Shown here: piece by piece, positions 1 to 59,532 of the stretch
Layout of the letters: each line of letters opens with the position of its first letter
Position numbering within the stretch: the stretch's first letter is position 1
Assembly (NCBI GenBank): GCA_905620495.1
Contig: CAJQTK010000033.1
Coordinates: 1-59,532 of the forward strand
DNA: 59,532 bases
Origin: an uncultured Candidatus Pelagibacter sp.
Lineage (GTDB): Bacteria > Pseudomonadota > Alphaproteobacteria > Pelagibacterales > Pelagibacteraceae
Reading direction: 5' to 3'
Program-made: the position numbers and the translations under genes
The notes under the pieces: model-generated
The model's input: the letters and a program-made list of their open reading frames with translations, nothing else
Database searches by the model: none
Told to the model about the DNA's origin: nothing

Positions 1-215
1 AAAAAATTAATTAAATTTGGATATGTCTGCTTATTAAAAACCATAAATCCAATATCTATTGGAATTTCTTTATTAGCTTTGTAAGCAACCTTTATTGTAT
101 TTGCATGACCACCAAACTGATTTTCTTTTTCAAATAAATCTACTTTATGTTTTTTGGATAGGTAATAAGCAGCACTTAATCCTGATATACCCGAGCCTAC
201 TACAGCAATTTTCAT
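1..215 (-). CDS. NAD(P)/FAD-binding oxidoreductase, N-terminal part (truncated by window edge)
   Basis: Reverse complement reads MKIAVVGSGISGLSAAYYLSKKHKVDLFEKENQFGGHANTIKV..., with a GxGxxG dinucleotide-binding motif; start codon at 213-215; not in the ORF track. Confidence 0.85.
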   Translation of the reverse strand, partial: MKIAVVGSGISGLSAAYYLSKKHKVDLFEKENQFGGHANTIKVAYKANKEIPIDIGFMVFNKQTYPNLINF

Positions 216-227
216 CTTGGTAAATAT

Positions 228-3086
228 CTAGGCTGCTGTATCCTCGTACTCTTCCATAGATGGACATGTGCAAAACAAGTTTTTATCTCCATAAACATTA
301 TCTACTCTACCAACTGGAGGCCAATATTTATTAGTTCTTAAAAACTCAGAAGGATAAGCGGCCTCTTCTCTTTCATACTTATGATCCCACTTATTTGATG
401 TTAATTCAACGTGAGTATGTGGCGCATTCTTCAATGGGTTGTCAATCTTATCATATTCACCAGACTGAATTTTATTTATCTCTTGTTTTATTTTTATAAG
501 AGTAGAGCAAAACTTGTCAATTTCACTCAAACTTTCACTTTCTGTAGGTTCAATCATCATTGTACCAGCAACAGGCCAAGACATTGTTGGAGCATGATAG
601 CCAAAATCAATCAATCGTTTTGCAATATCTTCCTCCGTAATTCCCGTTTCACTTTTTATTGTTCTGATATCAATGATACATTCATGAGCTACATTGCCAC
701 TTTTCCCCTTATACAGAATTGGAAATGAGTCTTTTAATTTATGTGCAATATAATTTGCATTTAGTATTGCAACTTGTGATGCTTTTCTTAAGCCTTCAGA
801 GCCCATCATCTTTATATACATCCATGAAATCGATAAAATACTTGAGCTACCCCAAGGTGCTGCAGATACTGCTCCCATTCCAGTGACTGGGCCACAATCT
901 TTTATCACAGAATGTTTTGGTAAAAATATTTCTAAATGTTTTTTACATGCTATTGGTCCCATACCAGGTCCTCCACCACCGTGGGGTATACAAAATGTTT
1001 TGTGCAAATTTATATGACAAACATCTGGTCCAAAATTTCCTGGTTTTGCAATTCCTACTAATGCATTTAAATTTGCTCCATCCATATAAACTTGTCCACC
1101 ATGGTTATGAATTAAATCACAGATGTCAGTTATTTTTTCTTCAAATACACCATGTGTTGATGGGTAAGTAACCATAAGAGCAGCTAAATTTTCCGAATGT
1201 TCTTCAGCTTTATTTTTTAAGTCATCATAGTCTACGTTTCCATATTGATCACATTTCACAACAACTACTTTCATACCAACCATTTGGGCACTAGCTGGAT
1301 TTGTTCCATGTGCAGAGCTTGGAATTAAACAAACATTACGATTTGTTTCGCCATTTTTTTTATGAAATTTACGTATCACCATTAAACCAGCAAACTCACC
1401 TTGAGCTCCAGCATTTGGTTGTAATGAAACTCCAGAAAATCCAGTAATTGACCTTAACCAGTTTTTTAAATCAGTGAATAACTCCCTGTAACCATCCATT
1501 TGTTCTACGGGAGAAAAAGGATGTGGCTGTGAAAATTCTTTCCAGGTAACTGGTATCATTTCTGATACTGCATTAAGTTTCATGGTGCACGAGCCCAAAG
1601 CAATCATAGATTTATTTAAGGCAATATCTGAATCTTCTAATTTTTTTAAATATCTAAGCATTTCAGTTTCTGAGTGGTAATTATTGAAAACTGGATGATC
1701 TAAATAAGTTGAAGTCCTTAATAGGTTTTTTGGAATATTAGCTAAACTTTCATTCATAGATTCTTTGATTGTTTCAGAACAATTAAAAATTTTTAATAAT
1801 TGATTTGCTCTATAAATATTTTTTCTTTCATCAAAAGACACTGCTAACATTTCAGAATTCACTTTTCTGATGTTAACACCTTGATCTAATGCATTTTTGT
1901 ATATCTTCTCTGTTTTATCTAAAGTTTTTACTGTTACCGTATCAAAAAAATCATTTGAATAAAGTTCATAACCAGATTGTTTTAATTTATCAGCAAAATT
2001 TTTAGTTAATTGAGAAACACTTTCTGCAATTTTTTTAATACCCTGTGGTCCATGATAGACAGCATAGGCAGCAGAGACTATTGCCAATAATGCTTGTGCA
2101 GTACAAATATTACTCGTGGCTTTATCTCTTCTTATATGTTGTTCTCTTGTTTGAAGAGCAAGTCTATATGCTTTTTTTCCATGTCTATCTACTGACACAC
2201 CTACTATTCTACCTGGCATTGATCTTTTATACTCATCTTTTGTAGCAAAAAATGCTGCATGTGGACCACCATAGCCCATTGGAATCCCAAAACGTTGTGA
2301 ACTACCCACCGCAATATCAGCGCCTAACTCTGCAGGAGTTTTTAGTTTAGCGAGTGCCAACAAATCACATGCGAGAACTGCTTTTCCATTATATTTGTGT
2401 ATTTTACTAATAGCCTCACTGGGGTCTTTTATATCTCCAAGCGTGCCTGGATATTGAATAATACCACATATAATATCTTCTTTAATATCTTTATCTTCGT
2501 CACCAACTATTATTTCTAGACCTAAAGGTTCAGCTCTTGTTTTAATAACATCGATAGTTTGAGGGTGGCAATTTTTTGAAACAAAAACCTTTTTAGTTTC
2601 AGACTTAGATATTCTATAACTCAACCCCATAGCTTCAGCTGCTGCTGTTCCTTCATCTAATAGAGAGGCATTAGCAATATCCATTCCTGTAAAATCAATT
2701 ATCATTTGTTGAAAATTTAATAACATTTCCAATCTTCCTTGTGCTACTTCTGGCTGGTAAGGAGTATAAGAAGTGTACCATCCTGGATTTTCTAAAATAT
2801 TTCTAAGTATTACATATGGTGTATAAGTTCCATAATAACCCATTCCTATAAAGTTAGAATAAATCTTATTTTTTTTAGAAATATTTTTTAATTTTCTAAG
2901 TGCTTTATATTCAGAGTTTGGATCTCCAATATCTAAATTATCTTTAAGAAGGATTTTTTCTGGCACAGTATCTTTTATTAACTCATCAAGACTTTGATAG
3001 CCTAATTCTTTAAGCATAACATTCTGTTCAGTAACAGATGGACCTATATGTCTTTGTATAAAATCTTTTTGAGCATTTTTTAACAT
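228..3086 (-). CDS. gcvP: Glycine dehydrogenase (decarboxylating), full-length P-protein
   Basis: 952 aa with FIQRHIGPS start, GSCTMKLN and HKTFCIPHGGGGPG PLP region; adjacent to gcvH and gcvT. Confidence 0.98.
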   Translation of the reverse strand: MLKNAQKDFIQRHIGPSVTEQNVMLKELGYQSLDELIKDTVPEKILLKDNLDIGDPNSEYKALRKLKNISKKNKIYSNFIGMGYYGTYTPYVILRNILENPGWYTSYTPYQPEVAQGRLEMLLNFQQMIIDFTGMDIANASLLDEGTAAAEAMGLSYRISKSETKKVFVSKNCHPQTIDVIKTRAEPLGLEIIVGDEDKDIKEDIICGIIQYPGTLGDIKDPSEAISKIHKYNGKAVLACDLLALAKLKTPAELGADIAVGSSQRFGIPMGYGGPHAAFFATKDEYKRSMPGRIVGVSVDRHGKKAYRLALQTREQHIRRDKATSNICTAQALLAIVSAAYAVYHGPQGIKKIAESVSQLTKNFADKLKQSGYELYSNDFFDTVTVKTLDKTEKIYKNALDQGVNIRKVNSEMLAVSFDERKNIYRANQLLKIFNCSETIKESMNESLANIPKNLLRTSTYLDHPVFNNYHSETEMLRYLKKLEDSDIALNKSMIALGSCTMKLNAVSEMIPVTWKEFSQPHPFSPVEQMDGYRELFTDLKNWLRSITGFSGVSLQPNAGAQGEFAGLMVIRKFHKKNGETNRNVCLIPSSAHGTNPASAQMVGMKVVVVKCDQYGNVDYDDLKNKAEEHSENLAALMVTYPSTHGVFEEKITDICDLIHNHGGQVYMDGANLNALVGIAKPGNFGPDVCHINLHKTFCIPHGGGGPGMGPIACKKHLEIFLPKHSVIKDCGPVTGMGAVSAAPWGSSSILSISWMYIKMMGSEGLRKASQVAILNANYIAHKLKDSFPILYKGKSGNVAHECIIDIRTIKSETGITEEDIAKRLIDFGYHAPTMSWPVAGTMMIEPTESESLSEIDKFCSTLIKIKQEINKIQSGEYDKIDNPLKNAPHTHVELTSNKWDHKYEREEAAYPSEFLRTNKYWPPVGRVDNVYGDKNLFCTCPSMEEYEDTAA

Positions 3087-3467
3087 TTAACTACCACTTT
3101 CTTTTGAAAATTTTTCGTATTCTTCTTTATTCATTAATGAATCCATTTCAGACTTGTCAGTAATTTTTAATTTAAAAAACCATGCTTCATTCTCTGGATC
3201 ATTATTAACCTTTGCAGGATCATCAACAATTGACTGGTTGTTTTCAATAATTTCTCCAGATACGGGAGTATAAATATCGCTCGCAGCTTTTGTGGATTCT
3301 ACAACTCCAGCATTGCCATCTTTAACAACTGAAGATCCTATTTCTGGCAACTCTACAAAAACAATATCTCCTAACATTTCAGTTGCATGTTGTGTAATTC
3401 CTATAACAGCAATATCTCCATCTAATTTTATCCACTCATGTTTTTTTGAATATCTTACTTCACTCAT
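3087..3467 (-). CDS. gcvH: Glycine cleavage system H protein
   Basis: 126 aa; [23 protein letters not shown] and lipoyl site [16 protein letters not shown]. Confidence 0.98.
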
Positions 3468-4570
3468 TTGTTAGCTCCTTTCACATAACTTTTTTTATAA
3501 AATGGCAAATTACTTATAATTGCCGGATATTTTTTTCCTCTCACTTCTAAAAAAACCTTAGTATCAATTTTAGAAAATGCATTTTCTACATAACCCATTG
3601 CAACAGGGGCCTGAACACTCGGACCAAAAGTTCCACTTGTAATTTCACCAATATTTTTATCATCTTCATTAAATATTGAAGTTTTTTCTCGAGCTATAAT
3701 TCTTCCTTCTGGCTTAATACCTACACGGATCTTGCTTACCCCTTTCTCGATTTGAGATTTAATTTTTTCACATCCAATAAATCCACCCTCAAGAATTCTA
3801 TTTTTTGATATTGCCCATTTTAAATTGGCTTCTACTGGGCTTTTATTGACATCCATATCATGACCATACAAACAAAGCCCCGCCTCTAATCTCAAAGTAT
3901 CCCTAGCACCTAGCCCAATTAAACTGGCCCCTTCATCTATGAGTTTTTGCACAAACACTTCTGCATCATCATTTTTTATCGATATCTCAAATCCATCTTC
4001 ACCTGTATAGCCTGATCTTGTGATATAAATATTTTCTTTAAGATAATTAAATGTATCACCATTCATAAATTTTAAATCTGACACTCCATTGATTATCTTT
4101 TCTAATATTTCGACTGCTTTTGGACCTTGGATTGCTATAAGAGATAGTTCTTCACTTAAAATCATTTCATACTTATTTTCTAACAATTTAGATAAAAGTT
4201 TAAAATCTGTGTTCTTACAAGCAGCATTTAATACAATGTTAAAACCACCTTCAACTTTTGTGATAATTAAATCATCATAAATTCCTGCTTCTTCATTCAT
4301 TAAAAAACTATATTTTGACTGATTTAATTTAGCTTTATTCAATTCAGCTGGAAAAATTTTTTCAAGATTTTTTGCCAATGTGTCATCTCCTTTAATGAAT
4401 AGCTGACCCATATGTGACACATCAAAAATACCTGCATTTTCTCTGGTACTTTTATGTTCCTCAATAATTCCTGTAGAATATTGAATTGGCATTTGATAAC
4501 CAGCAAATGGAACAAATTTAGCTCCATGCTTTTGATGTAAATTGTAAAGTGCTGTTTTTATATTTTCCAT
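3464..4570 (-). CDS. gcvT: Aminomethyltransferase (glycine cleavage T protein)
   Basis: 368 aa; [39 protein letters not shown]. Confidence 0.98.
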
Positions 4571-4576
4571 ATTAAC

Positions 4577-4730
4577 TCACTGTACCCATCTGTATGTTTG
4601 CCTGAGAGTTTTATTCCGTCGGCGAGAACTTAATCTCTTTCCAGAGTTAATATGTTACGGTCCTTTTGCCTGAGAGATTCCTGGGTGGTTGCTCCTTCGG
4701 CGCTACGATAGTTTGTAGTCTCTCCCGTAT
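4577..4730 (-). ncRNA. Tandem glycine riboswitch upstream of gcvTHP
   Basis: Minus strand has two aptamer-like cores: GGGAGAGAC...GCCGAAGGAGCAACCACCCAGGAATCTCTCAGGCAAAAGGACCGT and CTCTGGAAAGAGA...CGCCGACGGAATAAAACTCTCAGGCAAACATACAGATGGG; immediately 5' of gcvT. Confidence 0.95.
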
Positions 4731-4736
4731 TCGAAA

Positions 4737-4765
4737 ATAATCTACCAGATGTATGGCAGAGTCAA
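4737..4765 (-). promoter_or_regulatory. Putative sigma70-type promoter for riboswitch-gcv transcript
   Basis: Minus strand TTGACT (4760-4765), 17-nt spacer, GATTAT (4737-4742) just upstream of the riboswitch; the -35 box overlaps the stop codon of the upstream DMT gene. Confidence 0.45.
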
Positions 4766-5655
4766 TTAATAATTTTTTCTTTTTTATTAGACAAAAGCAA
4801 CGACGAAAACTGAAGTAAAACAGCAAATAGAATAATTGCACCACCAATTAATGTAAATAATGATGCCCGTTCACCTGCAAATAAAAAAGCCCAAATAGGC
4901 CCCAAAACAGATTCGGATAGCATAATTACGCCAACCATTGCTGAAGGTGTGCTACGTGCACCGATGGTAATGAATATAAAACCAAAACCAACTTGAAAAA
5001 AGCCTGCTAAGAAACCTAAAAATATATCATTAGGTGAAACCATTAAATTATGTGAATAGTAAATACATACGCTTAACCCTATTAAACATGAGCTTACTCC
5101 AGCAACAAATTGAGCAGGAATCATGTCTACTGTAGGAAATTTTCTTACAATCATGATTAAGACCGCAAATGTGATAGGCATTGTAAATGCAGCTAAATTT
5201 CCTGAAAGATTACCTGGTCTCAAATCATTGCCAACCATTAAGGTAACTCCTGTTATTGCTAATATTATTGAAACTAGAGTTATTGTTGAAATTTTTTCCT
5301 TTAAAAATAAGTAACCAAAAATTGCAAGAAATATAATCTGTAATGATATTATAAAATTAGTATTAGCAACCGATGTGTTTGACATTGCATATACATAACC
5401 GCAAAATCCGAATGATAATACAATACCCCCAAAAAAACCTGGCAATCCAGATTTATAAAAAGAGCTTAAAGTTTTCTTTTTATAGGTAATTATTAGAAAG
5501 GCTAAAACGGTAAGTGTAAAAAATATAGATCTCCAAAAAAGAATTTGCCACTCTGTAGAACCTTCAAATTTTTTTACAATAAGTCCCCCAAAACTTAAAC
5601 TTAAAGCTCCCATAAAAATCAGCAATGGACCTGGAATTTTGTTAATTACATTCAT
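4762..5655 (-). CDS. DMT/EamA-family transporter
   Basis: 297 aa, about 10 hydrophobic segments, EamA repeat pattern. Confidence 0.88.
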   Translation of the reverse strand: MNVINKIPGPLLIFMGALSLSFGGLIVKKFEGSTEWQILFWRSIFFTLTVLAFLIITYKKKTLSSFYKSGLPGFFGGIVLSFGFCGYVYAMSNTSVANTNFIISLQIIFLAIFGYLFLKEKISTITLVSIILAITGVTLMVGNDLRPGNLSGNLAAFTMPITFAVLIMIVRKFPTVDMIPAQFVAGVSSCLIGLSVCIYYSHNLMVSPNDIFLGFLAGFFQVGFGFIFITIGARSTPSAMVGVIMLSESVLGPIWAFLFAGERASLFTLIGGAIILFAVLLQFSSLLLSNKKEKIIN

Positions 5656-6595
5656 TTAAATATTTATTTGTATCTTCTGTGTATGCTTTAAATATATTCT
5701 GAGCTTCTTCAAGACTTACTTCCTTAAAATTTATTTTTGTTCCAGGCGTTAATTGCCCGACTAAATCAAGATCAGCAGCAATAACTACACCAATCTTTGG
5801 ATATCCTCCAACTGTTCCATGATCAGATAACATTATTATTGGATTACCATCAGCAGGTACCTGAATAACTCCTCTAACTAAACCTTCTGATTTGATATTG
5901 GTGTTTTCTATATTTTCTAATTTAGGGCCTTTTAATCTTATGCCCATTCTATCAACAAGGTTTGTGATTAAAAAATCTTCATTAAAAAATTTGTCTATTG
6001 CATCCTTAGAAAAATAGTCAAAATTTGTACCTTTAATAATTCTAATGATATTATCAGTAGAATAGTCATAATTTATTTTTTTGTTTATTGGGCTTTTGAT
6101 ATCAATTTTTTTAATAAAAATTTTATCGTTTAAGGAATATTTTTTTCCATCATTTGGTCCAATATTTGCTTTAGTATTTATGGAATAACTACCCCAGGTT
6201 TTTTTTAGATCAAAGCCACCATTAACAGCTAAATATCCATACGTAGAATTTTTGGTTGATATTATATCTATTTGATCCTCTTCATCTAAAATATAGCTTT
6301 TATAACACTCGCCATCTTCAACCTCTAAATTCTTTCTAATAATCTTAAAAAAAATATCTCCAGATATCGCAAAATTAATTTTTCCATTCTTTAACTTTAA
6401 AAGAGGGCCTTGGTATGCAAACTCTACTACGGGCTCATTTAATTGATTTTCAACTAGTCTATTTGATAATGTATAATTTCTTTGGTCAATTGCACCACTT
6501 ACTGCAATTCCAACATGATGTAAGTGATTTCTACCTTTATCTTGAATGGTAGTGTTAACTCCTGCTCTTAAAATTTCAAAATATGCTTTATTCAT
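5642..6595 (-). CDS. pxpC: 5-oxoprolinase subunit C-like (biotin-dependent carboxyltransferase family)
   Basis: 317 aa; LRAGVNTTIQDKGR..., PIIMLSDHGTVGGYPKIGVVIAADLDLVGQLTPG typical of PxpC/KipA. Confidence 0.92.
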   Translation of the reverse strand: MNKAYFEILRAGVNTTIQDKGRNHLHHVGIAVSGAIDQRNYTLSNRLVENQLNEPVVEFAYQGPLLKLKNGKINFAISGDIFFKIIRKNLEVEDGECYKSYILDEEDQIDIISTKNSTYGYLAVNGGFDLKKTWGSYSINTKANIGPNDGKKYSLNDKIFIKKIDIKSPINKKINYDYSTDNIIRIIKGTNFDYFSKDAIDKFFNEDFLITNLVDRMGIRLKGPKLENIENTNIKSEGLVRGVIQVPADGNPIIMLSDHGTVGGYPKIGVVIAADLDLVGQLTPGTKINFKEVSLEEAQNIFKAYTEDTNKYLNECN

Positions 6596-7274
6596 TCCAA
6601 TTTAAATAGTCTTCTTTTGTTATTTGATAAAAACTTACTTTATCACCTGGATTAACGAGAGCTGGTTGATCTAAATTTTTATCATCAAAAATTTTCTTTG
6701 GGGTATTACCAATAATATTCCAACCACCAGGGCTTTCAAAAGTATAAATATTTGCAAATTGTTCTGTTATTCCTACCGATCCTTTAGGCATCTTTAATCT
6801 TGGTGTTTCCAATCGATCGCATCTAATATTTTCATTAAGATCTCCTAAAAAAGGCATTCCAGCAATAAAACCTGTCATATAACAAAAATATTCTTTGCTG
6901 AAATACAGTTCTAATATTTTATCTTTATCTATATTCAATTTCTCAGTTAGCCTCGAAAAATCTAATCCATACTCATCATCACAACAAACTGGGATCTTAA
7001 TTTTTTGATTATTATTTTTAATATCTCTATTAATAGTTAAACCTTCTATAAAATTTTTAATTTTTTTATAGTTCGTTATAGTTAAATCAAAACTAATAAT
7101 TAATTTATTATATGAAGGTGTTAAGTTGGTTATTCCTTCAATTTTTTTATTTTTTATTAATTTTGATATATGGTGAAAGTAATCTATGACACTCGCATTT
7201 ATTGTTTCATTAACTTCTGAGCCAAAATCACAATATACAGCTGTATCACCAAGATTTGATATATTTTTAACCAT
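6588..7274 (-). CDS. pxpB: 5-oxoprolinase subunit B-like (allophanate hydrolase subunit 1 family)
   Basis: 228 aa; YMTGFIAGMPFLGDL, TPRLKMPKGSVGI, SPGGWNIIGNTP. Confidence 0.93.
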   Translation of the reverse strand: MVKNISNLGDTAVYCDFGSEVNETINASVIDYFHHISKLIKNKKIEGITNLTPSYNKLIISFDLTITNYKKIKNFIEGLTINRDIKNNNQKIKIPVCCDDEYGLDFSRLTEKLNIDKDKILELYFSKEYFCYMTGFIAGMPFLGDLNENIRCDRLETPRLKMPKGSVGITEQFANIYTFESPGGWNIIGNTPKKIFDDKNLDQPALVNPGDKVSFYQITKEDYLNWNE

Positions 7275-7301
7275 GTCATGTTATACTCCAGACTAAAGAG
7301 T

Positions 7302-8075
7302 ATGGAAATTAATATCAATTGTGATTTAGGAGAAAAATCTAAGTTTCATTCTATCAAGAATGATTCAGAATTACTTAATATTGTAAATTCTGCCAATATT
7401 GCGTGTGGCTACCATGCGGGAGATGAACAAACAATGGATATGGTTATTCAAATTTCAAAAAAAAATGGTGTTAGTATGGGGGCCCATCCTTCTTTTAATG
7501 ATCCTGAAAACTTTGGAAGAAAAAGAATGTATTTAAATTCTTTAGAAATAAAAAAACTAATTTTCGAACAATATGAAATATTACAAAAAATTGCTCAAAA
7601 ACATAATGAAAACATAACCCATATTAAACCACATGGGGCACTTAATAATATGGCTTGTGAAGACTTAGAATTAGCCACAACGTTAGCAGTAGCTATTAAA
7701 GAAATTAATAAAGATATTATTTACCTTGTCCCAACTGGTTCACAAATGGAAGTTGCCGCGAAGAAAAATAGTATGAGAATAGCTTGTGAAATATTTGCAG
7801 ATAGAAATTATGAAGATGATGGTAATTTAATCTCTAGAAAAAAGCCAAATGCTTTAATCACTGATCCAGATATTGCAAAGAAACATGTATTAAATATGAT
7901 TAGAAATCAGGCAATAAATTGTCTCAGTGGTAAACAGATACCTTGTGAGATTGACTCGGTTTGTATACATGGTGATAATGAAAGCTCATTAGCAACCGCA
8001 AAATCTATTAAAGATAATTTAGTTAATAATGGGTTAATATTGAAACCTTTAAATAAAATGAAGAAATTTAATTAA
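7302..8075 (+). CDS. pxpA: 5-oxoprolinase subunit A (LamB/YcsF family)
   Basis: MEININCDLGE start inside the listed ORF (7278); ANIACGYHAGDEQTM, HIKPHGALNN, CIHGDN. Confidence 0.94.
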   Translation: MEININCDLGEKSKFHSIKNDSELLNIVNSANIACGYHAGDEQTMDMVIQISKKNGVSMGAHPSFNDPENFGRKRMYLNSLEIKKLIFEQYEILQKIAQKHNENITHIKPHGALNNMACEDLELATTLAVAIKEINKDIIYLVPTGSQMEVAAKKNSMRIACEIFADRNYEDDGNLISRKKPNALITDPDIAKKHVLNMIRNQAINCLSGKQIPCEIDSVCIHGDNESSLATAKSIKDNLVNNGLILKPLNKMKKFN

Positions 8076-8078
8076 AAA

Positions 8079-8570
8079 ATGAAAAAAATTATTTATACTT
8101 TACTAATAATTATAGCTCTTACTAATAATTCATATTCAGCTGGGAGTAGCGATGATAGTGATTCTACTCCTAAAGTATCAAACTACACAAAAGCAAAAAA
8201 TTTAATCAAAGCTGCTAAGAAATATGAAAAAAAAGATAAAATTGAAAAAGCACAAAAAAGATATGCGAAAGCACAAAAGCTTCTTTTAAAGTCTAATAAG
8301 AAAAAACCACTACAAGCAGATACTTTAAATTATTTAGGTTTTACTACTAGAAAACTTGGAGATTATGAAGGTGGTGAAAAATTTTACTTGCAAGGCTTAA
8401 ATATTGAACCCAATCATAATGGAATAAATGAGTATCTTGGAGAACTTTATGTAGTTACTAATAGAATGGATATGGCTAAAGAAAGGTTAGAAGTTTTAAA
8501 AACTTGTAACTGTGAAGAATATGACGAACTAAAAGAAATAATTGAAGGAACTAAAAAATCTAAATATTAA
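8079..8570 (+). CDS. Secreted TPR-like protein
   Basis: 163 aa; N-terminal signal peptide, TPR-like helices ([43 protein letters not shown]). Confidence 0.75.
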
Positions 8571-8574
8571 ATTT

Positions 8575-9360
8575 ATGCTCGATATTCAAAATCCAATTGA
8601 AGCTAGAAAAATTATTAGAAAAAATGAGTACAAAGATCAAACAGCAGGAACTGCTAGTAAATATGTACAAGGTAACCTTTGTATATTACCTAGTAAATAT
8701 GCGATGGATTTTGCTTCTTTTTGTCAAAAGAATCCTAAACCATGCCCTCTAATAGGATTTGGTACAAAAGGAGATCCATCATTAAAAGATTTAGGCGATA
8801 TTGATATTAGGACTGATGTTCCTCAATATAGAGTATGGGAAAAAGGAAAAATTATTGATGAACCATATGACATCAAAAAATATTGGAATGACGATTTAAC
8901 AACATTTGTTTTGGGATGCTCTATGTCTTTTGAACTACCATTAATTGAGGCAGGAATATCTATCCAACATATTGAAAATGATACTATTGTTCCAATGTAT
9001 CGAACATCAATAGATTGTGAGCCAGCGGGTCAGTTCTCAGGAAAACTAGTTGTCTCTATGCGCCCTTTAAATTCAAAAGATACTATTAGATCAATTCAAA
9101 TCAGCTCTAGGTTCCCAGCAGTTCATGGTGCCCCTATTCATTTAGGTGATCCATCGGAAATTGGAATAAAAGATATAATGAATCCTGAATACGGTGATCC
9201 TCCAAAGGTATTTAAGAATAATGAAATTCCAGTTTTTTGGGCGTGTGGAGTAACACCTCAATCTGTTTTACAAGATTCAAAACCTGACTTTTGTATAACA
9301 CATGCTCCAGGAAAAATGCTTATTACAGATAAATTAAATAATGATTTAGCAGCTTTATAG
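8575..9360 (+). CDS. Putative hydro-lyase, DUF1445 / D-glutamate cyclase-like family
   Basis: Likely start [11 protein letters not shown] inside listed [20 protein letters not shown] and [24 protein letters not shown], characteristic of DUF1445. Confidence 0.88.
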
Positions 9361-10071
9361 CTAACTTCCTAAAAAAACCTTCTTAACTTTTTCGTTATTA
9401 ATTAATTCATTAGATTTACCGCTAATGACTAATCTTCCACTTTCAAGAACATAGCCCCTATCAGCCATACTTAGTGCTAATCTTACATTTTGCTCAACAA
9501 AAAGAATTGATATTCCTTCACTAACCACATTTTTGAATATCTTTATCAAATCTTTTACGACTAGTGGTGATAACCCTAAAAATGGTTCATCCACCATTAA
9601 AAGCTTAGGAAGCCCCATCAAACCTCTTGCTATAGCAAGCATTTGTTGCTCACCACCTGACATGGTGTGAGCTAGTTGGCTCGATCTAGATTCTAGTTTT
9701 GGAAAAATTTTATAAACCTTAGATAAAGAGCTGCTCAATTCTTCTTTTGCTTTAGGATGCCAAGCACCAAGAATAAGGTTTTGCATAACAGTTAAGTGTG
9801 GAAATACTCTTCTTCTTTCAAGTACATGGGAAATTCCTAACTCAGTTCTTTTGAAGGTTGGGATTTCAGAAATTAGATTATCTTTAAAATGTATACTTCC
9901 ATTCTTATGACTAACTAGATTGCTGATTGTATTCAAAATTGTACTTTTGCCAGATCCATTAGGTCCCAAAAGAGCAACCATTTCTCCGTTATCTACATTT
10001 ATTGATACATCCCAAATAACTTGAAAATCATCATATAAAACATCAATATTTTTTATATCAAGTAGCATCAA
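9361..10071 (-). CDS. Branched-chain amino acid-type ABC transporter ATP-binding protein (LivF-like), system A
   Basis: Walker A GPNGSGKST, signature MSGGEQQM, Walker B LLMVDEP. Confidence 0.93.
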   Translation of the reverse strand: MMLLDIKNIDVLYDDFQVIWDVSINVDNGEMVALLGPNGSGKSTILNTISNLVSHKNGSIHFKDNLISEIPTFKRTELGISHVLERRRVFPHLTVMQNLILGAWHPKAKEELSSSLSKVYKIFPKLESRSSQLAHTMSGGEQQMLAIARGLMGLPKLLMVDEPFLGLSPLVVKDLIKIFKNVVSEGISILFVEQNVRLALSMADRGYVLESGRLVISGKSNELINNEKVKKVFLGS

Positions 10072-10780
10072 CAGTTCCTAAATATGAGTCTATTACTTCT
10101 TCATTTTTTTGAATTTCTTTTGGTGTTCCATAAGCAATTCTTTTACCTTGATCTAGTGCTAGAATATTGTCAGAAATTTCCATTATAATATTAATATTAT
10201 GCTCAATGGTAATTATTGTTACACCAGATTTTTTAAGTTTTTTAATTAACTCAACTAAACTTGGAATAGTCTTTTGATCAACACCCCCTGTAACTTCATC
10301 CATCAATAATAGTTTTGGTTCAATTGCCATTGCTCTTGCCATTTCTAACCTTTTTCTTTGACCTGTTGACAGCTCCCTAGCAAAATGATGTCTCTTTTCT
10401 ATAAGATCAACAAAATCTATTATTTCTAAAGCTTTATCCCTGGCCTTTTTAATATTGTCTTCTTTTACAAATGAGCCAATCATTACATTTTCTAATAATG
10501 TTTGATCTGCAAAAGGTTTTAATTTTTGAAAAGTTCTTCCAATACCTAGGCTACTAATTTTGTCAGGACTTAAACCTGATATATCCTTATCAAAGAAACT
10601 AACTTTACCATTGTCAGTTTTTGTATAGCCAGTAATTAAATCAAACAAAGTAGATTTTCCTGCACCATTGGGTCCTATAACTCCCAAAATTGTACCCTCT
10701 GTAACCTCAAAAGAAATATCATTATTGGCTTTTATGCCCCCAAAAGATCTACTTAAATTTTCTACAGATAAAATCTTCAT
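10058..10780 (-). CDS. Branched-chain amino acid-type ABC transporter ATP-binding protein (LivG-like), system A
   Basis: Walker A GPNGAGKST, LSTGQRKRLEMARAMA, LLMDEVTGGV. Confidence 0.93.
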   Translation of the reverse strand: MKILSVENLSRSFGGIKANNDISFEVTEGTILGVIGPNGAGKSTLFDLITGYTKTDNGKVSFFDKDISGLSPDKISSLGIGRTFQKLKPFADQTLLENVMIGSFVKEDNIKKARDKALEIIDFVDLIEKRHHFARELSTGQRKRLEMARAMAIEPKLLLMDEVTGGVDQKTIPSLVELIKKLKKSGVTIITIEHNINIIMEISDNILALDQGKRIAYGTPKEIQKNEEVIDSYLGTVDAT

Positions 10781-11787
10781 CTTTGTTTTTTTCTTTCTAA
10801 AATATTTTTTGGAAAAAAAGATATAAGCCCTTCCGGTCTAAAGATGCAAATTAGCATTAGAATTAAACCATAAAGAATTAAATCTACAGCCCCTCCTGTT
10901 CCACCTAAATAAATTCTAGAATATTCTGAAATGGGAATAAGAATGGCTGCACCCACAATAGGGCCCCAAACATTTCCAATTCCACCAAGGACTGTGATCA
11001 ATAAAACAATAATTGAAATTTCTATATTAAATACTCTATCTGGATCAATAATAAGTATGTACTGAGCGAATAAACTTCCCATTGGTGCCATTATCATTGC
11101 TGAGATTACATAGGCTATAATTTTATAATTAGAAACATTTATACATAAGCTTAGAGCTGCTTGAGGATCATCTCTTACAGCTCTTAATCTGTATCCTAAT
11201 TTTGATCTACTTAAGATCCATACTAAAAAAAATGTAATTATAAAAAATACTAGAAAAATATAATAGTAAGGCATTTTGCTACTATGAAATTGAAGGGCAA
11301 ACCAAGAGTCTCCTGATGTCATCGGAACCCACACACCTGATGCAGCACCTACCCACTCCCATCTTTGAAATATAATTTGGAAGCTGATTCCTATTAATAA
11401 AGTAGCAATTGCAAAATAATGCCCACTAAGTCTCAACATTGGTATACCAATTAAAATTGCAGCAAATCCTGAAAGAATTATTCCAACAAAAATGCCTATC
11501 CATGGGGAAATACCGTATTGAACATAAAGGAATGATGTTGCATATGCTCCAATTCCAAAAAATGCTCCATGGCCTAAGCTAATTTGTCCTGAAAAACCTG
11601 CAATTACATTCCATGACTGAGCCATAACCGCATGCATAAAAATCATTATCATTAAATGAAGATAAAAAGAATTCAATCCAAAATGAGGTAAAGCAAACAA
11701 CAATACAATTAAGCCACTAATTAAAAATATAATTCTTTTATCAGTATTCCAAAGGGGTTCTGATTTTGCTGCTAATAATTTATCCAT
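10777..11787 (-). CDS. Branched-chain amino acid-type ABC transporter permease (LivM-like), system A
   Basis: 336 aa; GQISLGHGAFFGIGAYA, LRAVRDDPQAA, GGIGNVWGPIVGA. Confidence 0.93.
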   Translation of the reverse strand: MDKLLAAKSEPLWNTDKRIIFLISGLIVLLFALPHFGLNSFYLHLMIMIFMHAVMAQSWNVIAGFSGQISLGHGAFFGIGAYATSFLYVQYGISPWIGIFVGIILSGFAAILIGIPMLRLSGHYFAIATLLIGISFQIIFQRWEWVGAASGVWVPMTSGDSWFALQFHSSKMPYYYIFLVFFIITFFLVWILSRSKLGYRLRAVRDDPQAALSLCINVSNYKIIAYVISAMIMAPMGSLFAQYILIIDPDRVFNIEISIIVLLITVLGGIGNVWGPIVGAAILIPISEYSRIYLGGTGGAVDLILYGLILMLICIFRPEGLISFFPKNILERKKQR

Positions 11788-11789
11788 AA

Positions 11790-12656
11790 TTAATATCTTC
11801 CAAACAAACCTTGTGGTCTAAAAATTACTACTAATAGGTAAATTGCAAAAACATATAAAAGTTTAAAAGATGGATCTATTAATAGGCCACCAAGTGACTC
11901 GACTAATCCAATAATAATTCCTGCATATAGACATCCAATAATGCTTCCAAAACCTCCTAAAGCCACAGCAACGAATGCAAATAGAGCAAAATTTATTCCA
12001 ACATCGGTAAAAATAAAAAAATAGTTTGCCATCATGCCACCAGCAACACCAACACATCCAAGACCTATTGCCCAACCAATTGCAAACATCTTATCAGATG
12101 GTATGCCTAAAATTTCTGCAGCATGTCTATCCTGTGCAGTTGCCTGAAGTGCTAGCCCAGTTTCAGTTTTTGTTACAAATAAATAAAGTAAAACAAAAGC
12201 AACTAAACAAACTAAACTTGCAAACAATTGTGGTTGACCAATAAATATACCTGAAATTTCTAATCTTCCTTCTAATAATGGTTTATCAATATTTCTAAAG
12301 TCAGGTGTCCATAAAAACTGTGCAATCGATCTAATGAATATTGACAATCCAAATGTTGCACAAATCTGAATTAACATTTTAGCTTTTAATATGTATCTAA
12401 TTAAAAAATAATGAGTCAACACTCCACATAAGGCCATTAATAAAATTGTTATTGGTATCGAAAAAATAGGATCTAACCCAAATAAAGACCATAGCCAGAA
12501 AGATGAAAACATTGATAGCATTAAATGTTCCCCATGTGCAAAATTTACAATATCCATTAATCCAAAAATTAAACTTAAACCTGCAGCAATTAATGCGTAA
12601 ATTAAACCCATCATTAATCCAGTTGCTACTGCTTGTAAGATAATTTCAGTTGTCAT
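11790..12656 (-). CDS. Branched-chain amino acid-type ABC transporter permease (LivH-like), system A
   Basis: 288 aa; MGLIYALIAAGLSLIFGLMDIVNFAHGEHLML. Confidence 0.94.
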   Translation of the reverse strand: MTTEIILQAVATGLMMGLIYALIAAGLSLIFGLMDIVNFAHGEHLMLSMFSSFWLWSLFGLDPIFSIPITILLMALCGVLTHYFLIRYILKAKMLIQICATFGLSIFIRSIAQFLWTPDFRNIDKPLLEGRLEISGIFIGQPQLFASLVCLVAFVLLYLFVTKTETGLALQATAQDRHAAEILGIPSDKMFAIGWAIGLGCVGVAGGMMANYFFIFTDVGINFALFAFVAVALGGFGSIIGCLYAGIIIGLVESLGGLLIDPSFKLLYVFAIYLLVVIFRPQGLFGRY

Positions 12657-12685
12657 TCATTTTATAAAATTTTTTGTACTGTTTG

Positions 12686-12715
12686 TTGAAAAGTAAGTCA
12701 TTGAATTGATATAAT
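12686..12715 (+). promoter_or_regulatory. Putative sigma70-type promoter for system A substrate-binding protein
   Basis: TTGAAA (12686-12691), 18-nt spacer, TATAAT (12710-12715), about 50 nt upstream of the ATG. Confidence 0.5.
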
Positions 12716-12765
12716 ATATAGTATTAGATTATATTTTTAAAAAAAACAAATAAGAGGGAAAATAA

Positions 12766-14022
12766 ATGAAAAAATTAATACTTTCGATATTTACTTTTTT
12801 ATCATTAATTTGCGCACCGGTTATAAGTGCTGCAGAAGATGTTAAGATTGGAGTACTTTATCCATTAACTGGGCCTGTTGCTCAAGTTGGTAAAGACGCA
12901 GTAGCTGCAGTGCAAACTGCTTTAGACATTATAAATAATAGCCATAATATTCCTGGTATGCCTTTAGCAAAAGATGCTGGCCTAAAAGGTTTAGGTGGTG
13001 GAAAAATATCAATTGTTGTTGGCGATCATGGTGGAAAACCTGATATCGGAGTTGGTGAAACAGAAAAAATGTTAACCTCTGATAAAGTTCATGCAATGTT
13101 TGGTGCTTATTACTCATCTGTTACAGGTGCAGCAAGTCAAGTATCTGAAAGAGCCGGTATACCTTGGGTTAATGGGGAGTCTACTTCTCCAAAATTAACT
13201 ACAAGAGGATTTAAATACTTCTTTAGAGTAACGCCGCATGATGGTGAATTTACTCAATTAATGTTTGAATTTATGGATGACTTTAACAGTAAGAATAATA
13301 ATAAGTTAAAGACAGTTGGAATTATTCATGAAGATACTCTTTGGGGAGCTGATAGTGGTGGAACTCAAAATAAAATGGCTAAAGACAAAGGTTATAAAGT
13401 TGTAGAAAAAATTAGCTATAAAGCAAAGACAACTTCTTTAAGTTCTGAAGTACAGAGATTAAAGGCAAAAAACCCAGACGTTTTATTACCATCTTCTTAC
13501 ACGGCTGATGCTTACTTGTTTTTAAATACAGCTAAAGAACTTGATTATAATCCTAAACTATTAGTTGCACAAAATGCTGGCTATACTGATCCAAAATTTA
13601 TAGCTACAATGGGAAGTAAAGCTGAAGGAGTGATTACAAGATCACCTTTTAACACTGACTTGGCAACTACAATTCCAATGATTGGAACTATAAATGATCT
13701 ATTTAAGAAAAATTCTGGTGGACGAGATTTATCAGATGTGCCTGCTAGAGCATTTACTGGTTTTATGGCGTTAGCTAATGCAATTAATAACGCTGGATCA
13801 ACAGATCCAGAAAAGATTAGACAAGCATTAGTAGATTTGGATATGTCATCTGACTCTCTTATTGTTCCTTATAGAGGAATTAAGTTTGGTGCTGATGGTC
13901 AAAATGAAAAAACAAGAGGTATTTTGATGCAAGTACAAGGTGGAAAATACTGTACAGTTTATCCATTTGAGTTAGCAGCGTGTAAATTACAATACCCAAT
14001 GCCTACTTGGTCACAGAAATAA
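12766..14022 (+). CDS. Amino acid/amide ABC transporter substrate-binding protein (LivK-like), system A
   Basis: 418 aa; signal peptide, VKIGVLYPLTGPVAQVGKD; divergent from the system A membrane/ATPase genes. Confidence 0.94.
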   Translation: MKKLILSIFTFLSLICAPVISAAEDVKIGVLYPLTGPVAQVGKDAVAAVQTALDIINNSHNIPGMPLAKDAGLKGLGGGKISIVVGDHGGKPDIGVGETEKMLTSDKVHAMFGAYYSSVTGAASQVSERAGIPWVNGESTSPKLTTRGFKYFFRVTPHDGEFTQLMFEFMDDFNSKNNNKLKTVGIIHEDTLWGADSGGTQNKMAKDKGYKVVEKISYKAKTTSLSSEVQRLKAKNPDVLLPSSYTADAYLFLNTAKELDYNPKLLVAQNAGYTDPKFIATMGSKAEGVITRSPFNTDLATTIPMIGTINDLFKKNSGGRDLSDVPARAFTGFMALANAINNAGSTDPEKIRQALVDLDMSSDSLIVPYRGIKFGADGQNEKTRGILMQVQGGKYCTVYPFELAACKLQYPMPTWSQK

Positions 14023-14040
14023 TTTAAAATAATAATTTGG

Positions 14041-14072
14041 AAAGGCGGTCATTAAATTGATCGCCTTTTTTT
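14041..14072 (+). terminator. Rho-independent terminator
   Basis: AAAGGCGGTCA ttaaat TGATCGCCTTT followed by a T-run, just downstream of the livK-like gene. Confidence 0.88.
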
Positions 14073-14127
14073 ATAAACTAATATTTTTTATTGAATAATT
14101 TTAATTATTTAATATTATAAAAAGACC

Positions 14128-14742
14128 TTGATAGAAGAATTCATAATTTTAACCCAAATTATCTTTATAGATATTATCTTAGCTGCCGATAATGCTATTA
14201 TTATTGGTTTAATTGCTGCTAACTTTGTTCCCAAAAATAGAAAGCAAATAATCTTGTGGGGTGTTGCTGGTGCTTTTGTTTTTAAGATTATTTTTGCATT
14301 TTTTGCAACTTACTTGTTTGAATTTTATTATATTAAAATTTTAGGTGGATTGCTTCTAATATGGATTGTTAACGATTTAAGAAAAGATTTAGTTGAGATG
14401 AAGAATAAGATTAAGTCTCCAATAAAAAAATCAGCAGAACCATCTTTTGTAAAAAGTATTTATAAAGTTTTGTTTGCAGATATTACGATAAGCTTTGACA
14501 ACGTGATTGGCGTAGTTGGTGCTGCAAAAGGCTACTTTGGTTTTATGATATTTGGACTTGTTTTATCAGTCGTATTGACGGGTGCTTTGGCTACTTATTT
14601 AGCAAATTATATCCAGAAACATTTATGGATAGCGTATGTAGGTTTAGGATTTATTTTAATAGTAGCGCTTCAATTAATAATTGGTGGATTAAATGATTAT
14701 GGAGTTTTATCAATTAATGAAACTTTTAAACAATACTTTTAA
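14128..14742 (+). CDS. TerC/YjbE-family integral membrane protein
   Basis: 204 aa, TTG start; IDIILAADNAIIIGLIA, DITISFDNVIGVVGAAKG. Confidence 0.85.
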   Translation: MIEEFIILTQIIFIDIILAADNAIIIGLIAANFVPKNRKQIILWGVAGAFVFKIIFAFFATYLFEFYYIKILGGLLLIWIVNDLRKDLVEMKNKIKSPIKKSAEPSFVKSIYKVLFADITISFDNVIGVVGAAKGYFGFMIFGLVLSVVLTGALATYLANYIQKHLWIAYVGLGFILIVALQLIIGGLNDYGVLSINETFKQYF

Positions 14743-14743
14743 T

Positions 14744-15517
14744 TTAATAAGAATGTTTTTTAGTAGGGAATTTAACTTTTATTACATCCTGTTTAAATTT
14801 TAGTGCTGCATCATTTATTTGCTTTTCAATATTTGAATACTTTTTAACGAACCTTGCACTAATTTTATTTAGTCCTATAAGATCATCTGTAACCAAAACT
14901 TGTCCATCACAGTGAGCTGAAGCACCTATTCCAATTGTCGGTATACTTATTGTTTTTGTAATTTCTTTTGCTAAAGAACTTTCCACACACTCTAAAACAA
15001 TTGAAAAAACACCTGCCGCTTCTAACAGTTTAGAATCTCTTAAAATATTTTTTCTTTCATTAGTATTTTTTCCCTTAAATTTAAAATTTGTTGCTGATTG
15101 AGGTAGTACTCCAAGATGACCCATCACCGGAATTTTATTCTTGATTAAAGTTTTGATTATTTGACAAACTTTTTTTCCACCCTCAATCTTAACAGCATCG
15201 CATTTTGTTTGTGAAATAATTTTTTTTGCATTTGTTAATGCTTCCTTTGGGTTTCGATAAGTATTATAGGGCATATCCACAACCATTAAACTTTTTGTAA
15301 CACCCATTCTAACGCTTTTGGAATGCTGTATCATCATATCCAATGTTACTTTTTTTGTAGATGAAAAATTATACAAGACAGATCCAAGTGAATCTCCAAC
15401 TAAAATAAGATCACAATGTTTATCAATTATAGATGCTATATTTTTAGAATAAGCAGTGAGACTTATAATTTTTGATTTATTCTTTTTTTTAATTAGGTCT
15501 AAAATTTTTTTTTGCAT
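14744..15517 (-). CDS. panB: 3-methyl-2-oxobutanoate hydroxymethyltransferase
   Basis: 257 aa; SLTAYSKNIASIID, LVGDSLGSVLY, VKIEGG, PVMGHLGVLPQS, TIGIGASAHCDGQVLV. Confidence 0.93.
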   Translation of the reverse strand: MQKKILDLIKKKNKSKIISLTAYSKNIASIIDKHCDLILVGDSLGSVLYNFSSTKKVTLDMMIQHSKSVRMGVTKSLMVVDMPYNTYRNPKEALTNAKKIISQTKCDAVKIEGGKKVCQIIKTLIKNKIPVMGHLGVLPQSATNFKFKGKNTNERKNILRDSKLLEAAGVFSIVLECVESSLAKEITKTISIPTIGIGASAHCDGQVLVTDDLIGLNKISARFVKKYSNIEKQINDAALKFKQDVIKVKFPTKKHSY

Positions 15518-15521
15518 TTGT

Positions 15522-15689
15522 TTACCAAGAGCCAGTATTCTCCATTGATGCCCATGGTTCTTTAATTTCTAAAGTACTTTCTTGTAAAATTTCTATTCTT
15601 CTTGTCTCAATTAAACCTAATCCATTACAGTAAAAATTTAATGACTTCTCAACATTTGAGATTCTAATCATTGTATGTAAATATTTCAT
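15522..15689 (-). pseudogene. Internally deleted glyoxalase I (lactoylglutathione lyase) mini-ORF, 55 aa
   Basis: Minus-strand ORF MKYLHTMIRISNVEKSLNFYCNGLGLIETRRIEILQESTLEIKEPWASMENTGSW*; glyoxalase N-terminus joined in frame to a glyoxalase-like C-terminus; not in ORF track. Confidence 0.7.
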
Positions 15690-15706
15690 AATATAATAAT
15701 TTTATT

Positions 15707-17077
15707 TTATTTTATTTCGATTTTCTCAGGAAGTATACCTTTTGGACGGTATCTCATGATTAATAGAAGGCCCATACCCATCATTAAATATCTAAAGTAT
15801 GGAACACTTTCAATTAAGTGAATTTTAAACGCATGCGTATCCGCTAGGCCTGCTGTAAATAGATTAATTAAGAAGAAAGCAATTGGCGCTGCTTCAATCC
15901 ATAAAAACCAGACTGCAAAACCACCTAAAATTGCTCCAAAATTATTTCCACTTCCTCCAACAATTACCATTACCCAAATAAGAAATGTATATCTCATCGG
16001 TCGATAGCTTCCCGGTGTAAACAGGCCATCTTGTGTAACTAACATTGCACCTGCTATTCCTACTATTGCTGAGCCTAAAATAAATATTAACAAGTGTTGC
16101 TTAACAACATTTTTACCCATAGCATTTGCTGCCTCCTCATTATCTCTTATAGCTCTCATCATTCTTCCCCATGGAGAATAAAGAGCTTTTTGAGTAATTA
16201 TTAACAAAACCACAACTACTATTAAAAATAATCCTGAATAACAAAGTTTTACAAATACTGAAGATCCTTCAATAACTAATTGATTAAGTGCCGCTTGTTT
16301 ATCGGCTATACTTGTCATTAAATCTAATTTACCAGAATTAAATTTTGCAACTAAGTTTATAAACCATTCTTTAGTTTGAAGTTCAACCTCATAAGGTACT
16401 GGTCGATCTAATCCAATTACATTCTTAACGCCTCTGGTTAGCCAGTCTTCGTGCTTTATGATAGCAATAACAATTTCTGAAATAAGTAATGTTGCGATAG
16501 CTAAATAGTCTGCACGCAATCCTAAAGCTACTTTACCCACTATAAATGCTAAACCTGCAGCAAAAAAAGCGCCAACAATCCAAGAAAATACTATAGGCAA
16601 ACCAAGTCCTCCAAGAAATCCCGTTGTTGCGGGGTTAACACTTTCAATGGCTTCAATACTTGGTTCTGATGTTATTCTTATAATAACAATTCCAGCAATA
16701 ATAATTGCTGCAATACCATAGGTTCTAATTTTTGATTTTTCAAAATTTTTTAATACAAAACGTACTGCAAACACCATCACGACTATTAAACACAAACACA
16801 TTAAAATATTAAAACCACCTGCAACCCATGCTTCTTGAACAGGATCTACGGATATTAAAACTGCAGCTAACCCTCCTAGCGCAGCATAACCCATGAGACC
16901 AAAATTAATTAAACCTGCGTAACCCCATTGAATATTTGCACCCATTGTCATCACTGCTGAAATTAAGCACATGTTAAAAATAGATAGAGCAACATTCCAA
17001 GATTGAAATATTCCAACTAAAACAATAAGTCCCAACATTATTGCATAGGCTATAATCACATTTAGGTGTTTTCTCAC
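15707..17077 (-). CDS. Branched-chain amino acid-type ABC transporter permease (LivM-like, extended), system B
   Basis: 456 aa; WGYAGLINFGLMGYAALGG, MRAIRDNEEAANAMG, GGSGNNFGAILGG. Confidence 0.9.
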   Translation of the reverse strand: MRKHLNVIIAYAIMLGLIVLVGIFQSWNVALSIFNMCLISAVMTMGANIQWGYAGLINFGLMGYAALGGLAAVLISVDPVQEAWVAGGFNILMCLCLIVVMVFAVRFVLKNFEKSKIRTYGIAAIIIAGIVIIRITSEPSIEAIESVNPATTGFLGGLGLPIVFSWIVGAFFAAGLAFIVGKVALGLRADYLAIATLLISEIVIAIIKHEDWLTRGVKNVIGLDRPVPYEVELQTKEWFINLVAKFNSGKLDLMTSIADKQAALNQLVIEGSSVFVKLCYSGLFLIVVVVLLIITQKALYSPWGRMMRAIRDNEEAANAMGKNVVKQHLLIFILGSAIVGIAGAMLVTQDGLFTPGSYRPMRYTFLIWVMVIVGGSGNNFGAILGGFAVWFLWIEAAPIAFFLINLFTAGLADTHAFKIHLIESVPYFRYLMMGMGLLLIMRYRPKGILPEKIEIK

Positions 17078-18084
17078 AGTACCTTCCCTTTAAATATTCC
17101 ATTAGGTCTATAGAGCAAGACAATCACTAGTATAGAAAACGATACAGCGAATTTATAATCAGTTGATAGCAGCTGAATTAAAGTTTCTGGCTCCATACTT
17201 GCTGGTAAAACATACATAAAGAATTTCTTGTAAGCGTAGGTCAGGAATATTTCTGAAAAAGCTATAACATAGCCACCTAAAAATGCTCCAAAAGGGTTTC
17301 CAATACCTCCTACAATTGCTGCAGCAAAAATTGGTAACATGTTATTAAAGTAGGTAAATGGTTTAAAACTTTTGTCCAAACCATATAATGCACCACCAAT
17401 AGTTGCTAAAATACCTGCAATAATCCATGTAATCATAACTACTCTTTTTGGATCTATTCCTGATAATAAAGCTAAATCTTCGTTATCTGAATAAGCACGC
17501 ATACTTTTTCCAGTTTTAGTTTTGTTTAAAAACCAAAATAAAATGGAGACCAGTACTAATGTTATAAATATTGTCATTACTTGACTGGATTTAATTGCTA
17601 ACCCCTCATTAAGTCCTGTCATTTCTTTAAACTCCCCTGCTTTAATAATAAATCTTTCTCCATCAAAAAACCTTCTGTCACTAGGACCAATTATTATTCT
17701 AACTACGGCTTGTGTTACAAACATTACACCAATACTAACCATTGCAAGTTGAACGGGTGGACTTTTGTTAACTCTGTAATACCTGAATACAAATTTATCT
17801 ATAAAAAGCATGTACCCAATCATAAAGATTATAGCAAAAGGTATTGCAAGAAGAGCTGTTGGTAAAACACCTAAAGAAATCCCAATTGATTGAAAGTACC
17901 AAGTAATTAAAATAGTTACCATCGTTCCAAATGCCATCATGTCTCCAGTTGCAAAATTAGCAAATCTTAGAATTCCATAAATTAAAGTTACGAATATTGC
18001 ACCTAGTGCTAACTGCGAACCATAAGTAAGAGCTGGTACAAAAATATAGTTTAATAATAATATAATGGCATTTAAAAAATCCAT
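17074..18084 (-). CDS. Branched-chain amino acid-type ABC transporter permease (LivH-like), system B
   Basis: 336 aa; YGILRFANFATGDMMAFG, MRAYSDNEDLALLSGID, IVGGIGNPFGA. Confidence 0.92.
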   Translation of the reverse strand: MDFLNAIILLLNYIFVPALTYGSQLALGAIFVTLIYGILRFANFATGDMMAFGTMVTILITWYFQSIGISLGVLPTALLAIPFAIIFMIGYMLFIDKFVFRYYRVNKSPPVQLAMVSIGVMFVTQAVVRIIIGPSDRRFFDGERFIIKAGEFKEMTGLNEGLAIKSSQVMTIFITLVLVSILFWFLNKTKTGKSMRAYSDNEDLALLSGIDPKRVVMITWIIAGILATIGGALYGLDKSFKPFTYFNNMLPIFAAAIVGGIGNPFGAFLGGYVIAFSEIFLTYAYKKFFMYVLPASMEPETLIQLLSTDYKFAVSFSILVIVLLYRPNGIFKGKVL

Positions 18085-18085
18085 A

Positions 18086-18793
18086 CTATCCTCCTAAAAA
18101 AGAGCTTCTTACTCTTGGGTCATTTAATAATTCTTGACCAGTTCCTGAATATTTATTTTCTCCCGTAACTAATACATACCCTCTATCAGAAATGTTAAGA
18201 GCTTGTTTTGCATTTTGCTCAACCATTAATATTGCTACATTAGTTCTTTTTACTTTAATGATATGATCAAATAACTCATCCATTACTATTGGGGATACAC
18301 CAGCAGTAGGCTCATCCAACATTAAAACTGATGGTTTGATCATTAACGCTCTTCCAAGAGCAACTTGTTGTCTTTGACCACCTGACAACTCACCAACTAA
18401 CTGATTTCTTTTTTCTCTTAATATTGGAAACAGTTCATAAATTTCTTCTATAATATTTTGATAATCATCATCTCTTAAATAAGCACCCATCTCTAAATTT
18501 TCTTCAACACTCATTCCTGTAAAAACATTTTTTGTTTGCGGTACAAACGAAATACCTTCTCTAACTCTATCTTGCGGAGAAAGTTTTGAAATATCTTTCC
18601 CATTAATAACAACAGCACCTGATTTTAAGTTTATAAGACCAAGTAATGCTTTCATGGCTGTAGATTTACCAGCACCGTTGGGTCCTAGAATTGATACTAT
18701 CTCTCCTCTATTTACATCAACAGAACAGGAATTAATAATATCTGGTCCAGTGCCATATCCACCTGTCATTTTTAAACCTTCAAAAAAAGCCAT
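18086..18793 (-). CDS. Branched-chain amino acid-type ABC transporter ATP-binding protein (LivF-like), system B
   Basis: Walker A GPNGAGKST, LSGGQRQQ, LMLDEPTAG. Confidence 0.93.
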   Translation of the reverse strand: MAFFEGLKMTGGYGTGPDIINSCSVDVNRGEIVSILGPNGAGKSTAMKALLGLINLKSGAVVINGKDISKLSPQDRVREGISFVPQTKNVFTGMSVEENLEMGAYLRDDDYQNIIEEIYELFPILREKRNQLVGELSGGQRQQVALGRALMIKPSVLMLDEPTAGVSPIVMDELFDHIIKVKRTNVAILMVEQNAKQALNISDRGYVLVTGENKYSGTGQELLNDPRVRSSFLGG

Positions 18794-19581
18794 TAATTTT
18801 CATCCTTTATTTTAGATCCTCTGCCCAAATAACTATCAATAACCTTTTCATCTTTCTTGGCCTCGTCAGCTGTTCCTTCAAACAAAACAGAGCCTTCTGC
18901 CATAACGATAACGGGGTCACATAACCTGCTTATAAATTCCATATCATGCTCAATCATACAAAAAGTATACCCCTCTTCTTTATTTAACTTTATTATCGCT
19001 GTTCCCAAATCTTTAAGCAATGTTCGGTTAACACCAGCACCTACCTCATCAAGTAGTACTAGTTTGGCATCCACCATCATGGTTCTTCCAAGTTCTAATA
19101 ATTTTTTCTGTCCGCCTGATAAATTTCCAGCTAATTCATTAGATAGATGTTTTAAATTTAAAAAATCTACAACATCTTGAGCCTTTTGCTTAACTACCAG
19201 TTCTTCAGTTCGAACAAGACTTGGCTTTAATAAAGTCGTCATTAAGTTCTCACCAGATTGATTTGCTGGTACCATCATTAAATTTTCTAAAACTGATAAA
19301 TTTGTAAACTCATGTGCTATTTGAAAAGTTCTTAATATTCCTTTTGAAAATAATTCATATGAAGGGATATCTGTTACATCTTCATCAAAAAATAAAACTT
19401 TTCCACTTGATGCTTTTAAGTTTCCTGCAATTAAATTAAACAAAGTAGTTTTACCAGATCCATTTGGCCCGATAATTCCTGTAATCGATCCTTCTTTAAT
19501 TTTTAAAGAACAATCTGAGACTGCAGCCAAGCCACCAAAATATTTAGATAAATTTTCAATTTGTAAAATATTCTCGCTCAT
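18793..19581 (-). CDS. Branched-chain amino acid-type ABC transporter ATP-binding protein (LivG-like), system B
   Basis: Walker A GPNGSGKTT, LSGGQKKLLELGR, LLDEVGAG. Confidence 0.93.
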   Translation of the reverse strand: MSENILQIENLSKYFGGLAAVSDCSLKIKEGSITGIIGPNGSGKTTLFNLIAGNLKASSGKVLFFDEDVTDIPSYELFSKGILRTFQIAHEFTNLSVLENLMMVPANQSGENLMTTLLKPSLVRTEELVVKQKAQDVVDFLNLKHLSNELAGNLSGGQKKLLELGRTMMVDAKLVLLDEVGAGVNRTLLKDLGTAIIKLNKEEGYTFCMIEHDMEFISRLCDPVIVMAEGSVLFEGTADEAKKDEKVIDSYLGRGSKIKDEN

Positions 19582-19587
19582 AAAATA

Positions 19588-20355
19588 TTATTTATCTAAT
19601 CTTTTATGGATACTGTTTAAGGCTTTTTCTAATTTCTTATAGAAACCTGTTTTTGTTAACTCTCTTACCCCTTGTTCATTTAAACCATTTGGTGTTTGAG
19701 AATCTTTTACTAAATATTTTAAATCTTTTTTAGAATTTACAAATGCATCTTCGGATAGAGCTAAAAACAAAGAAGTGATATATTTTTGTGCATCATTTCT
19801 TTTAACACCTCTTTTAACTAACCAATCTGTCATAACTCTTAACATCTCATAAAAAGAAGCCATCATTCCAGATGTAGACCAAAAATTAATTGAAGATTTT
19901 TCATTTTTGATTTCAACAGTAGTTCCAATTTTATTAAAAAAATCTTTAACTTTTTTATTAGGTGGACAAATAGGTACAGGGCCTTTTTTTAATGAAATTG
20001 GAGGTAAAGGTATTGCTCTTATAATTTTAGCTTTTACTTTAATTGCTTTTTTTAACTGAGCCAAAGTAATTGTTGCTATGAAACTAATTATAGTTTGATT
20101 AGATTTAAATTTTAAATCTTTAATAATTTTTTCTCCAACAGAAGGGGTTACTGATAAAAATATCCAATCACATGAATTAACTATTTCTTGGTTATCCTTG
20201 GCTATAGCAACCTTTTTAAACTTTTTTACTAAACTTTGAGATATCCCTTTGTTTCTTTTTGAGATTAATATCTTTTTATAAGATATTTTAGAACTACAAA
20301 TGCCTGTGATTACAGAGGATGCTATCTTTCCCGTTCCTATAAAGCCTAATTTCAT
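19588..20355 (-). CDS. proC: Pyrroline-5-carboxylate reductase family protein
   Basis: 255 aa; MKLGFIGTGKIASSVITG Rossmann start, IIRAIPLPP, C-terminal SQTPNGLNEQGVREL. Confidence 0.82.
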   Translation of the reverse strand: MKLGFIGTGKIASSVITGICSSKISYKKILISKRNKGISQSLVKKFKKVAIAKDNQEIVNSCDWIFLSVTPSVGEKIIKDLKFKSNQTIISFIATITLAQLKKAIKVKAKIIRAIPLPPISLKKGPVPICPPNKKVKDFFNKIGTTVEIKNEKSSINFWSTSGMMASFYEMLRVMTDWLVKRGVKRNDAQKYITSLFLALSEDAFVNSKKDLKYLVKDSQTPNGLNEQGVRELTKTGFYKKLEKALNSIHKRLDK

Positions 20356-20387
20356 AATTAAGGATACTTATAGTGAATAATATAGAA

Positions 20388-21299
20388 TTAATTAATAAAA
20401 AAAGAGCCCCTAATTCTTAGTAGTTCTCTGCTTAAATCTTCGTTCTCTTTGAAAGGTTTTCTTCCATGCAGCCAAAAATAATTATTAGCAACTATGGCCG
20501 ATCCTACTGGGAGTTTTGTTATTACCTTGTTTTTACTTTCTTCTAATCCATCAGATAATTTTTGTAAAAAATTCCCTTGAGCCATGGTTTTTGGTTCTGG
20601 AAATTGATCTATATAAGAGATTTGAGGCTTACCGTTGTTATCAACTGAAAAAACAGGATGCTCTACTTTGTAATCAATATTTTTACTTTTAGGAGAACCC
20701 CAAAAAAAGTTTTTCCTCCCCACTGGGTCATTAAATAAGTCCTTACAATGCTCCCAATCATCGAGATGAAGCATAGCAGTTTCTCCACCTTCTACATTGT
20801 GTTCTTCTATTTTGGTCATTAAAAGCCAATCTGTAATTTCATTAACATATGTTCCGTCAGTATGAAGATCCATATTAGTGTAAGCTTTTCTTAAATATGA
20901 ATCGCTTTTATCCTCATGCTTAACAAAAAACCTGGCGTAATATTTTCCTGTCATTGAATCATGATTTGGATTACCAATTAAATGTGCAATAGATGTTGAT
21001 AGTTTTACTAAAAAATTATCATCAATTTTAGAACTAATATTTTTAGGACCAATTATAAAGCAACCTGTTGCTCTATCTCTTATTATGGAGTTCATAAGTT
21101 TACTTAGCTTGTTAAAAGTAAGATCATCTAAACTTTTAGCTAAAGTAAAACGAGTGAATGGTTTGTACTCAAGTGCAGTTATATTAAATTTATTAAAAGG
21201 AAATATTAATTTCTCAAGAATTTCATCTGCAATTTTAATATTAATTATTCTTTTAGATTTTTCGTGCTTAGAAATTTCAAATCCTTTTATTGTTTCCAT
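20388..21299 (-). CDS. glaH: CsiD/GlaH-like 2-oxoglutarate-dependent dioxygenase (glutarate 2-hydroxylase family)
   Basis: Likely start METIKGFEI at 21299, 1-nt overlap with azlD stop; HTDGTYV HxD motif, distal WLHGRKPF and RELLRIRG. Confidence 0.82.
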   Translation of the reverse strand: METIKGFEISKHEKSKRIINIKIADEILEKLIFPFNKFNITALEYKPFTRFTLAKSLDDLTFNKLSKLMNSIIRDRATGCFIIGPKNISSKIDDNFLVKLSTSIAHLIGNPNHDSMTGKYYARFFVKHEDKSDSYLRKAYTNMDLHTDGTYVNEITDWLLMTKIEEHNVEGGETAMLHLDDWEHCKDLFNDPVGRKNFFWGSPKSKNIDYKVEHPVFSVDNNGKPQISYIDQFPEPKTMAQGNFLQKLSDGLEESKNKVITKLPVGSAIVANNYFWLHGRKPFKENEDLSRELLRIRGSFFIN

Positions 21300-21622
21300 T
21301 ATAGATAATTGCTTAATAAAGCCATCATAATAGCAGAAATTACTGTTGGATAAACGAAATTTCTTTTTGAAATAAAAAATATAAACAAACAAAATAAAAC
21401 TACAACAATTCTACTTAGATAACTTGCTTCAGATAAAACCCCTACGGGAAAAATAATAGTTCTAGCAATCAAGGATGCTAAAGTTGAGTAAGCAAGACAA
21501 TTAAACCATCTAAATAATTTTGAAGTTTCTTTTATTCCTTCGGATGAAATTACACCCAATAATCTAGATGAAAAAGTTGCTAATGATGTAACTAAAATTG
21601 CGAGAATTACACTAGTTGACAT
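21299..21622 (-). CDS. azlD: AzlD-family branched-chain amino acid exporter subunit
   Basis: 107 aa hydrophobic; SRLLGVI..., paired with AzlC. Confidence 0.82.
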   Translation of the reverse strand: MSTSVILAILVTSLATFSSRLLGVISSEGIKETSKLFRWFNCLAYSTLASLIARTIIFPVGVLSEASYLSRIVVVLFCLFIFFISKRNFVYPTVISAIMMALLSNYL

Positions 21623-22316
21623 TTAACTCTCCAATAAAATAAGCAATGGTTCCACCAACTATACCGCCAAGTAAAATTGACCATTCAGGTGAAAGAAAAT
21701 AAAATATTGGTCCCAATAATAAGCCCAAAATTACTGAGGCTGTAATTTGAATGGTCTTCATTGCACCCACCATCATACATAAGAAATAAATTGGGTTTAA
21801 AATTGCTAAACCCATCATCATATTTTTATCTAAATAATCTGATGCATAAAAACCAATGAAAGTGCCTATTACTGCTGTAGTCCAGGTTGCACAACCAATT
21901 CCAATCCAGAAATCAATTCTGTGTTTTTTTTCAATGTCTTTGTAATTACTTTTCATTATTAGCCATGCTGACACGGCAATAAAATGACATGAAAAATAAT
22001 ATTTCCATCTCGGTTGACTTTTATGCATCATTAATGGGAATAAAGAAACAGCCATTGGATAAAGACGGGCATTAACAAACCAAACTGCTAAAAAAATATT
22101 TAATAATGATGCTCCAACTAATAGCGATTCTGCCATAACTAATGAGCCAGGCAAAGCATACGTAAGCATTGTTGAAAAAATACTTTCTTGAATATTAAAT
22201 CCTAAATTTTTAAGAAGTGCCCCAATAGCGATAAAGCAACAACCAAGTGCAAGAGCTGGGCTATCTGGAGCTAGAATTGATTTAAAACCTTTAAAGAAAA
22301 ATTTTTTATTAATCAT
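21612..22316 (-). CDS. azlC: AzlC-family branched-chain amino acid exporter
   Basis: 234 aa; NARLYPMAVSLFPLM typical AzlC motif. Confidence 0.88.
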   Translation of the reverse strand: MINKKFFFKGFKSILAPDSPALALGCCFIAIGALLKNLGFNIQESIFSTMLTYALPGSLVMAESLLVGASLLNIFLAVWFVNARLYPMAVSLFPLMMHKSQPRWKYYFSCHFIAVSAWLIMKSNYKDIEKKHRIDFWIGIGCATWTTAVIGTFIGFYASDYLDKNMMMGLAILNPIYFLCMMVGAMKTIQITASVILGLLLGPIFYFLSPEWSILLGGIVGGTIAYFIGELNVN

Positions 22317-23101
22317 TAGCCTCCAAGGAATAATCTACCAACATCAGGGTTTTTTAATAAGTCATCCCCTTTGCCAGCAATCGCAGTTTGTCCAGATACT
22401 AAAACGTAACCAATATCTGCAAACTCTAATCCCTTTTTGGCATTTTGCTCTACTAAAATAATTGTTTTTTTTTCTGTTTGTTGAAGATCTCTCAAAATTT
22501 CAAAAACCATATCAATATATCTTGGCTCTAATCCAATAGATGGTTCGTCAACAAGTAATACTGATGGCTTCATAACTAATGCTCTAGAAATTTCTAATAA
22601 TCTTCTTTCTCCACCTGATAAAACTTTAGCAAGTTGATTTCTTCTATTTCTTAATCTTTCATATTTTTCAAAAATTCTTTCTGCTTCTTGATAAGATTCG
22701 TCAGTATTTTCTTTGGCATAACCACCCATCAATAAATTTTCTTCAACAGTCATATCTGGAAAAACAGAATTATCCTGAAGTATATAAGCAATTCCACATG
22801 ACGTAAGTTTTTGAGCTGGCGTTAGGTTGGTAATTTCTTTTCCATCAATTTCAATTTGTCCTAAAAAAATATTTGTAAATCCATAGATAGAATGAAGTAT
22901 CGTTGACTTCCCTGCTCCATTTGGTCCAATCAAGCATAATGACTGAGCTTTACTTACATTTAAATTAAAATCATGAAGAATTTCCATTTTACCATAACCA
23001 GCTGATAATTTTTTTATAGTTAAGTGATTATTGTCTGGAGATAATCTTTTTAAATCTTCTGGTCCTGGTGCTTTCCCTAATACATCATATTGATTTGACA
23101 T
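22316..23101 (-). CDS. Branched-chain amino acid-type ABC transporter ATP-binding protein (LivF-like), system C
   Basis: Walker A GPNGAGKST, LSGGERRLLEISRALV, LLVDEPSIGLEP. Confidence 0.93.
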   Translation of the reverse strand: MSNQYDVLGKAPGPEDLKRLSPDNNHLTIKKLSAGYGKMEILHDFNLNVSKAQSLCLIGPNGAGKSTILHSIYGFTNIFLGQIEIDGKEITNLTPAQKLTSCGIAYILQDNSVFPDMTVEENLLMGGYAKENTDESYQEAERIFEKYERLRNRRNQLAKVLSGGERRLLEISRALVMKPSVLLVDEPSIGLEPRYIDMVFEILRDLQQTEKKTIILVEQNAKKGLEFADIGYVLVSGQTAIAGKGDDLLKNPDVGRLFLGG

Positions 23102-23841
23102 TATTGTGCTCCCAAGTAAGCGTCTAGCACACGCTTATCATTTTTAATTTCATCTGGAGTTCCGTTTGCTAACATTTGACCATGCGCTAAACAAAAAACT
23201 CTTTGTGCTAAATTCATTATTACTTTCATATTATGCTCTATAACCAATAAGGTAATTCCATAGTCCTTGTTAACACTGATCAAACGATCAATAATTCCAT
23301 TGATTAAGGTAGGATTAATTCCAGCTGTTGGTTCATCTAATAAAAGCATTTTAGGCTCATTCATTAATGCCATGGCAAGTTCTAATAATTTTTGCTGTCC
23401 AAAAGAAAGATCTCCTGCTCTAAGTTTTCTTTTTTGATGAAGTCCCACAAACTTTAATAACGTTTCTGCTTTATCCGTTAAATCAGATGGTATTTTTTGA
23501 AATACAGTTAAAATTCCATCATTCTCAGGTTTGTTACTGATTAGCATATTTTGAATACAGTTTAGCTTTCCATAAATTCGAGTTTGTTGGAAAGTTCTAA
23601 GTAACCCAAGTTTTGCGACAACAGGAACTGGTAGTTCTGAAACCTCTGTGCCATCAAACTTAATTGAACCATTATCAATCGGATAAGTTCCTACAATTGA
23701 GTTAAATAAAGTAGTTTTACCAGATCCATTTGGACCAATTAATCCAACAATTGAACCTTGTTCAACTGACATTGAAATATCAACATTAGCTTTAACACCA
23801 CCAAAAGACTTACTTACATTTGATATATCCAATATAGCCAT
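23101..23841 (-). CDS. Branched-chain amino acid-type ABC transporter ATP-binding protein (LivG-like), system C
   Basis: Walker A GPNGSGKTT, LSFGQQKLLELAMAL, LLLDEPTAG. Confidence 0.93.
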   Translation of the reverse strand: MAILDISNVSKSFGGVKANVDISMSVEQGSIVGLIGPNGSGKTTLFNSIVGTYPIDNGSIKFDGTEVSELPVPVVAKLGLLRTFQQTRIYGKLNCIQNMLISNKPENDGILTVFQKIPSDLTDKAETLLKFVGLHQKRKLRAGDLSFGQQKLLELAMALMNEPKMLLLDEPTAGINPTLINGIIDRLISVNKDYGITLLVIEHNMKVIMNLAQRVFCLAHGQMLANGTPDEIKNDKRVLDAYLGAQ

Positions 23842-24893
23842 TATTTTAATTCCACCTGTGCTTTTAAGTCGGCTTCATCAACAACTTCACCAAATCTTTC
23901 AGGATATTTTTCTCTCAACCATCCCATTACACCTTCTGGAAAATAAACAACGATTACAATAATTAAAACTCCTAGCGCTACATACTGCCAACCCAAAAAA
24001 TAAGTCCAAAAGCCTTCTTTAAATAAATGAAATAAAGTTGCACCAACAAGTGGTCCCCATAAAGTTCCTTTACCACCAAGTATTGCCATTAAAACCATAA
24101 ATACCCCAAACGTTGGACCAGCAAACGCAATTTCAGTTGGTTCAATGTAACCATTGATATGACCCATTAATCCTCCAGCGATTCCAACAAAGAATGCAGA
24201 TACCATCCAACCAATAATTTTATATCTCATTGTATGAATTCCCATTGCTTCCGCTTTATCTTCATTGTCTCTTATTGCATTTAAAACTAAACCAAATCTT
24301 GTGCTGTAGGCCCATTTTAAAGTAACAAATGTTACAAGTGCTAGAGCAAAACTTAGATAATATAAAAATTGTGAAGAAGAAGCATTGGTTCCAAATCCTT
24401 TTGGCCAAACTGGAACTGTCATACCTTGACCTGCACCAATAATCTCAATTCCACCTGCAAGTTCACCTGCAGCAATTCCCAATGCCAAAGTACAAATTGC
24501 AAAGTAATGTCCTCTTAAACCTAAAATTCCATAACCAATTACTCCTGCAATGATTGTCGGGATAATTCCTGCTAATAATATGCCAACGCCAAAACCTTGA
24601 AAAAATTGAGGGATAGTATGAACAAAAGTTTTTTCACCTCCTGCATCCGTCCATTCAGCAAGTGAAAAGAACATTGCTATTTGTGTACTTGAAGCAACAT
24701 ACATTCCAACACCAAAAAATAAAATATTTCCAAATGTATTGTAACCCATTTGTCCACCTTGAACATCCCATGTCATAGCTAAAACAATTAATATGTAAAG
24801 AAACGATAATTGAAGTTTATAAGCTGGGAATATAAATGCTCCAGCTAAGCCAAAAATTATTAAACCAGCATATAATAAAGTATTTTTATTCAT
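23841..24893 (-). CDS. Branched-chain amino acid-type ABC transporter permease (LivM-like), system C
   Basis: 350 aa; LRGHYFAICTLALGIA, LNAIRDNEDKAEAMGI, GGKGTLWGPLVGA. Confidence 0.93.
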   Translation of the reverse strand: MNKNTLLYAGLIIFGLAGAFIFPAYKLQLSFLYILIVLAMTWDVQGGQMGYNTFGNILFFGVGMYVASSTQIAMFFSLAEWTDAGGEKTFVHTIPQFFQGFGVGILLAGIIPTIIAGVIGYGILGLRGHYFAICTLALGIAAGELAGGIEIIGAGQGMTVPVWPKGFGTNASSSQFLYYLSFALALVTFVTLKWAYSTRFGLVLNAIRDNEDKAEAMGIHTMRYKIIGWMVSAFFVGIAGGLMGHINGYIEPTEIAFAGPTFGVFMVLMAILGGKGTLWGPLVGATLFHLFKEGFWTYFLGWQYVALGVLIIVIVVYFPEGVMGWLREKYPERFGEVVDEADLKAQVELK

Positions 24894-25822
24894 TAAATTC
24901 TAGACTCTATATATTTTAGTATTGTTGGGTTATAGTATTGAAAGCAATCTGCATTTGTAATGTGATGAGTATCTTTTAATTTCATTGAATTTGATATTCC
25001 TTTTCTTGTGCATTTCTTGCCATTAATTTTCTTATCTTTTGAAATAATAATTCTTTTAACACCTGTAATTTCCTCTACCCAGTCAGATAATAGTCCCTCA
25101 AAAGTATCTTGAGGATGAGTAAAAACTAAAATTGGTAAATTGTTACTTTTTTTAATCTCGTTTATTTGGTTTTCTCTTAAATCTGCAGGCCCATCGCCAT
25201 CTTTTTTTCTAAATTTTTCTAAAGCTTTTTTAACTCCAATTTTTTTAACTTTATAATTTTTTGTCAATTTTCCATAACAAGCGGGTGCATAAACTATTCC
25301 ACCACCAACTTTGTCTGGATATTTTGCCATTAGCATCATTGTCATCCAACCTCCACAGGAATGTCCTGTTAAGATAATTTGTTTTTTAGGAACGCCCATT
25401 TCTAAAAATTGATCAATAAGCTCAACATTTGCTTCTAGTCTTTTGTCTAACTTTGTAAGTCCTTTATAAGGTGGTTTAAATTTTTTTTTATTCCATATTC
25501 TTTTCCAATCATCTCCACCCAAATCATCACTACATAAAAGATAAAGCATAATTTCTTTATCATTGATCTTTTTACCAATCAAAGATGCCATATTTATTAC
25601 CTCATCATCCCAAAAACAATTTTTTGAAGGTTTATCATGATCATTTTGTCCATGATTGAAGATTAAAACTATCTTATCTTTTGGATCAGTTATTTTAGTT
25701 TGTTTTAAATATTCTATTTTTTTATTTATAAAGCCATCTTTAAGAAGTTTAACCTCTTTGTATTCTGCGGATACGTTTAACGATAAAAATAAAGAAATTA
25801 TTACAAGTATTATTTTTTTCAT
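24893..25822 (-). CDS. Secreted alpha/beta hydrolase
   Basis: 309 aa; signal peptide MKKIILVIISLFLSLNVSA, nucleophile elbow GHSCGG; 1-nt overlaps with livM-like and livH-like neighbours. Confidence 0.8.
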   Translation of the reverse strand: MKKIILVIISLFLSLNVSAEYKEVKLLKDGFINKKIEYLKQTKITDPKDKIVLIFNHGQNDHDKPSKNCFWDDEVINMASLIGKKINDKEIMLYLLCSDDLGGDDWKRIWNKKKFKPPYKGLTKLDKRLEANVELIDQFLEMGVPKKQIILTGHSCGGWMTMMLMAKYPDKVGGGIVYAPACYGKLTKNYKVKKIGVKKALEKFRKKDGDGPADLRENQINEIKKSNNLPILVFTHPQDTFEGLLSDWVEEITGVKRIIISKDKKINGKKCTRKGISNSMKLKDTHHITNADCFQYYNPTILKYIESRI

Positions 25823-26715
25823 TATTTTAAATATTCTCTTTTTCTTGCTAATTTAAATCTTCTGTAGACTAATATGATGACTAATAATGAGAATACTGCT
25901 GCAATTCTAAACTCAGTTCCAAGTAAATAGTCGGACCATTCTTCAAATACTCCAAGACCCATACCGGATATTGCAACAGCTGGTAAATTTCCAAGTCCTG
26001 CGATAATTACAATCATAAATGATCTAACTGTGTAAGGTAATCCTGTATAAGGATGAAGTGTGAATGTAATTGCAATACATGCTCCTGCTATTCCACATAA
26101 TGCTGCATTAATACCAAAAGTTGCTGCGTAAACTTTCTCAGTATCAACACCTAAAATTTTTGCTGCTCTTGCATTTTGTGCGGTTGCTCTAATTGCTCTA
26201 CCTAATTTTGATTTCTTCATGTAGATGACAAGAATGATTGCAGATATTACACAAATTGCTCCTGAAAATATTTTTGCGTTAGGAAGTGTAACTGAGTTAT
26301 TAAACAACATTGTTGTTCCAAAATTTGATTGGGCAACTACTACATCCGCCCCAAATGCAAAATTCATTAACTGTTGAGCTAAAATACTAATTCCAAATGT
26401 TGCAAGGATTGAAGTAAATAAATCTTTGTCGACTACTTTATTAATAACAAGCTTGTACATCCCCCAACCCACACAATACATAATGATTGGTGATACAATT
26501 ACACCAAAAGCCGGGTGAATTCCTGATAGATACATAAAGTATGCAATGTATCCACCCATTATTACTAATTCTCCTTGAGCAATGTTTATTATATTCATTA
26601 CTCCCCACTGCAGTGCCATTCCATAAGCAATTAATGAAAACAGAATACCAAGAAGTATTCCATCCATTGACGCTTGAACCATTAAAATAGGAGCTTGGAA
26701 AATTAATAAATCCAT
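25822..26715 (-). CDS. Branched-chain amino acid-type ABC transporter permease (LivH-like), system C
   Basis: 297 aa; MALQWGVMNIINIAQGELVIMGGYI, RATAQNARAAKILGVD. Confidence 0.93.
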   Translation of the reverse strand: MDLLIFQAPILMVQASMDGILLGILFSLIAYGMALQWGVMNIINIAQGELVIMGGYIAYFMYLSGIHPAFGVIVSPIIMYCVGWGMYKLVINKVVDKDLFTSILATFGISILAQQLMNFAFGADVVVAQSNFGTTMLFNNSVTLPNAKIFSGAICVISAIILVIYMKKSKLGRAIRATAQNARAAKILGVDTEKVYAATFGINAALCGIAGACIAITFTLHPYTGLPYTVRSFMIVIIAGLGNLPAVAISGMGLGVFEEWSDYLLGTEFRIAAVFSLLVIILVYRRFKLARKREYLK

Positions 26716-26734
26716 AAATTCTTTTAGATGTTTA

Positions 26735-26768
26735 TAAAAAAATGCCCCCTATTACTAGGGAGCATTTT
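26735..26768 (-). terminator. Rho-independent terminator/attenuator between substrate-binding protein and permease genes
   Basis: Minus strand AAAATGCTCCCTAGTAATAGGGGGCATTTTTTTAT; stem-loop plus U-run directly after the livK-like stop codon. Confidence 0.85.
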
Positions 26769-26780
26769 GTATATTAGGTG

Positions 26781-28022
26781 TTATCTTTTTGACCAAGATG
26801 GAATTGGGTGTACCAACTCAGCAGATGCCCATTTTGTAGGAGCAACAACTTTATTTTCACACTTACTACCATCATCGTTACATGATACTTGGAAAAGTAC
26901 CATTGGCTTAGATACGTTTTGGCCACCTTCAGCAAATTTTATGTTTCCATAAAAAGTTTGCATGTCAGTTGCAGCTAAAGCATCTCTAACTTTTTTAGTA
27001 TCAAATGATTGTGCTCTTTCGAACGCATCTTTGTAAACTAATAAAGCAGCTGATGATTCTGCAGCTTGGTATGGCGGTGCATATCCAAAAGCTTTAGTAA
27101 AGTCAGCATCATATTTCATACCACCACCAAAGAACTTATCTTTGTACGATAGAGATTTATGCCACTGAGAAGCACAAAGTGCATACTCGGAAGCTTTACC
27201 ATGTTGCTTAGATAATTTAGCAGCATCACAGTGAGTCATTGCTAACATTTTCACGTCAACTTTCATTTCTGAGATTTGTCTAATAGCTGTCAAAGCACCT
27301 TTAGTATGACCTGAAACTACAAGAACATCTGGATTAGTAGCTTTTACTTTTGATAAAGTAGCAGCCATATCGTTAAGCTCTTTTGGTAACTTGTCATCTA
27401 TAATGATTTTAGAACCTGTTCTTTTAGCAGCTTCAACAATACCTAATCTCACATCTTGTGAGAAAGCGTCTTGTTCAAATGCCATTGCAATCTTAACTGG
27501 TTTTCCACCATTTTTTTCAACTGCAAGATCAATTGCTACATCAAGATATAAATTTGCTGGAGCTAGAACTGCAAATAAATATTTGTATCCTTTGGTGAAT
27601 AACGATCTAGATGCACCGTTTGCTTCAACCATAGGAACTTCATATTTTTCAGTCACAGGCGCCATAGCTTTTGTAAGTCCTGAGCTATATGGTCCAAGCA
27701 TGAACTGAACACCATCTTGTTGGATTAATCTTTCTGCAAGTTGAGCTGCTCTTCCTGAGTTTGATTCATCATCGTAATAAATGATTTCAAATTTGTAAGT
27801 TTTCCCACCAACTTTAACACCACCCATGCCGTTAATTCTGTCAACTGCTAAGTTATAGCCGTTTTGAGTATGAACACCATTAGATGAATATTTTCCAGTC
27901 AATGAAACTGCTGCACCTAAAATAATTTTATCCCCAACAACTTTCGCAAAAGATATTGTTGAAGCTGAAATTAAAAGGGCAATAGCAGAAACTAAAGTAA
28001 TAAGTATATTTCTGATTTTCAT
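26781..28022 (-). CDS. Amino acid/amide ABC transporter substrate-binding protein (LivK-like), system C
   Basis: 413 aa; signal peptide, IILGAAVSLTGKYSSNGVHTQNGY. Confidence 0.94.
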   Translation of the reverse strand: MKIRNILITLVSAIALLISASTISFAKVVGDKIILGAAVSLTGKYSSNGVHTQNGYNLAVDRINGMGGVKVGGKTYKFEIIYYDDESNSGRAAQLAERLIQQDGVQFMLGPYSSGLTKAMAPVTEKYEVPMVEANGASRSLFTKGYKYLFAVLAPANLYLDVAIDLAVEKNGGKPVKIAMAFEQDAFSQDVRLGIVEAAKRTGSKIIIDDKLPKELNDMAATLSKVKATNPDVLVVSGHTKGALTAIRQISEMKVDVKMLAMTHCDAAKLSKQHGKASEYALCASQWHKSLSYKDKFFGGGMKYDADFTKAFGYAPPYQAAESSAALLVYKDAFERAQSFDTKKVRDALAATDMQTFYGNIKFAEGGQNVSKPMVLFQVSCNDDGSKCENKVVAPTKWASAELVHPIPSWSKR

Positions 28023-28108
28023 TTTATTTTCCTCTATTAGTTTTTAATTTAAAAATTAATTAAACTCCTAAATCATAGAATAAACAAGTCTGTAATAAAA
28101 AATGCGAC

Positions 28109-28723
28109 TTAATACTTTTGAATAAAAGCTATGATTATTGCAATTACTATCAATACACACGCTGAAATTGTGTTTATAACTTTTGGATTTGCTTTAATCC
28201 AAACAATTAATTTTCTAGCAAGTACAGCGTAAGCAATTAAAGATAAAAAATCTAACACTACATAAGTAGTGATCAAAATAAGAAATTGAAAAATATAATT
28301 TGAATTAAAATCAATAAACTGTGGAAAAATTAACGGAAAGAACATCCAAGCCTTAGGACTTGTTCCTGCAACTAAAAAACCATCTTTAAAAAAAGAAAAA
28401 AAACTTTTAGATGAAATATTTTTTGAATTAATATCTTTTGGTCTTGACTTATAAATATCGTAAGCAAGATAGATTAAATAAGCAATTCCAATCCACTTAA
28501 ATGTATTTAAAAAATTTGGGTTATCAACAAAAAAGGATCCAAGAACAAAGATTACTAAAGTTGCCTGAATAATATTTGCAGTGATATCTCCAAGAGCTGT
28601 CCAAATACATTTTTGAACTCCATAATTCATTGAATATGAAATGATCACAATTCTAGGTGTTCCAGGTGTAATAAATAAAAATAATATTATCTGAAGAAAA
28701 AGAAAGTAATTTAAGGGGAACAT
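28109..28723 (-). CDS. LysE/RhtB-family amino acid exporter
   Basis: 204 aa; TPGTPRIVIISYSMNYG, GTSPKAWMFFPLIFPQF. Confidence 0.88.
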   Translation of the reverse strand: MFPLNYFLFLQIILFLFITPGTPRIVIISYSMNYGVQKCIWTALGDITANIIQATLVIFVLGSFFVDNPNFLNTFKWIGIAYLIYLAYDIYKSRPKDINSKNISSKSFFSFFKDGFLVAGTSPKAWMFFPLIFPQFIDFNSNYIFQFLILITTYVVLDFLSLIAYAVLARKLIVWIKANPKVINTISACVLIVIAIIIAFIQKY

Positions 28724-28735
28724 TTTAATCGTTTG

Positions 28736-28783
28736 GATAGTCCTAAAAAAACCGGGAGCTAAAGATGGCTAAATAGGACTATC
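28736..28783. repeat. Perfect 10-bp inverted repeat in intergenic region
   Basis: GATAGTCCTA (28736-28745), 28-nt spacer, TAGGACTATC (28774-28783); spacer contains GCTAAAGATGGCTAAA. Confidence 0.8.
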
Positions 28784-28849
28784 GTGAAGTTATAATAGCA
28801 TGAGCCCAAATAGAATGCATTAATCATTTTTTTCAAATATAAGGGATTT

Positions 28850-29146
28850 ATGAAAAAAAAAGGTCACACCCCCATAATTAGAGTTAAAAATCCAAAACCC
28901 CATATATCAGATCCTGACTGGATAGTCTGGGCTGCTTGGGCAGACCGTATTACTTTTGAGGAAATTGAGCAAAAGACCGGAAAGACAGAAGCTGAGGTTA
29001 TTAAGATTATGCGTAGATCTATAAAACCAGTTTCTTTTAGATTGTGGAGAAAAAGAGTTAATCAAAAAAGCATTAAACACAGAAAAAAGTTTGAATATTC
29101 CAGAAAAGAAATAACTAGCAAAATTAAAAAGAATGATTATTTATAA
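28850..29146 (+). CDS. DUF2805 / TIGR03643-like small protein
   Basis: 98 aa; DPDWIVWAAWADRITFEEIEQKTGKTEAEVIKIMRRSIKPVSFRLWRKRV. Confidence 0.85.
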   Translation: MKKKGHTPIIRVKNPKPHISDPDWIVWAAWADRITFEEIEQKTGKTEAEVIKIMRRSIKPVSFRLWRKRVNQKSIKHRKKFEYSRKEITSKIKKNDYL

Positions 29147-29149
29147 CTT

Positions 29150-29404
29150 ATGAAAAACGTAACAATTTATACAGGTCCACTTTGCAATTTTTGTGATGCA
29201 GCAAAAAAATTATTAACTAGAAATAATGTTGTATATAAAGAAATTAATATTGCAACGGTTGATGGTGCAATGGATGAAATGATTTCAAAAGCTAATGGTA
29301 AAAGAACAATTCCTCAAATCTTTTTTAATGATCAGCACGTTGGTGGTTACGATGATGTTAGAGCTTTAGAAAAAAGCGGTGAACTTAAAGATTTAATTAA
29401 ATAA
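29150..29404 (+). CDS. grxC: Glutaredoxin 3
   Basis: 84 aa; CNFC active site, TIPQIFFNDQHVGGYDD. Confidence 0.92.
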   Translation: MKNVTIYTGPLCNFCDAAKKLLTRNNVVYKEINIATVDGAMDEMISKANGKRTIPQIFFNDQHVGGYDDVRALEKSGELKDLIK

Positions 29405-29408
29405 ATAT

Positions 29409-30137
29409 TTAATCGATAACTGTTGCAGTAACATCAGGTTTTCCACCATACAGTCCTTGGTTTTGAGTGATTGCAGCTGCACAGCCACCACTTGAACCCT
29501 CATAAGCTAGTGCACTTGAAGTTCCAAAAGCAAGTTTTAATGTTGGAATTTTTCCTGGCTCTAGTTTTAATGCTTTTGTAAAAGCACCTCTATATTGAAA
29601 AAATTCGTCATCATTATCAACTGTTCCAGCAGCTTGCGCTGTTCCTGTTCCATCTCCTGCACTAATACTATTTATTTCATCACCTAAACCACTTATAGTC
29701 ATTGCCATATACATTGTGACTTCAGCTAAATCGCCAGCGGAAACGCTTCCGACAACATTTTTGGAAATATCCCCGCTATCCGTTGCTGTGTAACACGTTT
29801 GTGAACCATCATTTAAAGAACCTTTAATTGTAACCGCTCTTTTCATTGTTACTTGATAATATGTATAGCTTGTTCCAAAAGGAACTGCACTAAAGTTTCC
29901 ATAACTTGCAGCTGCTACACCAGCTGTTGTAGCTGCTATATCAATCGTCCCAGAATCGCCAGAACCAACAACTAAAGGAGATAAACAAGTTGAAGCACTA
30001 CTACCATCTGCACATAGCTCCAAATATGTCATTGTAATTTTATATGAGGTAGCTTCTCCAGTTGCACTAACTGCATAGCTTTTGTTTGATAGAAAAACTA
30101 AAACTAATAGAGAAAAAATAAATTTAATTTTTTTCAT
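29409..30137 (-). CDS. Secreted Gly/Ser/Ala-rich protein of unknown function
   Basis: 242 aa; signal peptide ending SYA, low-complexity beta-like sequence with several Cys; starts 2 nt after the barrel gene. Confidence 0.7.
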   Translation of the reverse strand: MKKIKFIFSLLVLVFLSNKSYAVSATGEATSYKITMTYLELCADGSSASTCLSPLVVGSGDSGTIDIAATTAGVAAASYGNFSAVPFGTSYTYYQVTMKRAVTIKGSLNDGSQTCYTATDSGDISKNVVGSVSAGDLAEVTMYMAMTISGLGDEINSISAGDGTGTAQAAGTVDNDDEFFQYRGAFTKALKLEPGKIPTLKLAFGTSSALAYEGSSGGCAAAITQNQGLYGGKPDVTATVID

Positions 30138-30139
30138 AA

Positions 30140-31012
30140 TTATTTACTTGTTACAATAATTGATCCTTGTATTTCTACGACCATCTTATTCCTCCTTCTA
30201 ACTTTTTCCTTTAATTTATGATCCATTTTTCTTTTTTCAAACATGTCATTTGATAAACCATCAGACATAACCATAGTTTTTTCTTTTGGTGGATAAATAT
30301 AATTAATATTTAAAGAGGTCTCGTCATCAACTCCAGTTAAAGAAGATTGGTCTAAACTCGCTACAACTTCAACAGAATTTGAAACGTCTAATTCTAAAGA
30401 ATAAATATTACCTTTTGTGTCACTTGATGCTTTTTCTGATTCCCATTTATAACCATTATAATTAATTCTTGCCCATGGAGCTCTTGGAATTTGTGATGTC
30501 AAATTATAGTCCCAACCTGATAAAACTTGTTCTGTATCACCATTTACAGCTTTAGAATTTGAAATTTTTGTATAGCTGTTTGCAGTTAAATCTAAAATTG
30601 AACCTTTAGCCTCTATACCTAGACCTAATCTTGATTGTCCATTTATTAATTCTCTATCGTAGAATGTATTAGCTCCAAACATAAAATTTTTATCTTCTGA
30701 TAATTTTCTGTAACCCAATCCTAAATTTCCTATAATTCTTCCAGAACTATTTATCTCTTGGTTCATTAAACTAAATTGAGTAAAAAAATTTGAATTATCA
30801 GTAGCTTCAATATCTCTTACACCTAGTATTGAAAAATTTAGCTGATCCTCATCACCATCATTATAATCTAAAGATACTTCTGTAATACCTTCACCAGGAA
30901 TTAAATTAGATATTTTTTCAGCTGCTTTATCTAGAGCTTGTGATGCTACATCTGCATTAGTTGCAGTAGAGATAAGTAAAGCAAGAATTGGTATTAAAAT
31001 TTTATTCATCAC
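30140..31012 (-). CDS. Inverse autotransporter (intimin/invasin-type) beta-barrel protein without a passenger
   Basis: 290 aa; signal peptide, IIGNLGLGYRKLSEDKNFMFGANTFYDRELINGQSRLGLGIEAKGSILDLTANSY, GWDYNLTSQIPRAPWARINYNGYKW, and a terminal VRRRNKMVVEIQGS motif like the end of IAT barrels. Confidence 0.8.
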   Translation of the reverse strand: MMNKILIPILALLISTATNADVASQALDKAAEKISNLIPGEGITEVSLDYNDGDEDQLNFSILGVRDIEATDNSNFFTQFSLMNQEINSSGRIIGNLGLGYRKLSEDKNFMFGANTFYDRELINGQSRLGLGIEAKGSILDLTANSYTKISNSKAVNGDTEQVLSGWDYNLTSQIPRAPWARINYNGYKWESEKASSDTKGNIYSLELDVSNSVEVVASLDQSSLTGVDDETSLNINYIYPPKEKTMVMSDGLSNDMFEKRKMDHKLKEKVRRRNKMVVEIQGSIIVTSK

Positions 31013-31109
31013 TGTAATATTTATAGTAAATAATTACATTAGATATAGATAAATAACCTAAAATGAGTTTTTAAATGACTAAAACTAGATCTTTTTTAAG
31101 TTGCTACCT

Positions 31110-31553
31110 TTAAGCTTCTTTAAATTTTTCAAGCAAAGCAAAAATATCTTTTCCATCAGCCTTGCCTAATGGTTCGATTGTTTCTTTAAATTTTTTACCT
31201 AAACTTAACCCTTCTGATTTAGAATAATATAATAATCGTCTATTACATAATTTTTCTAATTTTCTTCTTACTGTTTCTTGAGACATTAATAAATTTTCTG
31301 AGACTGCAAAAATCGTCAATTTTCTATCTTGCATTAATTGTTTATTTTCTTCTGTTTCAGTTTCAGCGAAGGTTTCTGTCCAATCTAATGTTTTACCTTT
31401 ACTCATAGTTTGAAAAAGAAAATGTGAATATACTGTTAATAAAATCATGTGACTTTCATAATCATGTTTCACAAGTTTTTTTACATTTAAAAAATGATTA
31501 ATATGATGAGATATTGTTGAATATATTAATTTATTATTTATTGATTTAATCAC
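31110..31553 (-). CDS. Putative winged-helix transcriptional regulator
   Basis: 147 aa; C-terminal HTH-like LTIFAVSENLLMSQETVRRKLEKLCNRRLLYYSKSEGLSLG. Confidence 0.55.
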   Translation of the reverse strand: MIKSINNKLIYSTISHHINHFLNVKKLVKHDYESHMILLTVYSHFLFQTMSKGKTLDWTETFAETETEENKQLMQDRKLTIFAVSENLLMSQETVRRKLEKLCNRRLLYYSKSEGLSLGKKFKETIEPLGKADGKDIFALLEKFKEA

Positions 31554-31556
31554 GAC

Positions 31557-32693
31557 TTAAAGCAGGTTTTCTTTAAAGAAATTTATAAACTGAGGTAGAT
31601 ATTCTTCACCATGCTTACCTCCTACCATTGCACCTCTTTTTAAACATTTTTCTTTCTTAAACATTTTAAAAACTAATTTCATTGTTTTCTTTGGTTCTTC
31701 TTCAGTTGCTTTTATCCATTCTGCTTGAGAAGCAAAAAGTTTATATTTCTTTAAACCTAAATCAACTATTGGCCCAGTTACATTTCCTTCATTATCTATA
31801 CGAACAGCAGGACAAGTGTGCATAGTCATTGCCTTTACTTTTTTTGGTTTAAAACCTCCATGCCAATCATGATGCCAACCTTCCTTAATATCAATTTTTA
31901 TTTGTCCTGGTTTAGCTTTAATTTTTTTTACATGCTCTTCACAAGGTTTGGCCAAAGTAAGATTATCTATACTTCCATGAACATAAAGCATTTTAGTATT
32001 ACTTGTAATTTCTGGTTCTAAAAATAAACCTGCCATTCTACATTCGGCTGCTTCCCCTACTATTGCATCAAAACCCTCTGTCCCTTCTAAAAATAAAGAT
32101 GTAAATTTAATATCAGAAACCATAAGAGCATTAGTTCCCCCTCTTGAATGTCCAGTTAGACCTATCTTGCCATTTGATCTTGGATGATTTTTTAAAACTT
32201 TATAAGCCATCATTGTGTCAATTGCTGCAGAAGCAATTGTAGCATTGGATTGATCTCTCCATGTACTTGTCACCCCTCTGCTACAAAAGTTATCTATAAA
32301 CATTACGCCAATTCCCAAATCTAAAAGTTTTTTTTGGCCACTATTTATAAACTCACTAAAGATATAAGCATCTGCTCCACCACTTGCATGTGCCCAAATA
32401 ACAATCGGAACTTTACCTGATCCCTCAGGTAATAATAGATAGCTAGTAATTTCTATTGGATGTTTTTTATGTGCACCAACAATTACAGCTCTTTGATCAA
32501 AGCCTGTATAAGAATTAAATTTAATAAACTCACCTCCTGGAAATACTTTAGAAGCTGGTACTAAAAGAGATTTTTTTTTAGAACAGTGCTGTTTAGGGCT
32601 AAACTCTTTTATATTAATCTTTTTTTTATAATGGTCTGCATAAACGCTTGTTGTAAATAAAACTGTTATTAATATTAAAATTATTTTGTTCAT
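31557..32693 (-). CDS. Secreted dienelactone-hydrolase-like alpha/beta hydrolase
   Basis: 378 aa; signal peptide, VIWAHASGG, GHSRGGTNAL nucleophile elbow, WHHDWHGG. Confidence 0.82.
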   Translation of the reverse strand: MNKIILILITVLFTTSVYADHYKKKINIKEFSPKQHCSKKKSLLVPASKVFPGGEFIKFNSYTGFDQRAVIVGAHKKHPIEITSYLLLPEGSGKVPIVIWAHASGGADAYIFSEFINSGQKKLLDLGIGVMFIDNFCSRGVTSTWRDQSNATIASAAIDTMMAYKVLKNHPRSNGKIGLTGHSRGGTNALMVSDIKFTSLFLEGTEGFDAIVGEAAECRMAGLFLEPEITSNTKMLYVHGSIDNLTLAKPCEEHVKKIKAKPGQIKIDIKEGWHHDWHGGFKPKKVKAMTMHTCPAVRIDNEGNVTGPIVDLGLKKYKLFASQAEWIKATEEEPKKTMKLVFKMFKKEKCLKRGAMVGGKHGEEYLPQFINFFKENLL

Positions 32694-33025
32694 AAAATTT
32701 GAAACCTAAATTGGGTTAACAATAACCCTATTAGATTAAAGTGTCTAATAATCAAAAATATCTTGACCCACTCTGCTGCTTTAGATAATTTCATAACCTT
32801 AAAACCCTTAGACTCAGCTTTAGATATGTTCTTTGAATCTTCTCGTAAAGCTATTACAATATTGCTTATTCCACTGTCTTGTAAGTTTAATGCATGAGCT
32901 TGGGCTTGATTACCAAAACCAAATATTGCGATTCTTTTATTATTAATTAAGTCTATTTTTGAGTCACTTTGAGATTTATTATTTTTTGTTTTTTTTTCAG
33001 AATTAAATATATCGAATAAACCCAT
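32690..33025 (-). pseudogene. Truncated ketol-acid reductoisomerase (IlvC) N-terminal domain paralogue
   Basis: KRIAIFGFGNQAQAHALNLQDSGISNIVIALREDSKNISKAESKGFKVMKLSKAAEWV parallels [58 protein letters not shown] of the intact ilvC at 44603-45622; similarity then ends. Confidence 0.82.
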
Positions 33026-33130
33026 AACTATATTTTAACTTTGATTAATTTAGATACATTCATGAACCCAGACCCTACCAAGCCTCTAATCAGGTGTCTA
33101 GGTAATGGAATGATTGCCCCTGATCCGCGG

Positions 33131-33328
33131 TCAAAACTGTGCTATTCTTGGTCCTTTATGAATTGAATAACATTTACGGCATATTGGACCTGTGTTTAGG
33201 TTACCTTCTCCAAATTCCATAGTAATAGTTGCTTGAACTTGCTCGTGGTCTCCACAATTTATACAACGATCAATAGTTGGTGCTGTTGAATTTTCTGTTA
33301 GTGATGAATGACCTTTGGACCAACTCAT
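33131..33328 (-). CDS. Small zinc-ribbon-like protein of unknown function
   Basis: 65 aa; CINCGD...CRKCYS double CxxC. Confidence 0.6.
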   Translation of the reverse strand: MSWSKGHSSLTENSTAPTIDRCINCGDHEQVQATITMEFGEGNLNTGPICRKCYSIHKGPRIAQF

Positions 33329-33505
33329 ATTGAAATATTTTTTGGTAGAATTTTTGTAGAATATTTTTTTATTTATTTTTTAAAATAAAATTTTTTTTAA
33401 GTTAAAGGAATCTTTATTTCTATTTTATACCCGAAATCTATTTAGTTGTGACTAGCTGTCTAAAACCTTAATCTTTACAGCTATATAATCTAAAGGTTAA
33501 ACTAT

Positions 33506-33661
33506 ATGAATGGATCGTGTTTAAGAGTCCAAAACTACGTTCTAAACGCGAGTGGTACCTCTTCGAGTCCGTTCGGCTATGCAAGAACGAACGGAGCAAC
33601 AGCGACGTTCTTAGGAGCTCCGACAGAAAAAATACAACTCCAACGAGTCATTTGCTTATAA
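33506..33661. other. GC-rich intergenic segment with strong stem potential; also an open 51-aa frame on +
   Basis: CGTGTTTA/TAAACGCG (33516-33523 / 33543-33550), CCGTTCG/CGAACGG (33569-33575 / 33588-33594), alternative AAGAACG/CGTTCTT (33583-33589 / 33606-33612); composition unlike the AT-rich surroundings. Confidence 0.45.
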
Positions 33662-33664
33662 TAA

Positions 33665-33886
33665 ATACAAAATAATGATGAAAGATATACAGGTAATTTA
33701 GGATTTGGAAAAAGAATTCTAAGTGATGATAAAACTCTAATAACAGGTTTTAATACTTTTTTAGATCATGATGATCATGGTAATACAAGAGCAAGTATAG
33801 GTGCGGAATTAAAAGGAGCTGTTTTAGAATTAACATCTAATTATTATATGGGTATTAGCAATGGAACAGATGAAAAAGTTTTATGA
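33665..33886 (+). pseudogene. Degraded fragment of an inverse-autotransporter beta-barrel gene
   Basis: Frame reads IQNNDERYTGNLGFGKRILSDDKTLITGFNTFLDHDDHGNTRASIGAELKGAVLELTSNYYMGISNGTDEKVL*, parallel to GNLGLGYRKLSEDKNFMFGANTFYDRELINGQSRLGLGIEAKGSILDLTANSYTKISNS in the 30140-31012 gene. Confidence 0.8.
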
Positions 33887-33912
33887 AAATTGATTTTTAC
33901 TATGGGTAATTT

Positions 33913-34287
33913 CTATTCTTTAAACTTAAAGGTTAAACAAACACCGTTATTACAATACCTTTTACCTGTTGGCTTAGGTCCATCTTCAAAGATATGTCCA
34001 TGATGTCCACCACATTTTTTACAATGATATTCTACTCTCTCATAACCTAATAGAGTGTCAGTTTTAGTTTCAAAAGCATCAGGTAAAGAATCGTAAAATG
34101 ATGGCCAACCTGAACCACTTTCGTATTTTGAATTTGAATCAAATAATTTTTCACCACAGTTTGTGCAGTGATAACTGCCTTCTCTCTTCTCATGATTTAA
34201 CTCACTAGTTCCTGGCGCTTCAGTACCATCTTCAAATAAAATTAGTTTTTGTTCCGCAGTAAGATCTGGATTAATTTTTTTTGTCAT
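33913..34287 (-). CDS. msrB: Peptide-methionine (R)-S-oxide reductase
   Basis: 124 aa; ESGSGWPSFYD, YHCKKCGGHHGHIFEDGP, GKRYCNNGVCLTF. Confidence 0.95.
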   Translation of the reverse strand: MTKKINPDLTAEQKLILFEDGTEAPGTSELNHEKREGSYHCTNCGEKLFDSNSKYESGSGWPSFYDSLPDAFETKTDTLLGYERVEYHCKKCGGHHGHIFEDGPKPTGKRYCNNGVCLTFKFKE

Positions 34288-34291
34288 AAAT

Positions 34292-35242
34292 TTATTCTAT
34301 TACTCTTAAAGGTTTACCGGCAACACACGCCTCTAAGTCTTCAATCATCTGTGTATAAAAAATACTATAATTTTCTGCAGTAACATAACCAACATGAGGC
34401 ATTAATAATGCATTTGGTAAAAATCTTAATTTATTACCTTCTGGCAAAGGTTCTTTTTCATAAACATCTAATCCAGCACCAGCAATAACATTGGTTGATA
34501 GTGCAATAATTAAATCATCTTCATTGATAATGTTTCCTCTAGAAGTGTTAACTAAAAAAGCAGTTTTCTTCATTGTGTCTAGCTCCTTTAATTTTATTAA
34601 ATCTTTATATCTCTCTCCACCTTGAACGTGAATGGATAGAAAGTCAGAATTTTGAAGTAAGTCTTCTTTGCTACAAGGTAATACGTCTAATTCTTTACAT
34701 GTATCTAGGTTTAAATTTTCACTCCAAGCCATAACTTGCATGCCAAAAGCTTTACCAATTTTTGCAACTTGTGATCCAACCCTTCCAAGTCCAACTAACC
34801 CTAAAATTTTTCCCTTAAGCTCAAAGCCAATAGTTGACTGCCAATAACCTTGGTACATATTGTCAATTTCTTCTTTAAAGTTTCTAGCTAAACCTAAGAT
34901 TAAACCCCAAGTTAATTCAGATGTACCTGAAAAACCAATCTCAGTTCCACATACTATAATTTTTCTTTTTTTAGCTGCCGCTAAGTCTATAGCCTTATTT
35001 CTTGATCCACTTGTTATGATGTATTTAAGATCATTAAGGTTATCGATTAAATTTTTAGTAATTGGAGTTCGCTCTCTCATTATTAATAGTGCTCCAAAAT
35101 CTGATAATTGCTCTATCGCATCAGCTTCATCTTCAAACGGCTCACTGAATATTTTAAATTCATATTCTCCTGATAGTTTTTTTAAATCAACAAACTCATG
35201 AGAAACATTTTGATAATCGTCTAAGATAGCAACTTTAAGCAT
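34292..35242 (-). CDS. D-2-hydroxyacid dehydrogenase family protein
   Basis: 316 aa; LGLVGLGRVGSQVAKIGKAFGM, NTSRGNIINEDDL, GAGLDVYEKEPLP. Confidence 0.92.
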   Translation of the reverse strand: MLKVAILDDYQNVSHEFVDLKKLSGEYEFKIFSEPFEDEADAIEQLSDFGALLIMRERTPITKNLIDNLNDLKYIITSGSRNKAIDLAAAKKRKIIVCGTEIGFSGTSELTWGLILGLARNFKEEIDNMYQGYWQSTIGFELKGKILGLVGLGRVGSQVAKIGKAFGMQVMAWSENLNLDTCKELDVLPCSKEDLLQNSDFLSIHVQGGERYKDLIKLKELDTMKKTAFLVNTSRGNIINEDDLIIALSTNVIAGAGLDVYEKEPLPEGNKLRFLPNALLMPHVGYVTAENYSIFYTQMIEDLEACVAGKPLRVIE

Positions 35243-36134
35243 TTTTAATCTTTCTATTTGATAAAAGGATTCCGGTTAAAATAAATATTGCGCCTAACAT
35301 ATGATAAAACATAAATTTTTCATTAAAAATAATCATGGCCATAATTGCACTTAATATAGGCATCATATGCAAAAAAACACCCGCACGATTAGCTCCAATT
35401 AAAGAAACGCCCTTTATCCAAAAAATAAAAGAAGCAAGACCTGGAAACAACACTACATAAAACAAAATCATTAAAAAATTTTGATCTAGAATAATTCTAT
35501 AACCCATTTGATATTCTATAAAATATATTGGAATTAAAAAAATAAAGCCAAATGAAATTACCACTTCCAATAATGGTAATTGGGATAGTTCATGTTTTTT
35601 TTTCTTTAATAATGCGGAATAAGTGGCCCAAGACAGCATTCCAAAAACCATTGTAATGTCACCCTTATTAAAATCTAAATTTATTAATATTCCGAGGTTT
35701 GCCTTAGTTATAATTAAAATAACTCCAATAAAAGAGCAAGTAACCCCCGATATTTGAAAAGTATTAGTTTTTTCAATCTTTAGAATTGATGAAATAAAAA
35801 TAATCATCACTGGTATTGTTGATATCATTAATACTCCACTGATAACTTGAGTAAAATTTAAAGAATAATAAACAATTGAATTAAATATGGTGACACTCGT
35901 TATTCCAAGAACGGTATAATATTTATAATTTTCTAAAATATAGTTTCTTTTTTTTAATATTTCCTGAATTGTAAATGGAGCTAAAATTAACCAAGCAAAA
36001 AGCCATCTATAAAAATTTAATGAAAAAGGTGGGATTTGATATTGACTAGCAAATTTTCCAACCAAAAAATTACCAGACCAAAATAGAGTTGCTAAAAATA
36101 AAAAAATATAAGCAACATTATTCTTATTTGTCAC
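35235..36134 (-). CDS. DMT/EamA-family transporter
   Basis: 299 aa polytopic membrane protein with EamA features (FWSGNFLVGKFA). Confidence 0.88.
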   Translation of the reverse strand: MTNKNNVAYIFLFLATLFWSGNFLVGKFASQYQIPPFSLNFYRWLFAWLILAPFTIQEILKKRNYILENYKYYTVLGITSVTIFNSIVYYSLNFTQVISGVLMISTIPVMIIFISSILKIEKTNTFQISGVTCSFIGVILIITKANLGILINLDFNKGDITMVFGMLSWATYSALLKKKKHELSQLPLLEVVISFGFIFLIPIYFIEYQMGYRIILDQNFLMILFYVVLFPGLASFIFWIKGVSLIGANRAGVFLHMMPILSAIMAMIIFNEKFMFYHMLGAIFILTGILLSNRKIKNA

Positions 36135-37376
36135 CTAACTGAACCTAAGAGAGCTATATGGTTTTAAATCTAAATTTGTATTTTCTTCAGCAATCATTCC
36201 TGAGATTATTTTCCCTGAAATTGGTCCTAAAGTCCATCCTAAATGATGATGACCAAAACAATAAAAAACATTTTTATGTTTTTTTGAAGGTCCTATTATA
36301 GGTAGATAATCTGGCAATGTAGGCCTAAAGCCTAACCATTCATCTTCGTGTTCAGGTAAATCACCCATCATATATTTTGCATTATTAATTAAATTTTTAA
36401 CTCTTGATTTAGATAATGGATTTTCTAATCCCCCAAATTCAACTGTGCCTACCACTCTAAGCCCTTGCTCCATTGGCGTAATACCAAATCCTCTATTTTG
36501 GAAAATTACAGGTCTGCTTAAAAGATGATCACAATCTTTAAAATGAACATGGTATCCTCTTTCAGTATCAAGAGGTATTTTTTCATCTAAATTATCTGTT
36601 AATTTTTTAGAAAATGAACCACAAGCAATAACAATTTTATCAAAAAGAAAACTTTGGGTTTCAGCTTTTATAACTGGTTTTTCATCATTAAAAGTTATGT
36701 CTTTGATATTCATCTTTAAAAATTTGCCCCCCTTTTTTAAAAAAAGTTCGTATAGCTTTAAAAGTATTTTTTTAGGGTTTCTAGCGTGTCTACCGTGTTG
36801 ATAATAAACACCTCCGTGGTAAATAGGTTTTATATTTGGTTCTAAATCATGAATTTCTTTCGGTGTTACTACTTGTTGGTCTACACCAAGCTCATTTCTA
36901 ACTTTAATTTCAAGCTCTCTACTTTTTAAACTTTGATCGTTCCAAATATATAGAATACCTTTTTTTTCAACTAATCCTCCAAGTTCAATTTCATCAAATA
37001 ACTCATCGTAAGCAGGTAATGCTAAATCTAAAATTTGATGCATGTTTTTGGCTGTGTGCATCATTCTATCAGTAGTACAGTTCCTTATAAATTTTAAAAA
37101 CCACGGGAGCATTTTTGGAACATAGTTCCATTTAAGAGCAAGTGGGCCAGTTGAACTTAAAAGCATTGCTGGAACATCAGTTAAAACATCAGGTCTATTT
37201 ATTGGTACAGATGCATATGGAGAAAAATGACCCGCATTACCATAAGATGCAGCAGGACTACCAGGTTCATCTCTGTCAAAAATCGTTACGTTAAAACCTT
37301 TTTTTTGTAAAAATAGTGCATTGGAAATACCTTGAATACCAGCGCCTACAATTCCAATTTTTAATTTCTTTTCCAT
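36135..37376 (-). CDS. FAD-dependent D-amino-acid dehydrogenase-like oxidoreductase (DadA family)
   Basis: 413 aa; GIVGAGIQGISNALFLQKKGFNVTIFDRDEPGSPAASYGNAG, GFRPTLPDYLPIIGPS, HHHLGWTLGPISGKI. Confidence 0.88.
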   Translation of the reverse strand: MEKKLKIGIVGAGIQGISNALFLQKKGFNVTIFDRDEPGSPAASYGNAGHFSPYASVPINRPDVLTDVPAMLLSSTGPLALKWNYVPKMLPWFLKFIRNCTTDRMMHTAKNMHQILDLALPAYDELFDEIELGGLVEKKGILYIWNDQSLKSRELEIKVRNELGVDQQVVTPKEIHDLEPNIKPIYHGGVYYQHGRHARNPKKILLKLYELFLKKGGKFLKMNIKDITFNDEKPVIKAETQSFLFDKIVIACGSFSKKLTDNLDEKIPLDTERGYHVHFKDCDHLLSRPVIFQNRGFGITPMEQGLRVVGTVEFGGLENPLSKSRVKNLINNAKYMMGDLPEHEDEWLGFRPTLPDYLPIIGPSKKHKNVFYCFGHHHLGWTLGPISGKIISGMIAEENTNLDLKPYSSLRFS

Positions 37377-37444
37377 AACACTCTATATAATTCTTAAATT
37401 TAAATATTCTCGCGACAAATTCGACAACTAAAGTATTAAAAGAC

Positions 37445-38566
37445 TTAAGCTATTAGCTGTTTATGATTAATGTTTGCACTCATGACAATTCCAAATCCAA
37501 TCATTGTTGCTAGCATTGAGGATCCACCGTATGACATAATGGGTAATGGTGATCCAACTATAGGGAGTAAACCTAAAACCATCGACATATTTACTGTGAC
37601 ATAAAAAAATATTGCAGATCCATAACCATAGCAAAAAAGTTTAGCAAAATAACTTCTTGAGATTGCACCAATTCTTAAAACTCTATAAATAACAATTATA
37701 TAAATTAGCAATAAGCCTAATGACCCTAGAAAACCTTGTTCTTCAGCAAATAATGTAAAAATAAAATCAGTATGCTTTTCTGGTAGAAATTCTAAATAAC
37801 TTTGAGTACCTTTTAAAAACCCCTTTCCATTTAATCCACCCGATCCAACAGCTATTTTAGATTGAATAATTTGATATCCCGCTCCTAATGGATCACGATC
37901 AGGATTAAGAAATGTTAAAATTCTTGATTTTTGATAGGGTTTTAAAAATGCAATAGCAAAAGGCATTGAGATCAATAAAGCTATGAAAGAATATATAAAA
38001 TACTTAATATTTATTCCTGCAAGCCATATAACAACTAGGCCACTTAGTGCAATTAAAATTGAGGTTCCTAAATCAGGCTGAGTAATAACGAGCATGATTG
38101 GTAAAATTAAAATCACCAAAGCAATAAACATAACTTGAAAGTCATTAATTTTGTTGGGTTGTATTCGATGATAATATTTTGCAAGACATGCTATTATTGC
38201 AATCTTCATCAATTCAGATGGTTGTAAATTAATAAAATATAGATTTATCCATCTTTGAGACCCTGAAGATTTGATGCCATACAAAGATGCCCAAACTAAT
38301 AAAGATAAAATTGCAATATAAAATACATACGCAAAGTAATGCCAAAATTTTATATTTAAAAATGATATAAAAACCATCATCGTAAAAAAAATTAAAAATT
38401 TTGATATATGGCTTTTACTATGAAATAAAATTTCTCCTCCATCAGTTGAGTACATAGACAAAGAACTAATTAAACCAAGCAATAAAATACAGGTTAGCAA
38501 AATATAATCCAAGTTTTTTAATTTCTGAAAAAAAGTTTGCTGTGTATTAAATGAATTATATTGCAT
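37445..38566 (-). CDS. rodA: Rod shape-determining protein RodA (SEDS family)
   Basis: 373 aa; QPSELMKIA, SGGLNGKGFLKGTQSYLEFLPEKHTDFIFTLFAEEQGFLG, PLPIMSYGGSSML. Confidence 0.96.
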   Translation of the reverse strand: MQYNSFNTQQTFFQKLKNLDYILLTCILLLGLISSLSMYSTDGGEILFHSKSHISKFLIFFTMMVFISFLNIKFWHYFAYVFYIAILSLLVWASLYGIKSSGSQRWINLYFINLQPSELMKIAIIACLAKYYHRIQPNKINDFQVMFIALVILILPIMLVITQPDLGTSILIALSGLVVIWLAGINIKYFIYSFIALLISMPFAIAFLKPYQKSRILTFLNPDRDPLGAGYQIIQSKIAVGSGGLNGKGFLKGTQSYLEFLPEKHTDFIFTLFAEEQGFLGSLGLLLIYIIVIYRVLRIGAISRSYFAKLFCYGYGSAIFFYVTVNMSMVLGLLPIVGSPLPIMSYGGSSMLATMIGFGIVMSANINHKQLIA

Positions 38567-40531
38567 TTATATTTTTATAGCTTTTTGAATTCTGGTTTGC
38601 TCTCTAAGTTCGTGCCTATCTATAATTAACTTAAAGAGTTTTTTTGCAATCGGTGCTGCTGTTGAACTTCCTGATCCACCATGCTCAACAACAATACTTA
38701 ATGCATACCTTGGATCTTTATATGGCCCAAAAGCTATATACAATGCGTGATCTCTTTCATCATAGGGAATTTGAGATGTATTTAGGTCAAGCTCTCTTGC
38801 TGCTTGAGTTATTCTTCTAACTTGTGATGTTCCCGTTTTTCCAGCAAATTGATATTTTGGATCTTCAATTCTAGATGAATAAGATGTTCCTCTAACTTCA
38901 TTGGTTGAAGCAAACATTGCTTCTCGAACTAATTTTATATTTTTAGAGTTTTTAAATAGACGATCGTGTTCCTTCTTATTTGAAAATCCCAAAAGTTCAC
39001 TCGCTTCCTGTAATCCATTATTTTTTTCATCTAAATTTTTAGCATTTTTATTCATTATAAATTTAATGTCCTCTGCTGTTTTAATATTTTCTTCCACTAT
39101 TATTTTTGGATAAATTTTAAATCCACCGTTTGCAAGTTGGGCTGTCATTTGACATAATTGTAAAGGCGTAGTTTGAGTATAACCTTGTCCAATACCTGTA
39201 ATTAATGTTTCACCTATAACCCAACCTTTTCCTAAATTATTTTTTTTCCATTTAGTGTCAGGAATCAATCCTTTTTTCTCATTATTAAATATTTCACCTA
39301 AAACTTTTTCACCAAGACCAAATTTTAAAGATGTTTCTTTTAAACGATCTACACCAAGCTTTCTTGCAATTTCATAAAAATATGTGTCGCAAGACTGTTT
39401 CATTGCACTTTTTAAATTTACAACACCATGACCTTTTTTTTTCCAGCAATGATAAGTTTGGCCATACATTTCAATTTTTCCCTTACAGTTGACTATAAAA
39501 TTTTCATTAATAATTCCATTTTCTAGGGCAGATAGAGCCACTATCGGTTTAATCGTTGAGCCAGGTGAATATAAACCTGATAAAGTTTTGTTAACCAATG
39601 GTTTTAATGGATTATTTCTAATTAACTGCCAGTCGTCTTGATTAATTCCAAAAAGAAATAAGTTAGGATCAAATGAAGGTGAAGATTGCATCGCTACAAT
39701 TTCACCTGTGTAAATATCCATGACACTTATTGAGCCTGCCATATCCTTTAAAAGTTCATTACATAACTTTTGAATTTCTGTGTCTACGGTGAGTTGGATC
39801 GTTTTACCATTTAATCCATCTGTATAATCAAGTTGACTAATTCTTTTTCCATATGCGTTAACTTCATATCTTTGAATGCCATTAGTACCAATCAATTCAT
39901 TTTCAAAAGTTTTTTCTAAACCAGTTTTTCCAACTTTAAGACCTGGTACGTGCTTACTTTTTATCATCTCATTGTTTAAAAGGTCTTTCTCACTAGCCTC
40001 ACTAACATAGCCCAAAATATGGGTATACTTATCATTAAATGGATAGTTACGAGAAACAGATAGAACTGGTTTTGCTCCAACTAAATCATGCAAGAAATAA
40101 TTAACTTTTGTGAACTGTTCCCAGGTTAGATTTTTAGAAATAATTAATGTTTCCCAAGGTTTTTGTTTATTTTTTTTTCTTATTATTTTTTCATATTCAC
40201 TATTATTAAGGTTTAAAATTTCTTTTAGCCTTACCATTAAATATTTAAAATCTTCTACCTCTTCAGGAATAACGTGCAATTGATATACCTTTAGATTACC
40301 AGCAATAATATTTCCAAAATAATCTAAAAATTCACCTCTAATCGGAGGCAGTCTCCATTCACGTAATCTATTTTTATCGGATAGAGTTAAATATTTTTTA
40401 TTTTCTGTGATTTGTAATGAAAATAATCGTGCTATTATTCCTGCAAATACAATAACCTTTGCTGCACCAATAATAAACATTCTTCTATTAATGGTTTGAT
40501 TTTTCTTAACTCCAAAATTTTCACCTAACAT
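38567..40531 (-). CDS. mrdA: Penicillin-binding protein 2
   Basis: Likely start MLGENFGVKK inside listed ORF; LYSPGSTIKP SxxK, GKTGTSQ KTG motif. Confidence 0.95.
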   Translation of the reverse strand: MLGENFGVKKNQTINRRMFIIGAAKVIVFAGIIARLFSLQITENKKYLTLSDKNRLREWRLPPIRGEFLDYFGNIIAGNLKVYQLHVIPEEVEDFKYLMVRLKEILNLNNSEYEKIIRKKNKQKPWETLIISKNLTWEQFTKVNYFLHDLVGAKPVLSVSRNYPFNDKYTHILGYVSEASEKDLLNNEMIKSKHVPGLKVGKTGLEKTFENELIGTNGIQRYEVNAYGKRISQLDYTDGLNGKTIQLTVDTEIQKLCNELLKDMAGSISVMDIYTGEIVAMQSSPSFDPNLFLFGINQDDWQLIRNNPLKPLVNKTLSGLYSPGSTIKPIVALSALENGIINENFIVNCKGKIEMYGQTYHCWKKKGHGVVNLKSAMKQSCDTYFYEIARKLGVDRLKETSLKFGLGEKVLGEIFNNEKKGLIPDTKWKKNNLGKGWVIGETLITGIGQGYTQTTPLQLCQMTAQLANGGFKIYPKIIVEENIKTAEDIKFIMNKNAKNLDEKNNGLQEASELLGFSNKKEHDRLFKNSKNIKLVREAMFASTNEVRGTSYSSRIEDPKYQFAGKTGTSQVRRITQAARELDLNTSQIPYDERDHALYIAFGPYKDPRYALSIVVEHGGSGSSTAAPIAKKLFKLIIDRHELREQTRIQKAIKI

Positions 40532-41042
40532 TATTACTGCCCACAAAGTAATTTTCAAAAATATCAAATAGACTTGAAAATAAAAAATACAACAAAAATG
40601 TGTATGTAATATTTATTATTTGATCAAAGTAATTTAACTCATAATTAAAAATAAAATTTAAAGCCACAAATAATAATGAATTTACAATCAAAATTGTAAT
40701 AAGAAAAAATATACCATCTTTTATTAAGCTTGGTCTTAAAGTAATATTTCTAAGGTAAGAGGCTGCAACACAAATGATTAAATATATTAAGCTGGTTAGT
40801 CCAATAGGAGTGCCCCCTACAACATCATTAAATAAACCTGCTATAAATATATAACTATACCCTAAGCTTTCACTTTTTTTTACACTGTAATAAAAAATTA
40901 AAATATAGGAAAAATTAAATGAAAAATATTTTAAACCTAAATGGTTAAAATCATAATCATTTAAAATGGATACAAAAAGTAAGATTAACGGTATTTTTGA
41001 AGATATGGTATTAATGAAATTATTGTTGCTCAGCTCTGTCAT
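40521..41042 (-). CDS. mreD: Rod shape-determining protein MreD
   Basis: 173 aa hydrophobic, between mreC and mrdA; FIAGLFNDVVGGTPIGLTSLIYL. Confidence 0.9.
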   Translation of the reverse strand: MTELSNNNFINTISSKIPLILLFVSILNDYDFNHLGLKYFSFNFSYILIFYYSVKKSESLGYSYIFIAGLFNDVVGGTPIGLTSLIYLIICVAASYLRNITLRPSLIKDGIFFLITILIVNSLLFVALNFIFNYELNYFDQIINITYTFLLYFLFSSLFDIFENYFVGSNNVR

Positions 41043-41890
41043 TCAGCCTCATTTTTTATAAATGAAAAAATCTGTACAAATCTTAATTGAGAAAAATCTG
41101 AAAAAAATTCTACTTTTTTTCCATCATCTAAAAAGTTACTATTTATTCTGCCTATTGGTATTCCTGCTTTAAATAAACCACTAGTGCCTGATGTATAAAT
41201 AATAGACTGACTTTGAATTTCTTTATACTTTTTAGTATATTGAATAACACCATGATCCTCTCCTGTTCCAGATAGTATTGATAATAATCCATCAGGCTCC
41301 AAAGTAACTGGTATCTTACTATTCAAATCTGATAACAATAATACTCTTGATGACAAATAATTAACCTCAACAACTTTCCCTACAAGATATTCCCCGTCCA
41401 TTGCAATCATTCCTAGATAAAGACCCTGTTTGCTTCCTTTATTAATAATAATTGATTTTAAAAATGGACTTCCTTTGTCGCTTAAAACTTTAGCAACTAC
41501 AGCGTCTGATTCACTCACGTAGTCATCAATTATATTTTTTAATCTTTGATTTTCTAAAATAATAAATTTATTTGACAAATCTTTTGATTTTAACTTTGCT
41601 AATTCAGATTTATTTTTTTCATTTTCTTTATAAAGGTTTGTGTGATTTTGAATTGTAAAATAGCTATCTTTTATAAAGTTTTCTGGTCCTGATACAATAA
41701 AAGAGGATCTGTATACTATTTCTTTAATGGTTATTTTCACATAGTTTATAGCTTTAAAGTTTAAACTACCTAGAATTAAAAAAATTATAGAAAAAAGAAT
41801 TAAACTCAACAATGAAAACCTTTGTTGCGCTCCTTTTTTTAAGAAAGCAGACCTTATTGCAATTACAAAATCATCTCTGCTTGTTTCCAT
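41039..41890 (-). CDS. mreC: Cell shape-determining protein MreC
   Basis: 283 aa; KGSKQGLYLGMIAMDGEYLVGKVVEVNYLSSRVLLLSDLNSKIPV. Confidence 0.94.
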   Translation of the reverse strand: METSRDDFVIAIRSAFLKKGAQQRFSLLSLILFSIIFLILGSLNFKAINYVKITIKEIVYRSSFIVSGPENFIKDSYFTIQNHTNLYKENEKNKSELAKLKSKDLSNKFIILENQRLKNIIDDYVSESDAVVAKVLSDKGSPFLKSIIINKGSKQGLYLGMIAMDGEYLVGKVVEVNYLSSRVLLLSDLNSKIPVTLEPDGLLSILSGTGEDHGVIQYTKKYKEIQSQSIIYTSGTSGLFKAGIPIGRINSNFLDDGKKVEFFSDFSQLRFVQIFSFIKNEAE

Positions 41891-41895
41891 TGTTT

Positions 41896-44497
<2,602 letters not shown>

Positions 44498-44602
44498 AGC
44501 CAATAATTTTAGAAAAACTATAATACAATCTATAATAGAGATTGCAAAATAATTGTTATATTTTGGCTACACTTTTAGGTCGATTTGGGTTTTTATTAAA
44601 AA

Positions 44603-45634
<1,032 letters not shown>

Positions 45635-45640
45635 TTATAA

Positions 45641-46189
45641 TTAATTAAAAATTTCTGCGCCTCTAGTCATTGCAACCGCTCCAGTTCTTGAGGCACTAAC
45701 AAGACCAAATGGTTTTAAATTTTTTGTCACCTTATCTATCTCTCTTCTTAATGCTGTTATTTGAATTACAGCAGATTTATTTGTTTGATCTAATATAACT
45801 GGACTGTATTTTTTACAAGCATTTAAAGCTTTATTAATTTTGTTAGGATTTGCAACAATTTTTAATAGTGCCATCTCTTTAAATATGACATTTTTATCTT
45901 CTCTTTTAAAATTTCCCACTTTGTGAACTGGAACTAACTTTTTTAATTGTAATACAATTTGTTCTATAACCTGGGGTGTTCCAGTAGTTACAATGGTAAT
46001 TCTAGAAAGATTTTTTTTGTGATCTACTTCTGCAACTGCTAACGATTCAATATTGTAGCCTCTACCTGAAAATAGTCCAACCACTCTTGATAATACACTG
46101 GCTTCATTATCGACCCAAACAACAATTATATGAGTATCAATTTTACCTAATTTGCTAGGTGTGCTGTATGCTGATTTAGATTTTGTCAT
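45641..46189 (-). CDS. ilvN: Acetolactate synthase small subunit
   Basis: 182 aa; ACT domain VWVDNEASVLSRVVGLFSGRGYNIESLAV. Confidence 0.96.
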   Translation of the reverse strand: MTKSKSAYSTPSKLGKIDTHIIVVWVDNEASVLSRVVGLFSGRGYNIESLAVAEVDHKKNLSRITIVTTGTPQVIEQIVLQLKKLVPVHKVGNFKREDKNVIFKEMALLKIVANPNKINKALNACKKYSPVILDQTNKSAVIQITALRREIDKVTKNLKPFGLVSASRTGAVAMTRGAEIFN

Positions 46190-47956
46190 TTAAACTAATG
46201 CTTTTCCTTTGCCTGTAATTTTATTTTCTTCTTGGTCTTTGGGGCCTAATAACATTTGGTTGTGAGGTTTTCCTGATGGTATCATTGGAAAACAGTTCTC
46301 ATCTTGATCAACATGACAATCAAAAATTACAGGTCCATCTGTATTAATCATTTCTTCAATCTTTTCATCCAATTCATCTGGATCTTCTGCTCTAATTCCA
46401 ACACACCCGTAAGCTTCAGCTAATTTAACAAAATCTGGTAATGCTTTTGAATAACTTTCAGAATAGTTTTTTTCATGAAGGAGTTCCTGCCACTGCCTAA
46501 CCATACCCATATATTGATTATTTAAAATAAATATCTTTACTGGCAGATTGTATTGAACTGCTGTTGACATCTCTTGTATATTCATCAAAATTGATGCTTC
46601 ACCTGCAATATCAACCACTAATTTCTTTGGGTGAGCTACCTGAACACCTACTGCAGCAGGTAAGCCATACCCCATTGTTCCAAGGCCACCTGATGTCATC
46701 CATCTATTAGGTTTATTAAATTTATAATGTTGTGCCGCCCACATTTGATGCTGACCAACCTCTGTAGTTATGTAGGTATCTTGATTTTTTGTTAATTCAT
46801 AAAGTCTTTGTACCGCATGTTGTGGCTTGATAATTTTATCACTATTAACAAAATTTAGAGATTGTTTTGTTCTCCATTTTTGAATTTGTTGCCACCATTT
46901 TGAAATTTTTTGTTTATTAGATTTTTCTAGATTTAAATTTTTCTTTTTTAAAGTTTTTGTTATAGATCTAATGACATCACTAACATCGCCTACAATAGAT
47001 AAATCAACTTTTACAATTTTATTTATTGATGATGGGTCAATATCAATATGAACTTTTTTAGATTTTGGAGAAAATTCATCTATCTTTCCTGTGATACGGT
47101 CATCAAATCTTGCACCTATATTAATTAATAAGTCACAGTCATGCATTGCATTATTGGCTTCAAAAGTTCCATGCATTCCAAGCATTCCTAAAAACTGATT
47201 ATCATCTCCCGGGTAAGCACCTAGGCCTTGAAGAGTTGAAGTGATCGGAAATCCAGTTATAGAAACAAGTTCTCTTAATAGTTCACTTGCTTTTGGGCCT
47301 GAATTAATTACACCACCACCAGTATAAAAAACTGGTCTTGAAGCTTTTTTCATTAAATCAACTAATTGATCAATATCACTTTTCTTAAATCCATTAAGAG
47401 ATTTTTCTTTTAATTTTATTTTTTTTTTAGGTTTAAAATATTTTGCTTTTGCAAACTGAATATCTTTTGGAATATCAACTAATACTGGTCCTGGTCTTCC
47501 AGTTGTTGCAACTTCAAAGGCTTCATGCATTATTCTTGGAAGATCATTAATATCTTTAACTAACCAATTATGTTTTGTGCATGGTCTGGTAATTCCTGTA
47601 GTATCACACTCTTGGAAAGCATCTGTTCCAATTAAATGAGTTGGGACCTGACCTGAAATACAAACTAAAGGCACTGAGTCCATGAAGGCATCAGTTAGTG
47701 CAGTCACAACATTGGTAGCACCCGGTCCCGATGTAACCAATACAACACCTGGTTTACCTGTTGATCTTGCATAGCCTTCCGCAGCATGACCAGCGCCTTG
47801 CTCGTGTCTAACTAAAATATGTTTTATTGATGGATGATTTTTTAACTCATCATAAATTGGGAGTACTGCTCCACCTGGATAACCAAAAATATGTTCTACA
47901 TTTTGGTCTTTAAGACATTTAAATACAATTTCAGCTCCAGAAAATAATTTTGGCAT
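46190..47956 (-). CDS. ilvB: Acetolactate synthase large subunit
   Basis: 588 aa; HEQGAGHAAEGYARSTGKPGVVLVTSGPGATN, ThDP region GEASILMNIQEMSTAVQYNLPVKIFILNN. Confidence 0.97.
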   Translation of the reverse strand: MPKLFSGAEIVFKCLKDQNVEHIFGYPGGAVLPIYDELKNHPSIKHILVRHEQGAGHAAEGYARSTGKPGVVLVTSGPGATNVVTALTDAFMDSVPLVCISGQVPTHLIGTDAFQECDTTGITRPCTKHNWLVKDINDLPRIMHEAFEVATTGRPGPVLVDIPKDIQFAKAKYFKPKKKIKLKEKSLNGFKKSDIDQLVDLMKKASRPVFYTGGGVINSGPKASELLRELVSITGFPITSTLQGLGAYPGDDNQFLGMLGMHGTFEANNAMHDCDLLINIGARFDDRITGKIDEFSPKSKKVHIDIDPSSINKIVKVDLSIVGDVSDVIRSITKTLKKKNLNLEKSNKQKISKWWQQIQKWRTKQSLNFVNSDKIIKPQHAVQRLYELTKNQDTYITTEVGQHQMWAAQHYKFNKPNRWMTSGGLGTMGYGLPAAVGVQVAHPKKLVVDIAGEASILMNIQEMSTAVQYNLPVKIFILNNQYMGMVRQWQELLHEKNYSESYSKALPDFVKLAEAYGCVGIRAEDPDELDEKIEEMINTDGPVIFDCHVDQDENCFPMIPSGKPHNQMLLGPKDQEENKITGKGKALV

Positions 47957-47975
47957 TTAGGCAATCTATCGGACT

Positions 47976-48923
47976 TTATGTTAATTGGTCAAGTTTAAGC
48001 GATGATTTTTTGAATTTTTTGATATAGCCTGCAATATTGATTGGATTAATTTTTTCCCAAGATGTCATCCTGCTTCTCGCCCATGTGGCTTGTCTTTTGG
48101 CGTATTGTCTTGTTTTAATTGAAATTAATTCTTGGGCTTGATCTAAATTAATTTTTTCATCTAAACACTGTGTCAATTCGTCAATCCCAATTACTCTATT
48201 TACACTTAAATCTTTTTTGATTTTTGATTTTATAAATTTTTTTACCTCATTTATTGCCCCATCCTCAATCATCTTGATTGTTCTTAGTGATATTCTTTTA
48301 ATCAAATCTTCTCTTTTAAAGTCAATATATAGTTTTAAAAATTCTCCATCTTTAAATTCAGATTTAGTTTTGTTTAGCCACTCATACATGGAAATTTTTG
48401 TAAATGATTTAACTTCAAAAGCTCTAATCGTTCTGTGAGTGTCATTTTGATCAAATTTATCTTTAGCCATAGGATCAATTTTTAAAAGTTTTTTATAAAA
48501 TTTTTTCTGCCCTTCTTTTTTTTGTATCAATCTAATTTTATTTCTAAACTTAACAGGAATTTTTGGAATTTTAACTAAGCCATCAATTAAAGATTGGAAA
48601 TACAATCCTGTGCCACCAACTAAAATAGGAATTTTTTTTCTTTTTTTTATTTCTTTAATTTTTTTAATAGCAGTTTTTAACCATTGACCTGTGGAAAATT
48701 TTTTATCTAAATCAATAACACCGTACATATGATGTTTAATATTTTTTTTCTCTTCTTTATTTGGTCTAGCAGTAAGAATTTTTAACTGTTTATAAACCTG
48801 CATGCTATCTGCATTAATAATTTCACCATTAATCTTTTTAGCAATTTTTACAGCAAAATTTGATTTACCTGATGCAGTAGGACCTGAAATTAAAATAATC
48901 TTGGACTGTTTGTCCATTATCAA
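47976..48923 (-). CDS. miaA: tRNA dimethylallyltransferase
   Basis: 315 aa; ISGPTASGKS, ADSMQVYK, VGGTGLYFQSL. Confidence 0.96.
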   Translation of the reverse strand: MIMDKQSKIILISGPTASGKSNFAVKIAKKINGEIINADSMQVYKQLKILTARPNKEEKKNIKHHMYGVIDLDKKFSTGQWLKTAIKKIKEIKKRKKIPILVGGTGLYFQSLIDGLVKIPKIPVKFRNKIRLIQKKEGQKKFYKKLLKIDPMAKDKFDQNDTHRTIRAFEVKSFTKISMYEWLNKTKSEFKDGEFLKLYIDFKREDLIKRISLRTIKMIEDGAINEVKKFIKSKIKKDLSVNRVIGIDELTQCLDEKINLDQAQELISIKTRQYAKRQATWARSRMTSWEKINPINIAGYIKKFKKSSLKLDQLT

Positions 48924-50332
48924 TCTAATTTAACACCAATATATCTTCTTTGGTTTTGATTATTGTAAATTACAATTAAAATTGTTTTTTGATTAGATTT
49001 TAGAGCTTTATCAACTATATCTTCAAGATCTTTTATGTATCTAATTTTTTTCTTTTGAGCTTCAACTATTACATCTCCTACATTTAAATAATTAATTGGG
49101 CTATTTTTGCCAATATTAGTTAAAACCAATCCTGTTGTTTGATTGGGAAGTTTTCTTTCCTCAATATCTTTTTGATTTAATGGTCTTACTATAATTTTTA
49201 AGGATTTAATTTCTGAAATCTCTGGTGTTTCTACTTCAGTTTCTTTTTTTTCTTCTTTGAAATCACTTGATGTTTCTAATCTCCCCAATTTAATTTTTTT
49301 TGTAATTTCTTTTTTATTTCTCCAAACTTTAACATCAACAATTTTACCAACTTCTGTTTGTGCTACAATTATTGGCAACTCTTTCATTTCATTAATTATA
49401 GTTCCGTTGAATTCTAATATGATATCACCTGCTTTAATTCCTGCTTTATCTGATGGACTTTTTTCAGCAACACTCGCCACTAATGCACCTCTTGGTTCGT
49501 CTAATTTTTCAATATCAGCAATTTCTTCTGTTACTACTTGAATTCTAACACCAAGCCATCCTCTTTTAGTTTCACCAAATTCTATTAATTGGCTAACAAC
49601 TTTTTTTGCACTGTTGGATGGTATTGAAAAGCCTATACCAATTGAACCACCTTTACCTAAGATGGCTGTATTAATTCCTATTACATCTCCATTCATATCA
49701 AATAATGGGCCTCCAGAATTTCCTGAATTAATTGATGCATCTGTTTGAATATAATCTTCATACCTTGAAAGACCTATTGATCTATTTCTTGCTGAAATAA
49801 TGCCTGACGTTACAGTTCCACCTAAACCAAATGGGTTTCCAATGGCTATTACCCAATCTCCAATTCTTGCTTTATCAGAGTCTCCAAAATTAACTGGTAT
49901 AAATTTTTCCTTTGAATCTATTTGAAGAACAGCGATATCAGATAAAGGGTCTGCCCCAATAATTGTTGCTTTGTATTCTTTATCTCCATCCACTCTAACA
50001 ACAATATCTTCTGCGTTCTGAATGACATGATTATTAGTTATCACAATTCCTTTTTCATCAATTATAAATCCAGACCCTAATGCTGCAGATTTTCTTTTCT
50101 GTGGTGTGCCAAATTCTTTAAACATATCTTCAAATGGGGATCCTGGAGGAAACTCAAATCCTGGAAAAGGATTAGTATTTGTTGTTACAGTAGTTGTTGT
50201 TGAAATATTTACAACTGATGGTATTAACCTTTCTGCTAAATCTGCAAATGATGCTGGGGCATCTTGAGCACTTACTTTCATTGCAAAAGTTAATGTAAAA
50301 AATACTATTAATAATCTCTTAATTCTGTTCAT
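48920..50332 (-). CDS. Do/DegP-family periplasmic serine protease
   Basis: 470 aa; GSGFIIDEKGIVITNNHVI, NSGNSGGPLFD, two PDZ domains. Confidence 0.95.
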   Translation of the reverse strand: MNRIKRLLIVFFTLTFAMKVSAQDAPASFADLAERLIPSVVNISTTTTVTTNTNPFPGFEFPPGSPFEDMFKEFGTPQKRKSAALGSGFIIDEKGIVITNNHVIQNAEDIVVRVDGDKEYKATIIGADPLSDIAVLQIDSKEKFIPVNFGDSDKARIGDWVIAIGNPFGLGGTVTSGIISARNRSIGLSRYEDYIQTDASINSGNSGGPLFDMNGDVIGINTAILGKGGSIGIGFSIPSNSAKKVVSQLIEFGETKRGWLGVRIQVVTEEIADIEKLDEPRGALVASVAEKSPSDKAGIKAGDIILEFNGTIINEMKELPIIVAQTEVGKIVDVKVWRNKKEITKKIKLGRLETSSDFKEEKKETEVETPEISEIKSLKIIVRPLNQKDIEERKLPNQTTGLVLTNIGKNSPINYLNVGDVIVEAQKKKIRYIKDLEDIVDKALKSNQKTILIVIYNNQNQRRYIGVKLD

Positions 50333-50333
50333 T

Positions 50334-50519
50334 TTAATTTTTAATATACCAAATAATTACAAATCCAATTACTGCAAAAATTAATCCACCACTTCTTAGT
50401 TGACTATTATTTACCTCATTTAATTTCAATAACATACTTTTCATTTTTGATGGAAATAAGGCGTATAAAATTCCTTCGATAAAAAGAAAAAGACCAAAAG
50501 CTATGATTAGCTCCTTCAT
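50334..50519 (-). CDS. DUF2065-family small membrane protein
   Basis: 61 aa; FIEGILYALFPSKMKSML, RSGGLIFAVIGFVIIWYI; located next to hflC as commonly seen. Confidence 0.82.
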   Translation of the reverse strand: MKELIIAFGLFLFIEGILYALFPSKMKSMLLKLNEVNNSQLRSGGLIFAVIGFVIIWYIKN

Positions 50520-50528
50520 GTATATGAT

Positions 50529-51395
50529 TTATTTTTTAGGCTTAATGTTTCCAAAAAATTTAAAGAACTCACTATCAGGAGATAAGATTACAGAAGTGTC
50601 TCCACCTATTAAAGCAGTTTCATAAGCTTGCATCGCTCTATAGAAAGCAAAAAATTCTGGATCTCTACCAAATGCATCTGCGAAAATTGCATTTCTTTCA
50701 CCATCACCTTCACCTTTCATTATCTCTGAATCTTTATTAGCATTGGCTAACAATACTGAAACATCTTTATCTGCAGTTGATGTGATTGTTACAGCCATTT
50801 CAGCACCTCTTGCTCTAAATTCCTTGGCTTCCTTTTCTCTCTCAGTTTGCATTCTTCTAAAGATCGCTTCACTGTTTGCTTCAGGTAAATCTGCTCTTTT
50901 AATTCTTACATCAATGATCTTAATACCAAAATTTTTAGCTTCAACATTTACACCTTCTTGAATTAAAGACATTTGCTTACTTCTATCTTTTGATAACAAA
51001 GTTTGTAATTCTTGTTGTCCTAGAACATTTCTAAGTCTTGAGTTAATAATCGTTGCCAATCTTGATCTTGCAACCCTTTCATTTCCTACAGAAATGTAAA
51101 ATTTTAACGGGTCTATAATCTGAAACCTTGCAAAAGCATCAACTATTAATCTTTTTTGGTCTGATGCAATCACTTCTATTGGTGGTGTATCTAAATTTAA
51201 AATTCTTCCATCTAGAAAAACTACATTTTGAATAAAAGGAATTTTAAAGTTTAAACCAGGTTTTAGTATAATCTTTTTAGGATCACCAAATTGAAGAACT
51301 ATTGCTTGATTAACTTCTTTAACTATAAAAATAGAAAAGAAAGCTAACGCTCCTATTATAATAATTATTGGTAATAAAATTTTTTGTATTTTCAT
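50529..51395 (-). CDS. hflC: HflC, FtsH protease modulator (SPFH family)
   Basis: 288 aa; VKEVNQAIVLQFGDPKKI, DVRIKRADLPEANSEAIFRRMQTEREKEAKEFRARG. Confidence 0.95.
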   Translation of the reverse strand: MKIQKILLPIIIIIGALAFFSIFIVKEVNQAIVLQFGDPKKIILKPGLNFKIPFIQNVVFLDGRILNLDTPPIEVIASDQKRLIVDAFARFQIIDPLKFYISVGNERVARSRLATIINSRLRNVLGQQELQTLLSKDRSKQMSLIQEGVNVEAKNFGIKIIDVRIKRADLPEANSEAIFRRMQTEREKEAKEFRARGAEMAVTITSTADKDVSVLLANANKDSEIMKGEGDGERNAIFADAFGRDPEFFAFYRAMQAYETALIGGDTSVILSPDSEFFKFFGNIKPKK

Positions 51396-52495
51396 TAATT
51401 TTTTGCTTTCTTTTTACCTAGTTCAGGAAGTGGTAAGTATGGAACTACACCAGACCCCGCACCTTTTTCAATAATTACTTTATCTATATCCGCTAAGACT
51501 TTTTCCATAGTTTCTAAATACATTCTCTCCTGAGTAACTTCTTTAGCTTTAAAGTACTCATTATATATCGAGATAAATCTGCTAGCTTCACCTTCAGCTG
51601 ACGCAACAACTTTTTGCTTGTAAGCTTCGGCTGCTTGCATAATTTTTGCAGCTTCCCCTCTAGCTCTTGGAATTACATCATTCGCGTAAGCTTCAGCTTC
51701 ATTTTTAGATCTTTCCATATCAGCTCTTGCTGCTTGGACATCTCTAAATGCATCAATTACTTGATCTGGCGGATCTGCTTTTTGTGTTTGAACTTGTGTA
51801 ATTTGAATACCACTATTGTATTCATCTAATATTGATTGAATTATTTCTTGAGTTTCAATTTCAATTTGAGCTCTACCTTCAGTTAAAATTGGCTGAATAT
51901 CACTTTTAGCAATTACCTCTCTCATTGCCGTTTCTGCTGCAGCTTTTACAGTTCCTTCAGGATCTTGAATTTGAAATAAATATTTGCTTGCGTCTTTAAT
52001 TACCCAGAATACTGAAAAATCTATATTAACGATATTCTCATCACCAGTTAGCATTAAACTTTCCTGTGGCACATCAGCAACTCCTCCACCTTGAGAAAAT
52101 CCACTATCTCTTTCAGATCTAAATCCAATATCTATTCTATTAACCTTTGTAACTTTTGGTGTTTGAACGCTCTCCACTGGAAAAGGAATATGATAATTTA
52201 ATCCTGGTTGAGTAGTTTTTACAAATTTACCAAATCTAAGAACTACACCCTGTTCATCGGGTAGCACTCTATATAGTCCACTTGCTAGCCATACAAACCC
52301 TAGAATAATTAAAATTAAACCAATTGGTTTACCTCCTGATGAACTTCCACCAGGTAAAAATTTATTTATCTTGCTTTGAATATCTCTAATAATTGCGTCA
52401 ATGTCTGGTGGTCTTGGTCCTTTTCCTGAGCCGTTTCCTCCTCCTGGAGGTTTTCCCCATGGACTTCCGTCTCTACCTTGAAAATCATCTGACAT
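51395..52495 (-). CDS. hflK: HflK, FtsH protease modulator (SPFH family)
   Basis: Likely start MSDDFQGRDG; Gly-rich N-terminus, GLYRVLPDEQGVVLRFGKF, PPDQVIDAFRDVQAARADMERSKNEAEAYANDVIPRARGEA. Confidence 0.95.
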   Translation of the reverse strand: MSDDFQGRDGSPWGKPPGGGNGSGKGPRPPDIDAIIRDIQSKINKFLPGGSSSGGKPIGLILIILGFVWLASGLYRVLPDEQGVVLRFGKFVKTTQPGLNYHIPFPVESVQTPKVTKVNRIDIGFRSERDSGFSQGGGVADVPQESLMLTGDENIVNIDFSVFWVIKDASKYLFQIQDPEGTVKAAAETAMREVIAKSDIQPILTEGRAQIEIETQEIIQSILDEYNSGIQITQVQTQKADPPDQVIDAFRDVQAARADMERSKNEAEAYANDVIPRARGEAAKIMQAAEAYKQKVVASAEGEASRFISIYNEYFKAKEVTQERMYLETMEKVLADIDKVIIEKGAGSGVVPYLPLPELGKKKAKN

Positions 52496-52546
52496 ATGAC
52501 AAAGTATATAATGTCTTTCCAATAAAAAACAAGTAATGATAAAAAT

Positions 52547-53371
52547 ATGACAGATAAAAAGCCAGAACTAAGTGACGCAATGAAAAGAAAATTAGAGCCT
52601 AAAAAGTTCACAAAAAACCCAATTTTAGGAACAAAATTTACAATAGCTGTATCAAGTGCAAAAGGTGGTGTTGGAAAGTCTACTTTTGCAACAAACCTTG
52701 CTTTAGCATTAAAACAAATTGGCTGCAAAGTTGGTTTACTTGATGCTGATATCTACGGACCTTCAATTCCAAAAATGTTTGATATTAATGAAAAACCAAA
52801 AAGTGATGGTCAAACTTTAACTCCAATTACAAAGTACGACATTCAGTGTATGTCCATCGGCTTTCTTGCTGATCAACAAACGCCTATGATTTGGCGTGGA
52901 CCTATGGTTACCAGTGCAATTAAAACTTTTACTCAAAAAGTCGGTTGGAAGGATTTAGACTTTATAATTGTTGATATGCCTCCTGGAACTGGTGATACGC
53001 AATTAACTTTTTCTCAAGAAATTAAAATGGATGGTGCGATTATAGTTTCTACTCCTCAAGAAGTTGCACTACTTGATGTAAAAAGGGGAATTAAAATGTT
53101 TGATAAACTTGGAGTTAAAATTTTAGGTCTAGTTGATAACATGAGTTACTTCACAGGTGATGATGGTAAAAAATATAAAATATTTGGTGAGGGTGGTGTT
53201 AAAAGAACTGCAGAAGAATTTGGTAAAGAATTTCTAGGAGAAATTCCATTAGATCCTGAAGTTGGAAAATGTGGGGACGAAGGAAAACCAATAGTAGAAG
53301 CTAACCCAGATCATGAAATTTCTAAAATATATTTAGACTTTGCTAAAAAGATTAAATCAACTTATCTTTAA
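52547..53371 (+). CDS. apbC: Mrp/ApbC-type P-loop ATPase (Fe-S cluster carrier)
   Basis: 274 aa; [45 protein letters not shown]. Confidence 0.95.
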
Positions 53372-54299
53372 GATCAAAAGCAGTCATTAATTCATTCCAT
53401 TCTCTTTTGGATAAACCAGCACTGTCAAGATTGATATCCTCACCTTTAATAAGTTTTTGGATTATAATTTTTCCTTTTGCAGAAACTTCCGTGCCTCCAA
53501 CTCTATAATCCATAAATGCATCATAAGTTATTGGAACCCATTTTTTAACAGTATCTAGCATAATATCTGCATACACTCTTATTTCGTATTGAGCATGACT
53601 ATCAGCTCTTAATCTTAAAAAATTCATTAAATTTAATAAATCAGTTTTCCAGTACCACTGAGTATAAGTGTTTAAAGTTAAATTCATTCTTGCAAGTTCT
53701 CTTGCTAAACCTTTTTTATTTTCGTCAATAACTGAACCATCAAATCTCTCATTCAACATCATCTCATAATTGTCATAAGTTTGTTCAGCATCATTTTTTA
53801 AGAGTTCTAAAACTTCTTTTGCTTGTTCACCTTCAATGACATCACCTCTACCTTGTCTGTTACTTGAGGACTGTGCTGCTAGATTTTCTGCTGATGGTAA
53901 ATAAAATTCTTTATCTAAAATAGAATACCTTGCTGAGTATTCATTAACATTTGCCGTTCTATGCCTAATCCATTGTCGTGCAATAAAAATTGGAAGTTTA
54001 ACATGATATTTAATTTCACACATTTCAAATGGGGTACTGTGCCAGTGTCTCATTAAATATTTAATTAGACCTGCATCTGTTGAAACTTGTTTGGTTCCTT
54101 TTCCATAGGATACTCTTGCTGATTGAACAATTGACGTGTCATCACCCATATAATCAACCACTCTTACAAATCCATGATCTAGTGCTGGTATCGCTTCATA
54201 CAAAATATTTTCAAGCGCAGGAGCTGTAACTCTTTTTGTTTGATTTTGTTGAGATTGTTGATCTTTAATCTCTTGTGTTTGTTCTTTAGTGAGTTTCAT
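53352..54299 (-). CDS. thyX: FAD-dependent thymidylate synthase
   Basis: 315 aa; ThyX motif [18 protein letters not shown]. Confidence 0.97.
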
Positions 54300-54302
54300 T
54301 TT

Positions 54303-56846
54303 TTATTTTTCTAATGTTTTAATATTAATAAAGTTATTTGACAAATTACTATTATTTTTTTTTATTTCATCAAAAAAATTCCAAGCTAATACTAGTATAG
54401 CTTTATTTTTATTCTTAATTTCTTTTTTTGAAGCAATCTTAATGTTAACTCCCGGAACATATTTGCCCTGCTTAAGTTTATTATCTTCTACTATATAATC
54501 TATCTCTTTCCTTATATTAAAAAAATTTAAAGCAGTGGTTGCTTTTGCAGGTGCTCCATAGCCAACAATATTTACTCCATTTTTTTTTATTTCTTTTATA
54601 TTTTTGATTACATTTTCTCTAATCTTATAAACTTTTTTTCCAAAATCTTGATAAGTTTTAAACTTTTTAATTCCAAATTTTTCTTCTTCTTTAATCAGTT
54701 CTTTAACACTTTTTTCAATTTTTATTTTTTCATTCTTTTTAAGATAAACTCTAATTGATCCACCATGAGTATTTATTTTCTCTACTTTAAATATTTTTAC
54801 TTTAAATTGTTTAAAGAAATTTGTTAAAGATGTTAGGGACCAATAATTATAATGTTCGTGATAAATATTATCAAATGTCAGATCTTTTAAAGTGTTCATT
54901 AAATACTGAACTTCTATAATGATTGTTCCATTTTTGCTTAAAAGTTCAATCATACATTCGGCCATTTCTTTTAGGGAATCTGAATGTGCAAAAACATTTG
55001 AAGCTAAAATTAAATCAGCATTTTTTTTTATTTTTTTAATATTTTTTTTATCTAAAAAACTATTAAAAGTTTTTATCTTATTTTTGTTAGCTAATTTTGC
55101 TAAATTCATTGCTGGCTCAATACCTAGAATGTTTTTAAATCCCAATTCTTTAAATGGTTTTAATGCCACTCCATCATTACTACCAATGTCGATTATGTAA
55201 GATGTCTTGGGTTTTAATTTAAGCTCTTTTACATACTTTTTGGTGGCACTTATAAAATGCTCTCTAAAACTTTTAGATGTTGAAGATGTGTATAAATAAT
55301 TTGAAAACATTTTTTTTGGATCTACTGCCACAGATAGTTGGCAGTTATGACATGCTGGACAATAATTTAACTCTAGAGGAAATAGCTCTGTTTTTTCATT
55401 TTTCTTATTAAGTAAATTGTTAGCTAGTGGCTGATAGCCTAATGAAACTACTCTTTTTAATTTCGTATTGCCACACGATCTACATTCAAATTTATAACAC
55501 TTCATTAACATATCCCTTTCTTTCTCGTCAACAAACCAATGTCTTATGGTGTGGGAAATGCCATAGTTTTCATGATCTCTCTCTCCTCTAACTAAGTTTA
55601 AAAAAGTTGTATCTTTGGTAAAAACCATAGTATGAGCAACATTTGGTTTTATAATTGAAAGCTGTCCTTCATTAACTACTTGGGTAATTTTTGGTGAATT
55701 AGGATTTAATATATCTTGAAAAATTTCTATGATTTGACCTTTAGTGAAAAGACATTTTTGCTCTTGTTGTGGATGGTAATGATTGGCTCTAATTGTACCT
55801 TTCTTGGAGTCTATCAAGCCAATTAAGTTAATAGGCTCTGTTAACTCATGGTTGCTAATTTTTCCTCTCTCATCAATAAATTCATTATTACCATCTCTAA
55901 CATGTTCCAAATCTTTAATTAAATTTTGTTTTGACCATTTAGTGATCATTTCCTTAATACTCTCGTCAAGTGTATATAAAAATTTAAATCCTGTTTTTAG
56001 AATTTTTTCATTAGAAAGTGAGAAGCCTAAATTAGGAACTTCATCATTGGTTTCTCTTAAGGTTACTTTTGAATTGTGCTTTTTGCATATCTCTGCAACT
56101 TCTTTTACTGTGACTGTATCTTTAGTAAAATTAAAAATATCAGAAGAAATGTCATCTCTTTCTTCCATAAACTTAAAGCATCTAGCTACATCTATTAATG
56201 GCACTAGACTTTTAACCTGTTTACCTCCAGCAAATAATCTGAGTGTACCATTTTGAGAGGCCATTTTTGAAAAAAAATTAGCCATTATATCTATTCTGGC
56301 AGTGTCGGTTGAATAACCATAAACTGATCCCAATCTCAAAATAATATAATTTTTTCCAGATGCTTTTAATTGTTTTTCGTTAAAATCTTTTGATTTTCCA
56401 TACGACAATACTGGTGATGTTTTTTCATTTTCTTTAATGTCATTTTTAACCTTTTCCATTCCTTCATAAATCACATGACTAGAGGGCATTACAATCTTGC
56501 ATTTATCACTTATTGCATCTAAAATATTTTGTGTTCCCTCTTCAGCAACCATTTTTATTTTTAAATCATGCTCTTGATTACTTTCACTTTTAACCCTAGG
56601 AACATCAGTAATACCTGCTAAATGATGAACAATGTCAGCCTCCTCACAATATTTTTTTATTAGCTCTTTATCTAAAATATCACCCTGAACAAAGTTCATA
56701 TTCCAGTTTCTAATTTGATTAACTCTCTCTGAAATAAATCTGTTATCAATAACCGTTATATGATCGTTCCAACTATAACCTGAATATATTTTACACAATT
56801 CAGTTCCAATATATCCAAGACCACCAGTGATAACTATTTTTTTCAT
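54303..56846 (-). CDS. Three-module fusion: SDR nucleotide-sugar epimerase + cupin (sugar isomerase-like) + Zn-binding SAM-dependent C-methyltransferase
   Basis: 847 aa; GGLGYIGTELCKIYSG (SDR), middle IRANHYHPQQEQKCLFTKGQIIEIF cupin, then CRSCGNTKL...CPACHNCQL Zn motif, YIIDIGSNDGVALKPFKELG MTase and C-terminal NIVGYGAPAKATTALNFF. Confidence 0.88.
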   Translation of the reverse strand: MKKIVITGGLGYIGTELCKIYSGYSWNDHITVIDNRFISERVNQIRNWNMNFVQGDILDKELIKKYCEEADIVHHLAGITDVPRVKSESNQEHDLKIKMVAEEGTQNILDAISDKCKIVMPSSHVIYEGMEKVKNDIKENEKTSPVLSYGKSKDFNEKQLKASGKNYIILRLGSVYGYSTDTARIDIMANFFSKMASQNGTLRLFAGGKQVKSLVPLIDVARCFKFMEERDDISSDIFNFTKDTVTVKEVAEICKKHNSKVTLRETNDEVPNLGFSLSNEKILKTGFKFLYTLDESIKEMITKWSKQNLIKDLEHVRDGNNEFIDERGKISNHELTEPINLIGLIDSKKGTIRANHYHPQQEQKCLFTKGQIIEIFQDILNPNSPKITQVVNEGQLSIIKPNVAHTMVFTKDTTFLNLVRGERDHENYGISHTIRHWFVDEKERDMLMKCYKFECRSCGNTKLKRVVSLGYQPLANNLLNKKNEKTELFPLELNYCPACHNCQLSVAVDPKKMFSNYLYTSSTSKSFREHFISATKKYVKELKLKPKTSYIIDIGSNDGVALKPFKELGFKNILGIEPAMNLAKLANKNKIKTFNSFLDKKNIKKIKKNADLILASNVFAHSDSLKEMAECMIELLSKNGTIIIEVQYLMNTLKDLTFDNIYHEHYNYWSLTSLTNFFKQFKVKIFKVEKINTHGGSIRVYLKKNEKIKIEKSVKELIKEEEKFGIKKFKTYQDFGKKVYKIRENVIKNIKEIKKNGVNIVGYGAPAKATTALNFFNIRKEIDYIVEDNKLKQGKYVPGVNIKIASKKEIKNKNKAILVLAWNFFDEIKKNNSNLSNNFINIKTLEK

Positions 56847-56861
56847 AAATTTTTATATTTC

Positions 56862-57563
56862 TTAAAATCTCTCAACAATTATTCTATATAAAACGCTAAA
56901 TATATGGTAAAATTTTATTTTTTTTCCTTCTTCGTGAGTTCTGCCATTATAACTAATTGGAACTTCATAAAATTTTCTTCCTTTTCTTACCACCTTACAG
57001 AGTATTTCAGCGTGTTGCTCAAAGCCTCTGGTTTTAAGATCTTTTTCATTTAATAAATCTTTTTTGTAACATGCATAACATGAATAAATATCTGTAAATG
57101 TTGTGTTGTAAGTTAAATTAAAGACTAAGCTTATAAGCTTATTTCCAAATTTGTTTAAAATATTATGAGATCTTGTATATTCAGAATAATTCATTCTCGA
57201 TCCTATTATTAAATCTGGATGAAAAAGATTAATAACTTTAATAAATCTATTTAATTCTATTGGATCATACTCTAAATCTGCATCTTGAAAAAATATATAT
57301 TCACCTTTTGATACCTCTAATCCTTTTTTTACAGCATTCCCTTTGCCAAAATTAGTCCCATAGGTAATAAGCTGATTGTATAGAGTATTATTTTCTTCTA
57401 AGACCTTTAAAGTATTGTCAGTTGATCCATCATTAATGACTATAATCTCAAAAATATTCTGACTATCGACTGTTGCATGAATTCTTTTTAGGACTTCAAG
57501 TATTGATTTATCTTCATTAAATACAGGAATTATAATCGAAATTTTAATTTTTTTATCTATCAC
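56862..57563 (-). CDS. Family 2 glycosyltransferase (dolichyl-phosphate mannosyltransferase-like)
   Basis: 233 aa; ISIIIPVFNEDKSI, VINDGSTDNT, FQDADLEYDP. Confidence 0.93.
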   Translation of the reverse strand: MIDKKIKISIIIPVFNEDKSILEVLKRIHATVDSQNIFEIIVINDGSTDNTLKVLEENNTLYNQLITYGTNFGKGNAVKKGLEVSKGEYIFFQDADLEYDPIELNRFIKVINLFHPDLIIGSRMNYSEYTRSHNILNKFGNKLISLVFNLTYNTTFTDIYSCYACYKKDLLNEKDLKTRGFEQHAEILCKVVRKGRKFYEVPISYNGRTHEEGKKIKFYHIFSVLYRIIVERF

Positions 57564-57609
57564 ATTTAAATTATTTATATTTTAATAAGATTAATTCATA
57601 TATAATATT

Positions 57610-57880
57610 AGAGTTGGCTTGCCAACTACGACGATAAACGAATTTCGTAATAACCATTACGGACGTGGGGGCAGTACCCACCACCTCCACCATTTACAAC
57701 TTATGGGGGTGAAATAGGATCGACGGGTGACTAAAGGCTATTCTTTCGTTCGGGATTGTTCCACCGTAACGGGCTAAACTTTAAATGCTAACGAAAGTTA
57801 CGCTATTGCTGCATAATTAACTTAGGTTAATTATAGAAGCACGGTCTGGGGCACCGGGTAACAGAACGCCCCTTCTAAAG
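57610..57880 (+). ncRNA. ssrA: Permuted two-piece tmRNA (acceptor piece about 57610-57692, coding piece about 57705-57875)
   Basis: ...GTGGGGGCAGTACCCACCACCTCCACCA then TTTACAACTTAT then GGGGGTGAAATAGGATCGACGGGTGACTAAAGGC; tag frame GCTAACGAAAGTTACGCTATTGCTGCATAA at 57787-57816; 3' GGGGC/GCCCC hairpin. Confidence 0.92.
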
Positions 57881-57950
57881 AATTTTTTGTCGCTAGTTTT
57901 TTCAAAAATTTATTTTGGAAAATTTTGTTTTGACGTGTAGTACAGCCTTT

Positions 57951-59318
57951 ATGAAGATCAATTCAAATTTAATTTATATTTTAATCATATCTATTCTCAC
58001 TTCATTATTAGTTTATGGATATTTTTTAAATAAAAAAAGTTCAGCTTCAAAGAAAAATGAAATATCACTTATTGTTCAGCAATTAAAAACACGTAATAAT
58101 CAAATAGCAAAAATACAAAAAAAATTATTCGAAAGAGGTGAAAATATTAATAACTTAATAAATCAAAAAGAGATCCATTTTAAAGAGGTCTTTAAAAATA
58201 AAAATTTGACAGATTTCAAAGATTATTCTTTTTCAAAGTATAGAACGAATGATATTTTATTTAATGGAAATCGTGGTGCTATAGGAACAGCTTATATTGA
58301 TTTTTATGATAACGATGGAAAAATCTTAATCTCAACTTATGATGGCATTTTTGCTTTTGCAAAATTAGATAACTTAGAAAAGTTTACTAAAATTGACTCA
58401 AATATTAATACTTTAATTAAGTATGAAAAATTTTATTTTCATGAACAATATGGCATTAAAGATATTTTAGTAGATGGAGATGATCTTTACGTATCTTATA
58501 TAGGAAAAAGAAAAAATGATTGTTATGATCTTAAAATTATTACTTCTCAAATAAATGAGAACTATTTAGATTTTCAATTGTTTTATCAAACTTTAAATTG
58601 TGTTGATAAAAATAATAGTCATGGATTTTGGGCTCATCAAGGTGCTGGGGCAAGAATTTTTAAATTAGATGAAACAAACTTATTATTCTCAACGGGTGAT
58701 TTCAGGAATAGACCATTAGCACAAAATTTAAAAAGTAATTTTGGCAAAATTTTAAAAATTAATATTAAGAGTAAAAAAGCAGATGTTGTTTCATATGGTC
58801 ATAGAAATCCCCAAGGGCTATATTATAGCAAAAAATTAAATTTTATTTTGTCTACAGAACATGGGCCTAAAGGTGGTGATGAAATTAATATTAATCACAA
58901 TCCTTTATTAAAAGCAAAAAATTTTGGTTGGCCAATATCTTCATACGGTGAACATTACGCAAAACACTATTCAAAAAGTATATTAAGTGAAGCACCATTA
59001 AAAAAATCTCATAAAAAATATGGGTTTGAAGAACCTGCAAAATACTTTAATCCATCGATCGGTATCAGTGAAATAATTTCTTTTAAAGAAGACGATAGTG
59101 AATTTTTAATTGGAGCTATGGGTAATGAGATTCAAGATCAGGATTTAGGTATTCATTACATTAAACTCGATGAAGAAAGAAAAAAAATTACTAATCATAA
59201 ATATATTCCTTTAAACGAAAGAGTTAGAGATATGATAATCTCTAAGGATAAAAAAACTATAATTATTTATTTAGAAACTACAAGTGCTTTAGCAGTTTTA
59301 AAAAAATCAACCAATTAA
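57951..59318 (+). CDS. Membrane-anchored PQQ-dependent sugar dehydrogenase-like beta-propeller protein
   Basis: Likely start MKINSNLIYILIISILTSLLVYGYF; GHRNPQGLYYSKKLNFILSTEHGPKGGDEININ...NFGWP, typical of glucose/sorbosone dehydrogenase-like proteins. Confidence 0.82.
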   Translation: MKINSNLIYILIISILTSLLVYGYFLNKKSSASKKNEISLIVQQLKTRNNQIAKIQKKLFERGENINNLINQKEIHFKEVFKNKNLTDFKDYSFSKYRTNDILFNGNRGAIGTAYIDFYDNDGKILISTYDGIFAFAKLDNLEKFTKIDSNINTLIKYEKFYFHEQYGIKDILVDGDDLYVSYIGKRKNDCYDLKIITSQINENYLDFQLFYQTLNCVDKNNSHGFWAHQGAGARIFKLDETNLLFSTGDFRNRPLAQNLKSNFGKILKINIKSKKADVVSYGHRNPQGLYYSKKLNFILSTEHGPKGGDEININHNPLLKAKNFGWPISSYGEHYAKHYSKSILSEAPLKKSHKKYGFEEPAKYFNPSIGISEIISFKEDDSEFLIGAMGNEIQDQDLGIHYIKLDEERKKITNHKYIPLNERVRDMIISKDKKTIIIYLETTSALAVLKKSTN

Positions 59319-59338
59319 AGTATTGTAAGTTATTTATA

Positions 59339-59532
59339 TCAACCAAAAGTGATATTTATTTCCTTTCCTCTTTTTCTATTTTTAAAATCTAGACCTTTGA
59401 TGGGATAATTTCTGTTAGTCTTTTTATTTTTTATCTTAAATTTTCTTGGATTTATTAATGTCATTTCTATAACCTGTGGAATACCAAATTTATCTACCAT
59501 TGCATAATTATTAGCATTTATATGTATATTCT
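59339..59532 (-). CDS. Unknown protein, C-terminal part (truncated by window edge)
   Basis: Reverse complement reads ...NIHINANNYAMVDKFGIPQVIEMTLINPRKFKIKNKKTNRNYPIKGLDFKNRKRGKEINITFG*; uninterrupted to window end. Confidence 0.55.
   Translation of the reverse strand, partial: NIHINANNYAMVDKFGIPQVIEMTLINPRKFKIKNKKTNRNYPIKGLDFKNRKRGKEINITFG

Follow-up and report, generated by a model that had tools for sequence, protein, structure and literature searches.

An inverted barrel-gene fragment beside msrB in a SAR11 genome, probably the leftover of a replaced barrel

The window, i.e., the whole 59,532-nucleotide stretch of contig CAJQTK010000033.1 from an uncultured Candidatus Pelagibacter sp., contains a site that is bordered by msrB on one side and by a glutaredoxin-like gene on the other. 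Between these borders lies a resident cassette, composed of a hydrolase, a regulator, a barrel and a partner gene, and about 1.2 kb of debris separates this cassette from msrB. The debris holds an ilvC fragment, a small CxxC ORF, a G+C-rich stretch and the barrel fragment that is the subject of this report.

29150–29404, plus strand: glutaredoxin-like gene, one border of the site (by synteny; the site is empty in genome G007)
29409–30137, minus strand: gene of the secreted partner, which follows the intact barrel directly; not assignable to any known family
30140–31012, minus strand: intact IAT_beta barrel without a passenger, not of the fragment's lineage (PF11924, E 3.9e-33; 88% to the copy in genome G062; placed by tree; 12 strands by AlphaFold; invasin/intimin fold)
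31110–31553, minus strand: winged-helix regulator-like gene of the resident cassette (weak HTH_DeoR match; 78% copy in the G062 cassette)
31557–32693, minus strand: secreted alpha/beta hydrolase-like gene of the resident cassette (weak Peptidase_S9/DLH matches; 62–63% copies in the G062 cassette)
32690–33025, minus strand: N-terminal fragment of the ketol-acid reductoisomerase gene (ilvC), the second truncated gene in the debris (PF07991, E 8.7e-18, profile positions 2–65 of 165)
33131–33328, minus strand: ORF of a small CxxC-CxxC protein in the debris (no Pfam match; rare, 2 of 90 relatives)
33440–33655, no strand assigned: unique stretch beside the fragment (33506–33655 has 46.7% G+C, within the top 0.2% of the window, whose overall value is 31%)
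33656–33884, plus strand: widest span over which the DNA is homologous to intact barrel genes in relatives (70–77% identity)
33665–33886, plus strand: open 73-codon piece of an IAT_beta barrel (PF11924, E 4e-14), spanning strands 4–7 and the beginning of 8; opposite in direction to msrB, ending at TGA, no start codon ahead of codon 62
33913–34287, minus strand: msrB (SelR domain; PF01641, E 1.6e-42; synteny), the other border; intact barrels related to the fragment follow immediately downstream and share the direction of msrB

The peptide quoted in the earlier note is the plus-strand frame of 33665–33886 letter for letter, that is 73 codons followed by TGA. Against Pfam IAT_beta (PF11924) it scores 53.2 bits (E 4.1e-14, profile positions 93–152 of 279), well above the curated cut-off of 22.3 bits, which places it in the profile as a piece of a barrel. 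It also matches the intact barrel of the window (E 1.6e-12, 50% identity), which is encoded about 2.65 kb away on the minus strand. The claim of a barrel fragment on the opposite strand, missing both ends, is therefore borne out, and the lack of similarity that was named as its refutation did not occur. At the DNA level the homology to intact genes of relatives starts at 33656–33669 and ends at 33879–33883, depending on the relative, with identity of 70–77%, and the open frame fills this piece of about 215–228 bp almost exactly. Chance is excluded, since an open frame of 73 codons would arise at such composition with a probability of about 3e-4 and a family match accompanies it. The fragment corresponds to residues ~86–164 of the intact barrel, i.e., to strands 4–7 and the first part of strand 8 among the predicted 12, and some 27 bp separate its end from the msrB stop codon. 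Signal peptide and both gene ends are absent, ATG occurs in frame only at codon 62, GTG and TTG do not occur at all, and candidate promoter sites in front of the fragment are as many as in shuffled sequence. A functional IAT_beta protein needs a signal peptide, a complete 12-strand barrel and a start codon; without signal peptide, barrel ends or a start before codon 62, a working barrel is impossible. The fragment is an ordinary gene remnant and is non-functional.

The remnant had been taken for a diverged second copy of the neighbouring intact barrel. In a tree of 58 barrels it falls inside an msrB-linked lineage (35 rows, together with 34 msrB-type barrels) with support of 99/91, a placement that rests on 73 residues, and the intact barrel of the window pairs with the G062 copy (100/100) in another lineage. 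The fragment is 76% identical to the barrel of Pelagibacteraceae AG-365-C14 and 68% identical to its nearest tree members, against 48% identity with its intact neighbour. The tree is also matched by a gap pattern typical of the lineage, in which six residues are missing from the loop ahead of DEKVL. Since the lineages differ and the identities are 48% against 68–76%, the fragment was not copied from the neighbouring barrel. The tree with barrels of relatives, which the earlier note had proposed, thus separates the two genes and favours the independent origin offered there over a second copy; the fragment is diverged as such, and the proper reference for its divergence is a different barrel lineage, not the intact neighbour. 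Its closest intact relative, the msrB-linked barrel of AG-365-C14 (76% over the fragment), shares the flanks (dehydrogenase, msrB and glutaredoxin); unlike the fragment, it is complete, reads in the msrB direction and is followed by a secreted partner.

Nor are the words "decayed" and "older" supported. The fragment contains no inner stops and no frameshifts and retains 23 of 24 strongly conserved positions. Its differences from an intact relative (L137) are distributed over the three codon positions as 23/12/26, which resembles the 22/11/32 counted between two intact genes (L137 and L135), and its dN/dS is like that of intact genes. In simulations with 0.3 neutral changes per site the frame was still open in only about 6% of trials. 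Conserved residues, codon-position pattern and dN/dS as in intact genes imply that the gene was truncated recently in comparison with the divergence. Judged from its sequence, the fragment appears to have been cut from a constrained gene fairly recently, being truncated and hardly mutated. Truncation against intact orthologues of the same site is evident, as all 74 named relatives are full length; accumulated inner stops and relaxed constraint, which mark old pseudogenes and are not expected of a fresh one, are lacking.

These 74 loci were found by name in a species-level genome collection, and all come from Pelagibacteraceae or Pelagibacter. The gene order in relatives is rodA, dadA, transporter, dehydrogenase, msrB, barrel and secreted partner, followed by glutaredoxin on the other strand. 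In 66 of the 74 loci msrB precedes the barrel and has the same orientation, and within the fetched stretch the other eight lack msrB; the earlier proposal to look for intact versions at this locus was thereby answered. In 399 genomes of the genus every other barrel match listed sits in a frame of at least 246 aa, so that among the 74 loci and these listed matches the piece in the window is the only short barrel, and no other was seen to run against msrB. Because members of its lineage beside msrB read in the msrB direction in relatives, the inversion represents a rearrangement, and it cannot serve as the sign of age that had been read into it. The content of the site differs among relatives, as the term hotspot had implied. 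In G007, which has the closest msrB match (93%), msrB and glutaredoxin are adjacent and the site is empty; in G058 and G022 the interval holds only an unrelated dioxygenase-like gene (a label given on reading the sequence); G004 carries a tandem of msrB, barrel and partner, and most other relatives carry a barrel and its partner. The tandem duplication of G004 (locus L085, 8107–12138) has its second msrB broken by a stop codon. In another genome (G065, locus L047, 1179–2342) a partner gene lies opposite the strand of its barrel and is fused in frame to a RodA-like start, which represents either a rearrangement or an amplification chimera. With its truncated gene by the flanks and its variable msrB–glutaredoxin content among relatives, the site resembles a flexible island with conserved flanks that retains a remnant. 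In contrast to the usual remnant at a site of turnover, the one described here has an inverted orientation, and its lineage is not that of the present resident.

The nearest relative found for the resident cassette is that of G062, at a different site, where msrB is absent from the fetched 20 kb; this speaks for a mobile cassette. Within the debris, the ilvC fragment is about 51% identical to the full-length ilvC of this genome (at ~45380, minus strand). The stretch 33440–33655 has no real match in 300 genomes of the genus, in phages or in viral contigs. It was also considered as a structured RNA or known element, and this was rejected, as Rfam returned nothing even at E 5 and no folding signal was found on either strand. 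No further pieces of the old barrel or of its partner were found in 32600–33912, and this genome, which is 66% complete, contains no barrel copies besides the two in the window. No inverted repeats, flanking repeats, inversion sites or recombinase were found beside the fragment that could account for its flipping. Elsewhere in the window, an rhtB sRNA (28718–28801) in front of a LysE-family transporter gene and a glycine riboswitch (4648–4737) are ordinary.

The intact barrel of the window was modelled by AlphaFold with 12 barrel strands (mean pLDDT 87, pTM 0.82), and its best fold matches are the β-domains of invasin (4e1t) and intimin (4e1s), with a TM of 0.81 to invasin (target length). The sequences in the window share with these inverse autotransporter β-domains the family PF11924 and the predicted 12-strand fold. 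Type Ve proteins combine a 12-strand β-domain near the N-terminus, which the intact barrel is predicted to possess, with a C-terminal passenger (Ig-like or lectin-like) on the same chain, which it lacks: the barrel ends at about residue 240, the protein ends at residue 290, and Pfam finds only IAT_beta. In contrast to invasin and intimin, the intact SAR11 barrels stop about 50 residues past the last strand and are passenger-less, and the fragment comprises only four to five strands and neither end. In all 73 readable loci the barrel is followed by a co-directional ORF of 230–298 aa, which starts between 17 bp before and 2 bp after the barrel stop codon and has a hydrophobic N-terminus in 72 of the 73. 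Such pairs lie at 29409–31012 in the window and at loci L172–L245 in relatives. The partner alignment has three invariant cysteines; no Pfam, NCBIfam or PDB sequence match was found for the partner, and no fold match at E <0.001. Similar pairs occur in Alphaproteobacteria outside SAR11 (L246, L247, L248, L252 and L253), and the SAR11 and non-SAR11 partner groups can be aligned with each other as profiles (probability 98.8, E 6e-17, where the second alignment includes one SAR11 member). The IAT_beta frames of most other Alphaproteobacteria in the sample are long enough to accommodate a passenger. A literature search for inverse autotransporters or invasins in SAR11 returned nothing relevant. 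By its gene layout the pair is a candidate split inverse autotransporter, i.e., a passenger-less barrel with a separate secreted partner, which we regard as a fair hypothesis.

With lineage, site, truncation, inversion and freshness established for the fragment, the best explanation is that it is probably a recent, non-functional remnant of an msrB-linked barrel that was formerly resident at the site. The former resident would have been such a barrel with its partner, located between msrB and glutaredoxin. A new cassette of hydrolase, regulator, barrel and partner would then have recombined in between the conserved flanks, with loss of the old barrel and partner, and illegitimate joining may explain why some 220 bp of the former barrel persist in flipped orientation amid the ilvC fragment and the unique G+C-rich stretch. 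Since no other part of the old barrel or partner remains at the site, the prior residence of the whole gene is something that we infer. In the nearest relative, G007, the site is empty, so a resident barrel may have been absent from the immediate ancestor as well.

That empty site also fits another account, in which the fragment was never part of a resident gene here and arrived as junk DNA along with the ilvC fragment and the G+C-rich stretch, either through import of the cassette or by a separate illegitimate insertion. The inversion and the surrounding unrelated debris, i.e., a diverged ilvC fragment, a rare CxxC ORF and a unique G+C-rich stretch, are in line with this; yet the lineage of the fragment is native to exactly this site, at the msrB border, so that its placement by chance would be a coincidence, and we consider such an import rather unlikely. 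The same match of lineage and site speaks against an artefact, in which single-cell amplification or assembly would have attached a piece of a barrel gene located at another place in the genome. Inversion, as seen at the junction of the fragment, is typical of amplification chimeras. Many of the named relatives bear isolate names of the single-cell type, and in the contig of L047 a partner gene is likewise flipped, where it continues from a RodA-like frame. The genome being only 66% complete, a source could have been unseen, but no other copy of the fragment was found in it; moreover, the piece sits inside a 59.5 kb contig and at least three unrelated pieces of debris would all need explaining, which makes a chimera improbable.

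Two further accounts connect the fragment with the intact barrel nearby. As a piece of a surface protein gene that lacks promoter and ends and has an intact gene close by, the fragment is laid out like a silent cassette, which could donate to the expressed barrel by gene conversion; a phase-variable inverted segment would be a variant of this account. Such elements are recognized by high DNA identity or flanking inverted repeats, whereas here the DNA identity to the intact barrel is only 58%, with a longest shared word of 11 bases, and flanking inverted repeats are absent. There are also no other silent copies in this genome and no short copies among the 74 loci and listed matches of relatives, and this account seems very improbable. 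That the fragment is an old, decaying duplicate of the window's own intact barrel might be supposed from two IAT_beta barrels lying 2.65 kb apart, but the different lineages and the closer identity to msrB-linked barrels, as well as the lack of inner stops and of losses at conserved residues, leave it with practically no probability; at the available resolution the tree refutes it.

Returning to the replacement of a resident barrel, it is possible, and proposed here only tentatively, that the site swaps whole alleles of a two-gene split inverse autotransporter, in which a passenger-less invasin-type barrel would export or display a translationally coupled secreted partner, and that the fragment would be what one swap of this kind left behind. 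The turnover of surface antigens suggested in the earlier note fits as far as turnover is concerned, and that the products would be surface antigens is suggested by the fold and the secretion signals. The barrel-plus-secreted-partner operon is consistent and testable, and as far as the searched libraries show, the partner is undescribed. Read as a leftover of the former resident, the fragment provides evidence that one barrel lineage displaced another at a fixed locus of SAR11, and the msrB–glutaredoxin interval may be used for studying the exchange of cell-surface genes in one of the most abundant bacteria of the ocean.
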